Part shown: piece by piece, positions 1-64,000 of the stretch
How the letters are laid out: each line of letters opens with the position of its first letter
How positions within the stretch are numbered: the first letter of the stretch is position 1
Assembly: GCA_026392455.1 (NCBI GenBank)
Contig: JAPLCB010000004.1
Span: forward strand, 434,001 to 498,000
Length of the DNA: 64,000 nt
Direction: 5' to 3'
Origin: Propionibacteriales bacterium
Lineage (GTDB): Bacteria; Actinomycetota; Actinomycetes; Propionibacteriales; Nocardioidaceae
Notes under the pieces: model-generated
Told to the model about the DNA's origin: nothing
The model's database searches: none
The model's input: the letters and a program-made list of their open reading frames with translations, nothing else
Made by a program: the position numbers and the translations under genes

Positions 1-528
1 GAGCGGGGGTACGAGCTGATCGCCCCGAACGAGGTGGCCGGAGCGTTGTGGGACGCGGTCCTCGCGGCCGGTGGCGCCCAGGGGCTGCTGCCCTGCGGTC
101 TCGGCGCGCGGGACACCCTGCGTACCGAGATGGGCTACCCGCTGCACGGCCAGGACATGAGCCTGGACATCAACCCGGTCCAGGCGCGGGTCGGCTGGGC
201 GGTCGGCTGGAAGAAGGACGCGTTCTGGGGTAAGGCCGCTCTCGAGGCCGAGCGCGAACGCGGCCCGGTCAGCACCGTCCGGGGACTGGTCGCCACCGGC
301 CGGGGCATCCCGCGACCGCACATGAGCGTGCGCCTCACGCCTGACCTCCCGATCGGTGAGGTCACCTCGGGCACCTTCTCGCCGACGCTGAAGAAGGGCG
401 TCGCCCTGGCGCTGATCAACTCCCAGGTCGAGGACGGGGCCGAGGTCACCGTCGACGTCCGGGGGCGTGCCGAGATCTTCGTGGTGACCAAGCCACCGTT
501 CGTCCAACCTGCTGTCCGAGAGGCCTGA
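1..528 (+). CDS. gcvT: Aminomethyltransferase (glycine cleavage T protein), C-terminal part, truncated by window start
   Basis: Frame open from base 1; [20 protein letters not shown] and [17 protein letters not shown] are typical GcvT motifs. Confidence 0.93.
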
Positions 529-529
529 G

Positions 530-778
530 ATGACCAACACCCCTGAGCCCAGCGCGTTCCCGGCACCGTCCTCCCAGGTCCCGTGGTGGTGGCAGCACCT
601 GGACTCCGACGGCCGCGTGCTCGCCCCCGACCCGGAGCGTCAGGAGTTCCCGACCCGCGGCGACGCGGAGTCGTGGGTCGGCGAGTTCTGGGCCGACCTG
701 GCCGATCAGGGCGTCGCCTCGGTCACCTTGTTCGAGGGTGACCGCGAGGTCTACGGCCCGATGTCGCTGGAAGCCTGA
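530..778 (+). CDS. Conserved hypothetical 82-aa protein
   Basis: ORF starts 2 bp after the gcvT stop; acidic, Trp-rich; probably co-transcribed. Confidence 0.65.
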   Translation: MTNTPEPSAFPAPSSQVPWWWQHLDSDGRVLAPDPERQEFPTRGDAESWVGEFWADLADQGVASVTLFEGDREVYGPMSLEA

Positions 779-920
779 TCTGCGCCGCCCTACGCAGCGC
801 CCGGAGGCGTTGTCGTCAGTCGACGTCCGCTCCGCTGGCGCTCCGCTGAAGGACGACTCCGTCCTCCGCCTTGCCCGGCCCTGCGTCTGACGACGCAGCT
901 CACGCTTCGGAGGCGAGCCG

Positions 921-1502
921 TTATCGCGGCTGGCCGCCGAGCTTCACGTTGGGCTTGGGCAGGCGCATGAAGCGCAGCTGCAGCATCCGGGTGATCGCGT
1001 AGAACGTGGTGCCCTTCAGCGACTCGTCGGGGAACTGCTTGGCCAGCGCTCGCTTGAGCCGGAAGCGGACCGTCACTACGTCGACGAGCAGCAGCAGCAT
1101 CGTCACCATCTGCATCAGGCCACCGGCCTTGCGGATGGCGGAGTCCTCCGGCGCCGCGCCGCTGATCAGGATCAGCAGCAGGATCGGCAGGACGAACTCG
1201 GTGAACATCAACCGGGAGTCGATCCAGTCCCGGACCGCGCGCTTGACGGGGCCCTGGTCGCGGGCGGGGAGAAACTTCTCCTCGCCGTTCTTCATGCCCT
1301 CGCGCATCCGCCGGTTCTGGTCGGACCGCTTCTCCCGCAGCATCTTGGCGGCGGCCTTCTTGTCGGTCCCGGCGCGGGCCCGCTCCTTCGCGGCGGCCTC
1401 GGCTTCCTTGCGGGTGGGGGTCGGGCGCCCCTTCTTGTCCGGGGACTCGGCCTCCACGGAGGACGACGGGGACGGAGCAGAGTTCTCGGAGCGACCGAAC
1501 AA
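921..1502 (-). CDS. DUF3043 family membrane protein
   Basis: Basic N-terminus (PTPTRKEAEAAAKERAR) followed by two TM segments, DUF3043-like; ORF extends to 1607, TTG at 1502 taken as likely start. Confidence 0.75.
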   Translation of the reverse strand: MFGRSENSAPSPSSSVEAESPDKKGRPTPTRKEAEAAAKERARAGTDKKAAAKMLREKRSDQNRRMREGMKNGEEKFLPARDQGPVKRAVRDWIDSRLMFTEFVLPILLLILISGAAPEDSAIRKAGGLMQMVTMLLLLVDVVTVRFRLKRALAKQFPDESLKGTTFYAITRMLQLRFMRLPKPNVKLGGQPR

Positions 1503-1636
1503 CGGGATACCTATCAACGCAGGAGGGACGGATCGAGTGCAGACTACCCGCCTGCCCCAGGGACGTTGGTCACGGGCGCCGACCCATATGCGCGAAAACG
1601 CCTTCAAAGGGTGTCCGATTTGTCACACTTGACCTT

Positions 1637-2845
1637 GTGGTGAGGGAAACACGGCAGGATCTCGAACGCGAGGCCGAGCTCCGGGCGTACGCCGTTCTGG
1701 ACGCGCACCGCATTCCCGCGCTCGAACGCGTCGTCGACCTGGCCGCGTCCATCTGCGGGATGGCGGTGGCCGAGGTGAACGTCATCACCTCCGACGACGT
1801 GGTGCACGTCGCGACCACGAACCGTGACTACCTGCGCGTGCCTCGGGAGCACTCGTTCTGCAGCCCGGTGATCTCCTACGACGTCGAGAACTACGTGGTC
1901 CGGGACGCGACGCAGGAGGAACCGTTCGCGTCGAGCCCGTACGTGACCGGGGAGAAGGCCTCGATCCGGTCCTACGCCTCGGCGCGGATGACCGCACCCA
2001 ACGGGGTCGTGCTCGGCAACCTCTGCGTCTTCGACTCCGTGGTCCGCACCGTGGATGAGTCCCAGCTCGCGTCCTTGCGGCACCTGGCCGCCATGGTGGT
2101 CGACATCTTCGAGATGCGGCGCTCCGAGCGCGAGCTGGCCGGAGCGGTGAGCCGGCTCGCTGGGTCGCACCGGGAGCTGAACACCTCGAACGAGTCGCTG
2201 GAGGCCTTCGCCGGCCAGATCAGCCACGACCTGCAGTCCCCGCTGACGACGGTCGAGCTTGCCCTGGAGCTGCTCGAGGACGAGGTCGCCCTCAGCGAGA
2301 CCGGTCTGACCCTGCTGGAGTTCGCCCGCTCCGGTGGACGACGGATGCAGCAGTCGATCACCGATCTGCTCGACTTCGCCGTCGCCGGGTCGGGCAGCCC
2401 GGCGGTCCGGGTCGACGTTGCCGCCGTGACCCGGTCGGTGCTTGCCGACCTTGCGGTCGGGCTGGAGGACGTCGAGGTCGAGGTGGGTGCGCTGCCCGAC
2501 GTGCTCGGGCACGAGACCGAGCTGCGGGCAGTCCTGCAGAACCTGGTCGCGAACGCCGTGAAGTTCGCGTCCCCGTTCGGGTCCCCGTACGTCCGGGTCG
2601 AGGGTGTCGTGGGCGGCACGACCGCTCGGATCTCGGTGATCGACAACGGGCCCGGGATCCCGGAGGCGGAGCGCACGGCCGTCTTCGGGTTGAACGTGCG
2701 CGGTTCCTCGACGTCGGCGCCCGGTCACGGGATCGGGCTCGCGACCTGCGCCCGCTTGATCGGTGCCCGCGGCGGCCGGATCGGGGTCGACGGTGTTGCC
2801 GGTGGCGGCAGCGAGTTCTGGTTCGAGCTGCCCGCCGCCGGGTGA
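1637..2845 (+). CDS. GAF-domain sensor histidine kinase
   Basis: GAF-like N-terminus; H-box ISHDLQSPL; ATPase boxes NLVANAVKF, DNGPGI, GHGIGLATCARL. Confidence 0.9.
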   Translation: MVRETRQDLEREAELRAYAVLDAHRIPALERVVDLAASICGMAVAEVNVITSDDVVHVATTNRDYLRVPREHSFCSPVISYDVENYVVRDATQEEPFASSPYVTGEKASIRSYASARMTAPNGVVLGNLCVFDSVVRTVDESQLASLRHLAAMVVDIFEMRRSERELAGAVSRLAGSHRELNTSNESLEAFAGQISHDLQSPLTTVELALELLEDEVALSETGLTLLEFARSGGRRMQQSITDLLDFAVAGSGSPAVRVDVAAVTRSVLADLAVGLEDVEVEVGALPDVLGHETELRAVLQNLVANAVKFASPFGSPYVRVEGVVGGTTARISVIDNGPGIPEAERTAVFGLNVRGSSTSAPGHGIGLATCARLIGARGGRIGVDGVAGGGSEFWFELPAAG

Positions 2846-2855
2846 CTCCCCGAGG

Positions 2856-4031
2856 TCAGTCCCGGGACGTCTTGCCCGGCAGGTCGAGCATCCTTTGCAG
2901 GGCCAGCTTCGCCCAGGTCTCGGTCTCCGGGTCGACGGTGATCTGGTTGACCACCGTGCCGGCGACCAAGGACTCCAAGGCCCAGACCAGGTGCGGAAGG
3001 TCGATCCGGTTCATCGTCGAGCAGTAGCAGACCGTCTTGTCCAGGAAGGCGATCTTCTTGTCCGGGTGCGCGTTCGCGAGCCGCTTGACCAGGTTGAGCT
3101 CGGTACCGATCGCCCAGCTCGATCCGGCGGGAGCCGCTTCGATGGTGTTGATGATGAACTCGGTCGAGCCGACGAGGTCCGCCTTCAGCACGACCTCGTG
3201 GGCACACTCCGGGTGCACCAGGATCTGCACGTCGGGGATGGTTGCCCGGAGCTCGTCGACGACCTCGGGCGTGAACCTGCCGTGCACCGAGCAGTGGCCC
3301 TTCCAGAGGATCACCTTGGCGGCGCGGAGCTGCTCGACGGTGTTGCCGCCGTTCGGCAGCAACGGGTTCCAGACGACGCAGTCGTCCAGCGAGTAGCCCA
3401 GCTTGAGGACGGCGGTGTTCCGGCCCAGGTGCTGGTCGGGGAAGAAGAGCACCTTGGTGTCGGGCCCCTTCTGCGCGAAGGCCCACTCCAGGGCGACCTC
3501 GGCGTTCGAGGAGGTGCAGACCGCGCCGTCGTGACGTCCGCAGAACGCCTTGATGTCGGCCGAGGAGTTCATGTAGGTGATCGGGACGACGACGTCCGCG
3601 ATGCCGGCATCGGTCAGCGCGTCCCAGGCGTCCTGGACCTGGCCCAGGCGCGCCATGTCGGCCATCGAGCAACCAGCAGCCAGGTCGGGGAGGATCACCT
3701 TCTGCTCGGGCCCGGTGAGGATGTCCGCGGACTCGGCCATGAAGTGCACGCCGCAGAAGACGATGAACTCGGCCTCCGGACGGGCGGCCGCATCCTTGGC
3801 CAGCTTGAAGGAGTCGCCCATCACGTCGGCGAACTCGACGACCTCGTCGCGCTGGTAGTGGTGCCCGAGGACGAACACCCGGTCACCCAGGGCAGCCTTG
3901 GCGGCAGCGGCGCGGGCGACCAGGTCCGGGTCGGACGCAGCCGGAAGGTCGCCGGGGCACTCGACGCCGCGTTCGGCGGAGAGGTCCTTGCCCCGGCCCA
4001 GGGGAAGCAGCGGCAGGTCGATCGTGGTCAT
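2856..4031 (-). CDS. nadA: Quinolinate synthase NadA
   Basis: LGHHYQRDEVVEFAD, FCGVHFMAESADIL, VHPECAHEVV, CYCSTMNRI; classic NadA motifs. Confidence 0.96.
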   Translation of the reverse strand: MTTIDLPLLPLGRGKDLSAERGVECPGDLPAASDPDLVARAAAAKAALGDRVFVLGHHYQRDEVVEFADVMGDSFKLAKDAAARPEAEFIVFCGVHFMAESADILTGPEQKVILPDLAAGCSMADMARLGQVQDAWDALTDAGIADVVVPITYMNSSADIKAFCGRHDGAVCTSSNAEVALEWAFAQKGPDTKVLFFPDQHLGRNTAVLKLGYSLDDCVVWNPLLPNGGNTVEQLRAAKVILWKGHCSVHGRFTPEVVDELRATIPDVQILVHPECAHEVVLKADLVGSTEFIINTIEAAPAGSSWAIGTELNLVKRLANAHPDKKIAFLDKTVCYCSTMNRIDLPHLVWALESLVAGTVVNQITVDPETETWAKLALQRMLDLPGKTSRD

Positions 4032-4203
4032 GGGCCGAGCCTACCGAGCGCCCGAGCTTGCTCGAGGCCGAGTGGGCGAGAGCCCGTTGACGAGCGGAGC
4101 GAGGATCATGGGTCCATCCTTCCACGCCTCGGCGAGTCGTGAGCAAGGCAACCTTGGTACGGGCATCGGCATTCCGTTGTCGGCCGTAGGTCAGGATGGT
4201 CCT

Positions 4204-5298
4204 ATGCGTGTCGTGATCGCGCCGGACAAGTTCGCCGGCACCCTGAGCGCGGTCGAGGCTGCCAACGCCATCGCGACCGGGTGGCTGCGCCGTACGCCGG
4301 ACGCCGAGATCGTCGAGGTGCCGATGTCGGACGGCGGACCGGGGTTCATCGGGGTGCTGCACGCGGCGCTCGGAGGCGAGCTGATCGGGGTCACCGTTCC
4401 GGACCCGTACGGCGACCCGGTGCCGGCGGTCGTGCTCCGGGTGGGGACGACCGCGTACCTCGAGACAGCGCAGGCGGTGGGCCTGCACCTGCACGGCCCC
4501 GGTGACCGGCGTCCGATGCACGGCTCGAGCCGCGGGGTCGGCGAGCTGATCGCCGCCGCGGTCGCGGCAGGAGCTACCCGGGTGGTGGTCGGCGCCGGCG
4601 GTACGGCGACGAACGACGGGGGTGCCGGGCTGCTCGCGGGACTCGGCGCAACCGGGACCGGTGCGACCCTGGACGCGGGCCCGGCCGGTCTCGCCGGACT
4701 GACCGCGGTCGACCTGGCCCCGGCCCGGGAGTCCGTCGACGGAGTCACCCTCGTCCTGGCCTCGGACGTCGAGACCCAGCTGCTCGGCCTGATCGGGGCT
4801 ACCAAGACCTTCGGCCCGCAGAAGGGCCTCACCGACGAGGAGCTGCTGGTCGCGGACGGTCGTCTCCAGACGTTCGCCGAGCTGACCGATCGCAAGGTCG
4901 CCACGGCCAAGGGAGCCGGAGCCGCCGGCGGGATCGGCTTCGCCCTGATGCTGCTCGGTGCCGAGCGGGTCCCTGGCGTCGAGGTCGTGGCCGAGGTCGT
5001 CGACCTGGCCGGTGCCCTGGTCGGTGCCGACCTGGTGATCACCGGCGAAGGTGCCTTCGACTTCTCGTCCCGTTCCGGGAAGGTTCCGTACGGCGTGGCC
5101 CAGGCGGCCACCGCGGCCCTCGTCCCGTGCATCGCGCTCGCCGGCCAGGTGCTGGTCGGTTCCCGGGAGATGCGAGCCCTCGGGATCGAGGCGGCGTACT
5201 CGATCGTCGACCGGGTGGGGGAGGAGCGAGCTTTCGCGGCACCGGCGGCGGCGCTGGCCGAGCTCGCCGAGCGGGTTGCCCGTACCTGGGGCCGCTGA
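4204..5298 (+). CDS. Glycerate kinase (GlxK/GarK family)
   Basis: MRVVIAPDKFAGTLSAVEAANAIATGW...PMSDGGPG; internal ATG used in longer ORF 3898..5298. Confidence 0.93.
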   Translation: MRVVIAPDKFAGTLSAVEAANAIATGWLRRTPDAEIVEVPMSDGGPGFIGVLHAALGGELIGVTVPDPYGDPVPAVVLRVGTTAYLETAQAVGLHLHGPGDRRPMHGSSRGVGELIAAAVAAGATRVVVGAGGTATNDGGAGLLAGLGATGTGATLDAGPAGLAGLTAVDLAPARESVDGVTLVLASDVETQLLGLIGATKTFGPQKGLTDEELLVADGRLQTFAELTDRKVATAKGAGAAGGIGFALMLLGAERVPGVEVVAEVVDLAGALVGADLVITGEGAFDFSSRSGKVPYGVAQAATAALVPCIALAGQVLVGSREMRALGIEAAYSIVDRVGEERAFAAPAAALAELAERVARTWGR

Positions 5299-5390
5299 CC
5301 GGTGCTGGCCGGGGAATATCCGCCGGTGTGAGAAGATTGAACCTGTTGAATGGTCCTACGGACCCCCACGTACACCCACCGGGAGAGCAC

Positions 5391-5759
5391 ATGACCGAGC
5401 AGGTCGAGACCGCCACCGAGCACGAGCACCGCACCGACAGCATCAACGTCAGCCCGACGGCGGCTGCGAAGGTCAAGAGCCTCCTCGAGCAGGAGGGTCG
5501 CGACGACCTCGCTCTTCGCATCGCCGTGCAGCCGGGCGGCTGCTCGGGGCTGCGCTACCAGCTCTTCTTCGACGAGCGCACGCTGGACGGTGACGTCGTC
5601 ACCGAGTTCAACGGCGTCAACGTCGTCTGCGACCGGATGAGCGTGCCGTACCTGAACGGCGCCACCATCGACTTCGTCGACACCATCGAGAAGCAGGGCT
5701 TCACGATCGACAACCCGAACGCCACCGGCTCCTGCGCCTGCGGCGACAGCTTCAACTAG
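5391..5759 (+). CDS. erpA: Iron-sulfur cluster insertion protein (HesB/IscA/ErpA family)
   Basis: PGGCSGLRYQLFFDE ... GSCACGDSFN, A-type carrier with three conserved Cys. Confidence 0.92.
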   Translation: MTEQVETATEHEHRTDSINVSPTAAAKVKSLLEQEGRDDLALRIAVQPGGCSGLRYQLFFDERTLDGDVVTEFNGVNVVCDRMSVPYLNGATIDFVDTIEKQGFTIDNPNATGSCACGDSFN

Positions 5760-5790
5760 AGATCCTCGCTCGGCCACGCGCCGGGTCAGC

Positions 5791-5829
5791 ACAAAGGGCG
5801 CCTTCCCCCTGGGGAACGGCGCCCTTTGT
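5791..5829 (+). terminator. Rho-independent-type hairpin downstream of HesB gene
   Basis: Perfect 12-bp inverted repeat acaaagggcgcc / ggcgccctttgt with internal ttcccc/ctgggg. Confidence 0.8.
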
Positions 5830-5877
5830 CATCGGCGGGCCCGAGCGTGTCGAGCCGCACCCAGTCCTGGAGGACCC

Positions 5878-6075
5878 TCAGTCGAGGTGGAGCTGCATCC
5901 GGGCCGCCTGGGCCGCGACGGCCTGGCTGACCGGGATCTCCAGGGAGGGAGATCCGAAGACCTCCGCGGCGACGCGCTGCTCCGGCACGCCCATCTCGGA
6001 CGCTGCAGCGGTGCAGTCGGTGTGCATCTTGACGGTGGTGTCCTGGTCCTCGTACGCGAGTCGCTGGTAGCTCAT
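5878..6075 (-). CDS. Hypothetical 65-aa protein
   Basis: ATG ORF between HesB and PfkB genes: MSYQRLAYEDQDTTVKMHTDCTAAASEMGV... Confidence 0.6.
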   Translation of the reverse strand: MSYQRLAYEDQDTTVKMHTDCTAAASEMGVPEQRVAAEVFGSPSLEIPVSQAVAAQAARMQLHLD

Positions 6076-6197
6076 GAGTCGACGTTATTGGCTACTTCTG
6101 AGTACTCCTAGCCGTACTGGCCGGTAGGCTCCAGAGTTCACGAAGCGCTTACCTGAACGCAACACGAACCCCGCTTCCATCCCTAATCTGAGGACTT

Positions 6198-7172
6198 ATG
6201 CCGCTCCTGATCGCCGGTTCCATCGCCACTGACCACCTGATGACGTTCGAGGGCAAGTTCGAGGACTCGCTCGTCGTCGAGCAGCTCGACAAGCTCTCCG
6301 TCAGCTTCCTGGTCAACGACCTGGAGATCCGTCGCGGCGGGGTTGCTCCGAACATCTGCTTCGGGCTCGGTCAGCTCGGGCTCTCGCCGGTCCTGGTCGG
6401 GGCTGCGGGCGAGGACTTCACCGACTACCGCTCGTGGTTGGAGCGGCACGGGGTCGACTGCGAGTCGGTGCACATCTCGGACTCCAAGCACACGGCCCGC
6501 TTCGTCTGCACGACCGACACCACCATGGCCCAGTTCGCGTCCTTCTACCCGGGCGCGATGAGCGAAGCACGTCTGATCGAGCTCGGGCCGATCGTCGAGC
6601 GGGTCGGGGAGCCGGACTTCGTGCTGATCGGTGCCGATGACCCGGACGGGATGCTGCGCCACACCGACGAGTGCCGTCAGCGCGGTTACCGCTTCATCGC
6701 CGACCCGAGCCAGCAGCTGGCCTTCGGCGAGGGCGACCTGATCCGCAAGCTGATCGAGGGCGCCACCATCCTGTTCAGCAACGAGTACGAGTCGCACCTG
6801 ATCGAGTCCAAGACCGGGTGGAGCTCCGAGGAGATCCTTGCCCTCGTCGGAACCCAGGTGATCACGCTGGGCAAGGACGGGGTGAAGATTGTCGCCCAGG
6901 GCCAGGACGCCGTCGTCGTCCCGGCGCTCAACAACGTCCACGCGGTCGAGCCGACGGGCGTCGGTGACGCTTTCCGGGCCGGTTTCCTGGCCGCGACCGA
7001 GTGGGGCCTGTCGCACGAGCGTGCCGCCCAGGTCGGCTGCACCCTGGCGGCGTACGTGGTGGAGACGGTCGGAACCCAGGAGTACACCTTCACCCGCGAG
7101 GAGTTCGTCGCGCGGCTCGGAGCGTCCTACGGCGACGAGGCCGGTTCCGAAGTGGGCAAGTTCCTGAACTAG
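6198..7172 (+). CDS. PfkB family carbohydrate/adenosine kinase
   Basis: GGVAPNICFGLGQLG; C-terminal PfkB signature EPTGVGDAFRAGFLA. Confidence 0.92.
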   Translation: MPLLIAGSIATDHLMTFEGKFEDSLVVEQLDKLSVSFLVNDLEIRRGGVAPNICFGLGQLGLSPVLVGAAGEDFTDYRSWLERHGVDCESVHISDSKHTARFVCTTDTTMAQFASFYPGAMSEARLIELGPIVERVGEPDFVLIGADDPDGMLRHTDECRQRGYRFIADPSQQLAFGEGDLIRKLIEGATILFSNEYESHLIESKTGWSSEEILALVGTQVITLGKDGVKIVAQGQDAVVVPALNNVHAVEPTGVGDAFRAGFLAATEWGLSHERAAQVGCTLAAYVVETVGTQEYTFTREEFVARLGASYGDEAGSEVGKFLN

Positions 7173-7203
7173 GCGCGGGTCTCGAGGCCCCCACCAGCAG
7201 TCG

Positions 7204-7440
7204 TCAGCTGAGGCGGCGTACCAGGTAGACCGGTACGCCGTCCTCGGCGTTCTCGGTGCCCAGGAACTGCTGACCGCGCATCCGGGCCCAGGCCGGTACG
7301 TCGGTACGGGCGGCCACGTCGTCGGCGGCGACGCCGATGGTCTCGCCGATCGCGACCCGGTGCAGGTTCTTCGCCAGCTCGACGACCGGCCGCGGACAGA
7401 GCAGCCTGCGGCAGTCGAGCAGCACGGCCGGCTCGGTCAC
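7204..7440 (-). CDS. TusA-like sulfurtransferase
   Basis: VTEPAVLLDCRRLLCPRPVVELAKNL: CPxP motif; GTG start overlaps upstream cysteine desulfurase stop. Confidence 0.8.
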   Translation of the reverse strand: MTEPAVLLDCRRLLCPRPVVELAKNLHRVAIGETIGVAADDVAARTDVPAWARMRGQQFLGTENAEDGVPVYLVRRLS

Positions 7441-8534
7441 AGTCCGGCCTCGGAGCGGATCCTGGCCACCACGTCGGGCAGCTCGTCGAGCAGTCGGTCG
7501 ATCTCGGCCTCGTCGGTGTCCCGCGTCAGCGAGACCCGGAGGTTGCCGTGCGTGAGGGCGCCCATCGCGGTCAGCACGTGGCTGGGCTCCAGAGTGCTGG
7601 CGGTGCAGGCCGATCCGCTGGCGACCGCGAAGCCGCGGCGGTCGAGCTCGGTCACGATCGCCTCGCCGTCCACGTAGAGGAACGAGAACGTCACCAGGTG
7701 GGGGAGCCGATCGTGAGGATCCCCGACGACCTCCGTGTCCGGGATCCGGACGACCCCGGCGCGGAGCCGGTCGATCAGGCGGCTCTGGCGGGTGTTGGTG
7801 GCCGCGCGCTCGGCGACGACGGCCTGGAGCGCGGCTGCGGCGGCCACGGCCCCGGGCACGTTCTCCATCCCGGTCGCGCGCTCGTCGACCCGGTCGTCGC
7901 CGGGGAACGGGTTGCGCCAGCGGGCGCCCTTGCGGACCAGCAGGACCCCGACCCCGGCAGGCCCGCCCCACTTGTGCGCGGACAGCGCCGCGGTGGACCA
8001 CCCGTCGGGCAGCGGCAACCGGCCGGCGGACGCGCAGGCGTCCATGAAGAGCGGGGCGCGCTCGGCCAGGGCCGCCACCGGTTGCAGGGTGCCGACCTCG
8101 TGGTTGGCCGCCTGGACGGCGATCACGGTGGCGTCGGGGAACCCGTCGACCCGGACCCGACCATCCGGCTCGACCGGCGCGGTGCTGAACGAGCCGCCGC
8201 GCGCCACGTGCCACTGCCCGGCGTGCATCACCGACGCGTGCTCGACGGCCGTCGCGACCAGGTGGTCGCCGGCCCGGGCAGCGCCGGCCAGCAGGCCGAG
8301 CACCCCGAGGTGGACGGCATGGGTCCCGCTGGGGGTGAAGGTCACCTCGTCGGGACGGACGCCGAGGGCCTCAGCGGTGGCCTCGCGGGCGTTGTCCAGG
8401 ATGATCCGGGCATTTCGCGCGGGACCGTGCAACCGGCGCGGATCGGCGTACCCGGCCGTCAGCGCCTGCTCCAGGACGGCGCGTGCGGCGGGGTGCAGCG
8501 GCTCGCTCGAGGCGGTGTCGAGGTAGCTGGTCAC
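7437..8534 (-). CDS. Cysteine desulfurase (class V aminotransferase)
   Basis: PLP lysine region SAHKWGGPAGVGVLLVRKG; catalytic loop ASGSACTAS. Confidence 0.92.
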   Translation of the reverse strand: MTSYLDTASSEPLHPAARAVLEQALTAGYADPRRLHGPARNARIILDNAREATAEALGVRPDEVTFTPSGTHAVHLGVLGLLAGAARAGDHLVATAVEHASVMHAGQWHVARGGSFSTAPVEPDGRVRVDGFPDATVIAVQAANHEVGTLQPVAALAERAPLFMDACASAGRLPLPDGWSTAALSAHKWGGPAGVGVLLVRKGARWRNPFPGDDRVDERATGMENVPGAVAAAAALQAVVAERAATNTRQSRLIDRLRAGVVRIPDTEVVGDPHDRLPHLVTFSFLYVDGEAIVTELDRRGFAVASGSACTASTLEPSHVLTAMGALTHGNLRVSLTRDTDEAEIDRLLDELPDVVARIRSEAGL

Positions 8535-8687
8535 AAGGGAAAACTAGCCCCCCGGGCCGGAGATGCCGCGCGTGGCAAGCAGCACACCGTCCAACACCCC
8601 TACCTGGGCGGTCAACCGGGGTTCCCGAGTAGTAGGGTTCGCTTGTCCGTCTGAAGAAGATGTTCGGTCAAGAGAGAGGGCTCGTTC

Positions 8688-9590
8688 GTGAGTCTGGAAC
8701 TCCCCAAGCGGGTGCGTCACGCAGCAGTGGGTCTTACGGCTGCTTCGGCACTGCTTTTCCTGAGTGGTTGCTCGGCTGAGGACAAGGATCAGATCGGCCG
8801 CTTGGCCATGCCTGACCCCCGCAGCGAGGAAGCCCACTTCGTCTACGACCTGTGGCAGTGGTCCTGGTTGGCAGCGATGCTGACCGGCATCCTGGTGTGG
8901 GGCCTGATCTTCTACGCGATCATCAAGTACCGCCGGCGCAGCGAGACCGAGATCCCGGTGCAGACGCGCTACAACCTGCCGATCGAGATCTTCTACACGA
9001 TCGCCCCGGTGATGATGGTCATCGTCTTCTTCTTCTTCACCGTGCGTGCCCAGGACGGCATCCTGCACGCGCCGAAGGACCTGGACAAGGCGAACGCGGC
9101 GGCCCCCTACAACGTGACCGTCGTCGGCCAGCAGTGGTCGTGGACCTTCAACTACACCAAGGGCGGCAAGACGGTCTCCGACACCGTCTGGGAGTCCGGC
9201 ACCCCGGACGACATCCCGACGTTGTGGCTGGTCCAGGACCAGGAGGTCTCGATCGACCTCTACTCGCCGGACGTCATCCACTCGTTCTGGCCGACCGACT
9301 TCCTCTTCAAGATGGACGTCGTCCCGGGTCGGGCGAAGGACAACCACTTCACCGTCAAGCCGAACAAGCCGGGCATGTTCATCGGTCGTTGCGCGGAGCT
9401 GTGCGGCCTGTACCACTCGCGGATGCTGTTCAACGTGAACGTCGTCTCCGAGGCTGAGTACAACCAGCACCTCGAGGAGCTCGAAGCCGCCGGCAACGTC
9501 GGGATGAACGCTCCCGGCCCGTACGAAGAAGAAGTCAAGGGCATCGAGCACCACAACGGTGACGAGCTGAACACGGGAGTACAGGAATGA
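8688..9590 (+). CDS. ctaC: Cytochrome c oxidase subunit II
   Basis: Lipobox LSGCS; CuA site [26 protein letters not shown]. Confidence 0.97.
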
Positions 9591-11317
9591 CCGCGGTCTC
9601 TGACGCGCCCACCACCGGCGCGCCTTCACGCACCCTGGGTCAGCAGGTCGTCCGCATCATGACGACCACCGATCACAAGCTGATCGGCAAGCTGTACCTG
9701 ATCACGTCGTTCGCCTGGTTCATGGTCGGCGGCGTGATGGCCCTGATGATCCGTTCGGAGCTGGCGTTCCCGGGTCAGCAGCTCGTCAACGACGAGGTCT
9801 ACAACCAGCTCTTCACGATGCACGGCACGATCATGCTGCTGCTGTTCGCGACGCCGCTGTTCTTCGGCTTCGCCAACGTGATCATGCCCCTGCAGATCGG
9901 CTCGCCCGACGTTGCCTTCCCCCGACTGAACATGTTCAGCTACTGGCTGTTCCTGTTCGGCGGACTGATCGCTGCGTCCGGGTTCCTGACCCCGTCCGGT
10001 GCGGCCGACTTCGGCTGGTTCGCCTACGCGCCGCTCTCGGACGCGGTGCGTTCGCCGGGTGTCGGTGGCGACCTCTGGATCATGGGTCTGTGGCTCGCTG
10101 GTCTGGGCACCATCCTCGGTGCAGTCAACTTCATCACCACGATCATCTGCATGCGCGCGCCCGGCATGACGATGTTCCGGTTGCCGCTGTTCGTCTGGAA
10201 CACCCTGGTCACCAGCCTCCTGGTCCTGATCGCGTTCCCGATCTTCGCCGGTGCGCTGCTCTCCCTGGAGGCCGACCGCAAGCTCGGTGCGCACGTCTTC
10301 GACGCCAGCCACGGCGGTCCGATCCTGTGGCAGCACCTGTTCTGGTTCTTCGGGCACCCTGAGGTGTACATCATCGCGTTGCCGTTCTTCGGCATCGTGA
10401 CCGAGATCCTGCCCGTCTTCAGCCGCAAGCCGCTGTTCGGCTACATCGGCCTGGTCGCGGCGACCCTCGGTATCGCGATCCTCTCGGTCGCGGTCTGGGC
10501 CCACCACATGTTCGTCACCGGCGCCGTCGACCTGCCCTTCTTCTCGGGCATGACCTTCTTGATCGCAGTGCCGACCGGCGTCAAATTCTTCAACTGGATA
10601 GGCACGATGTGGGGCGGGTCCATCTCGTTCGACACCCCCATGCTGTGGTCGATCGGCTTCCTGACGACCTTCCTCTTCGGTGGTCTGACCGGCATCATCC
10701 TGGCGTCGCCGCCGCTGGACTTCCACGTCTCCGACTCGTACTTCGTGGTGGCGCACTTCCACTACGTGGTGTTCGGCACGGTGGTGTTCGCGATGTTCGC
10801 CGGCTTCTACTTCTGGTGGCCGAAGATGACCGGCCGGATGCTCGACGAGCGCCTGGGCAAGATCCACTTCTGGTTGCTGTTCATCGGCTTCCACACCACC
10901 TTCCTGGTCCAGCACTGGCTCGGTGTCGAGGGCTTCCCGCGGCGGTACGCCGACTACGGGGAGAACGACGGCTTCACCACGCTGAACCAGATCTCGACGA
11001 TCGGGGCCTTCCTGCTCGCGTCCTCGACGCTGCCGTTCCTCTGGAACGTCTACAAGTCGCGTCGCGGTCCGAAGATCACCGTCGACGACCCGTGGGGCTG
11101 GGGCCGTTCCCTGGAGTGGGCCACCAGCTGCCCGCCGCCGCGTCACAACTTCGTGACCATCCCGCGGATCCGCTCCGAGTCACCTGCGTTCGACCTGCAC
11201 CACCCGGAGATCGCTGCCCTGGAGTACGAGGCCAACGACCACCTGGAGAGCAAGGGCATCGCGGACGCGCCGGCCATGGACGGGCGCAAAGAGCTGTTGG
11301 ACGGAGATGACGCCTGA
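9587..11317 (+). CDS. ctaD: Cytochrome c oxidase subunit I
   Basis: [56 protein letters not shown]. Confidence 0.98.
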
Positions 11318-11712
11318 TGAAGTCCGAGACCTGGATCTTCGCGATCTGCACCTTCTTCTTCACGCTGTTCGCCCCGGCGTACTGGTTCGTCACCGGTGAC
11401 CCGACGGGTACGTCGGCGTTGGTGATGACGGCGTTGCTGACCTTGCTGGTCAGCTTCTACCTCGGCTTCCACGCCACCCACATGGAGCCTCGTCCCGAGG
11501 ACCGCAACGACGGCGAGATCGCCGACGGTGCTGGCGAGCTCGGCTTCTTCCCCCCGTACAGCTGGTGGCCGCTGTGGTGCGGTCTGACCTTGGCGCTGAT
11601 CGTGGTCGGGGTCGTCTACGCCTGGTGGCTGTTCATCATCGGCGCGGTGCTCGGTTCGGTCGCGCTGACCGGGCTGATCTTCGAGTACTACCGCGGCGAG
11701 CACGCGCACTGA
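11317..11712 (+). CDS. ctaF: Cytochrome c oxidase subunit IV (actinobacterial CtaF)
   Basis: [15 protein letters not shown]...PTGTSALVMTALLTLLVSFYLGFHA...PEDRNDGEIADGAGELGFFPPYSWWP; follows ctaD. Confidence 0.95.
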   Translation: MKSETWIFAICTFFFTLFAPAYWFVTGDPTGTSALVMTALLTLLVSFYLGFHATHMEPRPEDRNDGEIADGAGELGFFPPYSWWPLWCGLTLALIVVGVVYAWWLFIIGAVLGSVALTGLIFEYYRGEHAH

Positions 11713-11832
11713 GCTAGCGATCGGCCTCAGCTGCGGCAAACCGTGACGTTCGGCACGCCGCCGGTGGGATTCGAAGTTCGGAACGCTTGTTAGGCTGTCG
11801 GAGTCCACACCCTGACGTGTTTCGGGAGAATC

Positions 11833-13035
11833 ATGCGTTCGCGACGATCCGGTGCCGTGCTTGCGGCTGTTCTGCTGATGACCTTGGTCTCGGCGTGCTC
11901 CGGCAGCACCGACACCACGTCCGCCGGCAGCCCCGCGTCGGACGCGCCGACCAGCACCGGCAACGGCGCTGGGGCCGCGGCAGCGATCACGTCGAGCATC
12001 GCCGCCGGCGCGAAGAACGTGAAGATCAACCGGACGGTGCGTCTCGACGTCGCCGACGGCACCTTCAGCGACGTCAGTGTCTCCAGTACCGCCGGCCAGG
12101 TGGAGGGCAGCCTCTCCTCGGACAAGGCGAGCTGGCAGAGCACCAGCCGGCTGCAGCCGGGGGCGACGTACAGCATTCGCGGCGTCGCGGTCGACGGGTC
12201 CGGGAACGAGCAGGTCTACACCTCGAAGTTCAAGACCCAGGCCCTCGGCCTCGACAAGCAGACGTTCCCCAGCTTCTTCCCGACCGCTGGCTCCACGGTC
12301 GGAGTCGGGCTGCCGGTGATCATCAGGTTCGACATCCCGGTGACCGACCACGCCGCCTTCCAGAAGCACATCACGGTGACCAGCGTCCCCGCCCAGACCG
12401 GGGCTTTCCACTGGATCTCCGACAACGAGCTGCACTGGCGGCCGGCGAAGTACTGGAAGGCCGGCACCAAGGTCACGGTCGACGCCGACATCGACAGCGT
12501 TCCGGCTGGCAACGGAGTTTTCGGCCAGCGCAGCCGGACGAACTCCTTCACCATCGGCCGCTCACTGGTGAGCAAGGTCGACATGAAGACCCACCAGATG
12601 AAGGTCTACGAGGACGGCAAGCTGATCAAGACGCTGCCGATCACCACCGGCGAGCAGCCCAAGTTCACCACCCGGTCCGGCACCAAGGTGATCATCGAGA
12701 AGTTCCGCCACAAGCGGATGAACTCCGAGACCATCGGGATCGACCCGAACAGCGCTGACGGCTACGACCTCGACGACGTCGAGTACGCGATGCGTCTGAC
12801 CTACTCCGGCGAGTTCGTCCACGCCGCACCGTGGTCGGTGGCGTCGCAGGGCCGGGCCAACGTCAGCCACGGCTGCACCGGGATGAGCACCGAGAACGCC
12901 GGTTGGTTCTACGGGATCAGCATGGTCGGCGATGTCATCGAGTACACCGGCACCACCAAGGAGATGACCCTCTCCAACGGGTTCGGCGACTGGAACCTGC
13001 CGTTCAGCGAGTACCAGCAGGGCTCAGCCCTCTAG
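11833..13035 (+). CDS. L,D-transpeptidase (Ig-like + YkuD domain) lipoprotein
   Basis: Lipobox VSACS; YkuD motif HAAPW...NVSHGCTGMS. Confidence 0.94.
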   Translation: MRSRRSGAVLAAVLLMTLVSACSGSTDTTSAGSPASDAPTSTGNGAGAAAAITSSIAAGAKNVKINRTVRLDVADGTFSDVSVSSTAGQVEGSLSSDKASWQSTSRLQPGATYSIRGVAVDGSGNEQVYTSKFKTQALGLDKQTFPSFFPTAGSTVGVGLPVIIRFDIPVTDHAAFQKHITVTSVPAQTGAFHWISDNELHWRPAKYWKAGTKVTVDADIDSVPAGNGVFGQRSRTNSFTIGRSLVSKVDMKTHQMKVYEDGKLIKTLPITTGEQPKFTTRSGTKVIIEKFRHKRMNSETIGIDPNSADGYDLDDVEYAMRLTYSGEFVHAAPWSVASQGRANVSHGCTGMSTENAGWFYGISMVGDVIEYTGTTKEMTLSNGFGDWNLPFSEYQQGSAL

Positions 13036-13754
13036 GCGTCGCCGTGCAGGTTCTTGGCGGTCGCTGACGCCTTGACCGTGCTCGGCTCCGGGTAGGTCCC
13101 GAACAGCCTGTCCGCTGTCGCGGTGCTGGTGACCGTGAACCAGTAGTGCTCGTTCTTGTAGTGGTGCAGGCGGTGGTTGCGCCAGATCGACTTGTAGGCG
13201 CTCGTCCGGGGCTTGTAGTCACTGTGGATCAGGTAGTGCGACCACTCGTAGACCAGTCCGGTCACGCCGACCGCGAAGAGGAACGTCAGTCCCTGGCCCA
13301 GCCGGGGGAACGCGAACACCGCGATCGCCACGTCGCTCACGATCACGGCGATCAGTGAGCGCCAGGGGATGAACACCAGCGGCAGGTCGCGTGGGTCGGC
13401 GTGATGGCGACGATGGTCGCGGGCCAGCTCGCTGTCGATCTTGATCCCGACGACCTTGCGCGGCCGCCAGTGCAGGATGAACACGTGGATGACCCACTCC
13501 AGGACCGGGAAGAGCCCGACCAGGATCACCGGGGCCCACAGGTCGCTCAGCTGCCAGTCACCTTCGGCGACCCGCCACGTCGCGGCGCCCACGATGGTGG
13601 CCGCGATCATCCAGGGGCTCGGGTGCTTCCAGAACTCAGCGGCCGTGGACCGCAGCGTCACTGCGGTACGGCGGGACGAGCCGGTGATCCGGGCCTCCTC
13701 GGTGGAGAGGCGTTCCTGCGCGAGGGCCTCGATCTCGGGCGATGGTTTGCTCAT
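13032..13754 (-). CDS. Sterol desaturase / fatty acid hydroxylase family protein
   Basis: Histidine boxes DHRRHHADPRD and WRNHRLHHYKNEHYWF with TM segments. Confidence 0.88.
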   Translation of the reverse strand: MSKPSPEIEALAQERLSTEEARITGSSRRTAVTLRSTAAEFWKHPSPWMIAATIVGAATWRVAEGDWQLSDLWAPVILVGLFPVLEWVIHVFILHWRPRKVVGIKIDSELARDHRRHHADPRDLPLVFIPWRSLIAVIVSDVAIAVFAFPRLGQGLTFLFAVGVTGLVYEWSHYLIHSDYKPRTSAYKSIWRNHRLHHYKNEHYWFTVTSTATADRLFGTYPEPSTVKASATAKNLHGDA

Positions 13755-14515
13755 CGTGCTTCTCCTTCATCCGGTTCGTCCTGAAGTGCGTCCAGGCTGT
13801 AGTCGCTCAGGAAGGCGACCATCACCTCGGTCGCCGGTCGCAGCAGCGAGTCCGCTGCTCGGTGGGCTGCGTCGGCGTCGTGGGCGAGGACGGCGCGGCT
13901 GATCTCCCGGTAGCCGGCCAGGTTGCTGACCTCGCCGTCCAGCAGCGGGGCGAGCGGCTCGATCGCCGGCTCGTAGGCCAGCCGCAGGTTGTTGAACATC
14001 ATCCGGAACACGATCGAGTCCGCCAGGTCGACGATCGCGTCCCAGAAGGCCAGGGCTGCGTGCTGCCGGGCCACGGGGGAGTCTGCGAGTCCCTGAGCCT
14101 CCAGGGCCTCGTCGAGGGCCGCACGGGTGGTCAGGTCTGCCCGGGCGGCCCGCTCCGCCGCCATCCGCGCGACCGTCGGGGCGATCGCGAACCGGGCCTC
14201 GATGATGCTGCGGGCGACGACCGGGTCGAGCTCGCCGTCGCGGACCAGCATCCGGGGGAGCAGGTCCAGGCCGGCGTACCGCTGGAAGTCACGGACGGTC
14301 GTGGCACCGCCGTGCTTGACCTCGACCAGCCGGGTGGCGGACATCCGCTGGAGTGCCTCGCGCACGGCCGGGCGGGACACCCCGAGGAGCTCCGCGAGCC
14401 GACGTTCGCTGGGCAGGGCGTCACCGGGAGCCAACGAGCCGTCGACCACCTCGCCCAGGAGCTGGTCGAAGACGTCGTCGGGGACGAGGCGTTTGGTGAT
14501 GGGGGTCAGGACCAT
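13751..14515 (-). CDS. FadR/GntR family transcriptional regulator
   Basis: GntR wHTH LPSERRLAELLGVSRPAVREALQRM; FCD-like C-terminus; overlaps downstream desaturase start. Confidence 0.9.
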   Translation of the reverse strand: MVLTPITKRLVPDDVFDQLLGEVVDGSLAPGDALPSERRLAELLGVSRPAVREALQRMSATRLVEVKHGGATTVRDFQRYAGLDLLPRMLVRDGELDPVVARSIIEARFAIAPTVARMAAERAARADLTTRAALDEALEAQGLADSPVARQHAALAFWDAIVDLADSIVFRMMFNNLRLAYEPAIEPLAPLLDGEVSNLAGYREISRAVLAHDADAAHRAADSLLRPATEVMVAFLSDYSLDALQDEPDEGEAR

Positions 14516-14647
14516 GCGCCCACCCTGACGCCCGTCCCCTCAACTGGTCAAGTGGTCTGACCAGTTGGTGGACAGTCGACCTGGTCCTGGTCGGTTCCGG
14601 CGATCGATTGCAGTGACAAGGCACTTCTCACCGCGCTGCCCGAGAAC

Positions 14648-14685
14648 GGCGAAGGGCCCGGGAGCAAACTCCCGGGCCCTTCGCC
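14648..14685 (-). terminator. Transcription terminator of the qcr/ctaE cluster
   Basis: Perfect 16-bp inverted repeat ggcgaagggcccggga - gcaaac - tcccgggcccttcgcc just after qcrB stop. Confidence 0.85.
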
Positions 14686-14699
14686 GTCAGATCAGTGCG

Positions 14700-16451
14700 T
14701 CAGTGCTTCTGTGTCAGCTCTTCGCCTGCCACCTCGTGGCGTCCGTCGAACTGGTGACCGTCGGCTGCGTGACCCTCCAGCGGAGCGTCGTGCGCGTGCT
14801 CGAGCTCGGCGTGGTGGTGCGCCTCCTCGAGCTCGGCCACCGTCGGCTTCTGCACGTCTCCGGAGTACCAGGCCTTCGAGAGCCTGGCCCGCAGCTGGTC
14901 GAGCCGAGCCTTCGGGGCGCTGAGACCGTTGGCGTCCGCACCGCTGAGACCGGCGTAGACCTCCGGGCGCTCGTGCGCCGTCAAGGTGTACGCACGCTCG
15001 GGCGAGAGCGGCAGGTGCCGTTCGGTGTAGCCGCCTTCGGCGTCGCGCATGATGATGCCGCTCTCGTAGCCGTGCAGCAGCATCTCCTTGTCGTGACGCT
15101 GCAACGAGATGCACCAACGCTTGGCCAGGATGAACACCAGCGGCGGGATCACGAAGATCGCCCCACGCATGAAGTACGTGATCGTGTTCAGGTCCAGGTG
15201 GAAGGTCGTGGCCAGGATGTCGTTTCCGCCGGCTGCCCAGAGCAGACCGTAGAGGGTGATCATCGCGGCCAGGAACGCCGTCCGGGTCGGGACGTTGCGG
15301 GGGCGCTGGAGCAGGTGGTGCTCCCGCTTGTCGCCGGTGATCCACTGCTCGATGAACGGGTACGCGAGCACGACCATCAGCAGGGCGATCGGAGCGATCT
15401 GACCTGGCAGGAAGATGTTCCAGCTCAGGGTGACCCCGAAGATGTGCGTCTCCCAGCCGGGCATGATCCGCAGCAGTCCCTCGGCGATGCCCATGTACCA
15501 GTCAGGCTGCGAGCCCGCGGTGACCTCCGCCGGGTTGTACGGACCGAACCGCCAGACCGGGTTGATCGTCATCAGGCCACCCATCAGCGCGGTGACGCCG
15601 AAGGTGATGAAGAAGAAGCCACCGGCCTTCGCGGCGTACACCGGCATCATCGGGTAGCCGACGACGTTGTTCTCGGTCCTGCCGGGCCCGGGCCACTGGG
15701 TGTGCTTGTGGTAGACGAGCAGCAACATGTGAGCCGCGATCAGGGCCAGGATCAGACCAGGGATCAGGAGGATGTGCGCGGTGTAGAGGCGCGGGATGAT
15801 CTGGTCACCGGGGAACTCGCCACCGAACATGAAGAACGACATGTACGAACCGAGGACCGGCGTGGCCTTGACCAGGCCGTCGGCGATCCGGAGGCCCGTA
15901 CCCGACAGCAGGTCGTCGGGGAGCGAGTAGCCGGCGAAACCCTCGAGGATGCCGAGCAGCAGCAGGACGCCACCGATGATCCAGTTCAGCTCACGCGGCT
16001 TGCGGAACGCTCCGGTGAGGAAGACCCGCATCATGTGCACGAGCATCGCGGCGATGAAGAGCATCGCGGCCCAGTGGTGCATCTGGCGCATCAGCAGGCC
16101 GGCGCGCACGTCGAAGCTGATCTCCAGCGTCGAGCGGTACGCCTCGGACATGTGGATGCCCTTGAGCTGCTCGTAGGAGCCGTCGTAGATGACCTCGCCC
16201 ATGCTCGGGTTGAACCAGAGCGAGAGGAAGACGCCGGTCAGGAGCAGGATCACGAAGCTCCACAGCGCGATCTCGCCGAGCATGAAGGACCAGTGGTCGG
16301 GGAAGACCTTGCGGAGCTGCTTCTTGGTGGCGGTCGCGATGCCGAGGCGTTCGTCGGCCCAGGTGGCGACGGCGGCGGCGGGGTTCGCCTTCGCGGTCAC
16401 GGCAGGCTCGGTGCCATTGGTCGTTGCAACTGAATCAGCCATCACGATCAC
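14700..16451 (-). CDS. qcrB: Cytochrome bc1 complex cytochrome b subunit
   Basis: Heme ligand/TM motifs HHWAAMLFIAAMLVHMMRVFLTGAFRKPRE, PDWYMGIAEGLLR. Confidence 0.96.
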   Translation of the reverse strand: MIVMADSVATTNGTEPAVTAKANPAAAVATWADERLGIATATKKQLRKVFPDHWSFMLGEIALWSFVILLLTGVFLSLWFNPSMGEVIYDGSYEQLKGIHMSEAYRSTLEISFDVRAGLLMRQMHHWAAMLFIAAMLVHMMRVFLTGAFRKPRELNWIIGGVLLLLGILEGFAGYSLPDDLLSGTGLRIADGLVKATPVLGSYMSFFMFGGEFPGDQIIPRLYTAHILLIPGLILALIAAHMLLLVYHKHTQWPGPGRTENNVVGYPMMPVYAAKAGGFFFITFGVTALMGGLMTINPVWRFGPYNPAEVTAGSQPDWYMGIAEGLLRIMPGWETHIFGVTLSWNIFLPGQIAPIALLMVVLAYPFIEQWITGDKREHHLLQRPRNVPTRTAFLAAMITLYGLLWAAGGNDILATTFHLDLNTITYFMRGAIFVIPPLVFILAKRWCISLQRHDKEMLLHGYESGIIMRDAEGGYTERHLPLSPERAYTLTAHERPEVYAGLSGADANGLSAPKARLDQLRARLSKAWYSGDVQKPTVAELEEAHHHAELEHAHDAPLEGHAADGHQFDGRHEVAGEELTQKH

Positions 16452-17479
16452 CCACGTTCCCAGTAGCTAGGACCAACCGGTTCATTGAAATCGTCTTGCG
16501 CTACGAGGTAGCCCTCGGAGTCGACCGTGATCGCGAGCTGCGGCAGGTGTCGCGCTGCGGGGCCAAAAATCACCTTACCGTTGTCCGCCAAGTCGAACGT
16601 CGACTGGTGGCAGGGGCACAGCAGGTGATGGGTCTGCTGCTCCCACAGCGAGATCGGGCAACCGACGTGGGTGCAGATCTTGGAGTAGCAGAGGATGCCG
16701 TCGACGCCCCAGTTCTGGGCGCGTTCCTGGTCCTTGATGTCGTCGGGCTGCATCCGGACGAGGATTACCGCGGCCTTCGCCTTCTCGGCGAGGATCTCGT
16801 GCTCGGGGACCTCGGGCTCCTCACCCTCCTCGCTCGGGAAGAAGGCTGCCGGCTCGGCGTTGACGAGCTGGCCGACCTGCATGTCCTCCGGACGGATCGG
16901 GCGACCGTCGACGTCCTGGACGACGCGCATCCCGGTACGCCAGACCGTGTGCTCCAGGCTGTCGCCGGGCAGCGGGCCGAGGTCGCGCAGAGCGACGATC
17001 GCCGGGAGACCGAGCAGGCCCATCGCGCCGAGCAACGAGTTGCGCACCAGCGGTCGACGCCCGATGCCTGAGTCCTCGATGCCCTGGTCGAGTGCGGCGA
17101 GAGCCTCGGCGCGGTCCTCCTCGGAGGAAGCGGCAGGATGCCGGTACTCGACGATCTCGTGGTCGCTCATCAGCTTCCGCGACCACTGGATCGCGCCGAC
17201 GCCGATGAACAGCAGGGCAAGTCCCAGTGTCGTGCCGAGCGCCAGCTGCAGAGCCTCGATGCCGATGAAGACGTCACGCTTGCCGATCGCGAAGTACGAC
17301 ACGCAGAAGAGCACGGCGGAGACGCCGGAAAGGCCGAAGAGAGTGGCGACCTGCCGCTCCGCGCGCTTCTCGGCTACGGGGTCCACGTCGGTGGGACGCG
17401 GAAGGTGCTCGGGCAGGCCCGGGTTCTCGATCGGCTCCGCCGGGACGAGCTCGGTGCCGTGGTTGTGGTCGTCGCTCAC
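16448..17479 (-). CDS. qcrA: Cytochrome bc1 complex Rieske iron-sulfur subunit
   Basis: CTHVGCPISLWEQQTHHLLCPCHQSTFD; GTG start overlaps qcrC stop. Confidence 0.96.
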   Translation of the reverse strand: MSDDHNHGTELVPAEPIENPGLPEHLPRPTDVDPVAEKRAERQVATLFGLSGVSAVLFCVSYFAIGKRDVFIGIEALQLALGTTLGLALLFIGVGAIQWSRKLMSDHEIVEYRHPAASSEEDRAEALAALDQGIEDSGIGRRPLVRNSLLGAMGLLGLPAIVALRDLGPLPGDSLEHTVWRTGMRVVQDVDGRPIRPEDMQVGQLVNAEPAAFFPSEEGEEPEVPEHEILAEKAKAAVILVRMQPDDIKDQERAQNWGVDGILCYSKICTHVGCPISLWEQQTHHLLCPCHQSTFDLADNGKVIFGPAARHLPQLAITVDSEGYLVAQDDFNEPVGPSYWERG

Positions 17480-18333
17480 GCGTCCGCCCCCTTCTTGGTC
17501 TTCTTCACCCGGGCAGAGCCGGCGGTGATCCAGATGCCGAAGCCGACCAGCGAGCCGATGCCGACCAGCCAGGCGAACATGCCCTCGGCGACCGGGCCGA
17601 CCGAGCCGAGTGCGAAACCACCCGGGCTCGGTGCGTCCTCCTGGAGCTTCAGGTAGGCGATGACGTCCTTCTTGGCGTCCGGGGTCAGCACGCCGTTGGA
17701 GAAGACCGGCATCTGCTGCGGGCCGATCACCATGGCCTCGTACATGTGCTTCGCGCTCACGCCGATCAGGCTCGGGGCGAACTTGCCCTTCGGCAGGGCG
17801 CCGCCGGAGCCGGCGAAGTTGTGGCACGCCGTGCAGTTGGTACGGAAGAACTGACCACCGCGCGCGACGTTGCCGTTGGAGTAGTCGTAGTCCGAGGCCT
17901 CCGGGATCGCCGGGCCGGCACCGAGCGAGCCGACGTACGCCGCGAGCTCAGCGATCTGGTCGTCGTCGAAGACCGGGGTCTTGCGAACAGCCTGGGCGCC
18001 GGCCTGGGCCATCGGCATCCGGCCGGTCCCGACCTGGAAGTCGACGGACGCGCCGCCGACGCCGACCAGGGAGGGGCCGTAGTTGTTGCCCTTCTTGGTC
18101 GTGATGCCTTCGCCGTTGAGGCCGTGGCAGGAGGCGCAGCTGACCGCGAACAAGGCGCGTCCGGCCTGGATCTGGTCGTCGTTCGGTCCGGTGGCGTCAG
18201 CGCCCGCGGGCGCTACAGCGGCCCAGACGCCGCCGGTGGCCAGCAGGCCGAGGATCAGCACGGCGGGGGCAGCGAGTCGGCTGCGTCGGCGGGCCGAGAG
18301 CCGAGCTGAGATCTTGCGCGTGAGCAGTCGCAC
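17476..18333 (-). CDS. qcrC: Cytochrome bc1 complex diheme cytochrome c subunit
   Basis: Two CxxCH sites CASCH and CTACH; C-terminal TM anchor. Confidence 0.96.
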   Translation of the reverse strand: MRLLTRKISARLSARRRSRLAAPAVLILGLLATGGVWAAVAPAGADATGPNDDQIQAGRALFAVSCASCHGLNGEGITTKKGNNYGPSLVGVGGASVDFQVGTGRMPMAQAGAQAVRKTPVFDDDQIAELAAYVGSLGAGPAIPEASDYDYSNGNVARGGQFFRTNCTACHNFAGSGGALPKGKFAPSLIGVSAKHMYEAMVIGPQQMPVFSNGVLTPDAKKDVIAYLKLQEDAPSPGGFALGSVGPVAEGMFAWLVGIGSLVGFGIWITAGSARVKKTKKGADA

Positions 18334-18355
18334 AACAGGTCCTATCGGTTCAGGC

Positions 18356-18994
18356 TTACTTGATGAGGTAGATGGTCGCGAAGAGGCCGATCCAGACGAC
18401 ATCGACGAAGTGCCAGTAGTAGGACACGACGATGGCGGTGACGGCCTGTTCGTGGGTGAAGCGACGTGCAACGAGGGTCCGTCCGAGGACGAAGAGGAAG
18501 GCGATCAGACCGCCGGTGACGTGGATCCCGTGGAAGCCCGTGGTCAGGTAGAACATCGTGCCGTAGGCCGAGGAGGGGATCGTGATGCCCTCGTGGATCA
18601 GCTCGGTGTACTCGAACGCCTGACCGCCGATGAAGATGGCGCCCATCACGTAGGTGAGCACGAACCACTCACGCAGGCCCCACAGCTTCATGTTGAGGAG
18701 CGCGCCGGTGCGACCGACCTGGCCGCGCTCGGCCGCGAAGACGCCGAGCTGGCAGGTCAGCGAGGACAGCACCAGGATCGTGGTGTTGATCGACGCGAAC
18801 GGCACGTTCAGGTCCGCGGTCGACTCGGCCCAGAGCTCCGGGCTCACCGCCCGGATGGTGAAGTAGGCGGCAAAGAGCGCCGCGAAGAACATCAGCTCGC
18901 TCGAGAGCCAGATGATGGTGCCTACGCTCACCATGCTCGGTCGGTCATGGTGCCCGTGCAGACGGGATGCTGGGATCACAGAAGTCGTCGCCAC
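18356..18994 (-). CDS. ctaE: Cytochrome c oxidase subunit III
   Basis: [59 protein letters not shown] extends to 19051. Confidence 0.95.
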
Positions 18995-19115
18995 GCGGCC
19001 ATTATGTCGTGACTGTGGTCGCCCGCCACCCCGACCCCCTGTTTTAGACACGTGTGTCGCGGAGGGTTACGACCGGGGGTGGCACGACTCACGTGATGAG
19101 GCCTCCTTCTACTCT

Positions 19116-20072
19116 GTGCAGGTGCTGTTCTCGCCTCTCTCCGTGATCGCTTCGGCGTCTGTCCCGCTCGAAGCCGGGGCGTCCGATCTGCCCCGTTTCA
19201 GTGCCGCGACGTTCTTCACCCAGTGGGGGATCGACCCGGTCCCGTTGGTCGTCAGCGTCTGGGCCGCGGGCCTGTACCTGATCGGCGTCCGGGTGCTCCG
19301 GAGCCGGGGCGATGCCTGGCCGCTCGGACGGACCCTGGCGTTCGTGGTCGGCGGGATGGGTTCGTTCTACGTGGCCACGTCGTCGGGCCTCGGTGCCTAC
19401 GACACCACCCTGCTGAGCGTGCACATGGTCCAGCACATGGTGCTCGGCATGGTGGTGCCGCTGTTCCTGGCACTCGGGGCGCCGGTGACCTTGGCGCTGC
19501 GGACACTGCCGGCCAGGCCGAGGGCGGGCCTGCTGGTGGTGCTGCACTCCCGGCTGGCCCGGGTGCTCACCTTCGCGCCGCTGACCCTGGCGCTGTACGT
19601 GGCCAGTCCGTGGGCCCTGTACTTCACCGGCTGGTACGAAGCGACCCTGCACTCGGTCTTCCAGCACAACATGATGCACCTGCACCTGGTCCTGGTCGGG
19701 TCCTTGTTCTTCTGGCCCCTGATGGGCGTGGACCCGCTCCCGGGGCGGATCGGCTACCCGGCCCGGATGATGGTCGTCGTGCTGACACTGCCGTTCCACG
19801 CCTTCCTGGGCATCACGATCATGGGGCAGTCGACGCTGATCGGCGGGAGCTGGTACCCCGACCTGGGCCGGACCCTCACCTGGTTGCCCGATCCGTTGGA
19901 CGACCAGCACACGGCCGGCGGCATCCTGTGGAGCTCGGGCGACCTGATCGGCCTGGTCTTCTTCGCGGTGCTCTTCGTCCAGTGGGTGCGCTCCTCGATG
20001 AAGGAGGCCGCCCGTGAGGACCGACGACTCGACCGTCTGGAACGTCTGGCGTCGTCCGGGGAACCGGACTAG
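19116..20072 (+). CDS. Cytochrome c oxidase assembly protein, CtaG family
   Basis: Multi-TM, HMVQHMVLGMVVPLFLALGAPVTLALR, HNMMHLHLVLVGSLFFWPLMGVDPLP; start estimated. Confidence 0.9.
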   Translation: MQVLFSPLSVIASASVPLEAGASDLPRFSAATFFTQWGIDPVPLVVSVWAAGLYLIGVRVLRSRGDAWPLGRTLAFVVGGMGSFYVATSSGLGAYDTTLLSVHMVQHMVLGMVVPLFLALGAPVTLALRTLPARPRAGLLVVLHSRLARVLTFAPLTLALYVASPWALYFTGWYEATLHSVFQHNMMHLHLVLVGSLFFWPLMGVDPLPGRIGYPARMMVVVLTLPFHAFLGITIMGQSTLIGGSWYPDLGRTLTWLPDPLDDQHTAGGILWSSGDLIGLVFFAVLFVQWVRSSMKEAAREDRRLDRLERLASSGEPD

Positions 20073-20085
20073 TAGCATCCAGTCT

Positions 20086-20508
20086 GTGACTGCCCACACT
20101 TCCGGGAACACTCCCGCCCTCCGTGTCCTCGTCTACAGCGACGACTCCGACGTGCGCGCCCAGGTCATCCTCGCGCTCGGCCGTCGGGTGCACCCCGACT
20201 TCCCGGAGCTGCAGTACGTCGAGGTCGCGACCGAGCCGGTCGTCTGGCAGCAGCTGGACTCCGGTGCCATCGACCTGGCGATCCTCGACGGCGAGGCGAC
20301 CCCGGCCGGAGGACTCGGGATCGCGCGCCAGATGAAGGACGAGATCTACCAGGCCCCGCCCACCCTGGTGCTCACGGGACGGCCGCAGGACCACTGGCTC
20401 GCGACCTGGTCGCGTGCCGAGGCTGCGGTCTCGCACCCGCTCGACCCGATCGAGCTCGCGGAGGCGGTCATCCGTCTGCTGCGCTCGCGGGTCCCCGCCG
20501 AGGCGTAG
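20086..20508 (+). CDS. Stand-alone receiver-like domain protein
   Basis: [41 protein letters not shown]: CheY-like fold signature, no output domain. Confidence 0.75.
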
Positions 20509-20512
20509 CCAC

Positions 20513-21559
20513 GTGGAAGGCCGTACCGGCCACAGCTGGCCCGAGGTTCTCACTGCTCTCGTCGGCCGCACCGACCTGACCACCGAGCAGACGACCTGGG
20601 CGATGGGCGAGATTCTCACCGGTGCTGCGACGCCGGTCCAGATCGCGGGCTTCGCGGTGGCGCTCCGGTCCAAGGGCGAGACGGTGCAGGAGATGCAGGG
20701 CCTGGTCGACGCGATGTACGCCCACGCGGCGCCGTTGCACGTGCACGGCCGGACCCTGGACATCGTCGGTACCGGTGGCGACCGGTCGTTCTCGGTCAAC
20801 ATCTCCACGATGGCGGCGATCGTCGCCGCCGGGGCCGGAGTCACCGTGGTCAAGCACGGCAACCGCTCGGCGTCCAGCAAGGCCGGCAGTGCTGACGTGC
20901 TCGAGCTGCTGGGGATCCGACTGGACCTCCCGGTGGCCGACGTGGCCCGGGTGGCCGCGGAGGCCGGCATCACCTTCTGCTTCGCGGCGGCGTTCCACCC
21001 GGCTCTGCGGCACGCCGCGGTGGCTCGCGGCGAGCTCGGCATCGGGACGACCTTCAACTTCCTCGGACCGATCGCGAACCCGGCGAAGCCGTCAGCCCAG
21101 GCGATCGGCTGCGCCGACGTCAGGATGGCGCCGGTGATGGCCGGGGTCTTCGCGCGCCGTGGCGTCGACGCCTGGGTGTTCCGCGGGGACGACGGGCTCG
21201 ACGAGCTGACCACGACGACCACGTCACGGGTCTGGACCGTCCGCGGTGGCGAGGTGGTCGAGACCTCCCTGGACCCCGCCAGGCTCGGGATCGCGCAGGG
21301 TACCGCCGAGGGTCTGCGCGGCCAGGACGCCGCGTTCAACGCAGCCGTCGTACGCCGCCTGCTCGCCGGCGAACGGGGACCGGTGCGAGACGCGGTCATC
21401 CTCAACGCCGGCGCGGCACTCGCCGTGCACGCCGACGAGGACGGCTCGCTGGAGGACCGGATCGCAGCCGGGATCAAGCGCGCCGACGACGCTGTCGACT
21501 CGGGTGCTGCTCAGGCGACGTTGGACCGGTGGGTCACGGCGGCGGCGCAGTCAGCCTGA
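20513..21559 (+). CDS. trpD: Anthranilate phosphoribosyltransferase
   Basis: [64 protein letters not shown]. Confidence 0.96.
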
Positions 21560-22166
21560 GCTCGTAGGAGCCGTCCGGCCTCGACGAGAAGCCGACGCGC
21601 TCGTAGTAGGCACCGACCATGGTCGGTGAGGTGAGGACCGAGGTGATCCCGCGCCCCGCGAGCACGTTGCTGTGCCGCCAGACGAACTGACCGGGGGAGA
21701 AGTCCCGGTAGCGGGGAGTGACGTAGTCGAGTAGGACCGTGGCCTGCGGCCCGTCGATCCGGATCAGCACGACCCCGACGGTCTCGTCACCGCGCTGGAC
21801 GATGAAGGCGTGGCTGTCGTCACCCTGTCCGTCCAGGAGCGTCAGGTCAGGCTGGAAGCGGAGGATGTCGTCCCAGTGCGTCCGGAGCACGTGCTGCAGG
21901 TAGGTGTCCTGCCGGCCGACCTCGAGGACCACGTAGGAGTCGGTGTCGTGCCGGGTAGCCAGCAGGGTCCGGATGTGCCAGAGGTTGATGGCCATCAGGG
22001 CGATGTTCATCGCGACCATCGGCCAGATCTCCAGGGCGGCGTTGTAGCCGGTCAGGACGACGCAGGCGGCGAGGTTGAGCACCCGGAACCGGAGGACCCG
22101 GGCCTGCATGACCGAGTAGACCAGCAGCGCTGATCCGATCCAGCCGATCGCGTCGAGCCATCCCAT
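21534..22166 (-). CDS. YgjV-like membrane domain fused to GNAT-like acetyltransferase domain
   Basis: N-term TMs ([21 protein letters not shown]...[38 protein letters not shown]); C-term GNAT-like strand/helix pattern. Confidence 0.65.
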
Positions 22167-22205
22167 GCAGCGAGCGTAGCGACGATCACCGGCGTCCGCC
22201 CCGTG

Positions 22206-23090
22206 CTAGCCCCGGGCGAGCGCGTGGCGCAGCAGTCCCTGCGCCGCCGACGGGTTCCGGGCACCCAGGGCCGACGGGACCAGTGCCGCGGCGTGCAACC
22301 GCGAGGTCAGGTGCCGGCGCGCAGCGCGTTCGGCCCGCACCAGTCCGGCAGAGCCGAGCTCGTCGGCGATGGTCCGGAAGTAGTGGCGCTCCTCGGCGAA
22401 GCGCTCCCCGGTCAGCGTCTTGACGGCGGAGTCGCTCCCGGTGTGGCGTCGGTACTGGAACGCGACCTCCGGGGAGAGCGCCATCCGGCCGCCTCCCTTG
22501 AGCACGTCCATCAGCAGCCCGAGGTCCTGGACGACGTGGAAGTCGGGGCGGAAGCCGATCTTCTCGATCACGTCGCGACGCCAGCAGAGGCTGGGGAAGT
22601 AGGTCCAGTTGCCGCGGAGCAGCGAGACCATCAGGGACTCTCCGCAGAGCTCGGTCGGACCGGCGGCGCTCGGGGTGAGGCGGTTCTTGACCCGGTCGAC
22701 GAGGGGACGGATCACCTGGTTGTCGCCGTCGATGATCTCGACACCGGTCTCGATGATCGCGACCCCGGGGAACGCCGCTACCGCTGCTTCCACGTCTGCC
22801 AGGAAGCGGGGCAGCATCAGGTCGTCGGCGCCCATCACCACCACGTACTCGGCGGTCGCCAGGCCGAGGGCGCGCATGTAGTTGAGGTTGGCTCCGAGGT
22901 TCGCCTCGTTGCGGTGGTAGTCGATCCGCGGGTCCCCGAGACCGGCGAACCAGGTGGCGATGCCCGGGTCGGGGTAGCCGTCGTCGACGACGATCAGCCG
23001 CCAGTCCGACGACGTCTGGGCGCGGACGCTCGCCACCGTCTGGCGGAGCAGGTCGGGGTCGCCGTAGAACGGCAGCAGTACCTCGATCAT
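22206..23090 (-). CDS. Glycosyltransferase family 2
   Basis: MIEVLLPFYGDPDLLRQTVASVRAQTSSDWRLIVVDDGYPD...NLGANLNYMRALGLATAEYVVVMGADD. Confidence 0.93.
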   Translation of the reverse strand: MIEVLLPFYGDPDLLRQTVASVRAQTSSDWRLIVVDDGYPDPGIATWFAGLGDPRIDYHRNEANLGANLNYMRALGLATAEYVVVMGADDLMLPRFLADVEAAVAAFPGVAIIETGVEIIDGDNQVIRPLVDRVKNRLTPSAAGPTELCGESLMVSLLRGNWTYFPSLCWRRDVIEKIGFRPDFHVVQDLGLLMDVLKGGGRMALSPEVAFQYRRHTGSDSAVKTLTGERFAEERHYFRTIADELGSAGLVRAERAARRHLTSRLHAAALVPSALGARNPSAAQGLLRHALARG

Positions 23091-24607
23091 CGTGCGGCTC
23101 CTTCGGTGGCAGAGGCGATCGGGACCGGTGCCCCGATCCGGGGCGTCCGCTCGTGCTCGAGGACAGCCCTGACCCAGAAGGTGGCGGCGAGGCCGCCGAG
23201 GGTGATGATCAGGGCCGCACTGGGGGGCACCCAGTGGGTGTCGGTGACGAGCTGGAAGTTGCTGCGCTGCTTGGTCATCACCGACCACTGGCTGATCAGC
23301 TGGGCGAGCACCACCGCCACGACGGCACCGACACCAAGCGCCCGACTGCGGTGCGACCGGGTCCCGGAGGCATCGAGCAGGGCCCCCGCCACGACGATCA
23401 GACCGACGGTGAACGGCATTCCGTAGCGCCCCTGCCAGGCTGAACCGAGCTGGTGGAAGGTGTGCACCGTCAGGTAGGTCGGAACGGCGAACGAGACCAG
23501 GGCGATGACGCCGAGTCCGAGCGCCGGGCGTGAGCGCAGACCGCAGCGTCGTACAGCGGTCACGACGAGTGCGACCAGCACGACGACGACCAGCGCGTAC
23601 GCCGCGGGCGGGGCAGCCTCGTTGCGCATCGGGAACGCACCGATCGCCTGCAGCGGCCAGAGGAACGCGCCCTGGGCGACGTACTCCCACGGGTTGCCGG
23701 AGAAGTTCGAGCGGTCGAGGGTCGGGTTGTTGACTCCGGAGAGCAGCACCCAGGCGATCTCGAACGCGGAGGCAGCGGTGACCAGGCCGGTGCACGCGGC
23801 CTCGAGCCGGGTCGTCGGCAGCAGGGCCCGGACGGTCCGGACAGGACCGTGCAGTACTGCGGTCGCGCCGAGGATCAGGCCGAGCCAGAGCAGCCCGAGG
23901 GTGTGCGTGCTGACCAGGACCGCGGCGAACGTGGCCAGCATCCAGTACGCCGTGCGCCGCCGCTGGTCGCCGCGCGGCTGGACCACCGCGCCCAGAGCGA
24001 CCCAGGTCCCGAGGCCGGCGAGCATCTCGACACCGTTGGGCGAGGCGATCGCCGACGAGTAGACCGTCGTCGGCAGGGCGGCGACCAGCAGCGCGACCAA
24101 GGGCCACACGGTCCGAGCCCCGGCGATGGTCAGCCGGACCGCCATCGCGAACAGCAGGCAGCCGATCAGAGCAGCCGCGACCCGCATCGCGTAGAGGTTC
24201 GCTGTTCCGCTGAACGGCCGTGCGGGAATGCCGACGGCGGCGTAGAACGTGGGGTTGTAGCGCGACGCTGCACTGGCGATCAGGATCTCGCCGCCGGGGA
24301 GCTCGGTCATCGGTCGGCAGTTGTAGACCCCGGTGTACGGACGCGCGGTGCAGGCCGCCCGGGCGGCCTCGGCGACGTCGGCACGGACCGGGATCAGGTC
24401 GCCGCGACCGAGCTCGGTCGGGATGGTCTGGTCTCCGGGTTCCCAGTTCCCGGCCGCCACCGAGCTGGCCCGGTAGGCGTGGTCGAACTCGTCGATCCCG
24501 AAGTGCGGAGCGATGCACAGGATCCAGCCGAGCTGGAGGACGAAGAACCCGGCGCCCGCCAGCAGGGTGCTGCGCCAACGCGGCGGGAGGGAACCGCGGG
24601 GCCTCAT
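23087..24607 (-). CDS. DUF2142 multi-pass membrane protein (GT-C-like)
   Basis: About 10 TM segments; HFGIDEFDHAYRA near N-terminus, PTTVYSSAIASPNGVEMLA; ATGA overlap with neighbours. Confidence 0.8.
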   Translation of the reverse strand: MRPRGSLPPRWRSTLLAGAGFFVLQLGWILCIAPHFGIDEFDHAYRASSVAAGNWEPGDQTIPTELGRGDLIPVRADVAEAARAACTARPYTGVYNCRPMTELPGGEILIASAASRYNPTFYAAVGIPARPFSGTANLYAMRVAAALIGCLLFAMAVRLTIAGARTVWPLVALLVAALPTTVYSSAIASPNGVEMLAGLGTWVALGAVVQPRGDQRRRTAYWMLATFAAVLVSTHTLGLLWLGLILGATAVLHGPVRTVRALLPTTRLEAACTGLVTAASAFEIAWVLLSGVNNPTLDRSNFSGNPWEYVAQGAFLWPLQAIGAFPMRNEAAPPAAYALVVVVLVALVVTAVRRCGLRSRPALGLGVIALVSFAVPTYLTVHTFHQLGSAWQGRYGMPFTVGLIVVAGALLDASGTRSHRSRALGVGAVVAVVLAQLISQWSVMTKQRSNFQLVTDTHWVPPSAALIITLGGLAATFWVRAVLEHERTPRIGAPVPIASATEGAAR

Positions 24608-24939
24608 CGGAGCTGGTCGGCGGACTCGCGCAGGGCGAGCTCGCGGGTCAGCGTCACCAGGTGGCGTTCGACCTGGTGCAAGCGCTGGTAGCACGCCAGG
24701 GTGGTGAACAGGAATGTCATCACGAAGGTGTAGAGCAGCAGGTCGGTCCCGCGCTGGACGCCGACGAGGTGGGCGGCCCAGACCGTGGTGCCGGGGAACG
24801 CGACCGCGACCACGCCGACCGGGACCAGCACCAGCAGCGCGATCCGCCGGATCGCCTGGTGGCTCGCCGGCTGCCGTTCGCGCAGGGTGAGGAACCCGAA
24901 CGCCAGGGTGCCGCCGATGAGCAGGATCTTGATCAGCAT
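24604..24939 (-). CDS. DUF2304 domain membrane protein
   Basis: MLIKILLIGGTLAFGFLTLRERQ...GTDLLLYTFVMTFLFTTLACYQRLHQVERHLVTLTRELALRES. Confidence 0.88.
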   Translation of the reverse strand: MLIKILLIGGTLAFGFLTLRERQPASHQAIRRIALLVLVPVGVVAVAFPGTTVWAAHLVGVQRGTDLLLYTFVMTFLFTTLACYQRLHQVERHLVTLTRELALRESADQLR

Positions 24940-25637
24940 CAGATCGCCCGCATCCGGCGTACGGCCAGGTCGAACAGGATGTTCACGGCGTTGATGTTGG
25001 ACTGTCCCTTGCCGCGTGAGTACTCGGTGTAGTTCACGGTCGTGGGCACCTCGACGTAGGTCAGTCCGTTGGGGACGATCGCGGAGAGGAATTCGCTGGC
25101 GTAGGCCATGCGCGGCATCGTCAGCCGGATCCGGGTGAGCGCGTTCCGGTTGAGCACCCGCAGGCCGTTGTGGGTGTCGGTCACCTCGAGCTTGGCGGTC
25201 CACTGGGTGAACCGGATGCCAGCCTTCAGGACGATCCGGCGCGCTGTCGGCATCGCCGTGCTGGTGCCGGTGAACCGGGAGGCGAGCACGACGTCGCTCT
25301 GGGTCTCGCGGGCGGTCCGGATCATCCGCTCGGCATCCTCGACCACGTGCTGGCCGTCGGCGTCGAAGGTGACGACCAGGGCTGCGTCGGTGTGCCGCAG
25401 GACGTAGTCGAAGCCCGTCTGCAAGGCTGCCCCCTGCCCCTGGTTGACGGCGTGCCGGAGAACGGTGGCGCCGGCTGCTCGGGCGATCTCGCCACAACCG
25501 TCGCTGCTGCCGTCGTCGACGCAGACGATCCGGTTGAAGCTGCCGCGGAGCGCAGTGATGACCGCCGCGACCGTGCTGGCTTCGTTGTACATCGCCACGA
25601 TGACGCAAACGTCGTCGTTCGCCTCGTGTACCGACAT
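24939..25637 (-). CDS. Glycosyltransferase family 2 (dolichyl-phosphate mannosyltransferase-like)
   Basis: CVIVAMYNEASTVAAVITAL, VCVDDGSSDGCGEIARAAGATVLRHAVNQGQGAALQTGFDY, VVTFDADGQHV. Confidence 0.92.
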   Translation of the reverse strand: MSVHEANDDVCVIVAMYNEASTVAAVITALRGSFNRIVCVDDGSSDGCGEIARAAGATVLRHAVNQGQGAALQTGFDYVLRHTDAALVVTFDADGQHVVEDAERMIRTARETQSDVVLASRFTGTSTAMPTARRIVLKAGIRFTQWTAKLEVTDTHNGLRVLNRNALTRIRLTMPRMAYASEFLSAIVPNGLTYVEVPTTVNYTEYSRGKGQSNINAVNILFDLAVRRMRAI

Positions 25638-25762
25638 CGGCTGACCTCCCCTGAGCACCCCTGAGCCCTGGATCGATCGTGCACCAGATCGGATAGGGAT
25701 AAAAGGGACATAGAGAAAATAACGTTCAAAACGTCCCATTAGGCCCGAAAGGTCCCGGGACC

Positions 25763-25778
25763 TAGTCATTTGTGACTA
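25763..25778. promoter_or_regulatory. Putative operator, dyad TAGTC-N6-GACTA
   Basis: tagtcatttgtgacta, inside perfect 20-nt hairpin/palindrome cctagtca-tttg-tgactagg; same motif at 33286 and 42391. Confidence 0.55.
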
Positions 25779-25805
25779 GGTGGTGCCGGTCGTTCAGCGG
25801 AGCTC

Positions 25806-26084
25806 CTAGTCGAGGCCGAGCGAGAAGGCCGACTCGAGGTCGTGCTGGCTGTAGGCCCGGAACGCGATGTGGGTCTCGGTCTCCAGCACGCCGGGGACCT
25901 TGTTCAGCTTGTCGGCGATCGTGGTGGCGACCGCGTCGTGGTCGCGGACCCGGATGATCGCGATCAGGTCGATCTGACCGGTGACCGAGTACACCTCGCT
26001 GACGCCGCCCAACGCTGCGATGGCTTCCGCGACCTCGGGGATGCGGGCGATGTCGGCTTTCACGAACACGATGGCAGTGATCAT
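25806..26084 (-). CDS. Lrp/AsnC ligand-binding domain protein (no HTH)
   Basis: 92 aa: MITAIVFVKADIARIPEVAEAIAALGGVSEVYSVTGQIDLIAIIRVRDHDAVATTIADKLNKVPGVLETETHIAF. Confidence 0.88.
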   Translation of the reverse strand: MITAIVFVKADIARIPEVAEAIAALGGVSEVYSVTGQIDLIAIIRVRDHDAVATTIADKLNKVPGVLETETHIAFRAYSQHDLESAFSLGLD

Positions 26085-26112
26085 GCAGGCAACCTACCCC
26101 TGGGTGCGCGGA

Positions 26113-27912
26113 TCAGCGTGCAGGCTGGTGGAGCGTCGGCAGCGCCCGGCGCTCGTCGAACGGTGTCATCGCCAGGCGTGAGGTCTCGACGGCGTCGTGG
26201 AGCGCGAGGTGGCGGGTCGCGCCCCGGACCGGGCAGGACCACTCCCCGTCGACCTGGACCAGGCGGACCCCGACGCCCTCCAGCCAGCGCAGCACCTTCT
26301 CGGTCTCCTCCGCAGTGGCGGCGGGGGTGGGGCCGAGGCCCGACCGGACTGTCTCGGCGGACGCCTGGAGCTGCGCCACGTAGGTGCCGGCGTGGGCATC
26401 AGCGGGGATCACGCCGGCGGCGGCCAACCGCCCGAACCTGATCACGTGAACCGCCCACCGGCCGTCGTCCTCGCGCCGTGCGGCGACCACCTCGGCGCAC
26501 CGGGTGAGAGCGCTGAGGCGTTGGGTGCGGGAGGCTGCTCGCAGGAAGGCGGAGAGCCGGTCACGGTGGACCCCGGCGTCCTCGTAGCGTTCCTCGGCGC
26601 TGAGGAGGTCCATCCGCAGCGAGATCGCGGCGACGACCTCCTCGGCCCGGGTGAGCAGGTTGGCCCGCAGGTCGCTGACCATCTCGGCGTAGCGGTCGAG
26701 GTCGGTGCTGCCGTCGCAGGGGGAGAGGCAACGGCCCATCTCGGCGAGCACGCAGGCTGACCGCGACGGCGCCAGGGGGAGCCGCTCGCTGCACTGACGG
26801 ACCGGGAACGTCTCGTGCAGCGCGGCCAGAGATTTCTCCGCCCGCTTGCGCGAGCTGAACGGGCCGAAGTAGTCGGCGTCGTCGTCGAGGACCTGGCGCA
26901 CCAGGGAGAGTCGCGGCCAGGCTTCGTTGGTGAGCTTGAGCCAGTGCACCTTCTCGGGGAACCGGCTGCGGCGGTTGTAGCGCGGCTTGTGCTGCGCGAT
27001 CAGGCGCAGCTCGCGAACCTCGGCCTCCAGCGGGGTGGCGCACTCGATGCCCTCGACCCTGGTGGCCAGCCCGACCATCTCGCCCATCCGTGAGCGGGTC
27101 TCGGACGCGGTGAAGTACGAGCGCACCCGGGTGCGGAGGTCGCGGGAGGTGCCGACGTACAGGACGCGGTCGCGCTCGTCGCGGAAGAGGTAGACGCCGG
27201 GAGCATGCGGCAGGTCCTCGGCCAGGTGCCGCTTGCGGCGCTGCGCGGAGGTGACCCGGGACGTGAAGGTCTGCAGCTCCTCGATCGTGTGCACCCCGAG
27301 ACTGCCCAGCCGTTCGAAGAGACCGTGCAGGACGTCGACGGTGGCGCGGGCGTCGGACAGGGCGCGGTGGTTCGGGGTCGTGGCCGAGCCGAACGCGATC
27401 GCCAACGAGCTGAGCTTGCAGTTGGGTGCGTCGTCCCGGGTGATCACCCGGCGGGCCAGGCGCGCGGTGTCGAGCACCTCGAACGTCGGCCACGGATGAC
27501 CCAGCGCCTCGGCGTTGTGCTTGAGGAAGCCGACGTCGAACGGCGCGTTGTGCGCCACCAGCACGCACCCGCGGGCGAACTCCAGGAACGCCGGCAGCGC
27601 CGCGGCGATCGCAGGGGCGCCGGCCACCATGCCGTTGGTGATCCCGGTCAGCACGGCGATGAACGGGGGGATCTCGGCATGCGGGTTCACCAGGGTCTGG
27701 AACTCACCGAGGATCTCGCCGCCGCGCACCTTGACCGCGCCGATCTCGGTGATCATCGCTCCCTGCGAGACCGCCGCACCGGTGGTCTCGAGGTCGACGA
27801 CGCAGAACGTCAGCTCGCGCAACGGTCGCCCGAGCTCGTCGAAGCTCATCTGCTGCTCCCAGCGCGACGAGCCGCCCGCTGCGGGGGAGGTGTCGAGACG
27901 GGCGGTGGTCAT
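26113..27912 (-). CDS. DEDDh 3'-5' exonuclease / GIY-YIG (UvrC-like) nuclease fusion
   Basis: FCVVDLETTGAAVSQGAMITEIGAV (DEDDh ExoI), HAPGVYLFRDERDRVLYVGTSRDLRTRVRSYF (GIY-YIG), CVLAEMGRCLSPCDG (UvrC-like). Confidence 0.93.
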   Translation of the reverse strand: MTTARLDTSPAAGGSSRWEQQMSFDELGRPLRELTFCVVDLETTGAAVSQGAMITEIGAVKVRGGEILGEFQTLVNPHAEIPPFIAVLTGITNGMVAGAPAIAAALPAFLEFARGCVLVAHNAPFDVGFLKHNAEALGHPWPTFEVLDTARLARRVITRDDAPNCKLSSLAIAFGSATTPNHRALSDARATVDVLHGLFERLGSLGVHTIEELQTFTSRVTSAQRRKRHLAEDLPHAPGVYLFRDERDRVLYVGTSRDLRTRVRSYFTASETRSRMGEMVGLATRVEGIECATPLEAEVRELRLIAQHKPRYNRRSRFPEKVHWLKLTNEAWPRLSLVRQVLDDDADYFGPFSSRKRAEKSLAALHETFPVRQCSERLPLAPSRSACVLAEMGRCLSPCDGSTDLDRYAEMVSDLRANLLTRAEEVVAAISLRMDLLSAEERYEDAGVHRDRLSAFLRAASRTQRLSALTRCAEVVAARREDDGRWAVHVIRFGRLAAAGVIPADAHAGTYVAQLQASAETVRSGLGPTPAATAEETEKVLRWLEGVGVRLVQVDGEWSCPVRGATRHLALHDAVETSRLAMTPFDERRALPTLHQPAR

Positions 27913-28011
27913 GGGTCGACGGTAGGAAAGAGCACCGACACATTCGGCGCGACGCGCGCAACGCTGCGCAATAGGGTGGTTCCGGTCCCGTCCCCGAGCG
28001 CAGGAGTAGCC

Positions 28012-28254
28012 GTGAGCGACGCTCTTCCCGAACCGCACCAGCGCTGGCGCTGCGGTGGTTGCGGCAACCTGACCCGGTTCGACGTCTCCCGCACGCGGAG
28101 CACGACCGAGTTCTGGCACTTCGACCTCGCCGGCCGGCACGAGGTGGAGCAGGTCGAGCTGCGCTCGGAGACCGTCGGGTCGGTGACCTGTCGCTGGTGC
28201 GGCAGGTCGGACGCCATCGAGCTGATCGACCGCAGCGACGCGCCTACGTCGTAG
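28012..28254 (+). CDS. Small zinc-ribbon-like conserved protein
   Basis: GTG start; WRCGGCGNLTRFDV ... VTCRWCGRSDAIELI: two CxxC pairs. Confidence 0.7.
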   Translation: MSDALPEPHQRWRCGGCGNLTRFDVSRTRSTTEFWHFDLAGRHEVEQVELRSETVGSVTCRWCGRSDAIELIDRSDAPTS

Positions 28255-28322
28255 TTGTGTCGGTGGTGGGTGCCACGCTCTGGCCAAGCCCTTCGACCGA
28301 CGGGCAAGAGGGGTGCGAACCG

Positions 28323-28529
28323 ATGACCATGCACATCGACTGCGGCACGTGTGCCGTCCGCGGGTTGTCCTGCCACGACTGCGTCGTGACCGTTCTGCTC
28401 GGCCCGCCTCCCGAGCTGAGCTTCGACCACGAGGAGCAGCTGGCCCTGGCAGTCCTTGCCGACTCGGGGCTGGTCCCACCGTTGCGGATGGTCACCCCGA
28501 TCGCTGGTCCCGAGGTCGAATCCGCCTGA
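28323..28529 (+). CDS. Small Cys-rich conserved hypothetical protein (68 aa)
   Basis: MTMHIDCGTCAVRGLSCHDCVVTVLLGPPPEL; CxxC-N-CxxC pattern. Confidence 0.72.
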   Translation: MTMHIDCGTCAVRGLSCHDCVVTVLLGPPPELSFDHEEQLALAVLADSGLVPPLRMVTPIAGPEVESA

Positions 28530-28684
28530 CAGTGTGACTTCTGGGGCTGGTGTGACGTACGTGTCTCGAAACACACCGCAACGCCGGGCCGCGGTTTGGC
28601 GCCTCGTTACCGTTCGTTTATCGTTCATGACTCAGGTCCCTGCACGAGTCACTGCCCAGGTGATTCAGGGACCGCGCTGAGTCT

Positions 28685-28842
28685 GGCGCCGTGCTTCTCG
28701 GAGAGCATGGAACCGGAGCCGGGGAACCACATCTTCATGGGGTGAATCCGGCGGACGGGGATCAGGTCACTCTGACCCTGAACGCTGGTAGGGCGATCTT
28801 TGCGCCCGAATCCGTCAGCTCACCTGGTAGGCGTTCGACAAA
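28685..28842 (+). ncRNA. ydaO-yuaA family (c-di-AMP) riboswitch
   Basis: ggaaccggagccggggaaccac...ggggtgaatccg...agggcgat...gcccgaatccgtcagctcacctggtaggcgtt matches the ydaO/yuaA consensus; directly upstream of NlpC/P60 gene. Confidence 0.88.
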
Positions 28843-28859
28843 GAGGAGACCCTCCGCTC

Positions 28860-29855
28860 GTGCTTCACGGCCGGAAACGCACCGCCACGCTCGTGGCGAC
28901 CCTGATCGCTGTCCTGATCGCCCTTGCTGCTGTCATCGTCGGGCCCATCGGTCCCGCGGCGAACGCCAAACCTGACCTGCAGACCGTCAAGAAGCAGGTG
29001 GAGGCGCTCGACCGCCAGGCAGAAGCTGCCTCGGAGCGCTACAACGACGCCAAGGTCAAGGTCACGCAGACCCAGACCAAGCTGACCGCACTCAACGCCG
29101 ACCTCGGGCGCCAGCAGCGGATCGTCGACTCGATGCGCGACCAGGTCGCCGCCCTCGTCGTCGAGCAGTTCCAGGGCAACTCGCTGTCCACCACCAGCCA
29201 GCTGGTGCTCTCCAGCAACCCCGATGCCTTCCTCGACAACCTGAACGCGGTCTCGGCGTACAACAGCCAGCGCGGCCAGGTGATGGAGGACTACAGCACC
29301 CAGCTCGACCGCCTCAAGCTGCGCAAGGGCGCCGCTGAGGCAGAGGCCGGTCGCCTGACCGCGCTGAAGAAGCAGATGCTCGACGAGAAGCAGGAGATCG
29401 ACCAGAAGGCTGCCAAGGCGCAGTCCCTGCTCGACGACCTCGAGGCCGAGGCGCGCGCCAAGCTCCTCGGTGGCGACTACTCCGGCTCCATCCCCAGCTT
29501 CAGCGGAGACGGCCGTGCTGCGACCGCCCTGCGGTACGCACTGGCCCAGGTCGGCAAGAGCTACGTCTACGGGGCGGCCGGGCCGAGTGCCTTCGACTGC
29601 TCCGGCCTGACGATGCGCGCCTGGGGTGCTGCCGGCGTCGGTCTGCCGCACTCGTCCCGGGCGCAGGCCTCCGGGATGCGGGTGTCCGAGTCGGACCTCC
29701 AGCCCGGTGACCTGGTCTTCTACTACAGCCCGGTCAGCCACGTCGGCATGTATCTCGGCAACGGTCTGATCGTGCACGCGGCCAACCCCAGTGCCGGCGT
29801 CCGGATCAGCCCGCTGCACTCGATGCCGTACTCCGGTGCGGTCCGTCCTGGCTGA
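28860..29855 (+). CDS. NlpC/P60 family peptidoglycan endopeptidase (RipA-like, coiled-coil N-terminus)
   Basis: Signal peptide, coiled coil, then YVYGAAGPSAFDCSGLTMRAWGAAGVGLPHSSRAQA...PGDLVFYYSPVSHVGMYLGNG. Confidence 0.95.
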   Translation: MLHGRKRTATLVATLIAVLIALAAVIVGPIGPAANAKPDLQTVKKQVEALDRQAEAASERYNDAKVKVTQTQTKLTALNADLGRQQRIVDSMRDQVAALVVEQFQGNSLSTTSQLVLSSNPDAFLDNLNAVSAYNSQRGQVMEDYSTQLDRLKLRKGAAEAEAGRLTALKKQMLDEKQEIDQKAAKAQSLLDDLEAEARAKLLGGDYSGSIPSFSGDGRAATALRYALAQVGKSYVYGAAGPSAFDCSGLTMRAWGAAGVGLPHSSRAQASGMRVSESDLQPGDLVFYYSPVSHVGMYLGNGLIVHAANPSAGVRISPLHSMPYSGAVRPG

Positions 29856-31098
29856 TCGGCGACGCGCACCGGCACGGGCCCTCGGGTTCGTGCTGGTGGT
29901 GTGCTCGTTCCTGGTGGCCGGGTGCTCGGGCGACACCAGCATCCCGCCGCCTGCGGCACCGACGCCGTCGACCTCGGGTCGGGTCGCCGAGGCGATCGAG
30001 ACCGTCGCGGCGCTGGACAGTGCTCTGCGATCCGGTGATGCCGCGGCGGCTTCGGCACTCGGTCTTGCGGGGGCAGGCTCCCAGCTCGCGGCCGCTGCGT
30101 CGAACGTCACCAGGCTGGGTCTGGGCGACGTCGCGCTGCGCTACGTCCAGGACCTGAGCTCCACGACCGTCTCCGGGACCGCCGAGTTCGGACCGGAGTC
30201 GTGGCAGGCGACCGTCGCCGTCGACTACCGGTTGACCGACTGGGACTCCGGGACCACGCAGGTCGAGACCACCTTCACGTTCGCTCCGGGCCCGGACGGC
30301 CAGCTGATCGCCGGGGTCGGGGCCGCGGACGGTCGGACCCCCTTGTGGCTGGCTGGTCCGGTCCGTCCCGTCGTCGCCGGCCGCACCCTGGTCCTGGCCC
30401 GGGACGGTTCCGGCGCTCGCGAGTCCAGACTCGCGCAGCGGGCCGTCGCTGACGTCGGTCGGGTGATCGGGTCGTGGAAGGGACGGTTGGTCATCGAGGC
30501 GCCGGCCAGCGAGGCCGAGTTCGACCGCGCGCTGGGGACGACCCGCGAGCAGTACGCCGCCATTGCTGCGGTGACGGCCTCGGTCGACGGCTCCAACGCT
30601 GCGGGATCGCCGCTGCACGTGTTCCTGAACCCGGCGCTCTTCGACGCGCTCGGTCCCCGGGCAGCGCAGATCGTGATCAGTCACGAGTCCACCCACGTCG
30701 CCACCAGCGCCCCGTTCACCGCGAACATGCCCACCTGGCTGATCGAGGGGTTCGCGGACTACGTGGCGCTCGCGAACTCCGGCGTCGGTGTTCAGACGGC
30801 GGCCGCGCAGGTGATCAAGCGGATCCGGAAGGAGGGACTGCCCGATGCCCTGCCCAGCGACGCGGACCTGGTCCCGACCGCCCCCGGCCTCGGAGCGGCG
30901 TACGAGGAGGCCTGGTTGGTCAACCGCTTCCTCGCCCGTCGGTACGGCGAGCAGAAGCTGATCGCGTTCTACGACAGCGTCGACGCGGGGAGCTCGGCGG
31001 ACGAGGCGTTCGCCTCGGTCCTGGGCACCACGCAGCCACGGTTCGTGACCGCGTGGCGCGCGGACCTGCGGACGCTCACCAGCGGCGTGGCAAATTGA
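29836..31098 (+). CDS. Lipoprotein with gluzincin-type metallopeptidase domain (peptidase MA-like)
   Basis: Lipobox LVAGCSG; IVISHESTHVATSA (HExxH) + WLIEGFADYVAL. Confidence 0.82.
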   Translation: MRSVLADRRRAPARALGFVLVVCSFLVAGCSGDTSIPPPAAPTPSTSGRVAEAIETVAALDSALRSGDAAAASALGLAGAGSQLAAAASNVTRLGLGDVALRYVQDLSSTTVSGTAEFGPESWQATVAVDYRLTDWDSGTTQVETTFTFAPGPDGQLIAGVGAADGRTPLWLAGPVRPVVAGRTLVLARDGSGARESRLAQRAVADVGRVIGSWKGRLVIEAPASEAEFDRALGTTREQYAAIAAVTASVDGSNAAGSPLHVFLNPALFDALGPRAAQIVISHESTHVATSAPFTANMPTWLIEGFADYVALANSGVGVQTAAAQVIKRIRKEGLPDALPSDADLVPTAPGLGAAYEEAWLVNRFLARRYGEQKLIAFYDSVDAGSSADEAFASVLGTTQPRFVTAWRADLRTLTSGVAN

Positions 31099-31102
31099 CG
31101 AC

Positions 31103-32374
31103 GTGAACCCCCGGTCCTGGTCACCGGCGGCGCGGACCGGAGTCGTGGTCGTGGCCGTCGCCGGTGCAGCGCTCGTCGTCGTGGCTGCCACCCTGGTCCC
31201 GTGGGCCTGGCTTCCGGGCCAGCAGGTCCGGGCGGTCAGTGCGCGGACGGTCTTTACTGCTGCCCAGGTTCAACGTTTCGAGGACGTCTCCTGGATGTTC
31301 CGGCTCGCGAGCTGGGGCGGGCTCGCCGTCGGGCTCGGGGTCTCGGTGTGGCTGGGTCTCACCCGGTCCGGCACCCGGCTGCTCGGTCGTCTCCCGGGGC
31401 CGTGGGTGGTCCGGGTGCTGCTCGCGACCGGAGCCGTCACCCTCGCCGGGGCGCTGGCCAGGCTCCCGTTCGGGGTGCGTTCGCAGGATGTCGCCCGGGG
31501 GGCCGGCCTGAGCCGCCAGGGGTGGGGGAGCTGGGCGCTCGACGAGCTGATCACGGTCGCGATCACGGCGGTCTCGACCGCGTTGGTGCTGGCGATCGTC
31601 GTCGGCATCGCGCGCCGGGCGCCCCGTTCCTGGCCGGCCTGGGCCGCCGCTGCGGCGGCCGGGTTGGCCTTCGGTGGTTCCTTCGTCTACCCGGTCGTGG
31701 TGGAGCCGGTGTTCAACGACTTCACGTCGCTGCCCGACGGACGGCTGCGGACCGAGATCTTCGCGCTGGCTGCTGCGGAAGGGGTCCCGATCGACGACGT
31801 CCTGGTCGCCGACGCGTCACGCCGTACGACGACGCTGAACGCGTACGTCTCGGGCTTCGGGAGCACGCGCCGGGTGGTGCTCTACGACACGGTCCTGACC
31901 GGCTTGCCACGCCCGGAGATCGAGGTGATCGTGGCTCACGAGCTGGGCCACGCCAAGCACGACGACGTGCTCCTCGGCACGACGCTCGGTGCGCTCGGAG
32001 CGGCGGCCGGAGTCGGGCTCCTGGGGGTGCTCCTGTCCAGTCCACGGCTGCTTCGCCGCGCTGGTGCGAGCGGTCCGGGTGATCCCCGCGTCGTCGGCGC
32101 GTTGCTGGCGCTGGCGGCCGTGGGCACCTTGGTCGCGAGCCCGGTGGAGAACACCATCAGCCGGGCGATCGAGGCCCGTGCCGACCGAACCTCGCTGGAG
32201 GCGACCGGGGCTACCGACACGTTCATCGCGATGCAGCGCGAGCTGACCTTGCGATCGCTCTCGGACCCGACGCCGCCGTGGCTGAGCCAGCTCTGGTTCG
32301 GTTCGCACCCGACCGTTCTCCAGCGGGTCGCCCTGGCGGAGCAGCTCGCGGGCCGACAGTCGGGCCCCCGGTAG
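31103..32374 (+). CDS. M48 family metallopeptidase (Ste24/HtpX-like)
   Basis: Multi-TM, EVIVAHELGHAKHDDVLLGT, NTISRAIEARADRTSLEAT. Confidence 0.92.
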   Translation: MNPRSWSPAARTGVVVVAVAGAALVVVAATLVPWAWLPGQQVRAVSARTVFTAAQVQRFEDVSWMFRLASWGGLAVGLGVSVWLGLTRSGTRLLGRLPGPWVVRVLLATGAVTLAGALARLPFGVRSQDVARGAGLSRQGWGSWALDELITVAITAVSTALVLAIVVGIARRAPRSWPAWAAAAAAGLAFGGSFVYPVVVEPVFNDFTSLPDGRLRTEIFALAAAEGVPIDDVLVADASRRTTTLNAYVSGFGSTRRVVLYDTVLTGLPRPEIEVIVAHELGHAKHDDVLLGTTLGALGAAAGVGLLGVLLSSPRLLRRAGASGPGDPRVVGALLALAAVGTLVASPVENTISRAIEARADRTSLEATGATDTFIAMQRELTLRSLSDPTPPWLSQLWFGSHPTVLQRVALAEQLAGRQSGPR

Positions 32375-32391
32375 CACGACCAGAATTGCGT

Positions 32392-32427
32392 CGTGGGCCG
32401 CAGCACCCTCAGGTGCTGCGGCCCACG
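32392..32427. terminator. Bidirectional terminator hairpin between M48 peptidase and flp cluster
   Basis: Perfect 16-bp stem cgtgggccgcagcacc - ctca - ggtgctgcggcccacg. Confidence 0.85.
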
Positions 32428-32475
32428 CCCCCCGTGCGCGCCTGTGAACCGGGCGTCAGAGCCCGGCTGCAGGAA

Positions 32476-32688
32476 TCAACCGCAGGATGCGGTCGAGTCG
32501 TAGGTCCCGGCGGTGCCGCTGCTGACCTTGCCGCAGGTCTTGCTGAAGGTGTCCTTGATGACGCCGCCGAAGACGAACACGATGGCGACGATCAGGGCGG
32601 CGATGCCGGCGACCAGGAGGCCGTACTCGACGGCGGACGCGCCGTCCTCGTCACGTCGGCTGGTGATGGTGCGGAAGAAGTTGAGCAT
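32476..32688 (-). CDS. flp: Flp family type IVb pilin (copy 1)
   Basis: 70 aa; RDEDGASAVEYGLLVAGIAALIVAIVFVFG, class III signal peptide + TM. Confidence 0.93.
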   Translation of the reverse strand: MLNFFRTITSRRDEDGASAVEYGLLVAGIAALIVAIVFVFGGVIKDTFSKTCGKVSSGTAGTYDSTASCG

Positions 32689-32716
32689 GGTCGATCTCCT
32701 TGTCGTGGTGGTTGGA

Positions 32717-32929
32717 TCAGCCGCAGGACGCGGTCGAGCTGTAGGAACCGGCGGTGCCGCTGCTGACCTTGCCGCAGGTCTTGCTGAAGGTGTCCTTGAT
32801 GACGCCGCCGAAGACGAACACGATGGCGACGATCAGGGCGGCGATGCCGGCGACCAGCAGGCCGTACTCGACGGCGGACGCGCCGTCCTCGTCACGTCGG
32901 CTGGTGATGGTGCGGAAGAACTCGAGCAT
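32717..32929 (-). CDS. flp: Flp family type IVb pilin (copy 2)
   Basis: 70 aa; nearly identical to copy 1 at DNA and protein level. Confidence 0.93.
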   Translation of the reverse strand: MLEFFRTITSRRDEDGASAVEYGLLVAGIAALIVAIVFVFGGVIKDTFSKTCGKVSSGTAGSYSSTASCG

Positions 32930-32965
32930 GGGTAGATCCCCTTAGTTGAAGTAGAAGTAGTGGTG

Positions 32966-33178
32966 TCAGCCGCAGCTGGCGGTAGAGCTGTACGAGCCGG
33001 CGGTGCCGCTGCTGACCTTGCCGCAGGTCTTGCTGAAGACGTCCTTGATGACGCCGCCGAAGACGAACACGATGGCGACGATCAGGGCGGCGATGCCAGC
33101 GACCAGCAGGCCGTACTCGACGGCGGACGCACCGTCTTCGTCCCGCCGGCTGGTGATCTTGCGCATGAACTCAAGCAT
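32966..33178 (-). CDS. flp: Flp family type IVb pilin (copy 3)
   Basis: MLEFMRKITSRRDEDGASAVEYGLL...; ORF extends to 33235 but MLEF start matches paralogues. Confidence 0.92.
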   Translation of the reverse strand: MLEFMRKITSRRDEDGASAVEYGLLVAGIAALIVAIVFVFGGVIKDVFSKTCGKVSSGTAGSYSSTASCG

Positions 33179-33285
33179 TGGGTTTCCCTTCCCCTTTGTG
33201 ACGCCGGGCCCCGATGCAACCCGGCGATGTGTCAACTATGTCACTTTGATGACGAATAGGGAGGATATGTCCGGTTTGAGTAGAG

Positions 33286-33301
33286 TAGTCACTTCGGACT
33301 A
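33286..33301. promoter_or_regulatory. Putative operator, dyad TAGTC-N6-GACTA, upstream of flp cluster
   Basis: tagtcacttcggacta; shared with 25763 and 42391. Confidence 0.6.
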
Positions 33302-33376
33302 TGCCGGACCGTACGGTTGGCCCAGCGGTGACCAACGGCCCGAAACGGACCGTGCTCGAGCCTGCTGCAGGTGGGG

Positions 33377-34018
33377 CTACTGCGGCGGCGGGCTGGCGTC
33401 GATCAGACCCATCCGCATGGCCGAGACGAGCGCTTGGGCCCGGTTGCCCGCGCCCAGCTTCTCGTAGACCTTCGCGATGTGGGTCTTCGCAGTCGACTCG
33501 CTGATGTACAGGTTCGCGGCGATGGTCGCGACCCCGAGGCCGTCGGCGAGCAGATCGAGAACCTGGCGTTCCCGGTCGGAGAGCCGAGGGGTCGACGAGG
33601 ACAGGCGTCGCATCATCGCCTCGGGAAGTCCGGCGCAGGTGAAGCTCCGTGGAGCGACGGCTGCGTGCCGCGCTGCGGCGATGACCTCGCCGCTGGGGGA
33701 GTCCTTGCCGACGAAGGCGGAGGCGCCCGCGTCCATCGCGGCGAAGATCTGCTCGTCGCCGGCGTACATCGTGAGAACCACCAGGCCGAGGTCGTTGCGT
33801 TCCTTGCGCAGGGAGCGCACCAGGTCCAGGCCAGAGCCGTCGGGAAGACGGAGGTCGACCACGGCGACGTCGGGCTGCAGGGTGGAGATCATCGTCTGGG
33901 CGTCGGCGATCGTGGCGGCCTCGCCGACGACGGTGAACCCGGCCTCGCGGGCGAAGGCCATCGCCAGGCCGTGCCGGATGAGCTCGTGATCGTCGACCAG
34001 CAGTACGGACGTGCTCAC
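33377..34018 (-). CDS. LuxR/NarL family response regulator
   Basis: VLLVDDHELIRHGLAMAF, VAVVDLRLPDGSGLDLV, HTH LSDREREVLDLLADGLGVATIAANLYISESTAKTHI-type. Confidence 0.94.
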   Translation of the reverse strand: MSTSVLLVDDHELIRHGLAMAFAREAGFTVVGEAATIADAQTMISTLQPDVAVVDLRLPDGSGLDLVRSLRKERNDLGLVVLTMYAGDEQIFAAMDAGASAFVGKDSPSGEVIAAARHAAVAPRSFTCAGLPEAMMRRLSSSTPRLSDRERQVLDLLADGLGVATIAANLYISESTAKTHIAKVYEKLGAGNRAQALVSAMRMGLIDASPPPQ

Positions 34019-34100
34019 GTGTTACCTCCCCCGGTTCTTGGCGTTTGATGCGCAGAGCGTTGCCGCAGCGTATCGGCTCGGCGCGGGTTGACGACGCAGG

Positions 34101-35603
34101 TCAGGCGAGACGGACCGAGACGCGTGTTCCACGTCCTTCGGCCACCGGGGTGTCGACACTGACGACCGCGCCGATCCGCTCGGCACGTTCGTTCATGATC
34201 CGGAGCCCGTGGGAGTCCTCGCGGGGGACCTGCAGGCCGGTGCCGTCGTCGGTCACCTCGATCTCGGCGTACGGCGGTTGCACCCGGCAACGCACCCACA
34301 GGTTGCTACCCCCGGAGTGCCGGCGGGCATTGTTGATCGCCTCCTGGGCGATCCGGAGAAGCTCCGCCTCCACCAGGGGACGCAGGCGTACCGACGACTC
34401 GTCCAGGGTGACGTGCACGGTCAGCTCGGAGTGCGAACCGATGTGGCGGGCGAAGAGGGCGATGCTCTCGCCGAGGCCCTGCCCGGGTGCGGTCTCGTTG
34501 CGCAGGTCGAAGACGGAGTTCCGCAGCTCGCCCACCACCCGGGTGACCTCCTTGCGCAGCAGCGCCACGTCAGCTGCCTGCCCGGGGTCGGTCGTCGACG
34601 CGGCCAAGTTGTCCACCAGGTACCCCAGGGAGGCGACGTCCTGCGCCACGCCGTCGTGCACCTCCCTCGCCAGTCGCCGTCGTTCCTCGGCGGTCGCGGT
34701 CTCGTGCACGCTGGTGAACAGCAAGGCAGCGCTGAGCTGGACCGCGGAGGAGCGCAACCGCTCGATGATCCGGGCGATCGCCGGCTCGTCGGGGGTGGCC
34801 GGGCAGTCGACCAGGACGACGGCGACGCGTTCGGACGACGTCGACATCGGGAGCGCGACCAGCTGCTCGCCGTAGACCGGCCGCTGGTGGTCCCAGCACT
34901 CGCGCAGCAAGGGGGTCACCTCGTCGAGCGGGAACGGTACCGACCCGGTCGAGTAGCGCAGCGGCGTGAACCCCGGGCCCTGGTGCAGGACCACAACTGC
35001 CTGGCGTACGACGACCTCCTCGGAGACCACGGCCAGCGCCTGGTCGGCGAGGTCGACCGGATCGAGGCCCGAGGTGAGCTGCCCGGAGAGCGACTGGAGC
35101 TGACGGATCAGGCCCAGGGCGCTCCGGTAGGAGTCGTCGGAGGAAGGGGTGGTGATGCTGCGCCGGGTGAAGGTGCCGAGCAGGCCCAGACCGAGGCCGG
35201 TGGTCAACCAGGTGAGTGCGGCACCGGCGACGTCGGAGTCGATGCTCCCGGGGAGCAACCACGAGGTCAGGCCCATCACGACGGCCTCGACGACCAGGAC
35301 GGCGACGATCCACCGGAGCCCGGCCGCGATCCCGCCGATCAGGACCGGGATCGCAAGGTACGGCATCGCCGCCTGGTGGTCGGGGTAGGCCCAGATCGCG
35401 ACGACGCTGGTGACGGCGCCTTCGGCCAGGACGATGAAGCGGTCAGGGACGCGTCGGCTCAGGGAGCCGAGCTCGGCGACCGCCGCGATCGCGGTCACGT
35501 ACCAGAGCCCGTCCACCCCGACGTCGCCGACCAGGGCGGTCGAGGCGATCACGGCCAGCGTGAAGACCCGGGCCGCAGCCGCTACGCGCAGGAGGTCGGT
35601 CAC
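34101..35603 (-). CDS. NarL-type sensor histidine kinase (HisKA_3) with N-terminal TM region and GAF-like domain
   Basis: RRRLAREVHDGVAQDVASLGYLVDNLA (HisKA_3), EAINNARRHSGGSNLWV, DDGTGLQVP..HGLRIMNERAERIGA. Confidence 0.93.
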   Translation of the reverse strand: MTDLLRVAAAARVFTLAVIASTALVGDVGVDGLWYVTAIAAVAELGSLSRRVPDRFIVLAEGAVTSVVAIWAYPDHQAAMPYLAIPVLIGGIAAGLRWIVAVLVVEAVVMGLTSWLLPGSIDSDVAGAALTWLTTGLGLGLLGTFTRRSITTPSSDDSYRSALGLIRQLQSLSGQLTSGLDPVDLADQALAVVSEEVVVRQAVVVLHQGPGFTPLRYSTGSVPFPLDEVTPLLRECWDHQRPVYGEQLVALPMSTSSERVAVVLVDCPATPDEPAIARIIERLRSSAVQLSAALLFTSVHETATAEERRRLAREVHDGVAQDVASLGYLVDNLAASTTDPGQAADVALLRKEVTRVVGELRNSVFDLRNETAPGQGLGESIALFARHIGSHSELTVHVTLDESSVRLRPLVEAELLRIAQEAINNARRHSGGSNLWVRCRVQPPYAEIEVTDDGTGLQVPREDSHGLRIMNERAERIGAVVSVDTPVAEGRGTRVSVRLA

Positions 35604-35634
35604 CCGCTGATCATGTCCTGGATTCGGGCCAGGG

Positions 35635-36576
35635 TCACTCGACCGTGCCCGAGAAGCTGTCCATGATCGAGATGCCGGCCGGGCCGAGAACCGCGATGAA
35701 CAAGCACGGGAGGATGCAGAAGATCAGCGGGATCAGGATCTTGACCGGAACCTTCTGGGCCATCTCCTCGGCCCACTGACGCTTCTTCACCCGGATCTCC
35801 GACGACTGGACCCGGAGAACCTGGGCGATCGGGATGCCGAACGAATCAGCCTGGACCATGGCGCTCACGAACGAGCGCAGGTCCGGGAGGTTGGTCCGGT
35901 CCGCGAGCGAGCGCAGGGCATCGGTCCGGCCGCGCCCGATCTGCATCTCCTGCAGCATCCGGGCGAACTCCTCGGCGAGCGGGCCGTCGGTGTTGCGGGC
36001 GACCTGGGCGACGGCCGCGTCGAACCCGAGGCCGGACTCCACCGAGATGGTGAGCAGGTCGATGGCGTCCGGGAGCGCTCGCTGCAGCTGCTCGGCCCGG
36101 TTGTAGGCCTGTTGGTAGAGATACAGGTTGGGGGCCATGTAGCCGGCGACCGATGCTCCGACGACGAACAGGAGCGTCACCAGGAACGACAGCCCCATCA
36201 GCAGGGCCAGGATCAGGGAAACGGCGAGGGCGGCGAAGAATCCGACCACCTTGCCGGCGCTGACCCGGTCCGAGGTCCACCCGCGCGGGTTCCCGGCGAG
36301 CTCGAGCTTCTCGTGGATCCGGTCGTTCGCATCAGCCGGGGTGAGTCGTCGGCCGAGTCCCTGGGCCCGTGCCAGCAGGGGGAGCAGGACCCGGTCGCCG
36401 AACGGAGCGTCGATCTCGGCGGTCATCTCCTTCGGGGCGGAGGTCAACGCCTCCAGCACCTCGATCGAGCGGTTCACGCCGAGGTCGTTGTGCGGCGCCA
36501 GGGCCAGCGTTGCGATCACGATCACCAGGGCGCCGAAGATCAGGGCGATCCCGATGAACATCATGGTCCCGCTCAT
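35635..36576 (-). CDS. tadC: Type II secretion system F / TadC family pilus assembly protein
   Basis: LPDAIDLLTISVESGLGFDAAVAQVARN...EEFARMLQEMQIGRGRTDALRSLADRT; terminal TMs. Confidence 0.93.
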   Translation of the reverse strand: MSGTMMFIGIALIFGALVIVIATLALAPHNDLGVNRSIEVLEALTSAPKEMTAEIDAPFGDRVLLPLLARAQGLGRRLTPADANDRIHEKLELAGNPRGWTSDRVSAGKVVGFFAALAVSLILALLMGLSFLVTLLFVVGASVAGYMAPNLYLYQQAYNRAEQLQRALPDAIDLLTISVESGLGFDAAVAQVARNTDGPLAEEFARMLQEMQIGRGRTDALRSLADRTNLPDLRSFVSAMVQADSFGIPIAQVLRVQSSEIRVKKRQWAEEMAQKVPVKILIPLIFCILPCLFIAVLGPAGISIMDSFSGTVE

Positions 36577-36577
36577 G

Positions 36578-38518
36578 TCAGACCTCCACCTTGGCAACTT
36601 TGGACATCCAGAAGATTCCGACGCCGAGCAGGATCCCCATCCCGGCGCACATCAGCCACCCGATCGGCGTGGTGTACATCGGCTTGACGTAGTCGGGCTT
36701 GCTCAGCGTCAGGTACAGCAGGAACGCCGGCGGCAGGCCGCCGAGGATCCAGCAGGAGAGCCGGCCTTCGGCGGACAGTGCCCGGACGTGACGGCGCAGG
36801 TACTCGCGTTCGCGCAGGGTGCTCGCCACCTGCAGCAGCAGCTCGGCGAGGTTGCCACCGACCTCGCGCTGGATCCGGATGGCCATCACGACCCACTTGA
36901 AGTCGCGGCTGCCCATCCGGTCGGCGACTCCCTCGAGAGCGTCCTCCAGAGGAACACCGAGCCTGCTCTCGACGATCGCCCGCTTGAACTCCGAGGTGAT
37001 CGGCTCCACCCCTTCGCGGACGATCGTGTCCATCGACTGTGCCAGGGACAGACCGGCCGAGAGACTGCCCGACATCAGCTGGAGGGTGTCTGCCAGACCG
37101 GAGCCGAAGGCCTTGAGCCGGTTGGCGCGCTTGACCCCGAGGTAGATCCAGGGGCCGACCGCGCCGATCAGGAAGAAGAAGATCACCGCGAACGGGTTCC
37201 CGCCGGTCACCAGGGCCCCGAGGAGACCGGCGGCGAAGGCGATCGCCACGTGCATCAGCAGCCACTCCGAGGACTTCAGCGCCATCCCGGCGCCCTCGAG
37301 GCGCAACGCGATCTTGTTCTCCACCTCCTCGTTCGAGGAGAGCACGTTGGCCGCTGCCTGGCGGGCCTGCTCAGCCAGGGAGTAGGTCATGTCCTGCTGC
37401 CCACGGATCTGGGCACGGATGGCTGCGGACCCGACGGGCTCGGTCGCCGTGTAGATCTCCATCTGGTCCGACAGCGGGACCTTCACCGCGGCGGGCTTGG
37501 TTCCCAGCGCCAGGTACAGGACACCGATGAGGCCGATCCCGATCGCGAACACCGCCCCGTACATCAGGGGCTGCGAGACCGACATCGCCCGCTCGACGCC
37601 AGGTGCGGACAGCGTGCTGGAGCTGGGTGCCGGGCTGCGAACGGTGAGGAACGCGGACGTGGTGTGGCTGGTGCCGCCCGCGTTGACCGTGACCTCGACG
37701 GTCGCGTCGTTGGCGGCGACCGATTCCGGTACCGACGCGGTCACCAGGACCTGGCGGGCCAGGGACCCGGCCTCGCTGCTGAAAGCCTTGGTCAGCGCGG
37801 CGGGGTCGGCCGCCGAGATGACCGCGCCGTCGCCGGCCTCGGCCATCTGGGTCAAGGGTGCCGGAGCCTGGGTGCCCTGCTCGAGGGAGACGACGTCGAC
37901 CTTGACCCCGGCGGACCGGATCGCAGCCACGACGGGCGCGAGGTCTGCCTTGGTGTTGTCCACGCCGTCCGACAGCACCAGGACCTGGCGCTGCCCGTCG
38001 GCCTTCCCGGTCGCTGCGATGGCGGTCCGGACACCTTCGTACAGGGCGGTGTTCAGGGTCAGGCTGAGGCCGTTGATGACGTCCTTGGAACGGTCCCGGT
38101 CCAGGCTGGGGGCCTGACGCACGACGACCTTGTCGTCGAAGGTGACGATGCCGACCTCGACGTTGGCCGGGACCATCTCCAGGTAGCTGAGGGCGGCCTT
38201 GCGGGCCTCGGCGATCCGCCGTCCCGCCATGCTGTTGCTGGTGTCGATGGCCAGCACGGTGGTACGCCGCACCTTGTCGCTCGAGGCAGCCAGCTCGGCG
38301 GTCGCCTCAGCGTCCTTGCCGCCGATGCGTACCGCGACGGAGCCGAGATCGATCGAGTCGGTGCTGTCGACCGAGACCAGCAGCCGCACGGTTCCGTCGG
38401 CCTGCTCGGAGTGGTCGATCGTCGCGTCTCCGGCCGCGTACCCGGCTCCGGCAGGAAGCAGGACGCCGAGGGCGACCGCAGCTGCCGCGGCGAGGATCCG
38501 CGCAGCCCGGGGCCTCAC
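36578..38518 (-). CDS. tadB: Fusion of secreted VWA domain with TadB (T2SS F family)
   Basis: Signal peptide; VWA MIDAS VLAIDTSNSMAGRR, VLVLSDGVDNT; C-term TadB LMSGSLSAGLSLAQSMDTIVREG...EVGGNLAELLLQVASTLRERE. Confidence 0.92.
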   Translation of the reverse strand: MRPRAARILAAAAAVALGVLLPAGAGYAAGDATIDHSEQADGTVRLLVSVDSTDSIDLGSVAVRIGGKDAEATAELAASSDKVRRTTVLAIDTSNSMAGRRIAEARKAALSYLEMVPANVEVGIVTFDDKVVVRQAPSLDRDRSKDVINGLSLTLNTALYEGVRTAIAATGKADGQRQVLVLSDGVDNTKADLAPVVAAIRSAGVKVDVVSLEQGTQAPAPLTQMAEAGDGAVISAADPAALTKAFSSEAGSLARQVLVTASVPESVAANDATVEVTVNAGGTSHTTSAFLTVRSPAPSSSTLSAPGVERAMSVSQPLMYGAVFAIGIGLIGVLYLALGTKPAAVKVPLSDQMEIYTATEPVGSAAIRAQIRGQQDMTYSLAEQARQAAANVLSSNEEVENKIALRLEGAGMALKSSEWLLMHVAIAFAAGLLGALVTGGNPFAVIFFFLIGAVGPWIYLGVKRANRLKAFGSGLADTLQLMSGSLSAGLSLAQSMDTIVREGVEPITSEFKRAIVESRLGVPLEDALEGVADRMGSRDFKWVVMAIRIQREVGGNLAELLLQVASTLREREYLRRHVRALSAEGRLSCWILGGLPPAFLLYLTLSKPDYVKPMYTTPIGWLMCAGMGILLGVGIFWMSKVAKVEV

Positions 38519-40221
38519 GACGACTCCGGGACGAACGTGCGGGCGTCTACCGTCACGTTGGCGTGAGCCATCTTCTCCAGGAACTTGGGTCGCAGGCCGG
38601 TCGCCTTCAGCGAGCCCAGGCTGCGGCCGTCCGCGTCGAAGCCGGCGGTGTTGTCGAACAGGAAGATGTCCTGCAGCGTGATCACGTCCCCCTCCATCCG
38701 CTCGACCTCGGTGACGTGGGTGATCCGGCGGGTGCCGTCCTTGAGACGGGCCTGGTGCACGATCACGTCCACCGCCGAGGCGACCTGCTCGCGGATCGCC
38801 CGCATCGGCAGGTCCATGCCGGCCATCAGGACCAGCGTCTCCAGGCGGGCCAGGGTGTCGCGCGGGCCGTTGGAGTGGACGGTGCAGATCGAGCCGTCGT
38901 GGCCGGTGTTCATCGCCTGCAGCATGTCCAGCGCCGAAGCGTCCCGGACCTCCCCGACGACGATCCGGTCCGGCCGCATCCGGAGCGAGTTGCGGACCAG
39001 GTCGCGGATGCTGACCTCGCCCTTGCCCTCGATGTTCGCCGGCCGTGACTCCAGCCGGACGACGTGGTCCTGCTTGAGCTGGAGCTCGGCCGCGTCCTCG
39101 ATCGTCACGATCCGCTCGTCGTCCGGGATGAACGAGGAGAGCACGTTGAGGGTCGTCGTCTTCCCGGCGCCGGTACCGCCCGAGACGACGACGTTGAGCC
39201 GACCGCGTACGCAGGCGTCCAGGAAGTCGGCCGTCTTGCGGGACATCGAGCCGAACTCGATCAGGTTCTCGACGGTCAACGGGTCGGTCGAGAACTTCCG
39301 GATGGTCAGCGTGCTGCCGTCGATGGCCAACGGTGGAACCACGGCGTTGACCCGGCTGCCGTCGGGCAGACGGGCGTCGACCATCGGGGAGGCCTCGTCG
39401 ACCCGACGACCGATCCGGGAGACGATCTTGTCGATGGTCCGGCGCAGGTGGGCCTCGTCGTTGAACTTGCCGTCGACGCGGACCAGCTTGCCGCTGCGCT
39501 CCAGCCAGATGTCGTACGGCCCGTTGACCATCACCTCGGCGACGCTCTCGTCGCGGAGGTACGGCTCGATCGGCCCGTAGCCGAGGATGTCGTCGGCGAT
39601 CTCCTGGGTGATCCGCTGCCGGTCGTTCGCGGTCAGCGGCCGCTCGCTCGCGGCCATCACGTCGGCCAGCGCCTGACGGACCATCGCCTCGAGCTCGGTG
39701 GCGGAGAGGTTCGCGTCGTACAGCTTGGGGCCGAGCTGGACCAGGAGCTCCTCGTGGACGCTGCCCTTCAGATCGTCGAAACGGTCCTTGACCGGTCCCC
39801 GCTTGGTCGCTGCGGACCCCAGGGTCACCCCGTTGCCTGACGTGCTGCCTGACGTGCTGCCCGACGTGCTGGCCGATGCGCTCGGCGCCGTGCTGATTGG
39901 CGGGGGGTTCACTGCAGCCGGGGCCGGGGCCGGAGCCGGGGCCGGGGGAGCAGCGCTGGTGTCGCGGTGAGCACCGCCGGCCACGTGCGCCGGTGCTGCG
40001 CGGACCACGGGAGCTGCTGTGCCCGAGTGCGCCGGGGTCGAAGCTCGGGGTGGGCGAGCAGCGGCCGGCCGCGATGCTGCCGGTGCGCCTGCGCCTGCGG
40101 GTGCCGCGGGTGCCGCCGGTGCCGTTGATGTTGCCGGTGTTGCCGGTGCCGGTTCGGCGGCCTTCGGGCTCGCCACCGACGTGCCGAGCAGTTCTGCCAA
40201 CCGGTCTGAAAATTCGCTCAT
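38515..40221 (-). CDS. cpaF: CpaF/TadA family secretion ATPase with Ala/Pro-rich N-terminal extension
   Basis: VVSGGTGAGKTTTLNVLSSFIPDDERIVTIEDAAELQL, LRMRPDRIVVGEVRDASALDMLQAMNTGHDGSICTVHSNGPRD. Confidence 0.95.
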   Translation of the reverse strand: MSEFSDRLAELLGTSVASPKAAEPAPATPATSTAPAAPAAPAGAGAPAASRPAAARPPRASTPAHSGTAAPVVRAAPAHVAGGAHRDTSAAPPAPAPAPAPAAVNPPPISTAPSASASTSGSTSGSTSGNGVTLGSAATKRGPVKDRFDDLKGSVHEELLVQLGPKLYDANLSATELEAMVRQALADVMAASERPLTANDRQRITQEIADDILGYGPIEPYLRDESVAEVMVNGPYDIWLERSGKLVRVDGKFNDEAHLRRTIDKIVSRIGRRVDEASPMVDARLPDGSRVNAVVPPLAIDGSTLTIRKFSTDPLTVENLIEFGSMSRKTADFLDACVRGRLNVVVSGGTGAGKTTTLNVLSSFIPDDERIVTIEDAAELQLKQDHVVRLESRPANIEGKGEVSIRDLVRNSLRMRPDRIVVGEVRDASALDMLQAMNTGHDGSICTVHSNGPRDTLARLETLVLMAGMDLPMRAIREQVASAVDVIVHQARLKDGTRRITHVTEVERMEGDVITLQDIFLFDNTAGFDADGRSLGSLKATGLRPKFLEKMAHANVTVDARTFVPESS

Positions 40222-40256
40222 TTTCCCCGCCCCCAGTGTCGGATCAAGACTCGTAG

Positions 40257-41450
40257 TTACTTCCGGAGCCGGCTGAAGACGCCGCGCTTGGCGGGTTCCT
40301 CGGCATGGGCGTCCGGACGGGTTCCCGACGAGGTGCGGGCCGCACCGGCGGGTCGAAGTTGGTCAGCCAGCCCGATCAGCGCCTTGCTCACCGGGTGGTC
40401 CGGCTGGCTCAGCACGATCGGTCGCCCGTTGTTGGTCGCGGTCGCAACCGCGAGCGCGGTGGGCAGCGCGGTGGCCACCTTCATCTTCAGCAGGCCTTCG
40501 ACGACCTGGCAGGTGAGACCGACCTCGTCGTCGGCCCGGTTCAGGAGCAGGTGCCGCTGGCTCTGCACCACGCCGAGGTTGTCGAGGGTCTCGACCGCCA
40601 CCTTGACGTTCTTCACCGTGGGCACGTCGAGCGTTGCGATCAGGATGCACTCGTCGGTCTCCTCGAAGGCCGCGAGGACGTGGTCGTCGAACGCCGGAGT
40701 GGTGTCGACGACGATGTAGTCGAACTGCTCGCGCAGGATCTGCAGGACCCGGCGCACGAAGCTGGGCGAGATCCTGGCCTTGGCTTCGGGGTGCGTCGGT
40801 GCAGCCAGGATGGAGAGGTGTTCGTGGCGGGTCATCAGGGTCTCGAGCAGGCTGAAGTCCAGGTGCTCCTCGGCCTCCACGGCCTCCACGATGGTGTGGT
40901 CCGGGATCACCTGGAGCGTGATCGCGACGTCGCCGAAGGCCAGGTCGAGGTCGACCAGGCAGACCTTCGAGGTGCCGCGGTTGCTCAGGGCGATCGCCAG
41001 GTTGACCGCGACGGTGGTCTTGCCGACCCCGCCCTTGGGGGAGAAGACCGTGATCACCTTGCCGTCGCGCACGCCGCCGTGGCCGACCGGTCCCCGGATG
41101 GCTTCCCAGGTCTGACGGCTTCGGTCGACGGCGGCGGTGATGCCGTCCAGGTCGTCTGCCCGGGTGACTGCCGTCGCACCGACCTGCATCGCGGACTGGA
41201 ACACGTCCGAGGTCGGATCGGTACGGACGATCACCACCCCGACTGCGGGGTGGGTGGCACGCAGGCTCTCTCCGATCGCGAGCGCGGTGTCGAGATCGGT
41301 GCTCGGTCCGAGCAGAGCGACGTACTCGTTGCTCTGCTCGGTGAGCCAGGTGTCGAGCTGACCGGCGTTGGAAACCACCTGGGTTCCTGCCGGCAGGGCG
41401 ACGGTCAGTGCGCTGGCCCAGTTGGTGTCGGGCTCGACGAGGACGGGCAT
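40257..41450 (-). CDS. cpaE: CpaE-like MinD/ParA-family ATPase
   Basis: Pseudo-receiver N-terminus; KVITVFSPKGGVGKTTVAVNLAIAL; ATG at 41450 in longer ORF. Confidence 0.92.
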   Translation of the reverse strand: MPVLVEPDTNWASALTVALPAGTQVVSNAGQLDTWLTEQSNEYVALLGPSTDLDTALAIGESLRATHPAVGVVIVRTDPTSDVFQSAMQVGATAVTRADDLDGITAAVDRSRQTWEAIRGPVGHGGVRDGKVITVFSPKGGVGKTTVAVNLAIALSNRGTSKVCLVDLDLAFGDVAITLQVIPDHTIVEAVEAEEHLDFSLLETLMTRHEHLSILAAPTHPEAKARISPSFVRRVLQILREQFDYIVVDTTPAFDDHVLAAFEETDECILIATLDVPTVKNVKVAVETLDNLGVVQSQRHLLLNRADDEVGLTCQVVEGLLKMKVATALPTALAVATATNNGRPIVLSQPDHPVSKALIGLADQLRPAGAARTSSGTRPDAHAEEPAKRGVFSRLRK

Positions 41451-41475
41451 GGTGCGACCTTTCGGGAGGAGTCGG

Positions 41476-42195
41476 TCACTTCGTGAACAAGTTCTTGCCG
41501 TCAACGACAACGTTCTTGTTGACGACGGAGTCCTTGTTGGTGAGGCCGAACGAGAGCTCGCTGGCGGTGGCGGCAGCAATGACTCGCTGGGCGTCTTCCT
41601 GCAGCAGACCCAGGGTGAAGAGGGTGCGCGGCAGCTGTTCGGTCGTCTGGGCCCCGGTGGCGTCCGTGGTGGTCGTGGACACCACCGTGGTGGTACCGAC
41701 TGCGATCACCTCGACGTTGGTCAGCAGGGTCGCGGTAGCGCCGTTGCCGGTAGCGAAGATCACGACCTTGTCGCCCGGGTTCACGAAGCCGGCGACCCGG
41801 CCGGTGTCCGTCAGGTTGACCGAGATCGCGATCATCTTCTTCGGGATGGTCAGGGTGCTGGTCGAGGCGGGAGCGACTGCGAACTTGACGCCGACGATCT
41901 GCTCACCCGGGTTGATCGTGGTCTGGGCGATCTGGGTGCTGATCGCATCCAGGGAGACCAGCGCGTCGGGGAGCCGGTCGCCCTCACCGACCATGCTCTG
42001 CTCGATCTTGCCCGCTGCCTGGGCGTCGGCGACGCTCTCGCCGGCGTTGATGACCTTCACCGCCTTCAGGACCGGAACGGCGTTGTACTGGTCGGCTGCG
42101 CGTGTGTCGGCGCCGCGTACGTACAGGAAGACGATCAGCGTGCCCAGCCCCGCGATCACCGCGGCAACCGTCAGAAGCACTTTCCTGCGATCCAT
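41476..42195 (-). CDS. cpaB: CpaB/RcpC (SAF domain) Flp pilus assembly protein
   Basis: N-term TM, VLKAVKVINAGESVADAQAAGKIE, ISVNLTDTGRVAGFVNPGDKVVIFAT. Confidence 0.92.
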   Translation of the reverse strand: MDRRKVLLTVAAVIAGLGTLIVFLYVRGADTRAADQYNAVPVLKAVKVINAGESVADAQAAGKIEQSMVGEGDRLPDALVSLDAISTQIAQTTINPGEQIVGVKFAVAPASTSTLTIPKKMIAISVNLTDTGRVAGFVNPGDKVVIFATGNGATATLLTNVEVIAVGTTTVVSTTTTDATGAQTTEQLPRTLFTLGLLQEDAQRVIAAATASELSFGLTNKDSVVNKNVVVDGKNLFTK

Positions 42196-42390
42196 CTGGG
42201 GACCCCCTCAATCCTGGTGTCCCCAGCGGTTCCTCCGACGCGATGAACGCACCGGAGGGCGATTCGCGGGCGAGCACCGAAGTGTTGTGCCGGCACACCC
42301 TCCTGTACCGGTCGCATACAGAACAATGCCGTACAAATCGGGCAATTGCATCTGAATAGCCGATATTCGACCAGTTGGCTATCCGTCGGG

Positions 42391-42406
42391 TAGTCACAAA
42401 GGACTA
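42391..42406. promoter_or_regulatory. Putative operator, dyad TAGTC-N6-GACTA, upstream of cpaB operon
   Basis: tagtcacaaaggacta in extended arm ggGTAGTC..GACTACtc. Confidence 0.58.
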
Positions 42407-42425
42407 CTCCCGGATCCGGGAAGTC
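42402..42425 (-). terminator. Possible terminator of the acyl-CoA ligase gene
   Basis: tcccggatccggga palindrome flanked by gact/agtc, just beyond stop at 42443. Confidence 0.4.
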
Positions 42426-42442
42426 TGATCAGGTGGGGACCT

Positions 42443-44245
42443 TCAGCGGCTGTAGAGCGCCTCGACCTCGTCCACGTTCTCGCGCAGGACGACGTTGCGC
42501 CGGAGCTTGAGGCTGGGGGTCAGCTGCCCGCCCTCCTCGGTCCACTCGCGGTCCAGGATCGTGAACTTGCGGATCGCCTCGGCCTGCGAGACGGCCTTGT
42601 TGGCGTCCTCGACGGCCTTCTCGACGGCGGCCACCAGCTCGGGGTCGGTCCGCAGCCGGCTCAGGTCGTCGGGCTTGCCGTGCTGCTCGGCCCAGGCGGT
42701 GAGGGTGTCCCGGTCGAGGGTGACCAGGGCGCCGATGAACGGCCGGCCGTCGCCGACCACCATGCACTGGTCCACCAGGGAATGGCTGCGCAGGCGGTCC
42801 TCGAGGACCGCGGGGGCCACGTTCTTGCCGCCGGCCGTCACCAGGAGCTCCTTCTTGCGGCCGGTGATCCGGACGAAACCCTCGTCATCGATCTCGCCGA
42901 CGTCACCGGTGTGGAACCAGTCACCGCCACCCCAGGCGTCGAGGGTCGCTTCCGGGTTCTTCCAGTAGCCCGCGAAGACCTGCCCGCCCTGGAACAGCAG
43001 CTCGCCGTCATCAGCGATCCGCACCGACGTTCCCTGGACGGGTCGGCCGACGGTGCCGATCTTCTGGGCATCGGGCAGGTTGACGGTGACCGCGGCCGTG
43101 GTCTCGGTCAGGCCGTAGCCCTCCAGCACGTTGACGCCGATGCCTCGGTAGAAGTGGCCCAGCCGGTCGCCCAGGGGAGCGCCCCCGGAGATCGCGTGCC
43201 GGCAGCTGCCACCGAGCGCAGTCCGCAGCTTGGCGTAGACCAGCCGGTCGAAGATCGCGTGCTGCGTGCGGACCGCGAGTGACGTGCGGCCTGACTCCAG
43301 GCCCCGGGACCAGGCCATCGCAACGTCGGCAGCGCGGTCGAAGATCCTGCCGTTGCCGTCGGCGACAGCTCGTTGCGACGCGGTGTTGAACACCTTCTCG
43401 AAGACCCGGGGGACCGCCAGGATGAACGTGGGCCGGAAGGCTGCGAGATCGTCGAGCAGGTGCTTGATGTCGGCCGAGTGGCCCATCCGCACCCGGGCCT
43501 TGACGCAGCCGATCTGGATGATGCGGGCGAAGACGTGAGCCAGGGGGAGGAAGAGCAGCGTGGCCGGCGGCTCGCCGTCCTCGTCGGGACCGAACAGCTT
43601 CTCGAGCTCCGCAACGGTGACCGTCAGCTCGAACATGAAGTTGCCGTGGGTGAGCATGCAGCCCTTCGGGCGGCCGGTGGTGCCGGAGGTGTAGATCAGG
43701 GTGGCCAGCGCCTCGGGTCCGGCCGTCGTACGCCGGGTCTCGAGCTCCTCGTCACTGATCTCGCTGCCCAGCGTCATCAGGACCGAGACGGCACTGTCGT
43801 CGATGGACCACACGTGGTGGACGTCGGGAAGCCGGTCCCGGATCTCCTTGAGCCTGCTGGTGTGCTCGGCGGTCTCGGCGACCACGGCCCGGGCTCCTGA
43901 GTCGGCCAGGATCCACTCGACCTGCTCGGAGCTGGAGGTCTCGTAGATCGGGACCGTCGCAGCTCCGGCGAACCAGATCGCGTAGTCGAAGAGGGTCCAC
44001 TCGTAGCGGGTCCGCGACAGCAGGGCGACCCGGTCCCCGGGCTCGATGCCGGCAGCGATCAGGCCCTTCGCGGTGGCCCGCACCTCGTCGAGGAACTCTG
44101 CGGCGCTGACGTCGGTCCAGCCGTGGGAGCTGCGACGCGCGAAGACCACGGTGGCGGGGTGCTCGGCTCCGTTGAGAACGACGTCGTCGGTCAGGTTGCC
44201 GGTGCTAGCGACGGTGACCTGCAGGGGCGTGGAGTACTCGCGCAC
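42443..44245 (-). CDS. Long-chain fatty acid--CoA ligase (FadD15-like AMP-dependent synthetase)
   Basis: ALIYTSGTTGRPKGCMLTHGNF, EGYGLTETTAAV, WFHTGDVGEIDDEGFVRITGRKKELLVTAGGKNV. Confidence 0.95.
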   Translation of the reverse strand: MREYSTPLQVTVASTGNLTDDVVLNGAEHPATVVFARRSSHGWTDVSAAEFLDEVRATAKGLIAAGIEPGDRVALLSRTRYEWTLFDYAIWFAGAATVPIYETSSSEQVEWILADSGARAVVAETAEHTSRLKEIRDRLPDVHHVWSIDDSAVSVLMTLGSEISDEELETRRTTAGPEALATLIYTSGTTGRPKGCMLTHGNFMFELTVTVAELEKLFGPDEDGEPPATLLFLPLAHVFARIIQIGCVKARVRMGHSADIKHLLDDLAAFRPTFILAVPRVFEKVFNTASQRAVADGNGRIFDRAADVAMAWSRGLESGRTSLAVRTQHAIFDRLVYAKLRTALGGSCRHAISGGAPLGDRLGHFYRGIGVNVLEGYGLTETTAAVTVNLPDAQKIGTVGRPVQGTSVRIADDGELLFQGGQVFAGYWKNPEATLDAWGGGDWFHTGDVGEIDDEGFVRITGRKKELLVTAGGKNVAPAVLEDRLRSHSLVDQCMVVGDGRPFIGALVTLDRDTLTAWAEQHGKPDDLSRLRTDPELVAAVEKAVEDANKAVSQAEAIRKFTILDREWTEEGGQLTPSLKLRRNVVLRENVDEVEALYSR

Positions 44246-44345
44246 ACTTCTCCTCGTCGACGTCGCTGCCGTACAGGTGTGATCTCGTCCTCACCTGACG
44301 GCTCACGGTACTAGGGCGGCTCGTTGATCCGATAGCCTGCCGGTT

Positions 44346-44783
44346 ATGGCCGAACAGACCACCTCGAGCATCGTCATCGCCGCGAGTCCCGCCCAGGTGA
44401 TGGCGGCGATCGTCGACTTCGAGGCCTATCCGCGCTGGGCTCAGGGGATCAAGGCTGCTCAGGTGCTCACGACGGACCCTGACGGGCGGGCCTCGACGGT
44501 GTACTTCGAGCTGGAGGCCGCTCCGATCAAGGACTCCTACACCTTGGCCTACACGTACCAGGGCGGTGAGGTCCTGCGCTGGACGCTGGCCGAGGGGCGG
44601 ATGATGCGGGCGATGGAGGGTTCCTACGAGCTCGCCGCGACCGGGGCCGGCACCGAGGTGACCTACCGACTCTCCGTCGACGTGGCGATCCCGATGATCG
44701 GTTTGCTCCGCCGCAAGGCCGAGAAGGTCATCATCGACACCGCGCTCAAGGGTTTGAAGAAGCGCGTCGAGTCCCTGGGCTGA
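44346..44783 (+). CDS. SRPBCC (polyketide cyclase/START-like) family protein
   Basis: TSSIVIAASPAQVMAAIVDFEAYPRWAQGIKAAQVL. Confidence 0.9.
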   Translation: MAEQTTSSIVIAASPAQVMAAIVDFEAYPRWAQGIKAAQVLTTDPDGRASTVYFELEAAPIKDSYTLAYTYQGGEVLRWTLAEGRMMRAMEGSYELAATGAGTEVTYRLSVDVAIPMIGLLRRKAEKVIIDTALKGLKKRVESLG

Positions 44784-44789
44784 CGGGCG

Positions 44790-46016
44790 ATGACCGAACC
44801 CGAGCAGAACGACGCGACCGGTTCCGTACCGCCGCGGATCATCCTCTTCACCGGCAAGGGCGGGGTCGGCAAGACCACGTCCGCAGCCGGTACGGCGGCG
44901 GTCGCCGCCCGCAGCGGGCTGCGCACCCTGGTGCTCTCGACCGACGCGGCGCACTCGCTCGCGGACGCCTTCGCCTGTGTCGTCGGACGTGAGCCCACGC
45001 CGGTCGCCCCTCACCTCTGGGTCCACCAGGTCGACGCCCAGCGACGGTTCGAACGTTCCTGGGGAGACATCCAGGGCTACCTGCTCTCGGTGCTCGATGC
45101 GGCCGGGGTCGACCCGATCACAGCCGAGGAGCTGACCGTCATCCCCGGGGCGGAGGAGGTGCTCGCGCTGCTGGAGCTGCGTCAGCACGCCCTCTCCGGG
45201 GACTGGGACGTGATCATCGTCGACTGCGCCCCGACGGCCGAGACGCTGCGTCTGCTGGCGCTCCCCGAGGCCCTGAACTGGTACATGTCGCGGATGTTCG
45301 GGGTCCAGCGCCGGGTGATGCGAGCCCTGCGCCCGGTGCTGACCCGGGCTGCCGGAGTGCCGATGCCGGAGGACTCCGTCTTCGAGGCGATCGAACGGCT
45401 GCACCGCGACCTCGAGCAGGTCCAGCAGATCCTCAGCGACAAGTACGCGAGCGTCCGGTTGGTGCTGACCCCGGAAGCGGTGGTGGTCGCGGAGGCGCGG
45501 CGCTCGTTGACCACGTTGTCGTTGTACGGCTACCGGGTCGACGGCGTGATCGCGAACCGGGTCTTCCCGGCGGGCGGCGCGGACGCCTGGCGGGACGCCT
45601 GGGTCGCGGCTCAGTCCGAGATGCTCGCCGAGGTGCGGCAGTCGTTCGTCGACCTCCCGATCTGGACGTCGTCGTACCAGCCGGGGGAGCCGATGGGTGT
45701 GGAGTCCCTGGCGGCCTTCGCCGAGGCGGCCTACGCAGGCGCGGACCCCCTGGCGCTCCCGAGCGGCGACGGCCCGATGACCATCAGCCGATCCGAGGGG
45801 GGCGCGGTGCTGCGGATCGCGCTCCCGTTCGCTGCCAAGGAGGACGTCGACCTGGCCCGGCACGGGGACGAGCTGGTCGTCACCGTAGGGTCGTACCGAC
45901 GACTGTTGGCGTTGCCGGCAGCACTCACCCGCCACGTCGTCACCGGGGCGCGGGTCGAGGCCGGCTCGCTCCAGGTCAAGTTCCGGGCCGAGGCCGACAG
46001 CGAGGAGCAACGATGA
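44790..46016 (+). CDS. ArsA/GET3 family ATPase
   Basis: IILFTGKGGVGKTTSAAGTAAVAARSGLRTLVLSTDAAHSLADAF; VDCAPTAETLRLL. Confidence 0.94.
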   Translation: MTEPEQNDATGSVPPRIILFTGKGGVGKTTSAAGTAAVAARSGLRTLVLSTDAAHSLADAFACVVGREPTPVAPHLWVHQVDAQRRFERSWGDIQGYLLSVLDAAGVDPITAEELTVIPGAEEVLALLELRQHALSGDWDVIIVDCAPTAETLRLLALPEALNWYMSRMFGVQRRVMRALRPVLTRAAGVPMPEDSVFEAIERLHRDLEQVQQILSDKYASVRLVLTPEAVVVAEARRSLTTLSLYGYRVDGVIANRVFPAGGADAWRDAWVAAQSEMLAEVRQSFVDLPIWTSSYQPGEPMGVESLAAFAEAAYAGADPLALPSGDGPMTISRSEGGAVLRIALPFAAKEDVDLARHGDELVVTVGSYRRLLALPAALTRHVVTGARVEAGSLQVKFRAEADSEEQR

Positions 46017-46414
46017 GCGACGACTTCGACGCCGGCCCTCGTGCCGGCGAGCCGGTCGGCAGTGTCGGGGAGGAGGCCGCCAAGCTGTTCTCGGCCCTCG
46101 CAGGGATGGCCAAGGGTCAGGGGACCGACTACGCCGGCACCGCCGCCGGTGCGGCGAGCGCCGTGTCCGACGCGATGCACAACATCAACGAGCACATCGC
46201 GACCGACGGTGCCGACTGCAAATTCTGTCCGGTCTGCCAGGTGATCGGTGTGGTCCGGGCGACCAGCCCGGAGGTGAAGGCCCATCTCGCGATCGCCGCC
46301 AGCTCGTTGATGCAGGCGGCCGCCGGGGTGCTGGCCACCCAGGTCCCGGCCGACGCCAAGGGATCGCCGATGGAGAAGATCAACCTGGACGACGACACCT
46401 GGGACGAGTCATGA
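46013..46414 (+). CDS. Conserved actinobacterial hypothetical protein with CxxCxxC motif
   Basis: DGADCKFCPVCQVIGVVRATSPEVKAHL; ATGA overlaps on both sides. Confidence 0.8.
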   Translation: MSDDFDAGPRAGEPVGSVGEEAAKLFSALAGMAKGQGTDYAGTAAGAASAVSDAMHNINEHIATDGADCKFCPVCQVIGVVRATSPEVKAHLAIAASSLMQAAAGVLATQVPADAKGSPMEKINLDDDTWDES

Positions 46415-47355
46415 CGTTCGCCGTCGGTATCGACGTCGGCGGCACGAAGATCGCTGCGGGGGTCGTCGCCGAGGACGGGACGCTGCTGACCAGCTCGCGC
46501 AGCGAGTCCCCGGCCGAGGACCCTGCCGCCATCGCTCGGGAGATCGCCGCCCTGGTCGCCGGTTTCGCCGATGACTACGAGATCGCCGCGGTCGGTGTCG
46601 CGGCGGCCGGCTGGATCAACCTGGAGCGGACCGAGGTGATGTTCGCGCCGAACCTGGCGTGGCGCGACGAACCGCTCCGGGACCTGATCGCCGAGCAGGT
46701 GGGCCTTCCGACCGTGATCGAGAACGATGCCAACGCAGCGGCCTGGGGCGAGTACCGGTTCGGGTCCGGCCAGGGGGCACGTTCCCTGCTGACCGCGACG
46801 ATCGGCACCGGGATCGGCGGAGGGATCGTCCTGGGCGGCCAGGTGTTCCGGGGCGGGTTCGGCGTCGGCGCCGAGATCGGTCACATCCGGGTGGTCCCGG
46901 CCGGCCGTCCGTGTGCCTGTGGCGAGCTCGGCTGCTGGGAGGCCTACGGGTCGGGGACGGGACTGACCGTGCGGGCCCGGGAGCTCGCGGTGGCAGACCC
47001 GTCTGCGGCGACGGTGCTGCTCACCCTGGCCGAGAACGACCCGGAGGCGATCACCGGCCCGATGGTGTCGGCGGCAGCCGAGGGTGGCGACCCGGTCGCG
47101 GCCAGGGCCTTCGCGGAGGTCGCGCGCTGGATCGGGGAGGGGTTGGCCAGTCTCACCGCGGTCCTCGATCCCGACGTGATCGTCATCGGCGGCGGTGTCA
47201 GCGAGTCCGCGGCGCTGCCCCTGCCGAGCATCGTCGCAGCCTTCGAGCAGGCTGAGAGCGGTTTCGGCCACCGGCCCTCGCCCCGGATCGAGCGGGCAGC
47301 GCTCGGGAACGATGCCGGCCTGATCGGTGCTGCAGATCTGGCCCGGATCGGCTGA
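46411..47355 (+). CDS. ROK family protein / glucokinase
   Basis: VGIDVGGTKIAAGVV, ATIGTGIGGGIVLGG, GCWEAYGSG. Confidence 0.94.
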   Translation: MTFAVGIDVGGTKIAAGVVAEDGTLLTSSRSESPAEDPAAIAREIAALVAGFADDYEIAAVGVAAAGWINLERTEVMFAPNLAWRDEPLRDLIAEQVGLPTVIENDANAAAWGEYRFGSGQGARSLLTATIGTGIGGGIVLGGQVFRGGFGVGAEIGHIRVVPAGRPCACGELGCWEAYGSGTGLTVRARELAVADPSAATVLLTLAENDPEAITGPMVSAAAEGGDPVAARAFAEVARWIGEGLASLTAVLDPDVIVIGGGVSESAALPLPSIVAAFEQAESGFGHRPSPRIERAALGNDAGLIGAADLARIG

Positions 47356-47460
47356 GGTCCGCAGCCGGAGAACTAGTCCTTTCGGGGCATTTAGTATCAA
47401 AAGTCCGTTTCGGGACGTTTTCTTGTTACGCTTGCTCTGTCCCAGGGAGGGGGCGGAGCG

Positions 47461-47910
47461 ATGTCACACGGACGTGTGAAACACCGCCGCACCGACGAGC
47501 GTGGTGCGGCTGCACTGGAGTTTGCCCTGATCGTGCCGATCCTGATCGCGCTGGTCTTCGGGATCGCCGACTTCGGGTGGGCGATCAACCGCGACACGAT
47601 GGTCAACAACGCGGCCCGCGAAGGCGCCCGCGAGGGCTCGCTGAACCCGGATGCGACCGCGATCGCCACCACGGTGCGCGAGAGCCTCGCCCAGGTCGAG
47701 GCCATCGGCACCACGCCGTCGAAGATCACGGTGACGGTCACCTGCCGCAAGCCCGACAACTCGGCGTGCGCGTCCTTCGCCACCGACGCGGTGTCGGGAG
47801 GCACCGTCATCGTCACCGTCGCCCTCGACCACTCCTGGATCACCCCGGTCGGCAGCACCTTCGGGAGCGGCATCGTCCTGCGCAAGACGGTCGAGATGAG
47901 AATCGAATGA
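47461..47910 (+). CDS. tadE: TadE family pilus/pseudopilin protein
   Basis: RTDERGAAALEFALIVPILIALVFGIADFGWAINRDTMVNNAAREGARE. Confidence 0.92.
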   Translation: MSHGRVKHRRTDERGAAALEFALIVPILIALVFGIADFGWAINRDTMVNNAAREGAREGSLNPDATAIATTVRESLAQVEAIGTTPSKITVTVTCRKPDNSACASFATDAVSGGTVIVTVALDHSWITPVGSTFGSGIVLRKTVEMRIE

Positions 47911-49628
47911 CTCGGACGTCTCGGAAGCGGAACGAGAGCGGCGCCGTCGCCCTGATGTTCGCCATGCTGGCGGTCGCCATGATGGGGATCGCCGCTCTCG
48001 GTGTCGACTTCGCGAGCCAGGTCAACGAGCGGCAGAAGCTCCAGGACGCGATGGATGCCGGAGCCCAGGCCGGCGCCTACCAGCTCCCGACCGACGGTGC
48101 GAAGTCGCTGGCCGACGCGTTGGCGTTCTCGGCTGCCGCGGACGACCAGGCCACCCCGGACGTGGACTACTACTGCGTGGTCGGGTCACTGGCCAGCGGC
48201 GCCTCGTGGATCCTCGACGTGAGCCAGATTCCCGGGGTCTGCAACCCGGCGTCCGCGAAGGTCGCCAGCACGTACACCGGTCTGCGGTGCGGGAGCAGGA
48301 TCTGCTCGATCCCGTGCCAGCCCTTGCTGGGCGACCAGTGCAACACCATCCGGCTGGTCGACAGCAAGAACGTGCCGTTCACCTTTGCCAGAGCCCTCGG
48401 GATCACCCAGGGAGGGACGGGCGCCCTCAGCTCGGTGGCGTGCAAGGGGTCCTGCGGGACGATCCCGCCCAATCCGATGGACGTCGCGGTCGTGGCCGAC
48501 CGGACCGGGTCGATGAGCTCCACCGACGTGTCGTCGATGATCGCCGGGATCAAGGCGATGCTGAAGGTGATGACGCCGACCCAGCAGTACGTGTCGCTGG
48601 GCTCGATCGGCCGGGCCAGCAGCTCGGCGCCCTCCTCGTGCAAGAGCTCCCCGAGCTCGAGCGCCACCACCGGACCGTGGATCCCCACGCCCTTCAGCAC
48701 CGGCTACCTCAATTCGGCAGGCACCGACGTCAACACCAGCTCGCAGCTGATCAAGGACATCAGCTGCCTGACGACGGCCTCGAGCACCGGAACCTCGTTG
48801 GCCGCTCCGCTCAAGGCCGCCGCGCGCTACCTGCTCGGCTCGGCGGTCGGGGCCACCAACAACCTCACCTCGTTGCCGACCCGGAACATGGGGACGCCGA
48901 AGAAGGTGCTGATCTTCGAGACCGACGGCCAGCCGAACGAGTCGGCCGCGACCGGCGGGTCGGCGTCGTTGAGCACCAGCAGCGACCTGTTCTCCAACAG
49001 TGCCTCGTACTCGACGTCCACCCTGACCACGGGGCCGGTGCCGAACGTGGTGACCACCACGACCACCACCGGGGTGGGCTCCGCCAAGATCACCATCAAC
49101 ACCAACACGACCTACAACACCACCACGACCACGACCACGAACGTGTACAACGGCGGCCAGAACGCCTGCAACAACCTCAAGACCGTGGCCGCCAACGCCA
49201 AGGCAGCCGGGATCCTGGTGATCACGATCGCGTACAACCTCAGCGGCGTGACCTGCGACCAGAACAACCCCAACCCGCCCGCGCCGACCTCCTCGACGGT
49301 GGACGGTCCGATCACGGTGGTCAGCGACGTGCTGGTCGCCAAGGTCCGCACCATCAACCAGACCGTCAACCGGACCGTCACCAACGTGGTCTGGTCGGCC
49401 CCGGTGGGGAACAACGTGACCGGGGTGCTGGCCGAGGTCGCCTCGCCGACGGCCGGCGGAGTGGCCAGCAGCAACAACAACGACTGCGGTACGACCGTCG
49501 GCCGGACCACCGAGAACACCGACGGCGACTACTTCTTCTGCGCGGCGTCGGGCACCGACATGGCACCGATCTTCAAGAGCGCGCTCTCCCAGGTCGGCAG
49601 CGGGATCAAGCTGATCCGGCTGCCCTGA
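47907..49628 (+). CDS. tadG: TadG-like protein with VWA domain and Thr-rich insertion
   Basis: ESGAVALMFAMLAVAMMGIAALGVDFASQVNERQKLQDAMDAGAQAGA; VWA MIDAS VAVVADRTGSMSSTD; start overlaps tadE stop. Confidence 0.9.
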   Translation: MTRTSRKRNESGAVALMFAMLAVAMMGIAALGVDFASQVNERQKLQDAMDAGAQAGAYQLPTDGAKSLADALAFSAAADDQATPDVDYYCVVGSLASGASWILDVSQIPGVCNPASAKVASTYTGLRCGSRICSIPCQPLLGDQCNTIRLVDSKNVPFTFARALGITQGGTGALSSVACKGSCGTIPPNPMDVAVVADRTGSMSSTDVSSMIAGIKAMLKVMTPTQQYVSLGSIGRASSSAPSSCKSSPSSSATTGPWIPTPFSTGYLNSAGTDVNTSSQLIKDISCLTTASSTGTSLAAPLKAAARYLLGSAVGATNNLTSLPTRNMGTPKKVLIFETDGQPNESAATGGSASLSTSSDLFSNSASYSTSTLTTGPVPNVVTTTTTTGVGSAKITINTNTTYNTTTTTTTNVYNGGQNACNNLKTVAANAKAAGILVITIAYNLSGVTCDQNNPNPPAPTSSTVDGPITVVSDVLVAKVRTINQTVNRTVTNVVWSAPVGNNVTGVLAEVASPTAGGVASSNNNDCGTTVGRTTENTDGDYFFCAASGTDMAPIFKSALSQVGSGIKLIRLP

Positions 49629-49637
49629 CCCGGGGTC

Positions 49638-50051
49638 CTAGAGGACGGCTCCGTCGTCCCAGCCGCTGTCGGGGTCGACGCTGGTGTTCATGGTGGCGAC
49701 CAGGTAACCGAACCCGCCGACGAACCAGGCGATCATCAGCAGGCCGATCGGTGACGGCGGGGTGTAGTTCACCAGCAGCAGGAGCAGCATCAGCGTCGGC
49801 ACGCCGAAGAGACCGAACCAGGCGACGGCGCGCAGTCCGCGCGGACGCGGCACCGGCGGGGGTGCCGGCGGCACGAAGTGGCCCTCGTCGGCCCAGCTGG
49901 CCTCGCTGAGCTCCGCGGGCTCGGCGAAGGCGGCTGGTGCTGGTTCAGCCGCCGGTGTCGGAGCGACGACCTCGAGGTCGGGGAAGTCGGGACGCTCGCC
50001 GTACCCCTCGACGATGTCGCGCCAGGCAGCATCCTCGTCCGGGCGGGTCAT
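49638..50051 (-). CDS. Hypothetical two-TM membrane protein with Pro/Ala-rich N-terminus
   Basis: PAPPPVPRPRGLRAVAWFGLFGVPTLMLLLLLVNY...IGLLMIAWFVGGFGYLV; overlaps hydrolase stop. Confidence 0.78.
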   Translation of the reverse strand: MTRPDEDAAWRDIVEGYGERPDFPDLEVVAPTPAAEPAPAAFAEPAELSEASWADEGHFVPPAPPPVPRPRGLRAVAWFGLFGVPTLMLLLLLVNYTPPSPIGLLMIAWFVGGFGYLVATMNTSVDPDSGWDDGAVL

Positions 50052-50815
50052 GGTGCGCAGACCCGGCGGATGAAAGCGGCGGACTCGGCGAAGATCTGCG
50101 GCGCGTCGTTGTCCAGCGTCGCGACGTGGTAGCTCTCGGTGAGCACCCGCTCCTGCTTGTCGGACGAGGAGATGCCGTCCAGGATGATCCGGGCCGACGA
50201 CGGGTCGACGACGTGGTCGTCCGCGGACCGGAACAGCAGCACTGGTGCGGTCACCTTCGGCAGGTCGGCGCGGATCCGCTTCCACTCCGCCAGCATCGAG
50301 GCGAGCGGCTTCAACGGCGTCTTCGGGTAGGCGTACTCGACCACGCCCTCCTTCTTGATGTCGTTGCCGATCGCCGGGAAGGCTGCCACCAGGTGCTTCA
50401 TCACCGGAAGCAGCAGGAGCTGCTTGTTGGTGCTCGCGACCGCGGGGTTGACCATGACCAGGCCGGCCACCTCCCCGGGACGACGTTCGGTCAGGGTCAG
50501 GGTCAGGCAGCCGCCCATCGAGAGTCCGCCGACGACGACGACGTCGGTGCGCGCCTTGAGCTCGTCGAACTCCTTCTCGATGGCCGCGTAGTAGTCGGCG
50601 TACCGGGTGGTGGTCATCTCCTGCCAGGTGGTGCCGTGGCCCGGAAGCCGCGGAACCGCGACGGCGTAGCCCTGCTCGGCGAGGTACTTGCCCCACGGGA
50701 CCATCGATGCCGGGGACCCGGTGAATCCGTGGCTGAGCAGGACGCCGATCCGGCGGCCGGTCGGGTCCGGGGTGCCTTCGCTGGAGAACGTCTCGGCGTG
50801 TTCGGCGACTGGCAC
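50048..50815 (-). CDS. Alpha/beta hydrolase (carboxylesterase/monoacylglycerol lipase-like)
   Basis: VLLSHGFTGSPASMVPWGKYLAEQGYAVAVPRLPGHGT, GGLSMGGCL, RSADDHVVDPSS; GGAGG upstream of GTG. Confidence 0.92.
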   Translation of the reverse strand: MPVAEHAETFSSEGTPDPTGRRIGVLLSHGFTGSPASMVPWGKYLAEQGYAVAVPRLPGHGTTWQEMTTTRYADYYAAIEKEFDELKARTDVVVVGGLSMGGCLTLTLTERRPGEVAGLVMVNPAVASTNKQLLLLPVMKHLVAAFPAIGNDIKKEGVVEYAYPKTPLKPLASMLAEWKRIRADLPKVTAPVLLFRSADDHVVDPSSARIILDGISSSDKQERVLTESYHVATLDNDAPQIFAESAAFIRRVCAP

Positions 50816-50908
50816 CAGGTTCCTCCGTGGGGATGGGATGGTCTGCTGGGACCATCGTTTCACGGTGCCCCCAGACGGGCTAGGGTATGTCGTCGGAGGA
50901 GGTGCAGG

Positions 50909-51709
50909 TTGTTCTACTGGTTCTTGAAATGGATCGCGCTCGGTCCAGTTCTCAGGTTGGTGTTCCGCCCTCGGGCCGAGGGCCTCGAGAACCTGCCCAC
51001 CGAGGGACCGGCGATCCTGGCGAGCAATCACCTCTCCTACGCCGACTGGCTCTTCATGCCGCTCGCCGTCCCGCGCCGGGTCACCTTCGTGGCCAAGGCG
51101 GAGTACTTCACCACCCCGGGGATCAAGGGCTGGTTCCAGAAGTTGTTCTTCTCCGGTTCCGGGCAGGTGCCGATCGACCGGTCCGGCGCGTCGGCCGCTG
51201 AGGGTGCCCTGGTGACGGCCAAGCGGGTCCTCGCCGAGGGTGACCTGTTCGGGATCTACCCCGAGGGCACCCGCTCGCACGACGGTCGGTTGTACCGGGG
51301 CAAGACCGGGGTGGCCCGACTCGCGCTGGAGACCGGTGTCCCGGTGATCCCGGTCGCCGTCATCGGGACCGACGAGATCGCGCCCCCGGGCAAGAAGTTC
51401 GGTTCCTTCATCCGGCCCAAGGTCCGGTTCGGCACCCCCTTGGACTTCGAGCGCTACGAGGGTCTCGAGAACGACCGCTACATCCTGCGGTCGGTCACCG
51501 ACGAGATCATGTACGAGATCATGCGTCTGTCCGGTCAGGAGTACGTCGACATGTACGCCACCCGGGCCAAGGACGAGCAGAAGAAGGCCACCGAAGCAGC
51601 GCGGGCGGCCGAGCGGTCGGCGAGCGCTGCCGCGGCCGCTGCGAGCTCCGGAGGCGCGGCATCTCCGCAGGGGCCGAGCACGGAGAGCTCCGAGCCCCGG
51701 GCCTCGTGA
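50909..51709 (+). CDS. 1-acyl-sn-glycerol-3-phosphate acyltransferase (PlsC family)
   Basis: SNHLSYADWLFMPLAV (HX4D-like), GIYPEGTRSHDGRLYRGKTGVARLAL; TTG start after GGAGGAGG. Confidence 0.93.
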   Translation: MFYWFLKWIALGPVLRLVFRPRAEGLENLPTEGPAILASNHLSYADWLFMPLAVPRRVTFVAKAEYFTTPGIKGWFQKLFFSGSGQVPIDRSGASAAEGALVTAKRVLAEGDLFGIYPEGTRSHDGRLYRGKTGVARLALETGVPVIPVAVIGTDEIAPPGKKFGSFIRPKVRFGTPLDFERYEGLENDRYILRSVTDEIMYEIMRLSGQEYVDMYATRAKDEQKKATEAARAAERSASAAAAAASSGGAASPQGPSTESSEPRAS

Positions 51710-52218
51710 CGATCCACAGCTCGAACCCGTTCGCGGAACCCGACGACCCGCCGCGGCGCTTCCGGGGCCGGCTCGGCGGTGCGGTGTCGCTCTGGACGAC
51801 GGGGGACACCTCCGAGCGGTCCGGGTTGACGGTGTCGTCCGTCATGGTCGGGCTCGGCGAGCCGGGTCGGATCTTCGCGTTGCTGGATCCGGACGCCGCG
51901 TTCACCGAGCAGCTCCAGCAGACCGGGGTCGCGGTCGTCCACCTGCTCCGTGGTGGAGATGTTGACCTGGCCGAGGCCTTCGCCGGGACAGCGCCTGCCC
52001 CGGGCGGCCCGTTCCGGCTGAGGTCCTGGGGCCAGACCGGCCACGGCCCTCGGTTGCCGGGGTGTAGCGCAGCCCTGGTCCGGCTCGAATCGGCGCGAAC
52101 CGCTGGTTGGTCGCTGCTGGTGGAGGCCGTTCTCGACGAGGTCCACCTCGAGGACGAATCGGAGCTGGAGGGGGACCGGGGTCTGGAGCACCGGCGCGGC
52201 CGCTACCATCGGGCCTGA
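51706..52218 (+). CDS. Flavin reductase-like FMN-binding protein
   Basis: [53 protein letters not shown] overlap. Confidence 0.82.
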
Positions 52219-52322
52219 GGAGAAAGTCGGTCCCGATCCCTCAGAAAGCGTCGGGAAGAACCGACCTACCGGTAGCGTTGAACTCAGCAATACGGCTGGG
52301 CGACACGGAAGGAGAACGCGGG

Positions 52323-52628
52323 ATGGTGCTGTTTCGCCGACAACTCGGTGACGTCCTGCGCGGCGAGCGGATGCGCCGCGGCATGACCCTGCGTGAGCTC
52401 TCCTCCGAAGCCCGGATCAGTCTGGGGTACATCTCCGAGATCGAGCGCGGCCAGAAGGAAGCGTCCTCCGAGCTGTTGTCGTCGCTGTGCGACGCTCTGG
52501 AGGTGCCGCTGTCCAGCGTGCTGCGCGAGGTCAGTGACACCGTGGCCGTCGAAGAGGCCAGGATCCTGGCCGAGTCCACGGTCGAGCGGGTCCCGACCCG
52601 CTCCGGCACAGTCGTCGCTGCTGCCTGA
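52323..52628 (+). CDS. clgR: XRE-family regulator, ClgR-like
   Basis: [60 protein letters not shown] closely resembles ClgR. Confidence 0.87.
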
Positions 52629-52631
52629 TCC

Positions 52632-53420
52632 TCAGGTGCAGGGCCCCTGCCCGACCAGGCGGAGACCTTCGAGGTCGCCAGGCCCGAACGACGTCTGCCC
52701 GACGTTGCCGCGATACATCAGCTCCTTGCGGGAGTCGACGTGCGCGAGTCCCAGCACGTGGCCGAACTCGTGCAGCAGCACGGCCAGCTCCTCGGCGTGG
52801 TCGCCCTGGTCCGCCAGAAGGGCGTAGTAGCTGCGTGACAGCGCGATCGTTCCGGAGGTCAGCCGCCGGGTGCCGCTGGCTGTGCTGACCGCGCGGCTCC
52901 CGCCGAGGCCGGCGACCTCGTCCGTCAGCTCACCGATCGCGGCGCCGTCCTGCCAGGAGACGCTGATCGGGTCGTCCGGAAGCACGGGTGCCGACGCGAA
53001 GTTCCAGTTCGTGGCGTAGCCGCCGAAGACGCCGGTCACCACGAGGTCGAGCCCGGTCGCCCTACGGAGTCGGGCGACGGCTTCACGGACCAGGTTCTCC
53101 GCCCCGGGCGGTCCGCCGGCGGGATACACCGCCACCGGGACCGGGCGGCACGAGCTGTAGGTGACCGGTCGGCCGTCGACCGCCTCGAGGAAGGCGTACG
53201 CCGGTGCCGGCTCGGCCGCGGTATGACGGACCGCAAGTCCCGCGAGAACCAGGCCGAGCGCGGCCAGGGCGCGTCGCCGGCCCGGCCGACGGCGAGACGC
53301 AACGGTGACCCGCGCGGGCTCGACGGCCTGGTCGCGCTGCCGCAGCCCACGCATGATCCGCTCGTACTCGACGTCGGTGATGCCCAGCTCGGCAGCGGTG
53401 GGCGGAACAGGTCGGTCCAT
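52632..53420 (-). CDS. Matrixin-like zinc metalloprotease
   Basis: VLLHEFGHVLGLAHVDSRKELMYR: HExGHxxGxxH metzincin site; N-term TM. Confidence 0.85.
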   Translation of the reverse strand: MDRPVPPTAAELGITDVEYERIMRGLRQRDQAVEPARVTVASRRRPGRRRALAALGLVLAGLAVRHTAAEPAPAYAFLEAVDGRPVTYSSCRPVPVAVYPAGGPPGAENLVREAVARLRRATGLDLVVTGVFGGYATNWNFASAPVLPDDPISVSWQDGAAIGELTDEVAGLGGSRAVSTASGTRRLTSGTIALSRSYYALLADQGDHAEELAVLLHEFGHVLGLAHVDSRKELMYRGNVGQTSFGPGDLEGLRLVGQGPCT

Positions 53421-53478
53421 GGCCCGACCATCCTATTTGCACCTTTTGTCGGGTGCCGTGGAATTCGTGAGGTCGTGA

Positions 53479-54885
53479 CTACGCGACGCCGCTGGCGTTC
53501 TCCAGCGCCGCGAGCTCCTCGTCGAGGTGCACCAGCAGGCGCTGCAAGTGCGGCACGGTCCGACGGCACCCGGTCAGGCCGAACGCCATGTCATCGGCGT
53601 AGCTGTTGCAGGTGATGTTCAGGGCCATGCCCTGCATCGGCACCGAGACCGGGTAGGTGCCGGTCATCTTCGCGCCGTTGAGGTACTGCGTCGACCGCGG
53701 CCCGGGGACGTTGGAGATGATCACGTTGAAGGGCGGCCGGACGATCCCGTTCAGCCGCAGCATCGGGATCGCGAGCGACGGCGCCATTCCGAGGGCACTC
53801 ATCGCGATGATCTGGTTGGGGGTCATCGACTCGAGGGCGTCCTTGCCGGCACGCATCGAGGCGTTGATCGCGGCCAGCCGGTCGGCCGGGTCCGCGAGGT
53901 CGGTGCCGAGCTTGACCATCACCGACCCGACGGCGTTGCCGCCACCGCCGGCTTCCGACTCGGACTTCCGCGACTTCAGGCCGACCGGCACCATCGCCAC
54001 CAGCGAGTCGGACGGCAGTCGGTTCACCTCGCGCAGGTAGTTGCGGACGGCGCCGCCGCACATGGCGAGCACCACGTCGTTCATGGTGGTCCGGCTTGCC
54101 TTGGAGATGGTGCGGATCCGCTCCAGCGGCCAGTCGTCCGCGGCGAACCGGCGCGAACCGGTGATGTTGACGTTGAACATCGACTTGGGGGCGTAGAACG
54201 AGAAGGCGGAGGCCTCGTTCCGGACGCCCTTGGTGAGGGTCTTGATCAGTGCCGCCGGAAGCCCCGCAGCGTCGGCGGTGACTCCCATCGCCGTCCGCAG
54301 TGCCTCCATCGGGACCTCGGTCAGGGAGCGTTCGGTGACCTCGCGGACCTTCTTGTTGCGCAGCGTCGCCCGGGCATCGAACGGCAGCGGCATGTTGCGC
54401 CGGTCCGGGTCCGAGGAGAGCATGCTCTGCATCAGCTTCATCGCTGAGATGCCGTCCACCAGGGAGTGGTGCAGCTTCGTGTACATCGCGATCCGGCCGT
54501 CGTCGAGGCCCTCGATGATGTGCGCTTCCCAGAGCGGGCGGTCCCGGGCAAGCATCTGTCCGTGCAACCGGGAGACGAGCTCGAGCAGCTCCCGGACCCG
54601 GCCTGGTTCGGGCAGGGCGCTGTGACGGACGTGGTGCTCGATGTCGAACTCGTTGTCGTCGGTCCAGGCCCACTGGCCGAGGCTTCCGATCGACCGGGAC
54701 GGCCGCTTGCGGAAGAGGGGCGCGACGTCCTCGGTGGCGAGGGCGGACTCGTACAGCTCGCGGGCGAAGTGCGGGCCAGCGTCAGCGGGCTTCTCGAAGA
54801 GTTGGAGCCCGGCAACGTGCATCGGTTGGTTGCGGTTCTCGGTGAGCAGGAACGCCAGGGAGGTCGGATCGATGGGGGCGGGCAC
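53479..54885 (-). CDS. WS/DGAT family O-acyltransferase (wax ester synthase/diacylglycerol acyltransferase)
   Basis: LHHSLVDGISAMKLMQSML (HHxxxDG), NDVVLAMCGGAVRNYL, NVIISNVPGP; GTG start within longer ORF. Confidence 0.94.
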   Translation of the reverse strand: MPAPIDPTSLAFLLTENRNQPMHVAGLQLFEKPADAGPHFARELYESALATEDVAPLFRKRPSRSIGSLGQWAWTDDNEFDIEHHVRHSALPEPGRVRELLELVSRLHGQMLARDRPLWEAHIIEGLDDGRIAMYTKLHHSLVDGISAMKLMQSMLSSDPDRRNMPLPFDARATLRNKKVREVTERSLTEVPMEALRTAMGVTADAAGLPAALIKTLTKGVRNEASAFSFYAPKSMFNVNITGSRRFAADDWPLERIRTISKASRTTMNDVVLAMCGGAVRNYLREVNRLPSDSLVAMVPVGLKSRKSESEAGGGGNAVGSVMVKLGTDLADPADRLAAINASMRAGKDALESMTPNQIIAMSALGMAPSLAIPMLRLNGIVRPPFNVIISNVPGPRSTQYLNGAKMTGTYPVSVPMQGMALNITCNSYADDMAFGLTGCRRTVPHLQRLLVHLDEELAALENASGVA

Positions 54886-54978
54886 GTTGTGATCCTTGCG
54901 TCTCCTGGGGCGTTTGGGAAGTACCTCGGCGGGACCGGGTGCTCCCCTTGGGACGTCGACCGGAGTAAGTTCTGAGCC

Positions 54979-56481
54979 ATGACGATCACCGAGCCCACCG
55001 GCACCCGTTCCGCGACCAGTTTCGACTCCCTGAACCCGCGCACCGGTGAGGTGGTGGCCAGCCACCCGATCGCGTCCGAGGCCGACGTGCAGGCAGCCGT
55101 GGCCCGGGCCCGGGAGGCCGCGGCCTGGTGGTCCGGCCAGAGCTTCGCCGAGCGCAAGGTGCTGCTCAACGCGTGGAAGGGTGTGATCACCAACCGGATC
55201 GACGAGCTCGCCTCGGTGATGCAGGCCGAGACGGGCAAGCCGCACGGCGACGCGATGCTCGAGTGCGCCCTCGCCATCGACCACCTGGCTTGGGCTGCCG
55301 GCCACGCGAGCAAGGTGCTGAAGCGCCGGACGGTGCCCAGCGGGTTGGTGATGGCCAACCAGAAGGCCACCGTGGAGTACCAGCCGCTCGGTGTGGTCGG
55401 GGTGATCGGACCCTGGAACTATCCGGTGTTCACCCCGATGGGGTCGATCGCCTACGCGCTGGCCGCCGGCAACGCCGTCGTCTTCAAGCCCAGCGAGTAC
55501 ACCCCCGGCGTCGGCGCCTGGCTGGCTGCGACCGCGGCCGAGGTCTTCGACCAGCCGGTTTTCCAGGTCGTCACCGGACTGGGGGAGACCGGAGCCGCCC
55601 TGTGCAGGTCCGGGGTCAACAAGGTCGCCTTCACCGGCTCCACCGCGACCGGCAAGCGCGTGATGGCTGCGTGTGCCGAGACGCTTACCCCGGTCCTGAT
55701 CGAGGCGGGCGGCAAGGACGCTCTGATCGTGGACGCCGACGCGGACGTCGCGGCAGCCGTTGACGGAGCCGTCTGGGGTGCCAACGCCAACGCGGGCCAG
55801 ACCTGCGCCGGGGTCGAGCGTGTCTACGTCCACGAGCGGGTCTACGACGACTTCCTGGCTCAGGTGATCGCCCGCACCAAGGAGGTGCACGCCACCAACG
55901 ACGCCGACGCGAAGATCGGCCCGATCACGATGCCCAGCCAGATCGACATCATCAAGCGGCACATCGACGACGCCATCGCGAGCGGTGGCACCGCTGTCCT
56001 GGGCGGGCCGGAGTCGGTCGGGGAGCGCTTCGTCCAGCCGGTCATCCTGGTCGACGTCCCGGAGAGCTCGTCGGCGGTGACCGAGGAGACCTTCGGACCG
56101 ACGATGACGGTGACGAAGGTCAGCAGCATGGCGGAGGCCGTCGCCCTGACGAACGCGTCGAAGTACGCGCTGGGGTCGTCGGTCTTCAGCAAGCGCAACG
56201 GCATGCGGATCGCCGAGCAGCTCCGGGTCGGGATGACTGCCATCAACGGGGTCATCACGTTCGCCGGAGTGCCGTCGCTGCCCTTCGGGGGCGTTGGCGA
56301 CTCCGGTTTCGGCCGGATCCACGGCCCGGACGGCCTCAAGGAGTTCACCTACGCCCACGCGATCACCAAGCAGCGGATGAAGCCGCTGCTGGCTCTGACG
56401 ACCTTCCAGCGGACCGAGAAGGCCGAGCAGCAGCTGGGCAAGTTGATCGGGGTGCTGCACGGTCGTGGCGGACCGAAGTAG
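54979..56481 (+). CDS. Aldehyde dehydrogenase (succinate-semialdehyde DH-like)
   Basis: VGVIGPWNYPVFTPM, FTGSTATGKRVMAACAETLTPVLIEAGGKDALIV, NAGQTCAGVERVYV. Confidence 0.94.
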   Translation: MTITEPTGTRSATSFDSLNPRTGEVVASHPIASEADVQAAVARAREAAAWWSGQSFAERKVLLNAWKGVITNRIDELASVMQAETGKPHGDAMLECALAIDHLAWAAGHASKVLKRRTVPSGLVMANQKATVEYQPLGVVGVIGPWNYPVFTPMGSIAYALAAGNAVVFKPSEYTPGVGAWLAATAAEVFDQPVFQVVTGLGETGAALCRSGVNKVAFTGSTATGKRVMAACAETLTPVLIEAGGKDALIVDADADVAAAVDGAVWGANANAGQTCAGVERVYVHERVYDDFLAQVIARTKEVHATNDADAKIGPITMPSQIDIIKRHIDDAIASGGTAVLGGPESVGERFVQPVILVDVPESSSAVTEETFGPTMTVTKVSSMAEAVALTNASKYALGSSVFSKRNGMRIAEQLRVGMTAINGVITFAGVPSLPFGGVGDSGFGRIHGPDGLKEFTYAHAITKQRMKPLLALTTFQRTEKAEQQLGKLIGVLHGRGGPK

Positions 56482-57586
56482 CACCAGACCGTACGTCGAC
56501 CTGGCGATCGCCCGCGGGCGGCTCTCCCTGCGGGCCAGGGTGGCCCGGTTGCGGTCGAAGTCCTGGCAGATCGGACAGTGCAGTGCAGCGGCCGGTGTCG
56601 CATGGTTCGTGGCCGCGGACGTCTTCGGCCACAGCACGCCGTTCTTCGCCCCGATCGCTGCGGTCGTCAGCCTGGGGACGTCGTACGGGCAGCGGCTGCG
56701 CCGGGTTGCGGAGGTCACCCTGGGGGTCGCGATCGGCGTCTTCCTCGGTGACCTGCTGACCCATGCCCTCGGCTCCGGTGGCTGGCAGATCGCCCTGATC
56801 GTGAGCCTGGCGATGACGTCCGCCCTGCTGCTGGATGCCGGCGCCATCTTCGTCACGCAAGCGGCGGTGCAGGCGATCGTGGTGAGCGCGTTGCTCCCGG
56901 ACCCCGGTCAGGCGTTCGTCCGCTGGACCGACGCCCTCATCGGTGGGGCGGTGGCGCTGGTCGCGGCGACCGTCGTCCCGCGGGCGCCGTTGCGGCGTCC
57001 CCGGGAGCAGGCAGCCGTGGTGGTCCGCAAGATCTCGGCCCTGCTGCGGGCTTCGGCGGCGAGCATCGAGGACGGCGACGTCGACCGCGCCCTGGCGACG
57101 CTCGCGGACGCGCGGAGTACCGACGCCCTGATCGTCGAGCTCCGGACGGCCTCGGACGAAGGCCTCTCGATCCTGGCCTCGTCACCGTTCCGCTGGCGCC
57201 ACAAGGAAGGCGTGCGGCAGATGGTCGAGCTGGTCGAACCGTTGGACTTCGCGCTGCGCAACACCCGGGTCGTGGCCCGGCGGGTCGCGGTGGCGGCGTA
57301 CCGGCACGAGCCGGTACCGGTCGGGTACGCCGCGTTCCTGCGCGACCTGGCCGACGTCACCGATGCGATGGCCGCGGAGCTGCGTGCCGACCGGATGGCG
57401 GACATCACCCGCGAGCCGCTGGTCGCGCTCGGTCGGGCCTCGTCGGGCCTCGAGCGGACGTCGGTGCTGTCCGCGGAGGTGGTCCTGGCCAGCGTGCGCT
57501 CGCTGATCGCCGACCTGCTCGCGGTCAGCGGGATGGACCCGCTCGCTGCTACCGACCAGATCCCGCCCTTCCCGGACAGTCCCTAG
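56465..57586 (+). CDS. FUSC family protein / aromatic acid exporter-like membrane protein
   Basis: CSAAAGVAWFVAADVFGHSTPFFAPIAAVVSLGTSYGQRLRRVAEVTLGVAIGVFLGDLL. Confidence 0.88.
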   Translation: MADRSSTRPYVDLAIARGRLSLRARVARLRSKSWQIGQCSAAAGVAWFVAADVFGHSTPFFAPIAAVVSLGTSYGQRLRRVAEVTLGVAIGVFLGDLLTHALGSGGWQIALIVSLAMTSALLLDAGAIFVTQAAVQAIVVSALLPDPGQAFVRWTDALIGGAVALVAATVVPRAPLRRPREQAAVVVRKISALLRASAASIEDGDVDRALATLADARSTDALIVELRTASDEGLSILASSPFRWRHKEGVRQMVELVEPLDFALRNTRVVARRVAVAAYRHEPVPVGYAAFLRDLADVTDAMAAELRADRMADITREPLVALGRASSGLERTSVLSAEVVLASVRSLIADLLAVSGMDPLAATDQIPPFPDSP

Positions 57587-58695
57587 AGCTCGCGGACGAT
57601 CGAGTCGACGACGGCGACCAGGTCGCCGTCGTGGTCCGCGGCCACGGCCCGCTGGCGCTGGTACGAGGCTCCGAGGCGGACGATCTCGTGGACCAGCGCC
57701 AGGTCCTCGCTGCAGGCCAGTCGCTCGGCCACCGGCTCCAGCCGGTCCAGCAGTTCGGTGAGGTCGTCGCGCAGGAGGCGCTCGTGGGAGGACGAGTCCA
57801 GGATGATCCAGGCATCGAGTCCGTACCGGGCCGCGCGCCACTTGTTCTCCTGGACGTGCCACGGCGGAAGTGTCGGCAGGGTCTCGCCCGCGGCGAGCCG
57901 GTCGCAGAGGTCGACCACGAGACAGTGGGTCAGGGCGACGAGTGCCCGTAGCTCCCAGAGGGTCGAGACGCCGTCGCAGATCCGCACCTCGACCGTCCCG
58001 GTCTTGGGCGCAGGGCGTACGTCCCAGCGGATCTCGTCGACCTCGTCGATGACGCCGGTGGTGAGCAGGTCCTCGGCGTACGCCTCGAACTCCGGCCAGG
58101 TGTCGAACTGGAACGGCAGCCCTGCCGTCGGGAGCTGCTGGAACATCATGGCCCGGTTGCTGGCGTAGCCGGTGTCGTGGCCCGCCCACACCGGGGATGA
58201 CGCCGAGAGCGCCTGCAGGTGCGGGTGCCAGTTGAGGAGGGCCGAGACGACCGGCATCACCTGCTCGGGACGGATCCCGACGTGCACGTGCACACCCCAG
58301 ATCAGCATCTGCTGGCCCCACCACTGGGTCCGGGTCATCAGCTCCTCGTAGCGCTTGCCCGGGGTGATCAGCTGCTCGGACCAGGCGGCGAAGGGGTGGG
58401 TCCCGGCGCCGAACAGGTCGACGCCGAGCGTGGCAGCGGCCGGCCTGACCTTGGCGAGCAGGTCGACCAGGTCGGCGATCGCCTCGTCGGTGTTCTGGCA
58501 GATGCCCGTGACCAGCTCGACGGTGTTGAGCAGGAGTTCCTTGTGCAGCCGTGGTTGCGGCCCGTGGGTCGCGGTGACCAGGTCGAACAGCTCGGCCGCG
58601 GCGTTGACCAGGTCGCGACTGGTGTGGTCGACCAGGGCAAACTCCCACTCGACCCCGAGCGTGTGAGCGGGTGATCCCGAGAAGTCGATGGCCAC
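57583..58695 (-). CDS. Glutamate--cysteine ligase 2 (YbdK-type carboxylate-amine ligase)
   Basis: TLGVEWEFALVDHTSRDLVNAA, VHVHVGIRPEQVMPVVSALLNWHPHLQALSASSP, ENKWRAARYGLDAWI. Confidence 0.92.
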   Translation of the reverse strand: MAIDFSGSPAHTLGVEWEFALVDHTSRDLVNAAAELFDLVTATHGPQPRLHKELLLNTVELVTGICQNTDEAIADLVDLLAKVRPAAATLGVDLFGAGTHPFAAWSEQLITPGKRYEELMTRTQWWGQQMLIWGVHVHVGIRPEQVMPVVSALLNWHPHLQALSASSPVWAGHDTGYASNRAMMFQQLPTAGLPFQFDTWPEFEAYAEDLLTTGVIDEVDEIRWDVRPAPKTGTVEVRICDGVSTLWELRALVALTHCLVVDLCDRLAAGETLPTLPPWHVQENKWRAARYGLDAWIILDSSSHERLLRDDLTELLDRLEPVAERLACSEDLALVHEIVRLGASYQRQRAVAADHDGDLVAVVDSIVREL

Positions 58696-58742
58696 CTCGG
58701 AATGCTGTCACACCACCAGGGGGCTCGTGGAAGCATGGCGGC

Positions 58743-59426
58743 ATGACGACCGCGTGGATCACCGCCTTCATCGACGTCCCGGCGTCCCGGCACGCGGTGG
58801 CGTCGACCTTCTGGGCCGGCGTGACCGGGTCGTCGCTGTCGCGCAGCAGGGGCGCGAACGGCGAGTTCAGCACGATCGTGCCTCCGGACGGTGACCCCTA
58901 CCTGCGGGTGCAGCGCCTCGGCTCGGGGACAGCAGGTGTCCATCTCGATCTGCACGCCCCGGACCGGGACTTCGCGCCGACCCGGTCGCCTGGTGGCCTG
59001 CCGTTCTGCTGGAACGAGGGCGAGCCGGGGACCCGGCCGCTGCCCCGGATCTGGGCCGGCGGTCAGACCAGCCTGGTCGACCAGGTCTGCATCGATGTCC
59101 CGCCGGGCCTGTGGGAGTCCGAGTGTGCGTTCTGGGCGGAGTCGACAGGGTGGGAGCTCCGGGATGGCTCACGGCCGGAGTTCCGGTCGCTGACCCGGCC
59201 GTCCGAGATCCCGCTGCGGGTGCTGCTGCAACGGCTCGACGACTCTGAGGGGCCTGTTCGGGCCCATCTCGACATCGCCACCAGCGACCGAGCAGCCGAG
59301 ACCGACCGGCACCGTGGCCTCGGCGCCCGGGTGGAGTCGACCAGGCAGAACTGGACGGTGCTTCGCGATCCTGCCGGTTCGCTCTACTGCATCACCGACA
59401 GAGACCCGTACACCGGTGTGCTCTGA
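58743..59426 (+). CDS. VOC/glyoxalase-like domain protein
   Basis: WITAFIDVPASRHAVASTFWAGVTG; second repeat DQVCIDVPPGLWESECAFWAESTGW. Confidence 0.85.
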   Translation: MTTAWITAFIDVPASRHAVASTFWAGVTGSSLSRSRGANGEFSTIVPPDGDPYLRVQRLGSGTAGVHLDLHAPDRDFAPTRSPGGLPFCWNEGEPGTRPLPRIWAGGQTSLVDQVCIDVPPGLWESECAFWAESTGWELRDGSRPEFRSLTRPSEIPLRVLLQRLDDSEGPVRAHLDIATSDRAAETDRHRGLGARVESTRQNWTVLRDPAGSLYCITDRDPYTGVL

Positions 59427-59429
59427 CCA

Positions 59430-59487
59430 CGCGGGACATCTGCGCCCGGTCGGCGTGCGAGGGCGGGACATCTGCGCCCGGTCGGCG
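59430..59487. repeat. Two 26-bp direct repeats, 32-bp period
   Basis: gcgggacatctgcgcccggtcggcgt at 59430-59455 and 59462-59487. Confidence 0.9.
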
Positions 59488-60027
59488 TCAGAGCTTCGCG
59501 CGCAGCCGGGCCAGCCACTCCAGGGCGACGCCGTCGAAGGCGCCGGTGCGGGACGTCAGCGCCGAGAAGACCTCGGCGCAGCTGGCCTCCGCGCCGGCGA
59601 TGACGTCGCGCGGGTACCCGAAGCGGACCTGGTGGTCGGCGAACTCGTCCTCGTCGTCGATCCGGACGGTCCCGTCGACGTCCTGGATGACGTCGAGATC
59701 GAGGTCCACGCAGGTCACGGTGGTCTGGTCGTCGGACCAGACGCACGGAGTGGTCATGTCGACGTAGACGTCCATCGGGCGCTCGGGGTCGTGGCCGTAG
59801 AGGGTGGCTACCCACCAGCCGTCGTGGGGGAGCAGCACCACGTGGTCGGCGGTGGCGGTGAACCCCTTGGCGGGCTTGGAAAGCCACGTCCCCTTGGGCA
59901 CCCCGACCCAGTGGCCGTGAGCGTCGACCCCGAGCCGGACCGCGTCGAACTCCCAGTGCGGGTCGTCGGGCCACTTGCGGGTCAGGACCCGGACGGAACG
60001 CAGGAGGCTGCCCTCGTGAGAAGTCAC
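59488..60027 (-). CDS. DUF402 domain protein
   Basis: YVDMTTPCVWSDDQTTVTCVDLDLDVIQDVDGTVRIDDEDEF: DUF402 core. Confidence 0.85.
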   Translation of the reverse strand: MTSHEGSLLRSVRVLTRKWPDDPHWEFDAVRLGVDAHGHWVGVPKGTWLSKPAKGFTATADHVVLLPHDGWWVATLYGHDPERPMDVYVDMTTPCVWSDDQTTVTCVDLDLDVIQDVDGTVRIDDEDEFADHQVRFGYPRDVIAGAEASCAEVFSALTSRTGAFDGVALEWLARLRAKL

Positions 60028-60051
60028 GAGGGCAGCCTAAGGGCGGTGCTG

Positions 60052-60888
60052 CTACTTCTGCTTCTTGGGCATCGTGCGCGGCGCGCCCCAGGCGACGACG
60101 TCCTGGTACCGGGAGCCCGCCAGCTTGGCGAGGTGGTGGATGACGTGCGCGTCGATCCCGACCAGCACCCGGGCCTGCTTCTTCTTGGTGCCGTCCAGGA
60201 TGATCTTCGCGGCCTTCTCGGCGGTCATCCGGGCGAGCTTCTTCTCGAACAGTTCGTCGACCTTGGCGGCGTTCTCGCTGGCGGTCTTGCGGCCGTTGCG
60301 GGCGATGCCGGTCTTGATGCCACCCGGGTGCACGCAGGTCACCGAGACGTTGTGCTTGTTGATCAGCATCTCCTCGCGCAGCGCCTCGGTGAAGCCGCGG
60401 ACGGCGTACTTGGTGGCGTTGTAGGCGGTCTGGCCGGGCATCGAGATCAGGCCGAACAGGCTGGAGATGTTCACCAGGGCCCCGTCGCCCGACGCGATCA
60501 GGTGCGGCAGGAACTCCTTGGTGCCGTTGACCACGCCGTTGAAGTTGACGCCGACGATCCAGTCGAAGTCCTCGTACGACATCTCCTCGAAGTCGCCGGT
60601 CACGGTGACTCCGGCGTTGTTGACGACGACGTTGACCTTGCCGAACTGCTCGGCGACGGCGTTGGCCCAGGTGGCCACCGCGGCGCGGTCGGAGACGTCG
60701 ACGACGTCACTGCGCAGCTCCTTGGCGCCGGCGGCCTTCACCAGGTCCACGGACTCGGCGAGGGCTTCGGCGTTCCAGTCGGAGATGGCCAGCAGGGCAC
60801 CTTCGCGGGCGGCGTACAGCGCCATCTCCCGCCCCATGCCGCCACCGGCTCCGGTGATGACGACGACCTTGTCGGTGAACGACTTCAT
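60052..60888 (-). CDS. Short-chain dehydrogenase/reductase
   Basis: KVVVITGAGGGMGREMAL, NNAGVTV, YNATKYAVRGFTEALREE. Confidence 0.94.
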   Translation of the reverse strand: MKSFTDKVVVITGAGGGMGREMALYAAREGALLAISDWNAEALAESVDLVKAAGAKELRSDVVDVSDRAAVATWANAVAEQFGKVNVVVNNAGVTVTGDFEEMSYEDFDWIVGVNFNGVVNGTKEFLPHLIASGDGALVNISSLFGLISMPGQTAYNATKYAVRGFTEALREEMLINKHNVSVTCVHPGGIKTGIARNGRKTASENAAKVDELFEKKLARMTAEKAAKIILDGTKKKQARVLVGIDAHVIHHLAKLAGSRYQDVVAWGAPRTMPKKQK

Positions 60889-62420
60889 GAGACCTGCTCC
60901 TTGATGCTCTGGGGGGCGTTGGACCGGCTGGTCACAACGTACTTCTCGATGTCGAACTCGCGCAGCAGCTGACGGAAGGCAAAAGTGCTCCGGGGCCACA
61001 GGGTGGTGTTGCGACCGTGCTCGTCGAGGTACCAGCTCGCACAGCCGCCCCGGCTCCAGACGGTCCGGCTCATCCGCTGGTGCATGTCGGAGTTCCACTC
61101 GGCCTGCACGTCCTCGCGCGGTTCGACGGCGGCGATCTGTCCGGCGCCCATCTGCTGCAGGGCCGAGAGGATGTAGCTGATCTGGCTCTCGATCATGAAG
61201 ACCATGCTGGAGTGCCCCAGGCCGGTGTTGGCGCCGACGATCTGGAACAGGTTCGGGAATCCCGCCGTGGTGGTGCCCTTGTAGGACGCCATCCCGTGCT
61301 CGGCCCAGACGTCGCCCAGCGTGCGGCCGTCGCGACCCTTGATGTGGTGGGCGATCGGTTGGTCGGTGGTGTAGAAACCGGTCGCCACGATCAGCACGTC
61401 CACGTCACGAGCGCTGAGCTCACCGGTGCGGGCGTCGCGCGTGACGACGCCGGTCGGGGTGATCTCGGCGATGCCGTCGGTGATCACCTCGACGTTCTCC
61501 TGGGCGAGCGCCGGGTAGTAGGTGTTCGAGATCAGGATGCGCTTGCAGCCGATCTGGAAGTCCGGGGTCACCTTGGCCTGGAGTCCCGGGTCGTTGATGC
61601 CCTTCTTGATGTTGGCCAGGGCCATCGTCCTGGCCGGGGTGAGGATCTTGGGCGCGCGGGTGAACCCGGGGACGTAGGTCTCGCGACCCCAGTAGATGCC
61701 GGTGCGGTACGCCTTCTGGAAGAACGGCACGAACCGGAAGCCGAGGCGCTCGGCGCGGGTGTAGGCGCGGTCGTGCCGCGGCATCACCCACGGGGCGGTG
61801 CGCTGGTACACGTCGAGGTGGCCCACGGTCTTGGCGATCTCGGGGATCACCTGGATCGCCGAGGCGCCGGTGCCGATGATCGCCACCCGCTTGCCGCTCA
61901 GGTCGGTCTGGTGGTCCCACCGGGCGGTGTGGAAGATCTCGCCGGCGAAGTCGTCGATGCCGTCGATCTCCGGATTCTTCGGCTCCGACAGGCCGCCCGA
62001 GGCAGAGATCACGACGTCGGCGGTGACGGTGCCGGCGCTGGTCACGACGTTCCAGACCTGGTCGGTCTCGTCCCAGCTGGCGTCCTGGGCGGTGACCCCG
62101 AACCGGAACCGGTCCAGCACGCCGGACTTCTGCGCGACGTCCTGGAGGTAGGCGTGGATCTCGGGCTGCGGTGAGAACGAGCGCGACCAGTTGGGGTTCG
62201 GGGCGAACGAGAACGAGTACAGCTGGCTCGGTACGTCGCAGGCGGCACCGGGGTAGGTGTTGTCGCGCCAGGTCCCGCCGACGCTGTCGCCCTTGTCGAT
62301 GACCAGGAAGTCGCCCTGGCCGGCCTCGTCCAGCTTGATCGCGGTGCCCAGGCCACCGAATCCGGCGCCGATCACGAGGACGCGGACGCGCGGGGGGAGG
62401 GCGGTGTTCGTGGAGGTCAT
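60885..62420 (-). CDS. Flavin-containing / Baeyer-Villiger-type monooxygenase
   Basis: VIGAGFGGLGTAIKL, BVMO fingerprint FAGEIFHTARWDH, AIIGTGASAIQVIPEIAK. Confidence 0.93.
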   Translation of the reverse strand: MTSTNTALPPRVRVLVIGAGFGGLGTAIKLDEAGQGDFLVIDKGDSVGGTWRDNTYPGAACDVPSQLYSFSFAPNPNWSRSFSPQPEIHAYLQDVAQKSGVLDRFRFGVTAQDASWDETDQVWNVVTSAGTVTADVVISASGGLSEPKNPEIDGIDDFAGEIFHTARWDHQTDLSGKRVAIIGTGASAIQVIPEIAKTVGHLDVYQRTAPWVMPRHDRAYTRAERLGFRFVPFFQKAYRTGIYWGRETYVPGFTRAPKILTPARTMALANIKKGINDPGLQAKVTPDFQIGCKRILISNTYYPALAQENVEVITDGIAEITPTGVVTRDARTGELSARDVDVLIVATGFYTTDQPIAHHIKGRDGRTLGDVWAEHGMASYKGTTTAGFPNLFQIVGANTGLGHSSMVFMIESQISYILSALQQMGAGQIAAVEPREDVQAEWNSDMHQRMSRTVWSRGGCASWYLDEHGRNTTLWPRSTFAFRQLLREFDIEKYVVTSRSNAPQSIKEQVS

Positions 62421-62441
62421 GGGACTGATCCTAACCCCTGT

Positions 62442-62477
62442 TGAACGAACGTCAATAGCGTTGTTGACTGATGTTCA
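62442..62477. promoter_or_regulatory. Putative TetR operator, inverted repeat TGAAC-N4-GTCAA / TTGAC-N4-GTTCA
   Basis: tgaacgaacgtcaa (62442-62455) and ttgactgatgttca (62464-62477), in divergent promoter region. Confidence 0.65.
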
Positions 62478-63106
62478 GTAATGTGGCCCACATGAGCCAG
62501 ACCAGCGCGGGCAAGGACGGACGTCGCAGGATGTCCCCGGAAGGTCGACGGGAGCAGCTGCTCGAGCTCGGGACCCGGCTGCTCTCCACCCGCACCCTGG
62601 ACGAGATCTCGATCGAGGTGCTCGCCGAGGAGGCGGGGATCTCGCGCGGTCTGCTCTACCACTACTTCGGCAACAAGCAGGAGTTCCACCTCGCGGTCGT
62701 CCGGCGTGCGGTCGAGGACCTGGTGGCGATCACGGCGCCCCGCGACATCGAGGACCCGGTCGAGCAGCTGGCGGTGTCGATCGGTGCGTACCTCGACTAC
62801 GTGCGCGACAACTACACCGGCTACGTCTCGCTGGTCCATGCGGCCGCGGGCGGCAACGAGGACCTGCGTGCGATCTACGACCAGGGCCGGCGCGCGCTGA
62901 CCGACCGGATCTTCGAGGTCACCGGCCCCGAAGGCCTCGAGGCCCTCGGGCTGGCGGACTCCGCGATGATGCGGATCCTGGTCAACGGCTGGGCGGCGAT
63001 GCTGGAGGTCGTCATCATCGACTGGGTCGCCGATCCGCGTGGGATCAGCCGTGAGGACCTGCTCGAACGGTTGGCACGGGCGCTCCCGGCCATCGTGCTG
63101 GCCTAG
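62471..63106 (+). CDS. TetR/AcrR family transcriptional regulator
   Basis: SIEVLAEEAGISRGLLYHYFGNKQEFHLAVVR; ATG at 62492 is a more likely start than 62471. Confidence 0.93.
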   Translation: MFSNVAHMSQTSAGKDGRRRMSPEGRREQLLELGTRLLSTRTLDEISIEVLAEEAGISRGLLYHYFGNKQEFHLAVVRRAVEDLVAITAPRDIEDPVEQLAVSIGAYLDYVRDNYTGYVSLVHAAAGGNEDLRAIYDQGRRALTDRIFEVTGPEGLEALGLADSAMMRILVNGWAAMLEVVIIDWVADPRGISREDLLERLARALPAIVLA

Positions 63107-63136
63107 GTGTGGTCCGCGTGTCCGTCACCAGGTTTC

Positions 63137-63175
63137 GACGCGCCCAGCCACCATCAGTCAATCCGCTGGCGCGTC
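63137..63175. terminator. Possible convergent terminator
   Basis: Inverted repeat gacgcgcccagc ... gctggcgcgtc (one bulge) between convergent genes. Confidence 0.45.
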
Positions 63176-63176
63176 C

Positions 63177-64000
63177 TCACTCGTCGTTGCCGTAGATGTC
63201 GCGGGTGTAGACCTTCTCGGGGACCAGGTCGAGATCCTCGGTGCGCCGGTTCGCGATGATCACGTCGGAACGCTTCAGGAACTCGTCGAGGTCGGTGACC
63301 ACCTCGGAGTTGAAGAACCGGTCCTCGTCGAAGGAAGGCTCGTAGATGATCACCTCGACGCCCTTGGCCTTGATCCGCTTCATCACGCCCTGGACCGAGG
63401 ACTCCCGGAAGTTGTCCGAACCGGCCTTCATGATCAGTCGGTAGATCCCCACGGTGCTCGGGCTCCGGCGCAGGATGTCGGTCGCGATGAAGTCCTTGCG
63501 GGTGGTGTTCGCCTCGACGATCGCGCTGATCAGGTTCTGCGGCACCTCTGAGTAGTTGGCCTGCAGCTGCTTGGTGTCCTTGGGCAGGCAGTAGCCGCCG
63601 TAGCCGAAGGACGGGTTGTTGTAGTGCTTGCCGACCCGGGGGTCGAGGCCGACGCCCTCGATGATCTGCCGGGTGTCGAGGCCGTGGCTCAGGGCGTAGG
63701 TGTCCAGCTCGTTGAAGTAGGCGACCCGCAGGGCCAGGTAGGTGTTCGCGAAGAGCTTGATCGCCTCGGCCTCGGTCGAGCCGGTGAAGAGCACCGGGAC
63801 GTCGGTGCTGGTCGCCCCCTCGACCAGGAGCTCGGCGAACCGGCGGGCGGCCTCGGTCTCCGAGCCGACCACGATCCGCGACGGGTGCAGGTTGTCGTGG
63901 AGAGCGTGCCCCTCGCGGAGGAACTCGGGGGAGAAGAAGATCGAGGCGCCGGGGTGCTCCTCGCGGATCCGGGCCGTGAAGCCCACCGGAACCGTCGACT
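63177..64000 (-). CDS. UDP-glucose/nucleotide-sugar 6-dehydrogenase, N-terminus beyond window end
   Basis: [51 protein letters not shown]; frame open to window end. Confidence 0.93.

Follow-up and report, generated by a model that had tools for sequence, protein, structure and literature searches.

A conserved 16-bp dyad before Tad/Flp pilus and other surface genes of Nocardioidaceae, very probably an operator of NarL type

The described systems closest to the one considered here are governed by response regulators (RRs) of the NarL type. NarL itself activates from −44.5, −67.5, and −77.5 (PMC7419079), and an engineered site for this regulator is TACCCCTAAAGGGGTA (PMC4549865). In Streptomyces venezuelae, the orphan NarL-type RR BldM, with the group I site TCACcCgnncGgGTGA, activates whiB and other developmental genes (PMC4125116). 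PprB of Pseudomonas, another NarL-type RR, is encoded in the flp-rcp-tad locus and activates flp together with other adhesins (PMC3510237); the recognition sequence of PprAB is given as GGCTAATAC (PMC6821963). For Tad/Flp pili in Nocardioidaceae, no described regulator or operator was found in the literature searched, nor was a described operator of the type TAGTC-N6-GACTA found there.

Within the window, by which is meant the whole 64,000-nt stretch of DNA that was analyzed (G+C computed as 68.8%, about 70% having been assumed earlier), TAGTC-N6-GACTA occurs exactly at three places, given without strand: 25763–25778 (dyad 1, TAGTCATTTGTGACTA), 33286–33301 (dyad 2, TAGTCACTTCGGACTA), and 42391–42406 (dyad 3, TAGTCACAAAGGACTA). 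The original prediction had named just these three copies, and allowing one mismatch adds no further match in the window, the expectation for a shuffled window being 0.44 matches at up to one mismatch. The whole-genome scan proposed at the time returned the same three exact copies from 3.55 Mb and none scattered elsewhere; a reversed control pattern has 2 exact matches in that genome, and the probability of three randomly placed genomic sites clustering in so short a span is about 7e-5. As had also been claimed, all three copies are intergenic; downstream of each is an operon on the minus strand. The observation of the dyad is confirmed as real, and it is stronger than first stated.

The genes behind the three copies, all on the minus strand, were assigned by Pfam except where indicated. 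Dyad 1 stands upstream of a GT2-DUF2304-DUF2142-GT2 cassette (GT2, DUF2304, and DUF2142 by Pfam), its center 133 bp from the start codon (25637) of the first gene, a GT2 glycosyltransferase (24939–25637); the DUF2142 membrane protein is encoded at 23087–24694. Behind dyad 2, where Pfam finds Flp, three pilin genes follow in tandem, flp3 (32966–33178; Flp_Fap, 4e-12), flp2 (32717–32929), and flp1 (32476–32688), the latter two recognized by tblastn with flp3, and the dyad center is 115 bp from the flp3 start at 33178. Dyad 3, centered 203 bp from the cpaB start at 42195, precedes cpaB (41476–42195; RcpC, 1.3e-16), a cpaE-like ATPase gene (40257–41579; ParA/AAA_31, start codon unrefined), the cpaF ATPase gene (38515–40221; T2SSE, 5.6e-66), a tadB-like gene (36578–38518), tadC (35635–36597; T2SSF), a histidine kinase (HK) gene (34101–35603; HisKA_3 and HATPase_c), and the gene of a NarL/LuxR-type RR, here called A (33377–34018; Response_reg and GerE). 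From this gene order it follows that the HK and RR genes end the cpaB operon and that dyad 2 lies between the RR gene and flp3. In the TadB-like protein, a VWA domain is fused to a T2SSF domain. A degenerate fourth copy with one half intact (TAGTCCTTTCGGGGCA, 47374–47389, plus strand) lies 80 bp before the TadE gene, which begins at 47461 on the plus strand.

The extent to which the flp dyad has been retained can be read from the RR-to-flp intergenic regions of Nocardioidaceae, of which 64 were collected and 63 remained after removal of a duplicate; orthologues of A are present in 198 of 299 genomes of the family. In an unbiased de novo enumeration of all dyads in these regions, TAGTC-N6-GACTA ranks first (31/64), the next unrelated dyad being found in 6/64 and shuffles giving at most 2. 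Checked in relatives, as had been proposed, the dyad is kept upstream of orthologous flp genes family-wide, exactly in 30 of the 63 regions, with up to one mismatch in 45, and with up to two in 52, where permuted half-sites average 0, 0.2, and 3, respectively. Its center falls about 110–170 bp before flp. In an alignment anchored on the dyad, a further block of conserved sequence stands out between +26 and +40, best kept at +38 to +40 and typically GGCCGATcacCCGAT. As this block stands at a fixed distance and reads as a promoter region, the flp dyad would be placed near −40, upstream of a promoter-like sequence. In register with the block, a putative −10-like hexamer, TATCCT, is situated 18 bp downstream of dyad 2 (33262–33267, minus strand); in most species the block contains no canonical TANNNT. 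A sigma-28 promoter was considered as an explanation, with a −10 of the type GCCGATAA sought: CCGAT often occupies +36 to +40 downstream of the flp dyad and is absent at the window's own flp, and a FliA/WhiG gene is present in G000. Likeness to such a −10 is confined to part of the family and is not decisive.

Conservation extends to the cpaB and GT-cassette sites, for the most part within the genus. Most near relatives there keep the dyad upstream of orthologous cpaB, a further point that had been put up for checking, at about 203–209 bp from the start and often as TAGTC...GGGCTA, with a downstream block of its own analogous to the flp block; in the wider family, the dyad precedes cpaB in some species only. 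The GT-cassette dyad is kept in G005, G010, G013, G017, G018, and G020, and in G231 (L392) tadE has a full dyad before it.

Another source of evidence is the wider set of loci marked by the dyad. A generalized form, TAGYCMNNNNKGRCTA, occurs at five places in the genome and at none for the reversed control. One extra copy, hairpin-like, lies between rpsO and pnp (C5:289970), and another, kept in relatives, lies between ahpE and tRNA-Val (G000:C3:307629, L026). In the ahpE region (L026 of G000; L044, L052, L065, and L069), the dyad falls at the ahpE stop codon and is followed, on the way to tRNA-Val(tac), by a sigma-70-like promoter, TTGCAT-17-AAGATT, and then by a conserved GC hairpin with a T-run. 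Rfam recognizes no RNA family in this region apart from the tRNA, and the element is possibly a small RNA or an attenuator. Additional dyads in relatives are mostly intergenic. The commonest, conserved across Nocardioidaceae, is found between a divergent WhiB-family gene and the gene of a PASTA-domain penicillin-binding protein (PBP), a pair that presumably recalls whiB4-ponA2 and wblA. Dyads also precede fliA and flgN in G009 and G014, flgB in G107, genes of CAP-domain proteins in G028 and G116, and an acyltransferase gene in G264. In G215 (L411), a histidine kinase and a response regulator are encoded as a pair 86 bp behind a dyad, possibly a self-regulated system; in G064 (L408), one stands before the gene of a secreted 175-aa protein that has no Pfam hit and whose N-terminus we take to resemble TasA/CalY-type matrix proteins. 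Of the original claim of a pilus/surface regulon, the operator-like behavior stands, with conservation at flp, cpaB, and the GT cassette; the regulon is wider than had been seen.

The 51 flp and 47 whiB-PBP sites together give the consensus TAGYCM-N4-KGRCTA, that is, two inverted 7-bp elements 2 bp apart, which is the 7-2-7 layout of NarL/FixJ-type operators and bears out the initial guess of a LuxR/NarL-family dyad. Very probably, the dyad is a conserved NarL-type operator through which Nocardioidaceae control their Tad/Flp pili along with other surface genes. Such a 16-bp operator of the NarL/FixJ (LuxR-HTH) type, written by half-sites as TAGYCMN-NN-NKGRCTA, would be bound by a dimeric NarL-family regulator near −40 at flp and probably at cpaB, and the bound regulator would act as transcriptional activator of the pilin and assembly operons. 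One regulator would serve a family-wide regulon that takes in the whiB-PBP intergenic region, tadE, secreted and wall-linked proteins, the glycosyltransferase cassette, and, in certain species, the flagellar genes fliA/flgN and flgB. With one regulator and many surface targets, it is proposed that pili and other surface structures are switched jointly. Most likely, this regulator would be a conserved RR of the NarL type whose gene lies outside the tad locus; the best candidate is a protein here called B. The joint reading, a NarL-type operator of a family-wide surface regulon in which pili are activated by a regulator from outside the tad locus, with B as best candidate, is judged probable.

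B is an orphan NarL-type RR (G000:C8:12631-13278, L317) encoded immediately downstream of an hpf-like gene; 286 of the 299 genomes of the family have kept it. Among 30 genomes compared, which are not phylogenetically independent, the whiB-PBP dyad is present in 28/28 with B and 0/2 without (Fisher p 0.002, phylogeny ignored); a second Fisher test gave p ~0.0015 from B-positive counts of 30 and 3 (31 and 3 on recount), with no tree correction and non-negligible background matches. Genomes lacking B mostly lack the generalized dyad too, even where A is present, as in G239, G221, G034, G044, and G026, the last negative for B at 1e-55 with a marginal hit at 1.8e-51. The match is imperfect, in that G236, B-less at E ≤ 1e-50, keeps the whiB-PBP dyad, and the fragmented 130-contig genome G272 has no B hit and six dyads. 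As a lead rather than a result, B appears the better-supported regulator candidate than the tad-encoded A. Autoregulation of B was rejected, as a dyad-like sequence upstream of B occurs in few genomes only (G019 and, weakly, G050), and none is present there in G000.

The exceptions G236 and G272 speak for a different possibility, that a conserved regulator other than A and B uses the operator; it might be a further NarL-type RR or a protein resembling TetR/GntR whose site is a 16-bp palindrome. G000 encodes 11 NarL-type RRs, and those sampled were the ones near A in sequence. Weighing against this, B tracks the whiB-PBP dyad across the 30 genomes and the half-site degeneracy matches the NarL heptamer; a regulator of this other kind is conceivable rather than probable.

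Improbable, on present evidence, is that the dyad serves as the operator of A, within a PprAB-like two-component system dedicated to the pilus and controlling its own expression. A had originally been taken as the natural regulator. Both it and the HK are encoded within the tad operon, a placement that is conserved; through the cpaB dyad, A would control its own expression, and PprB provides the precedent of a NarL-type RR of a flp-rcp-tad locus activating flp and adhesins (PMC3510237). However, with up to two mismatches to the generalized form, the whiB-PBP dyad is found not only in 30/30 A-positive genomes but also in about 14 of 18 A-negative ones, and the flp dyad is present in G041 and G058, whose tad loci carry no A homologue, none having been detected within ~10 kb. 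Therefore A alone cannot explain the motif, and its role as sole, dedicated regulator is rejected; moreover, A is present and the flp dyad missing in G236, G239, and G044. The tad-encoded RR may share or modulate the sites. Hardly credible, finally, is an RNA hairpin, a terminator, or a chance palindrome, for although a stem of 5–6 bp with a 4–6-nt loop could form and the rpsO-pnp copy is hairpin-like, the flp dyad has no T-run and lies upstream of the putative promoter, conservation family-wide and at unrelated loci excludes chance, and the letter at position 6 does not follow that at position 11 (C/A, unpaired as RNA, in 23 of 51 sites), so that the half-sites, varying without keeping pairing, are read as DNA.

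The NarL-type operator looks like the docking site of a regulator switching surface structures on together, because the dyad is kept in place in most relatives and is found as well at the gene of a redox regulator and at other cell-surface genes; as a family-wide operator of surface structures, it would apparently be new to the literature. The analysis provides a precise operator and target list for Tad/Flp pili in Nocardioidaceae, ties pili to a WhiB-family gene adjoining a PBP gene, and names two regulator candidates, A and B. A broader proposal, tentative and somewhat doubtful, is a Nocardioidaceae master regulon, read by the orphan NarL-type RR beside hpf, that would couple growth state to the WhiB-family redox regulator and surface structures. 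If true, surface structures such as Tad pili, flagella, and glycans would be chosen with growth state.

Among known systems, DevR, from the DosR/DevR system of Mycobacterium tuberculosis, is the closest solved relative of A; the half-site of its box, GGGACT, is similar to that of the dyad, but would be oriented the opposite way about the dyad axis. From NarL the dyad differs in its half-site, NKGRCTA as against AKRRGTA, and in its proposed regulon, which would comprise surface structures rather than nitrate respiration. Like E. coli NarL 7-2-7 operators, it has 16 bp, an outer TA, and an inner G/C pair (PMC7419079, PMC4549865), with K and R as degenerate letters at corresponding positions; of the 16 positions of the engineered NarL site TACCCCTAAAGGGGTA, 11 agree with TAGTCCGAAAGGACTA. 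With the BldM group I site it shares a 16-bp palindrome and the core CgnncG; the targets differ, and at the outer half-site positions, where BldM has its mark TCAC, the consensus of flp and whiB-PBP sites has TAGT. In Pseudomonas aeruginosa PprAB, as here, the genes of a NarL-type RR and an HK lie inside the tad locus, and the PprAB regulon, in which one RR of the NarL/LuxR type controls Flp/Tad pili jointly with other adhesins, is that to which the dyad set, compiled from sequence comparisons, is likened (PMC3510237). Unlike the operator of PprAB, the dyad is not tied to an RR of its own locus, and it persists without a tad-encoded RR, at whiB-PBP and at flp, in genomes and loci that lack A.
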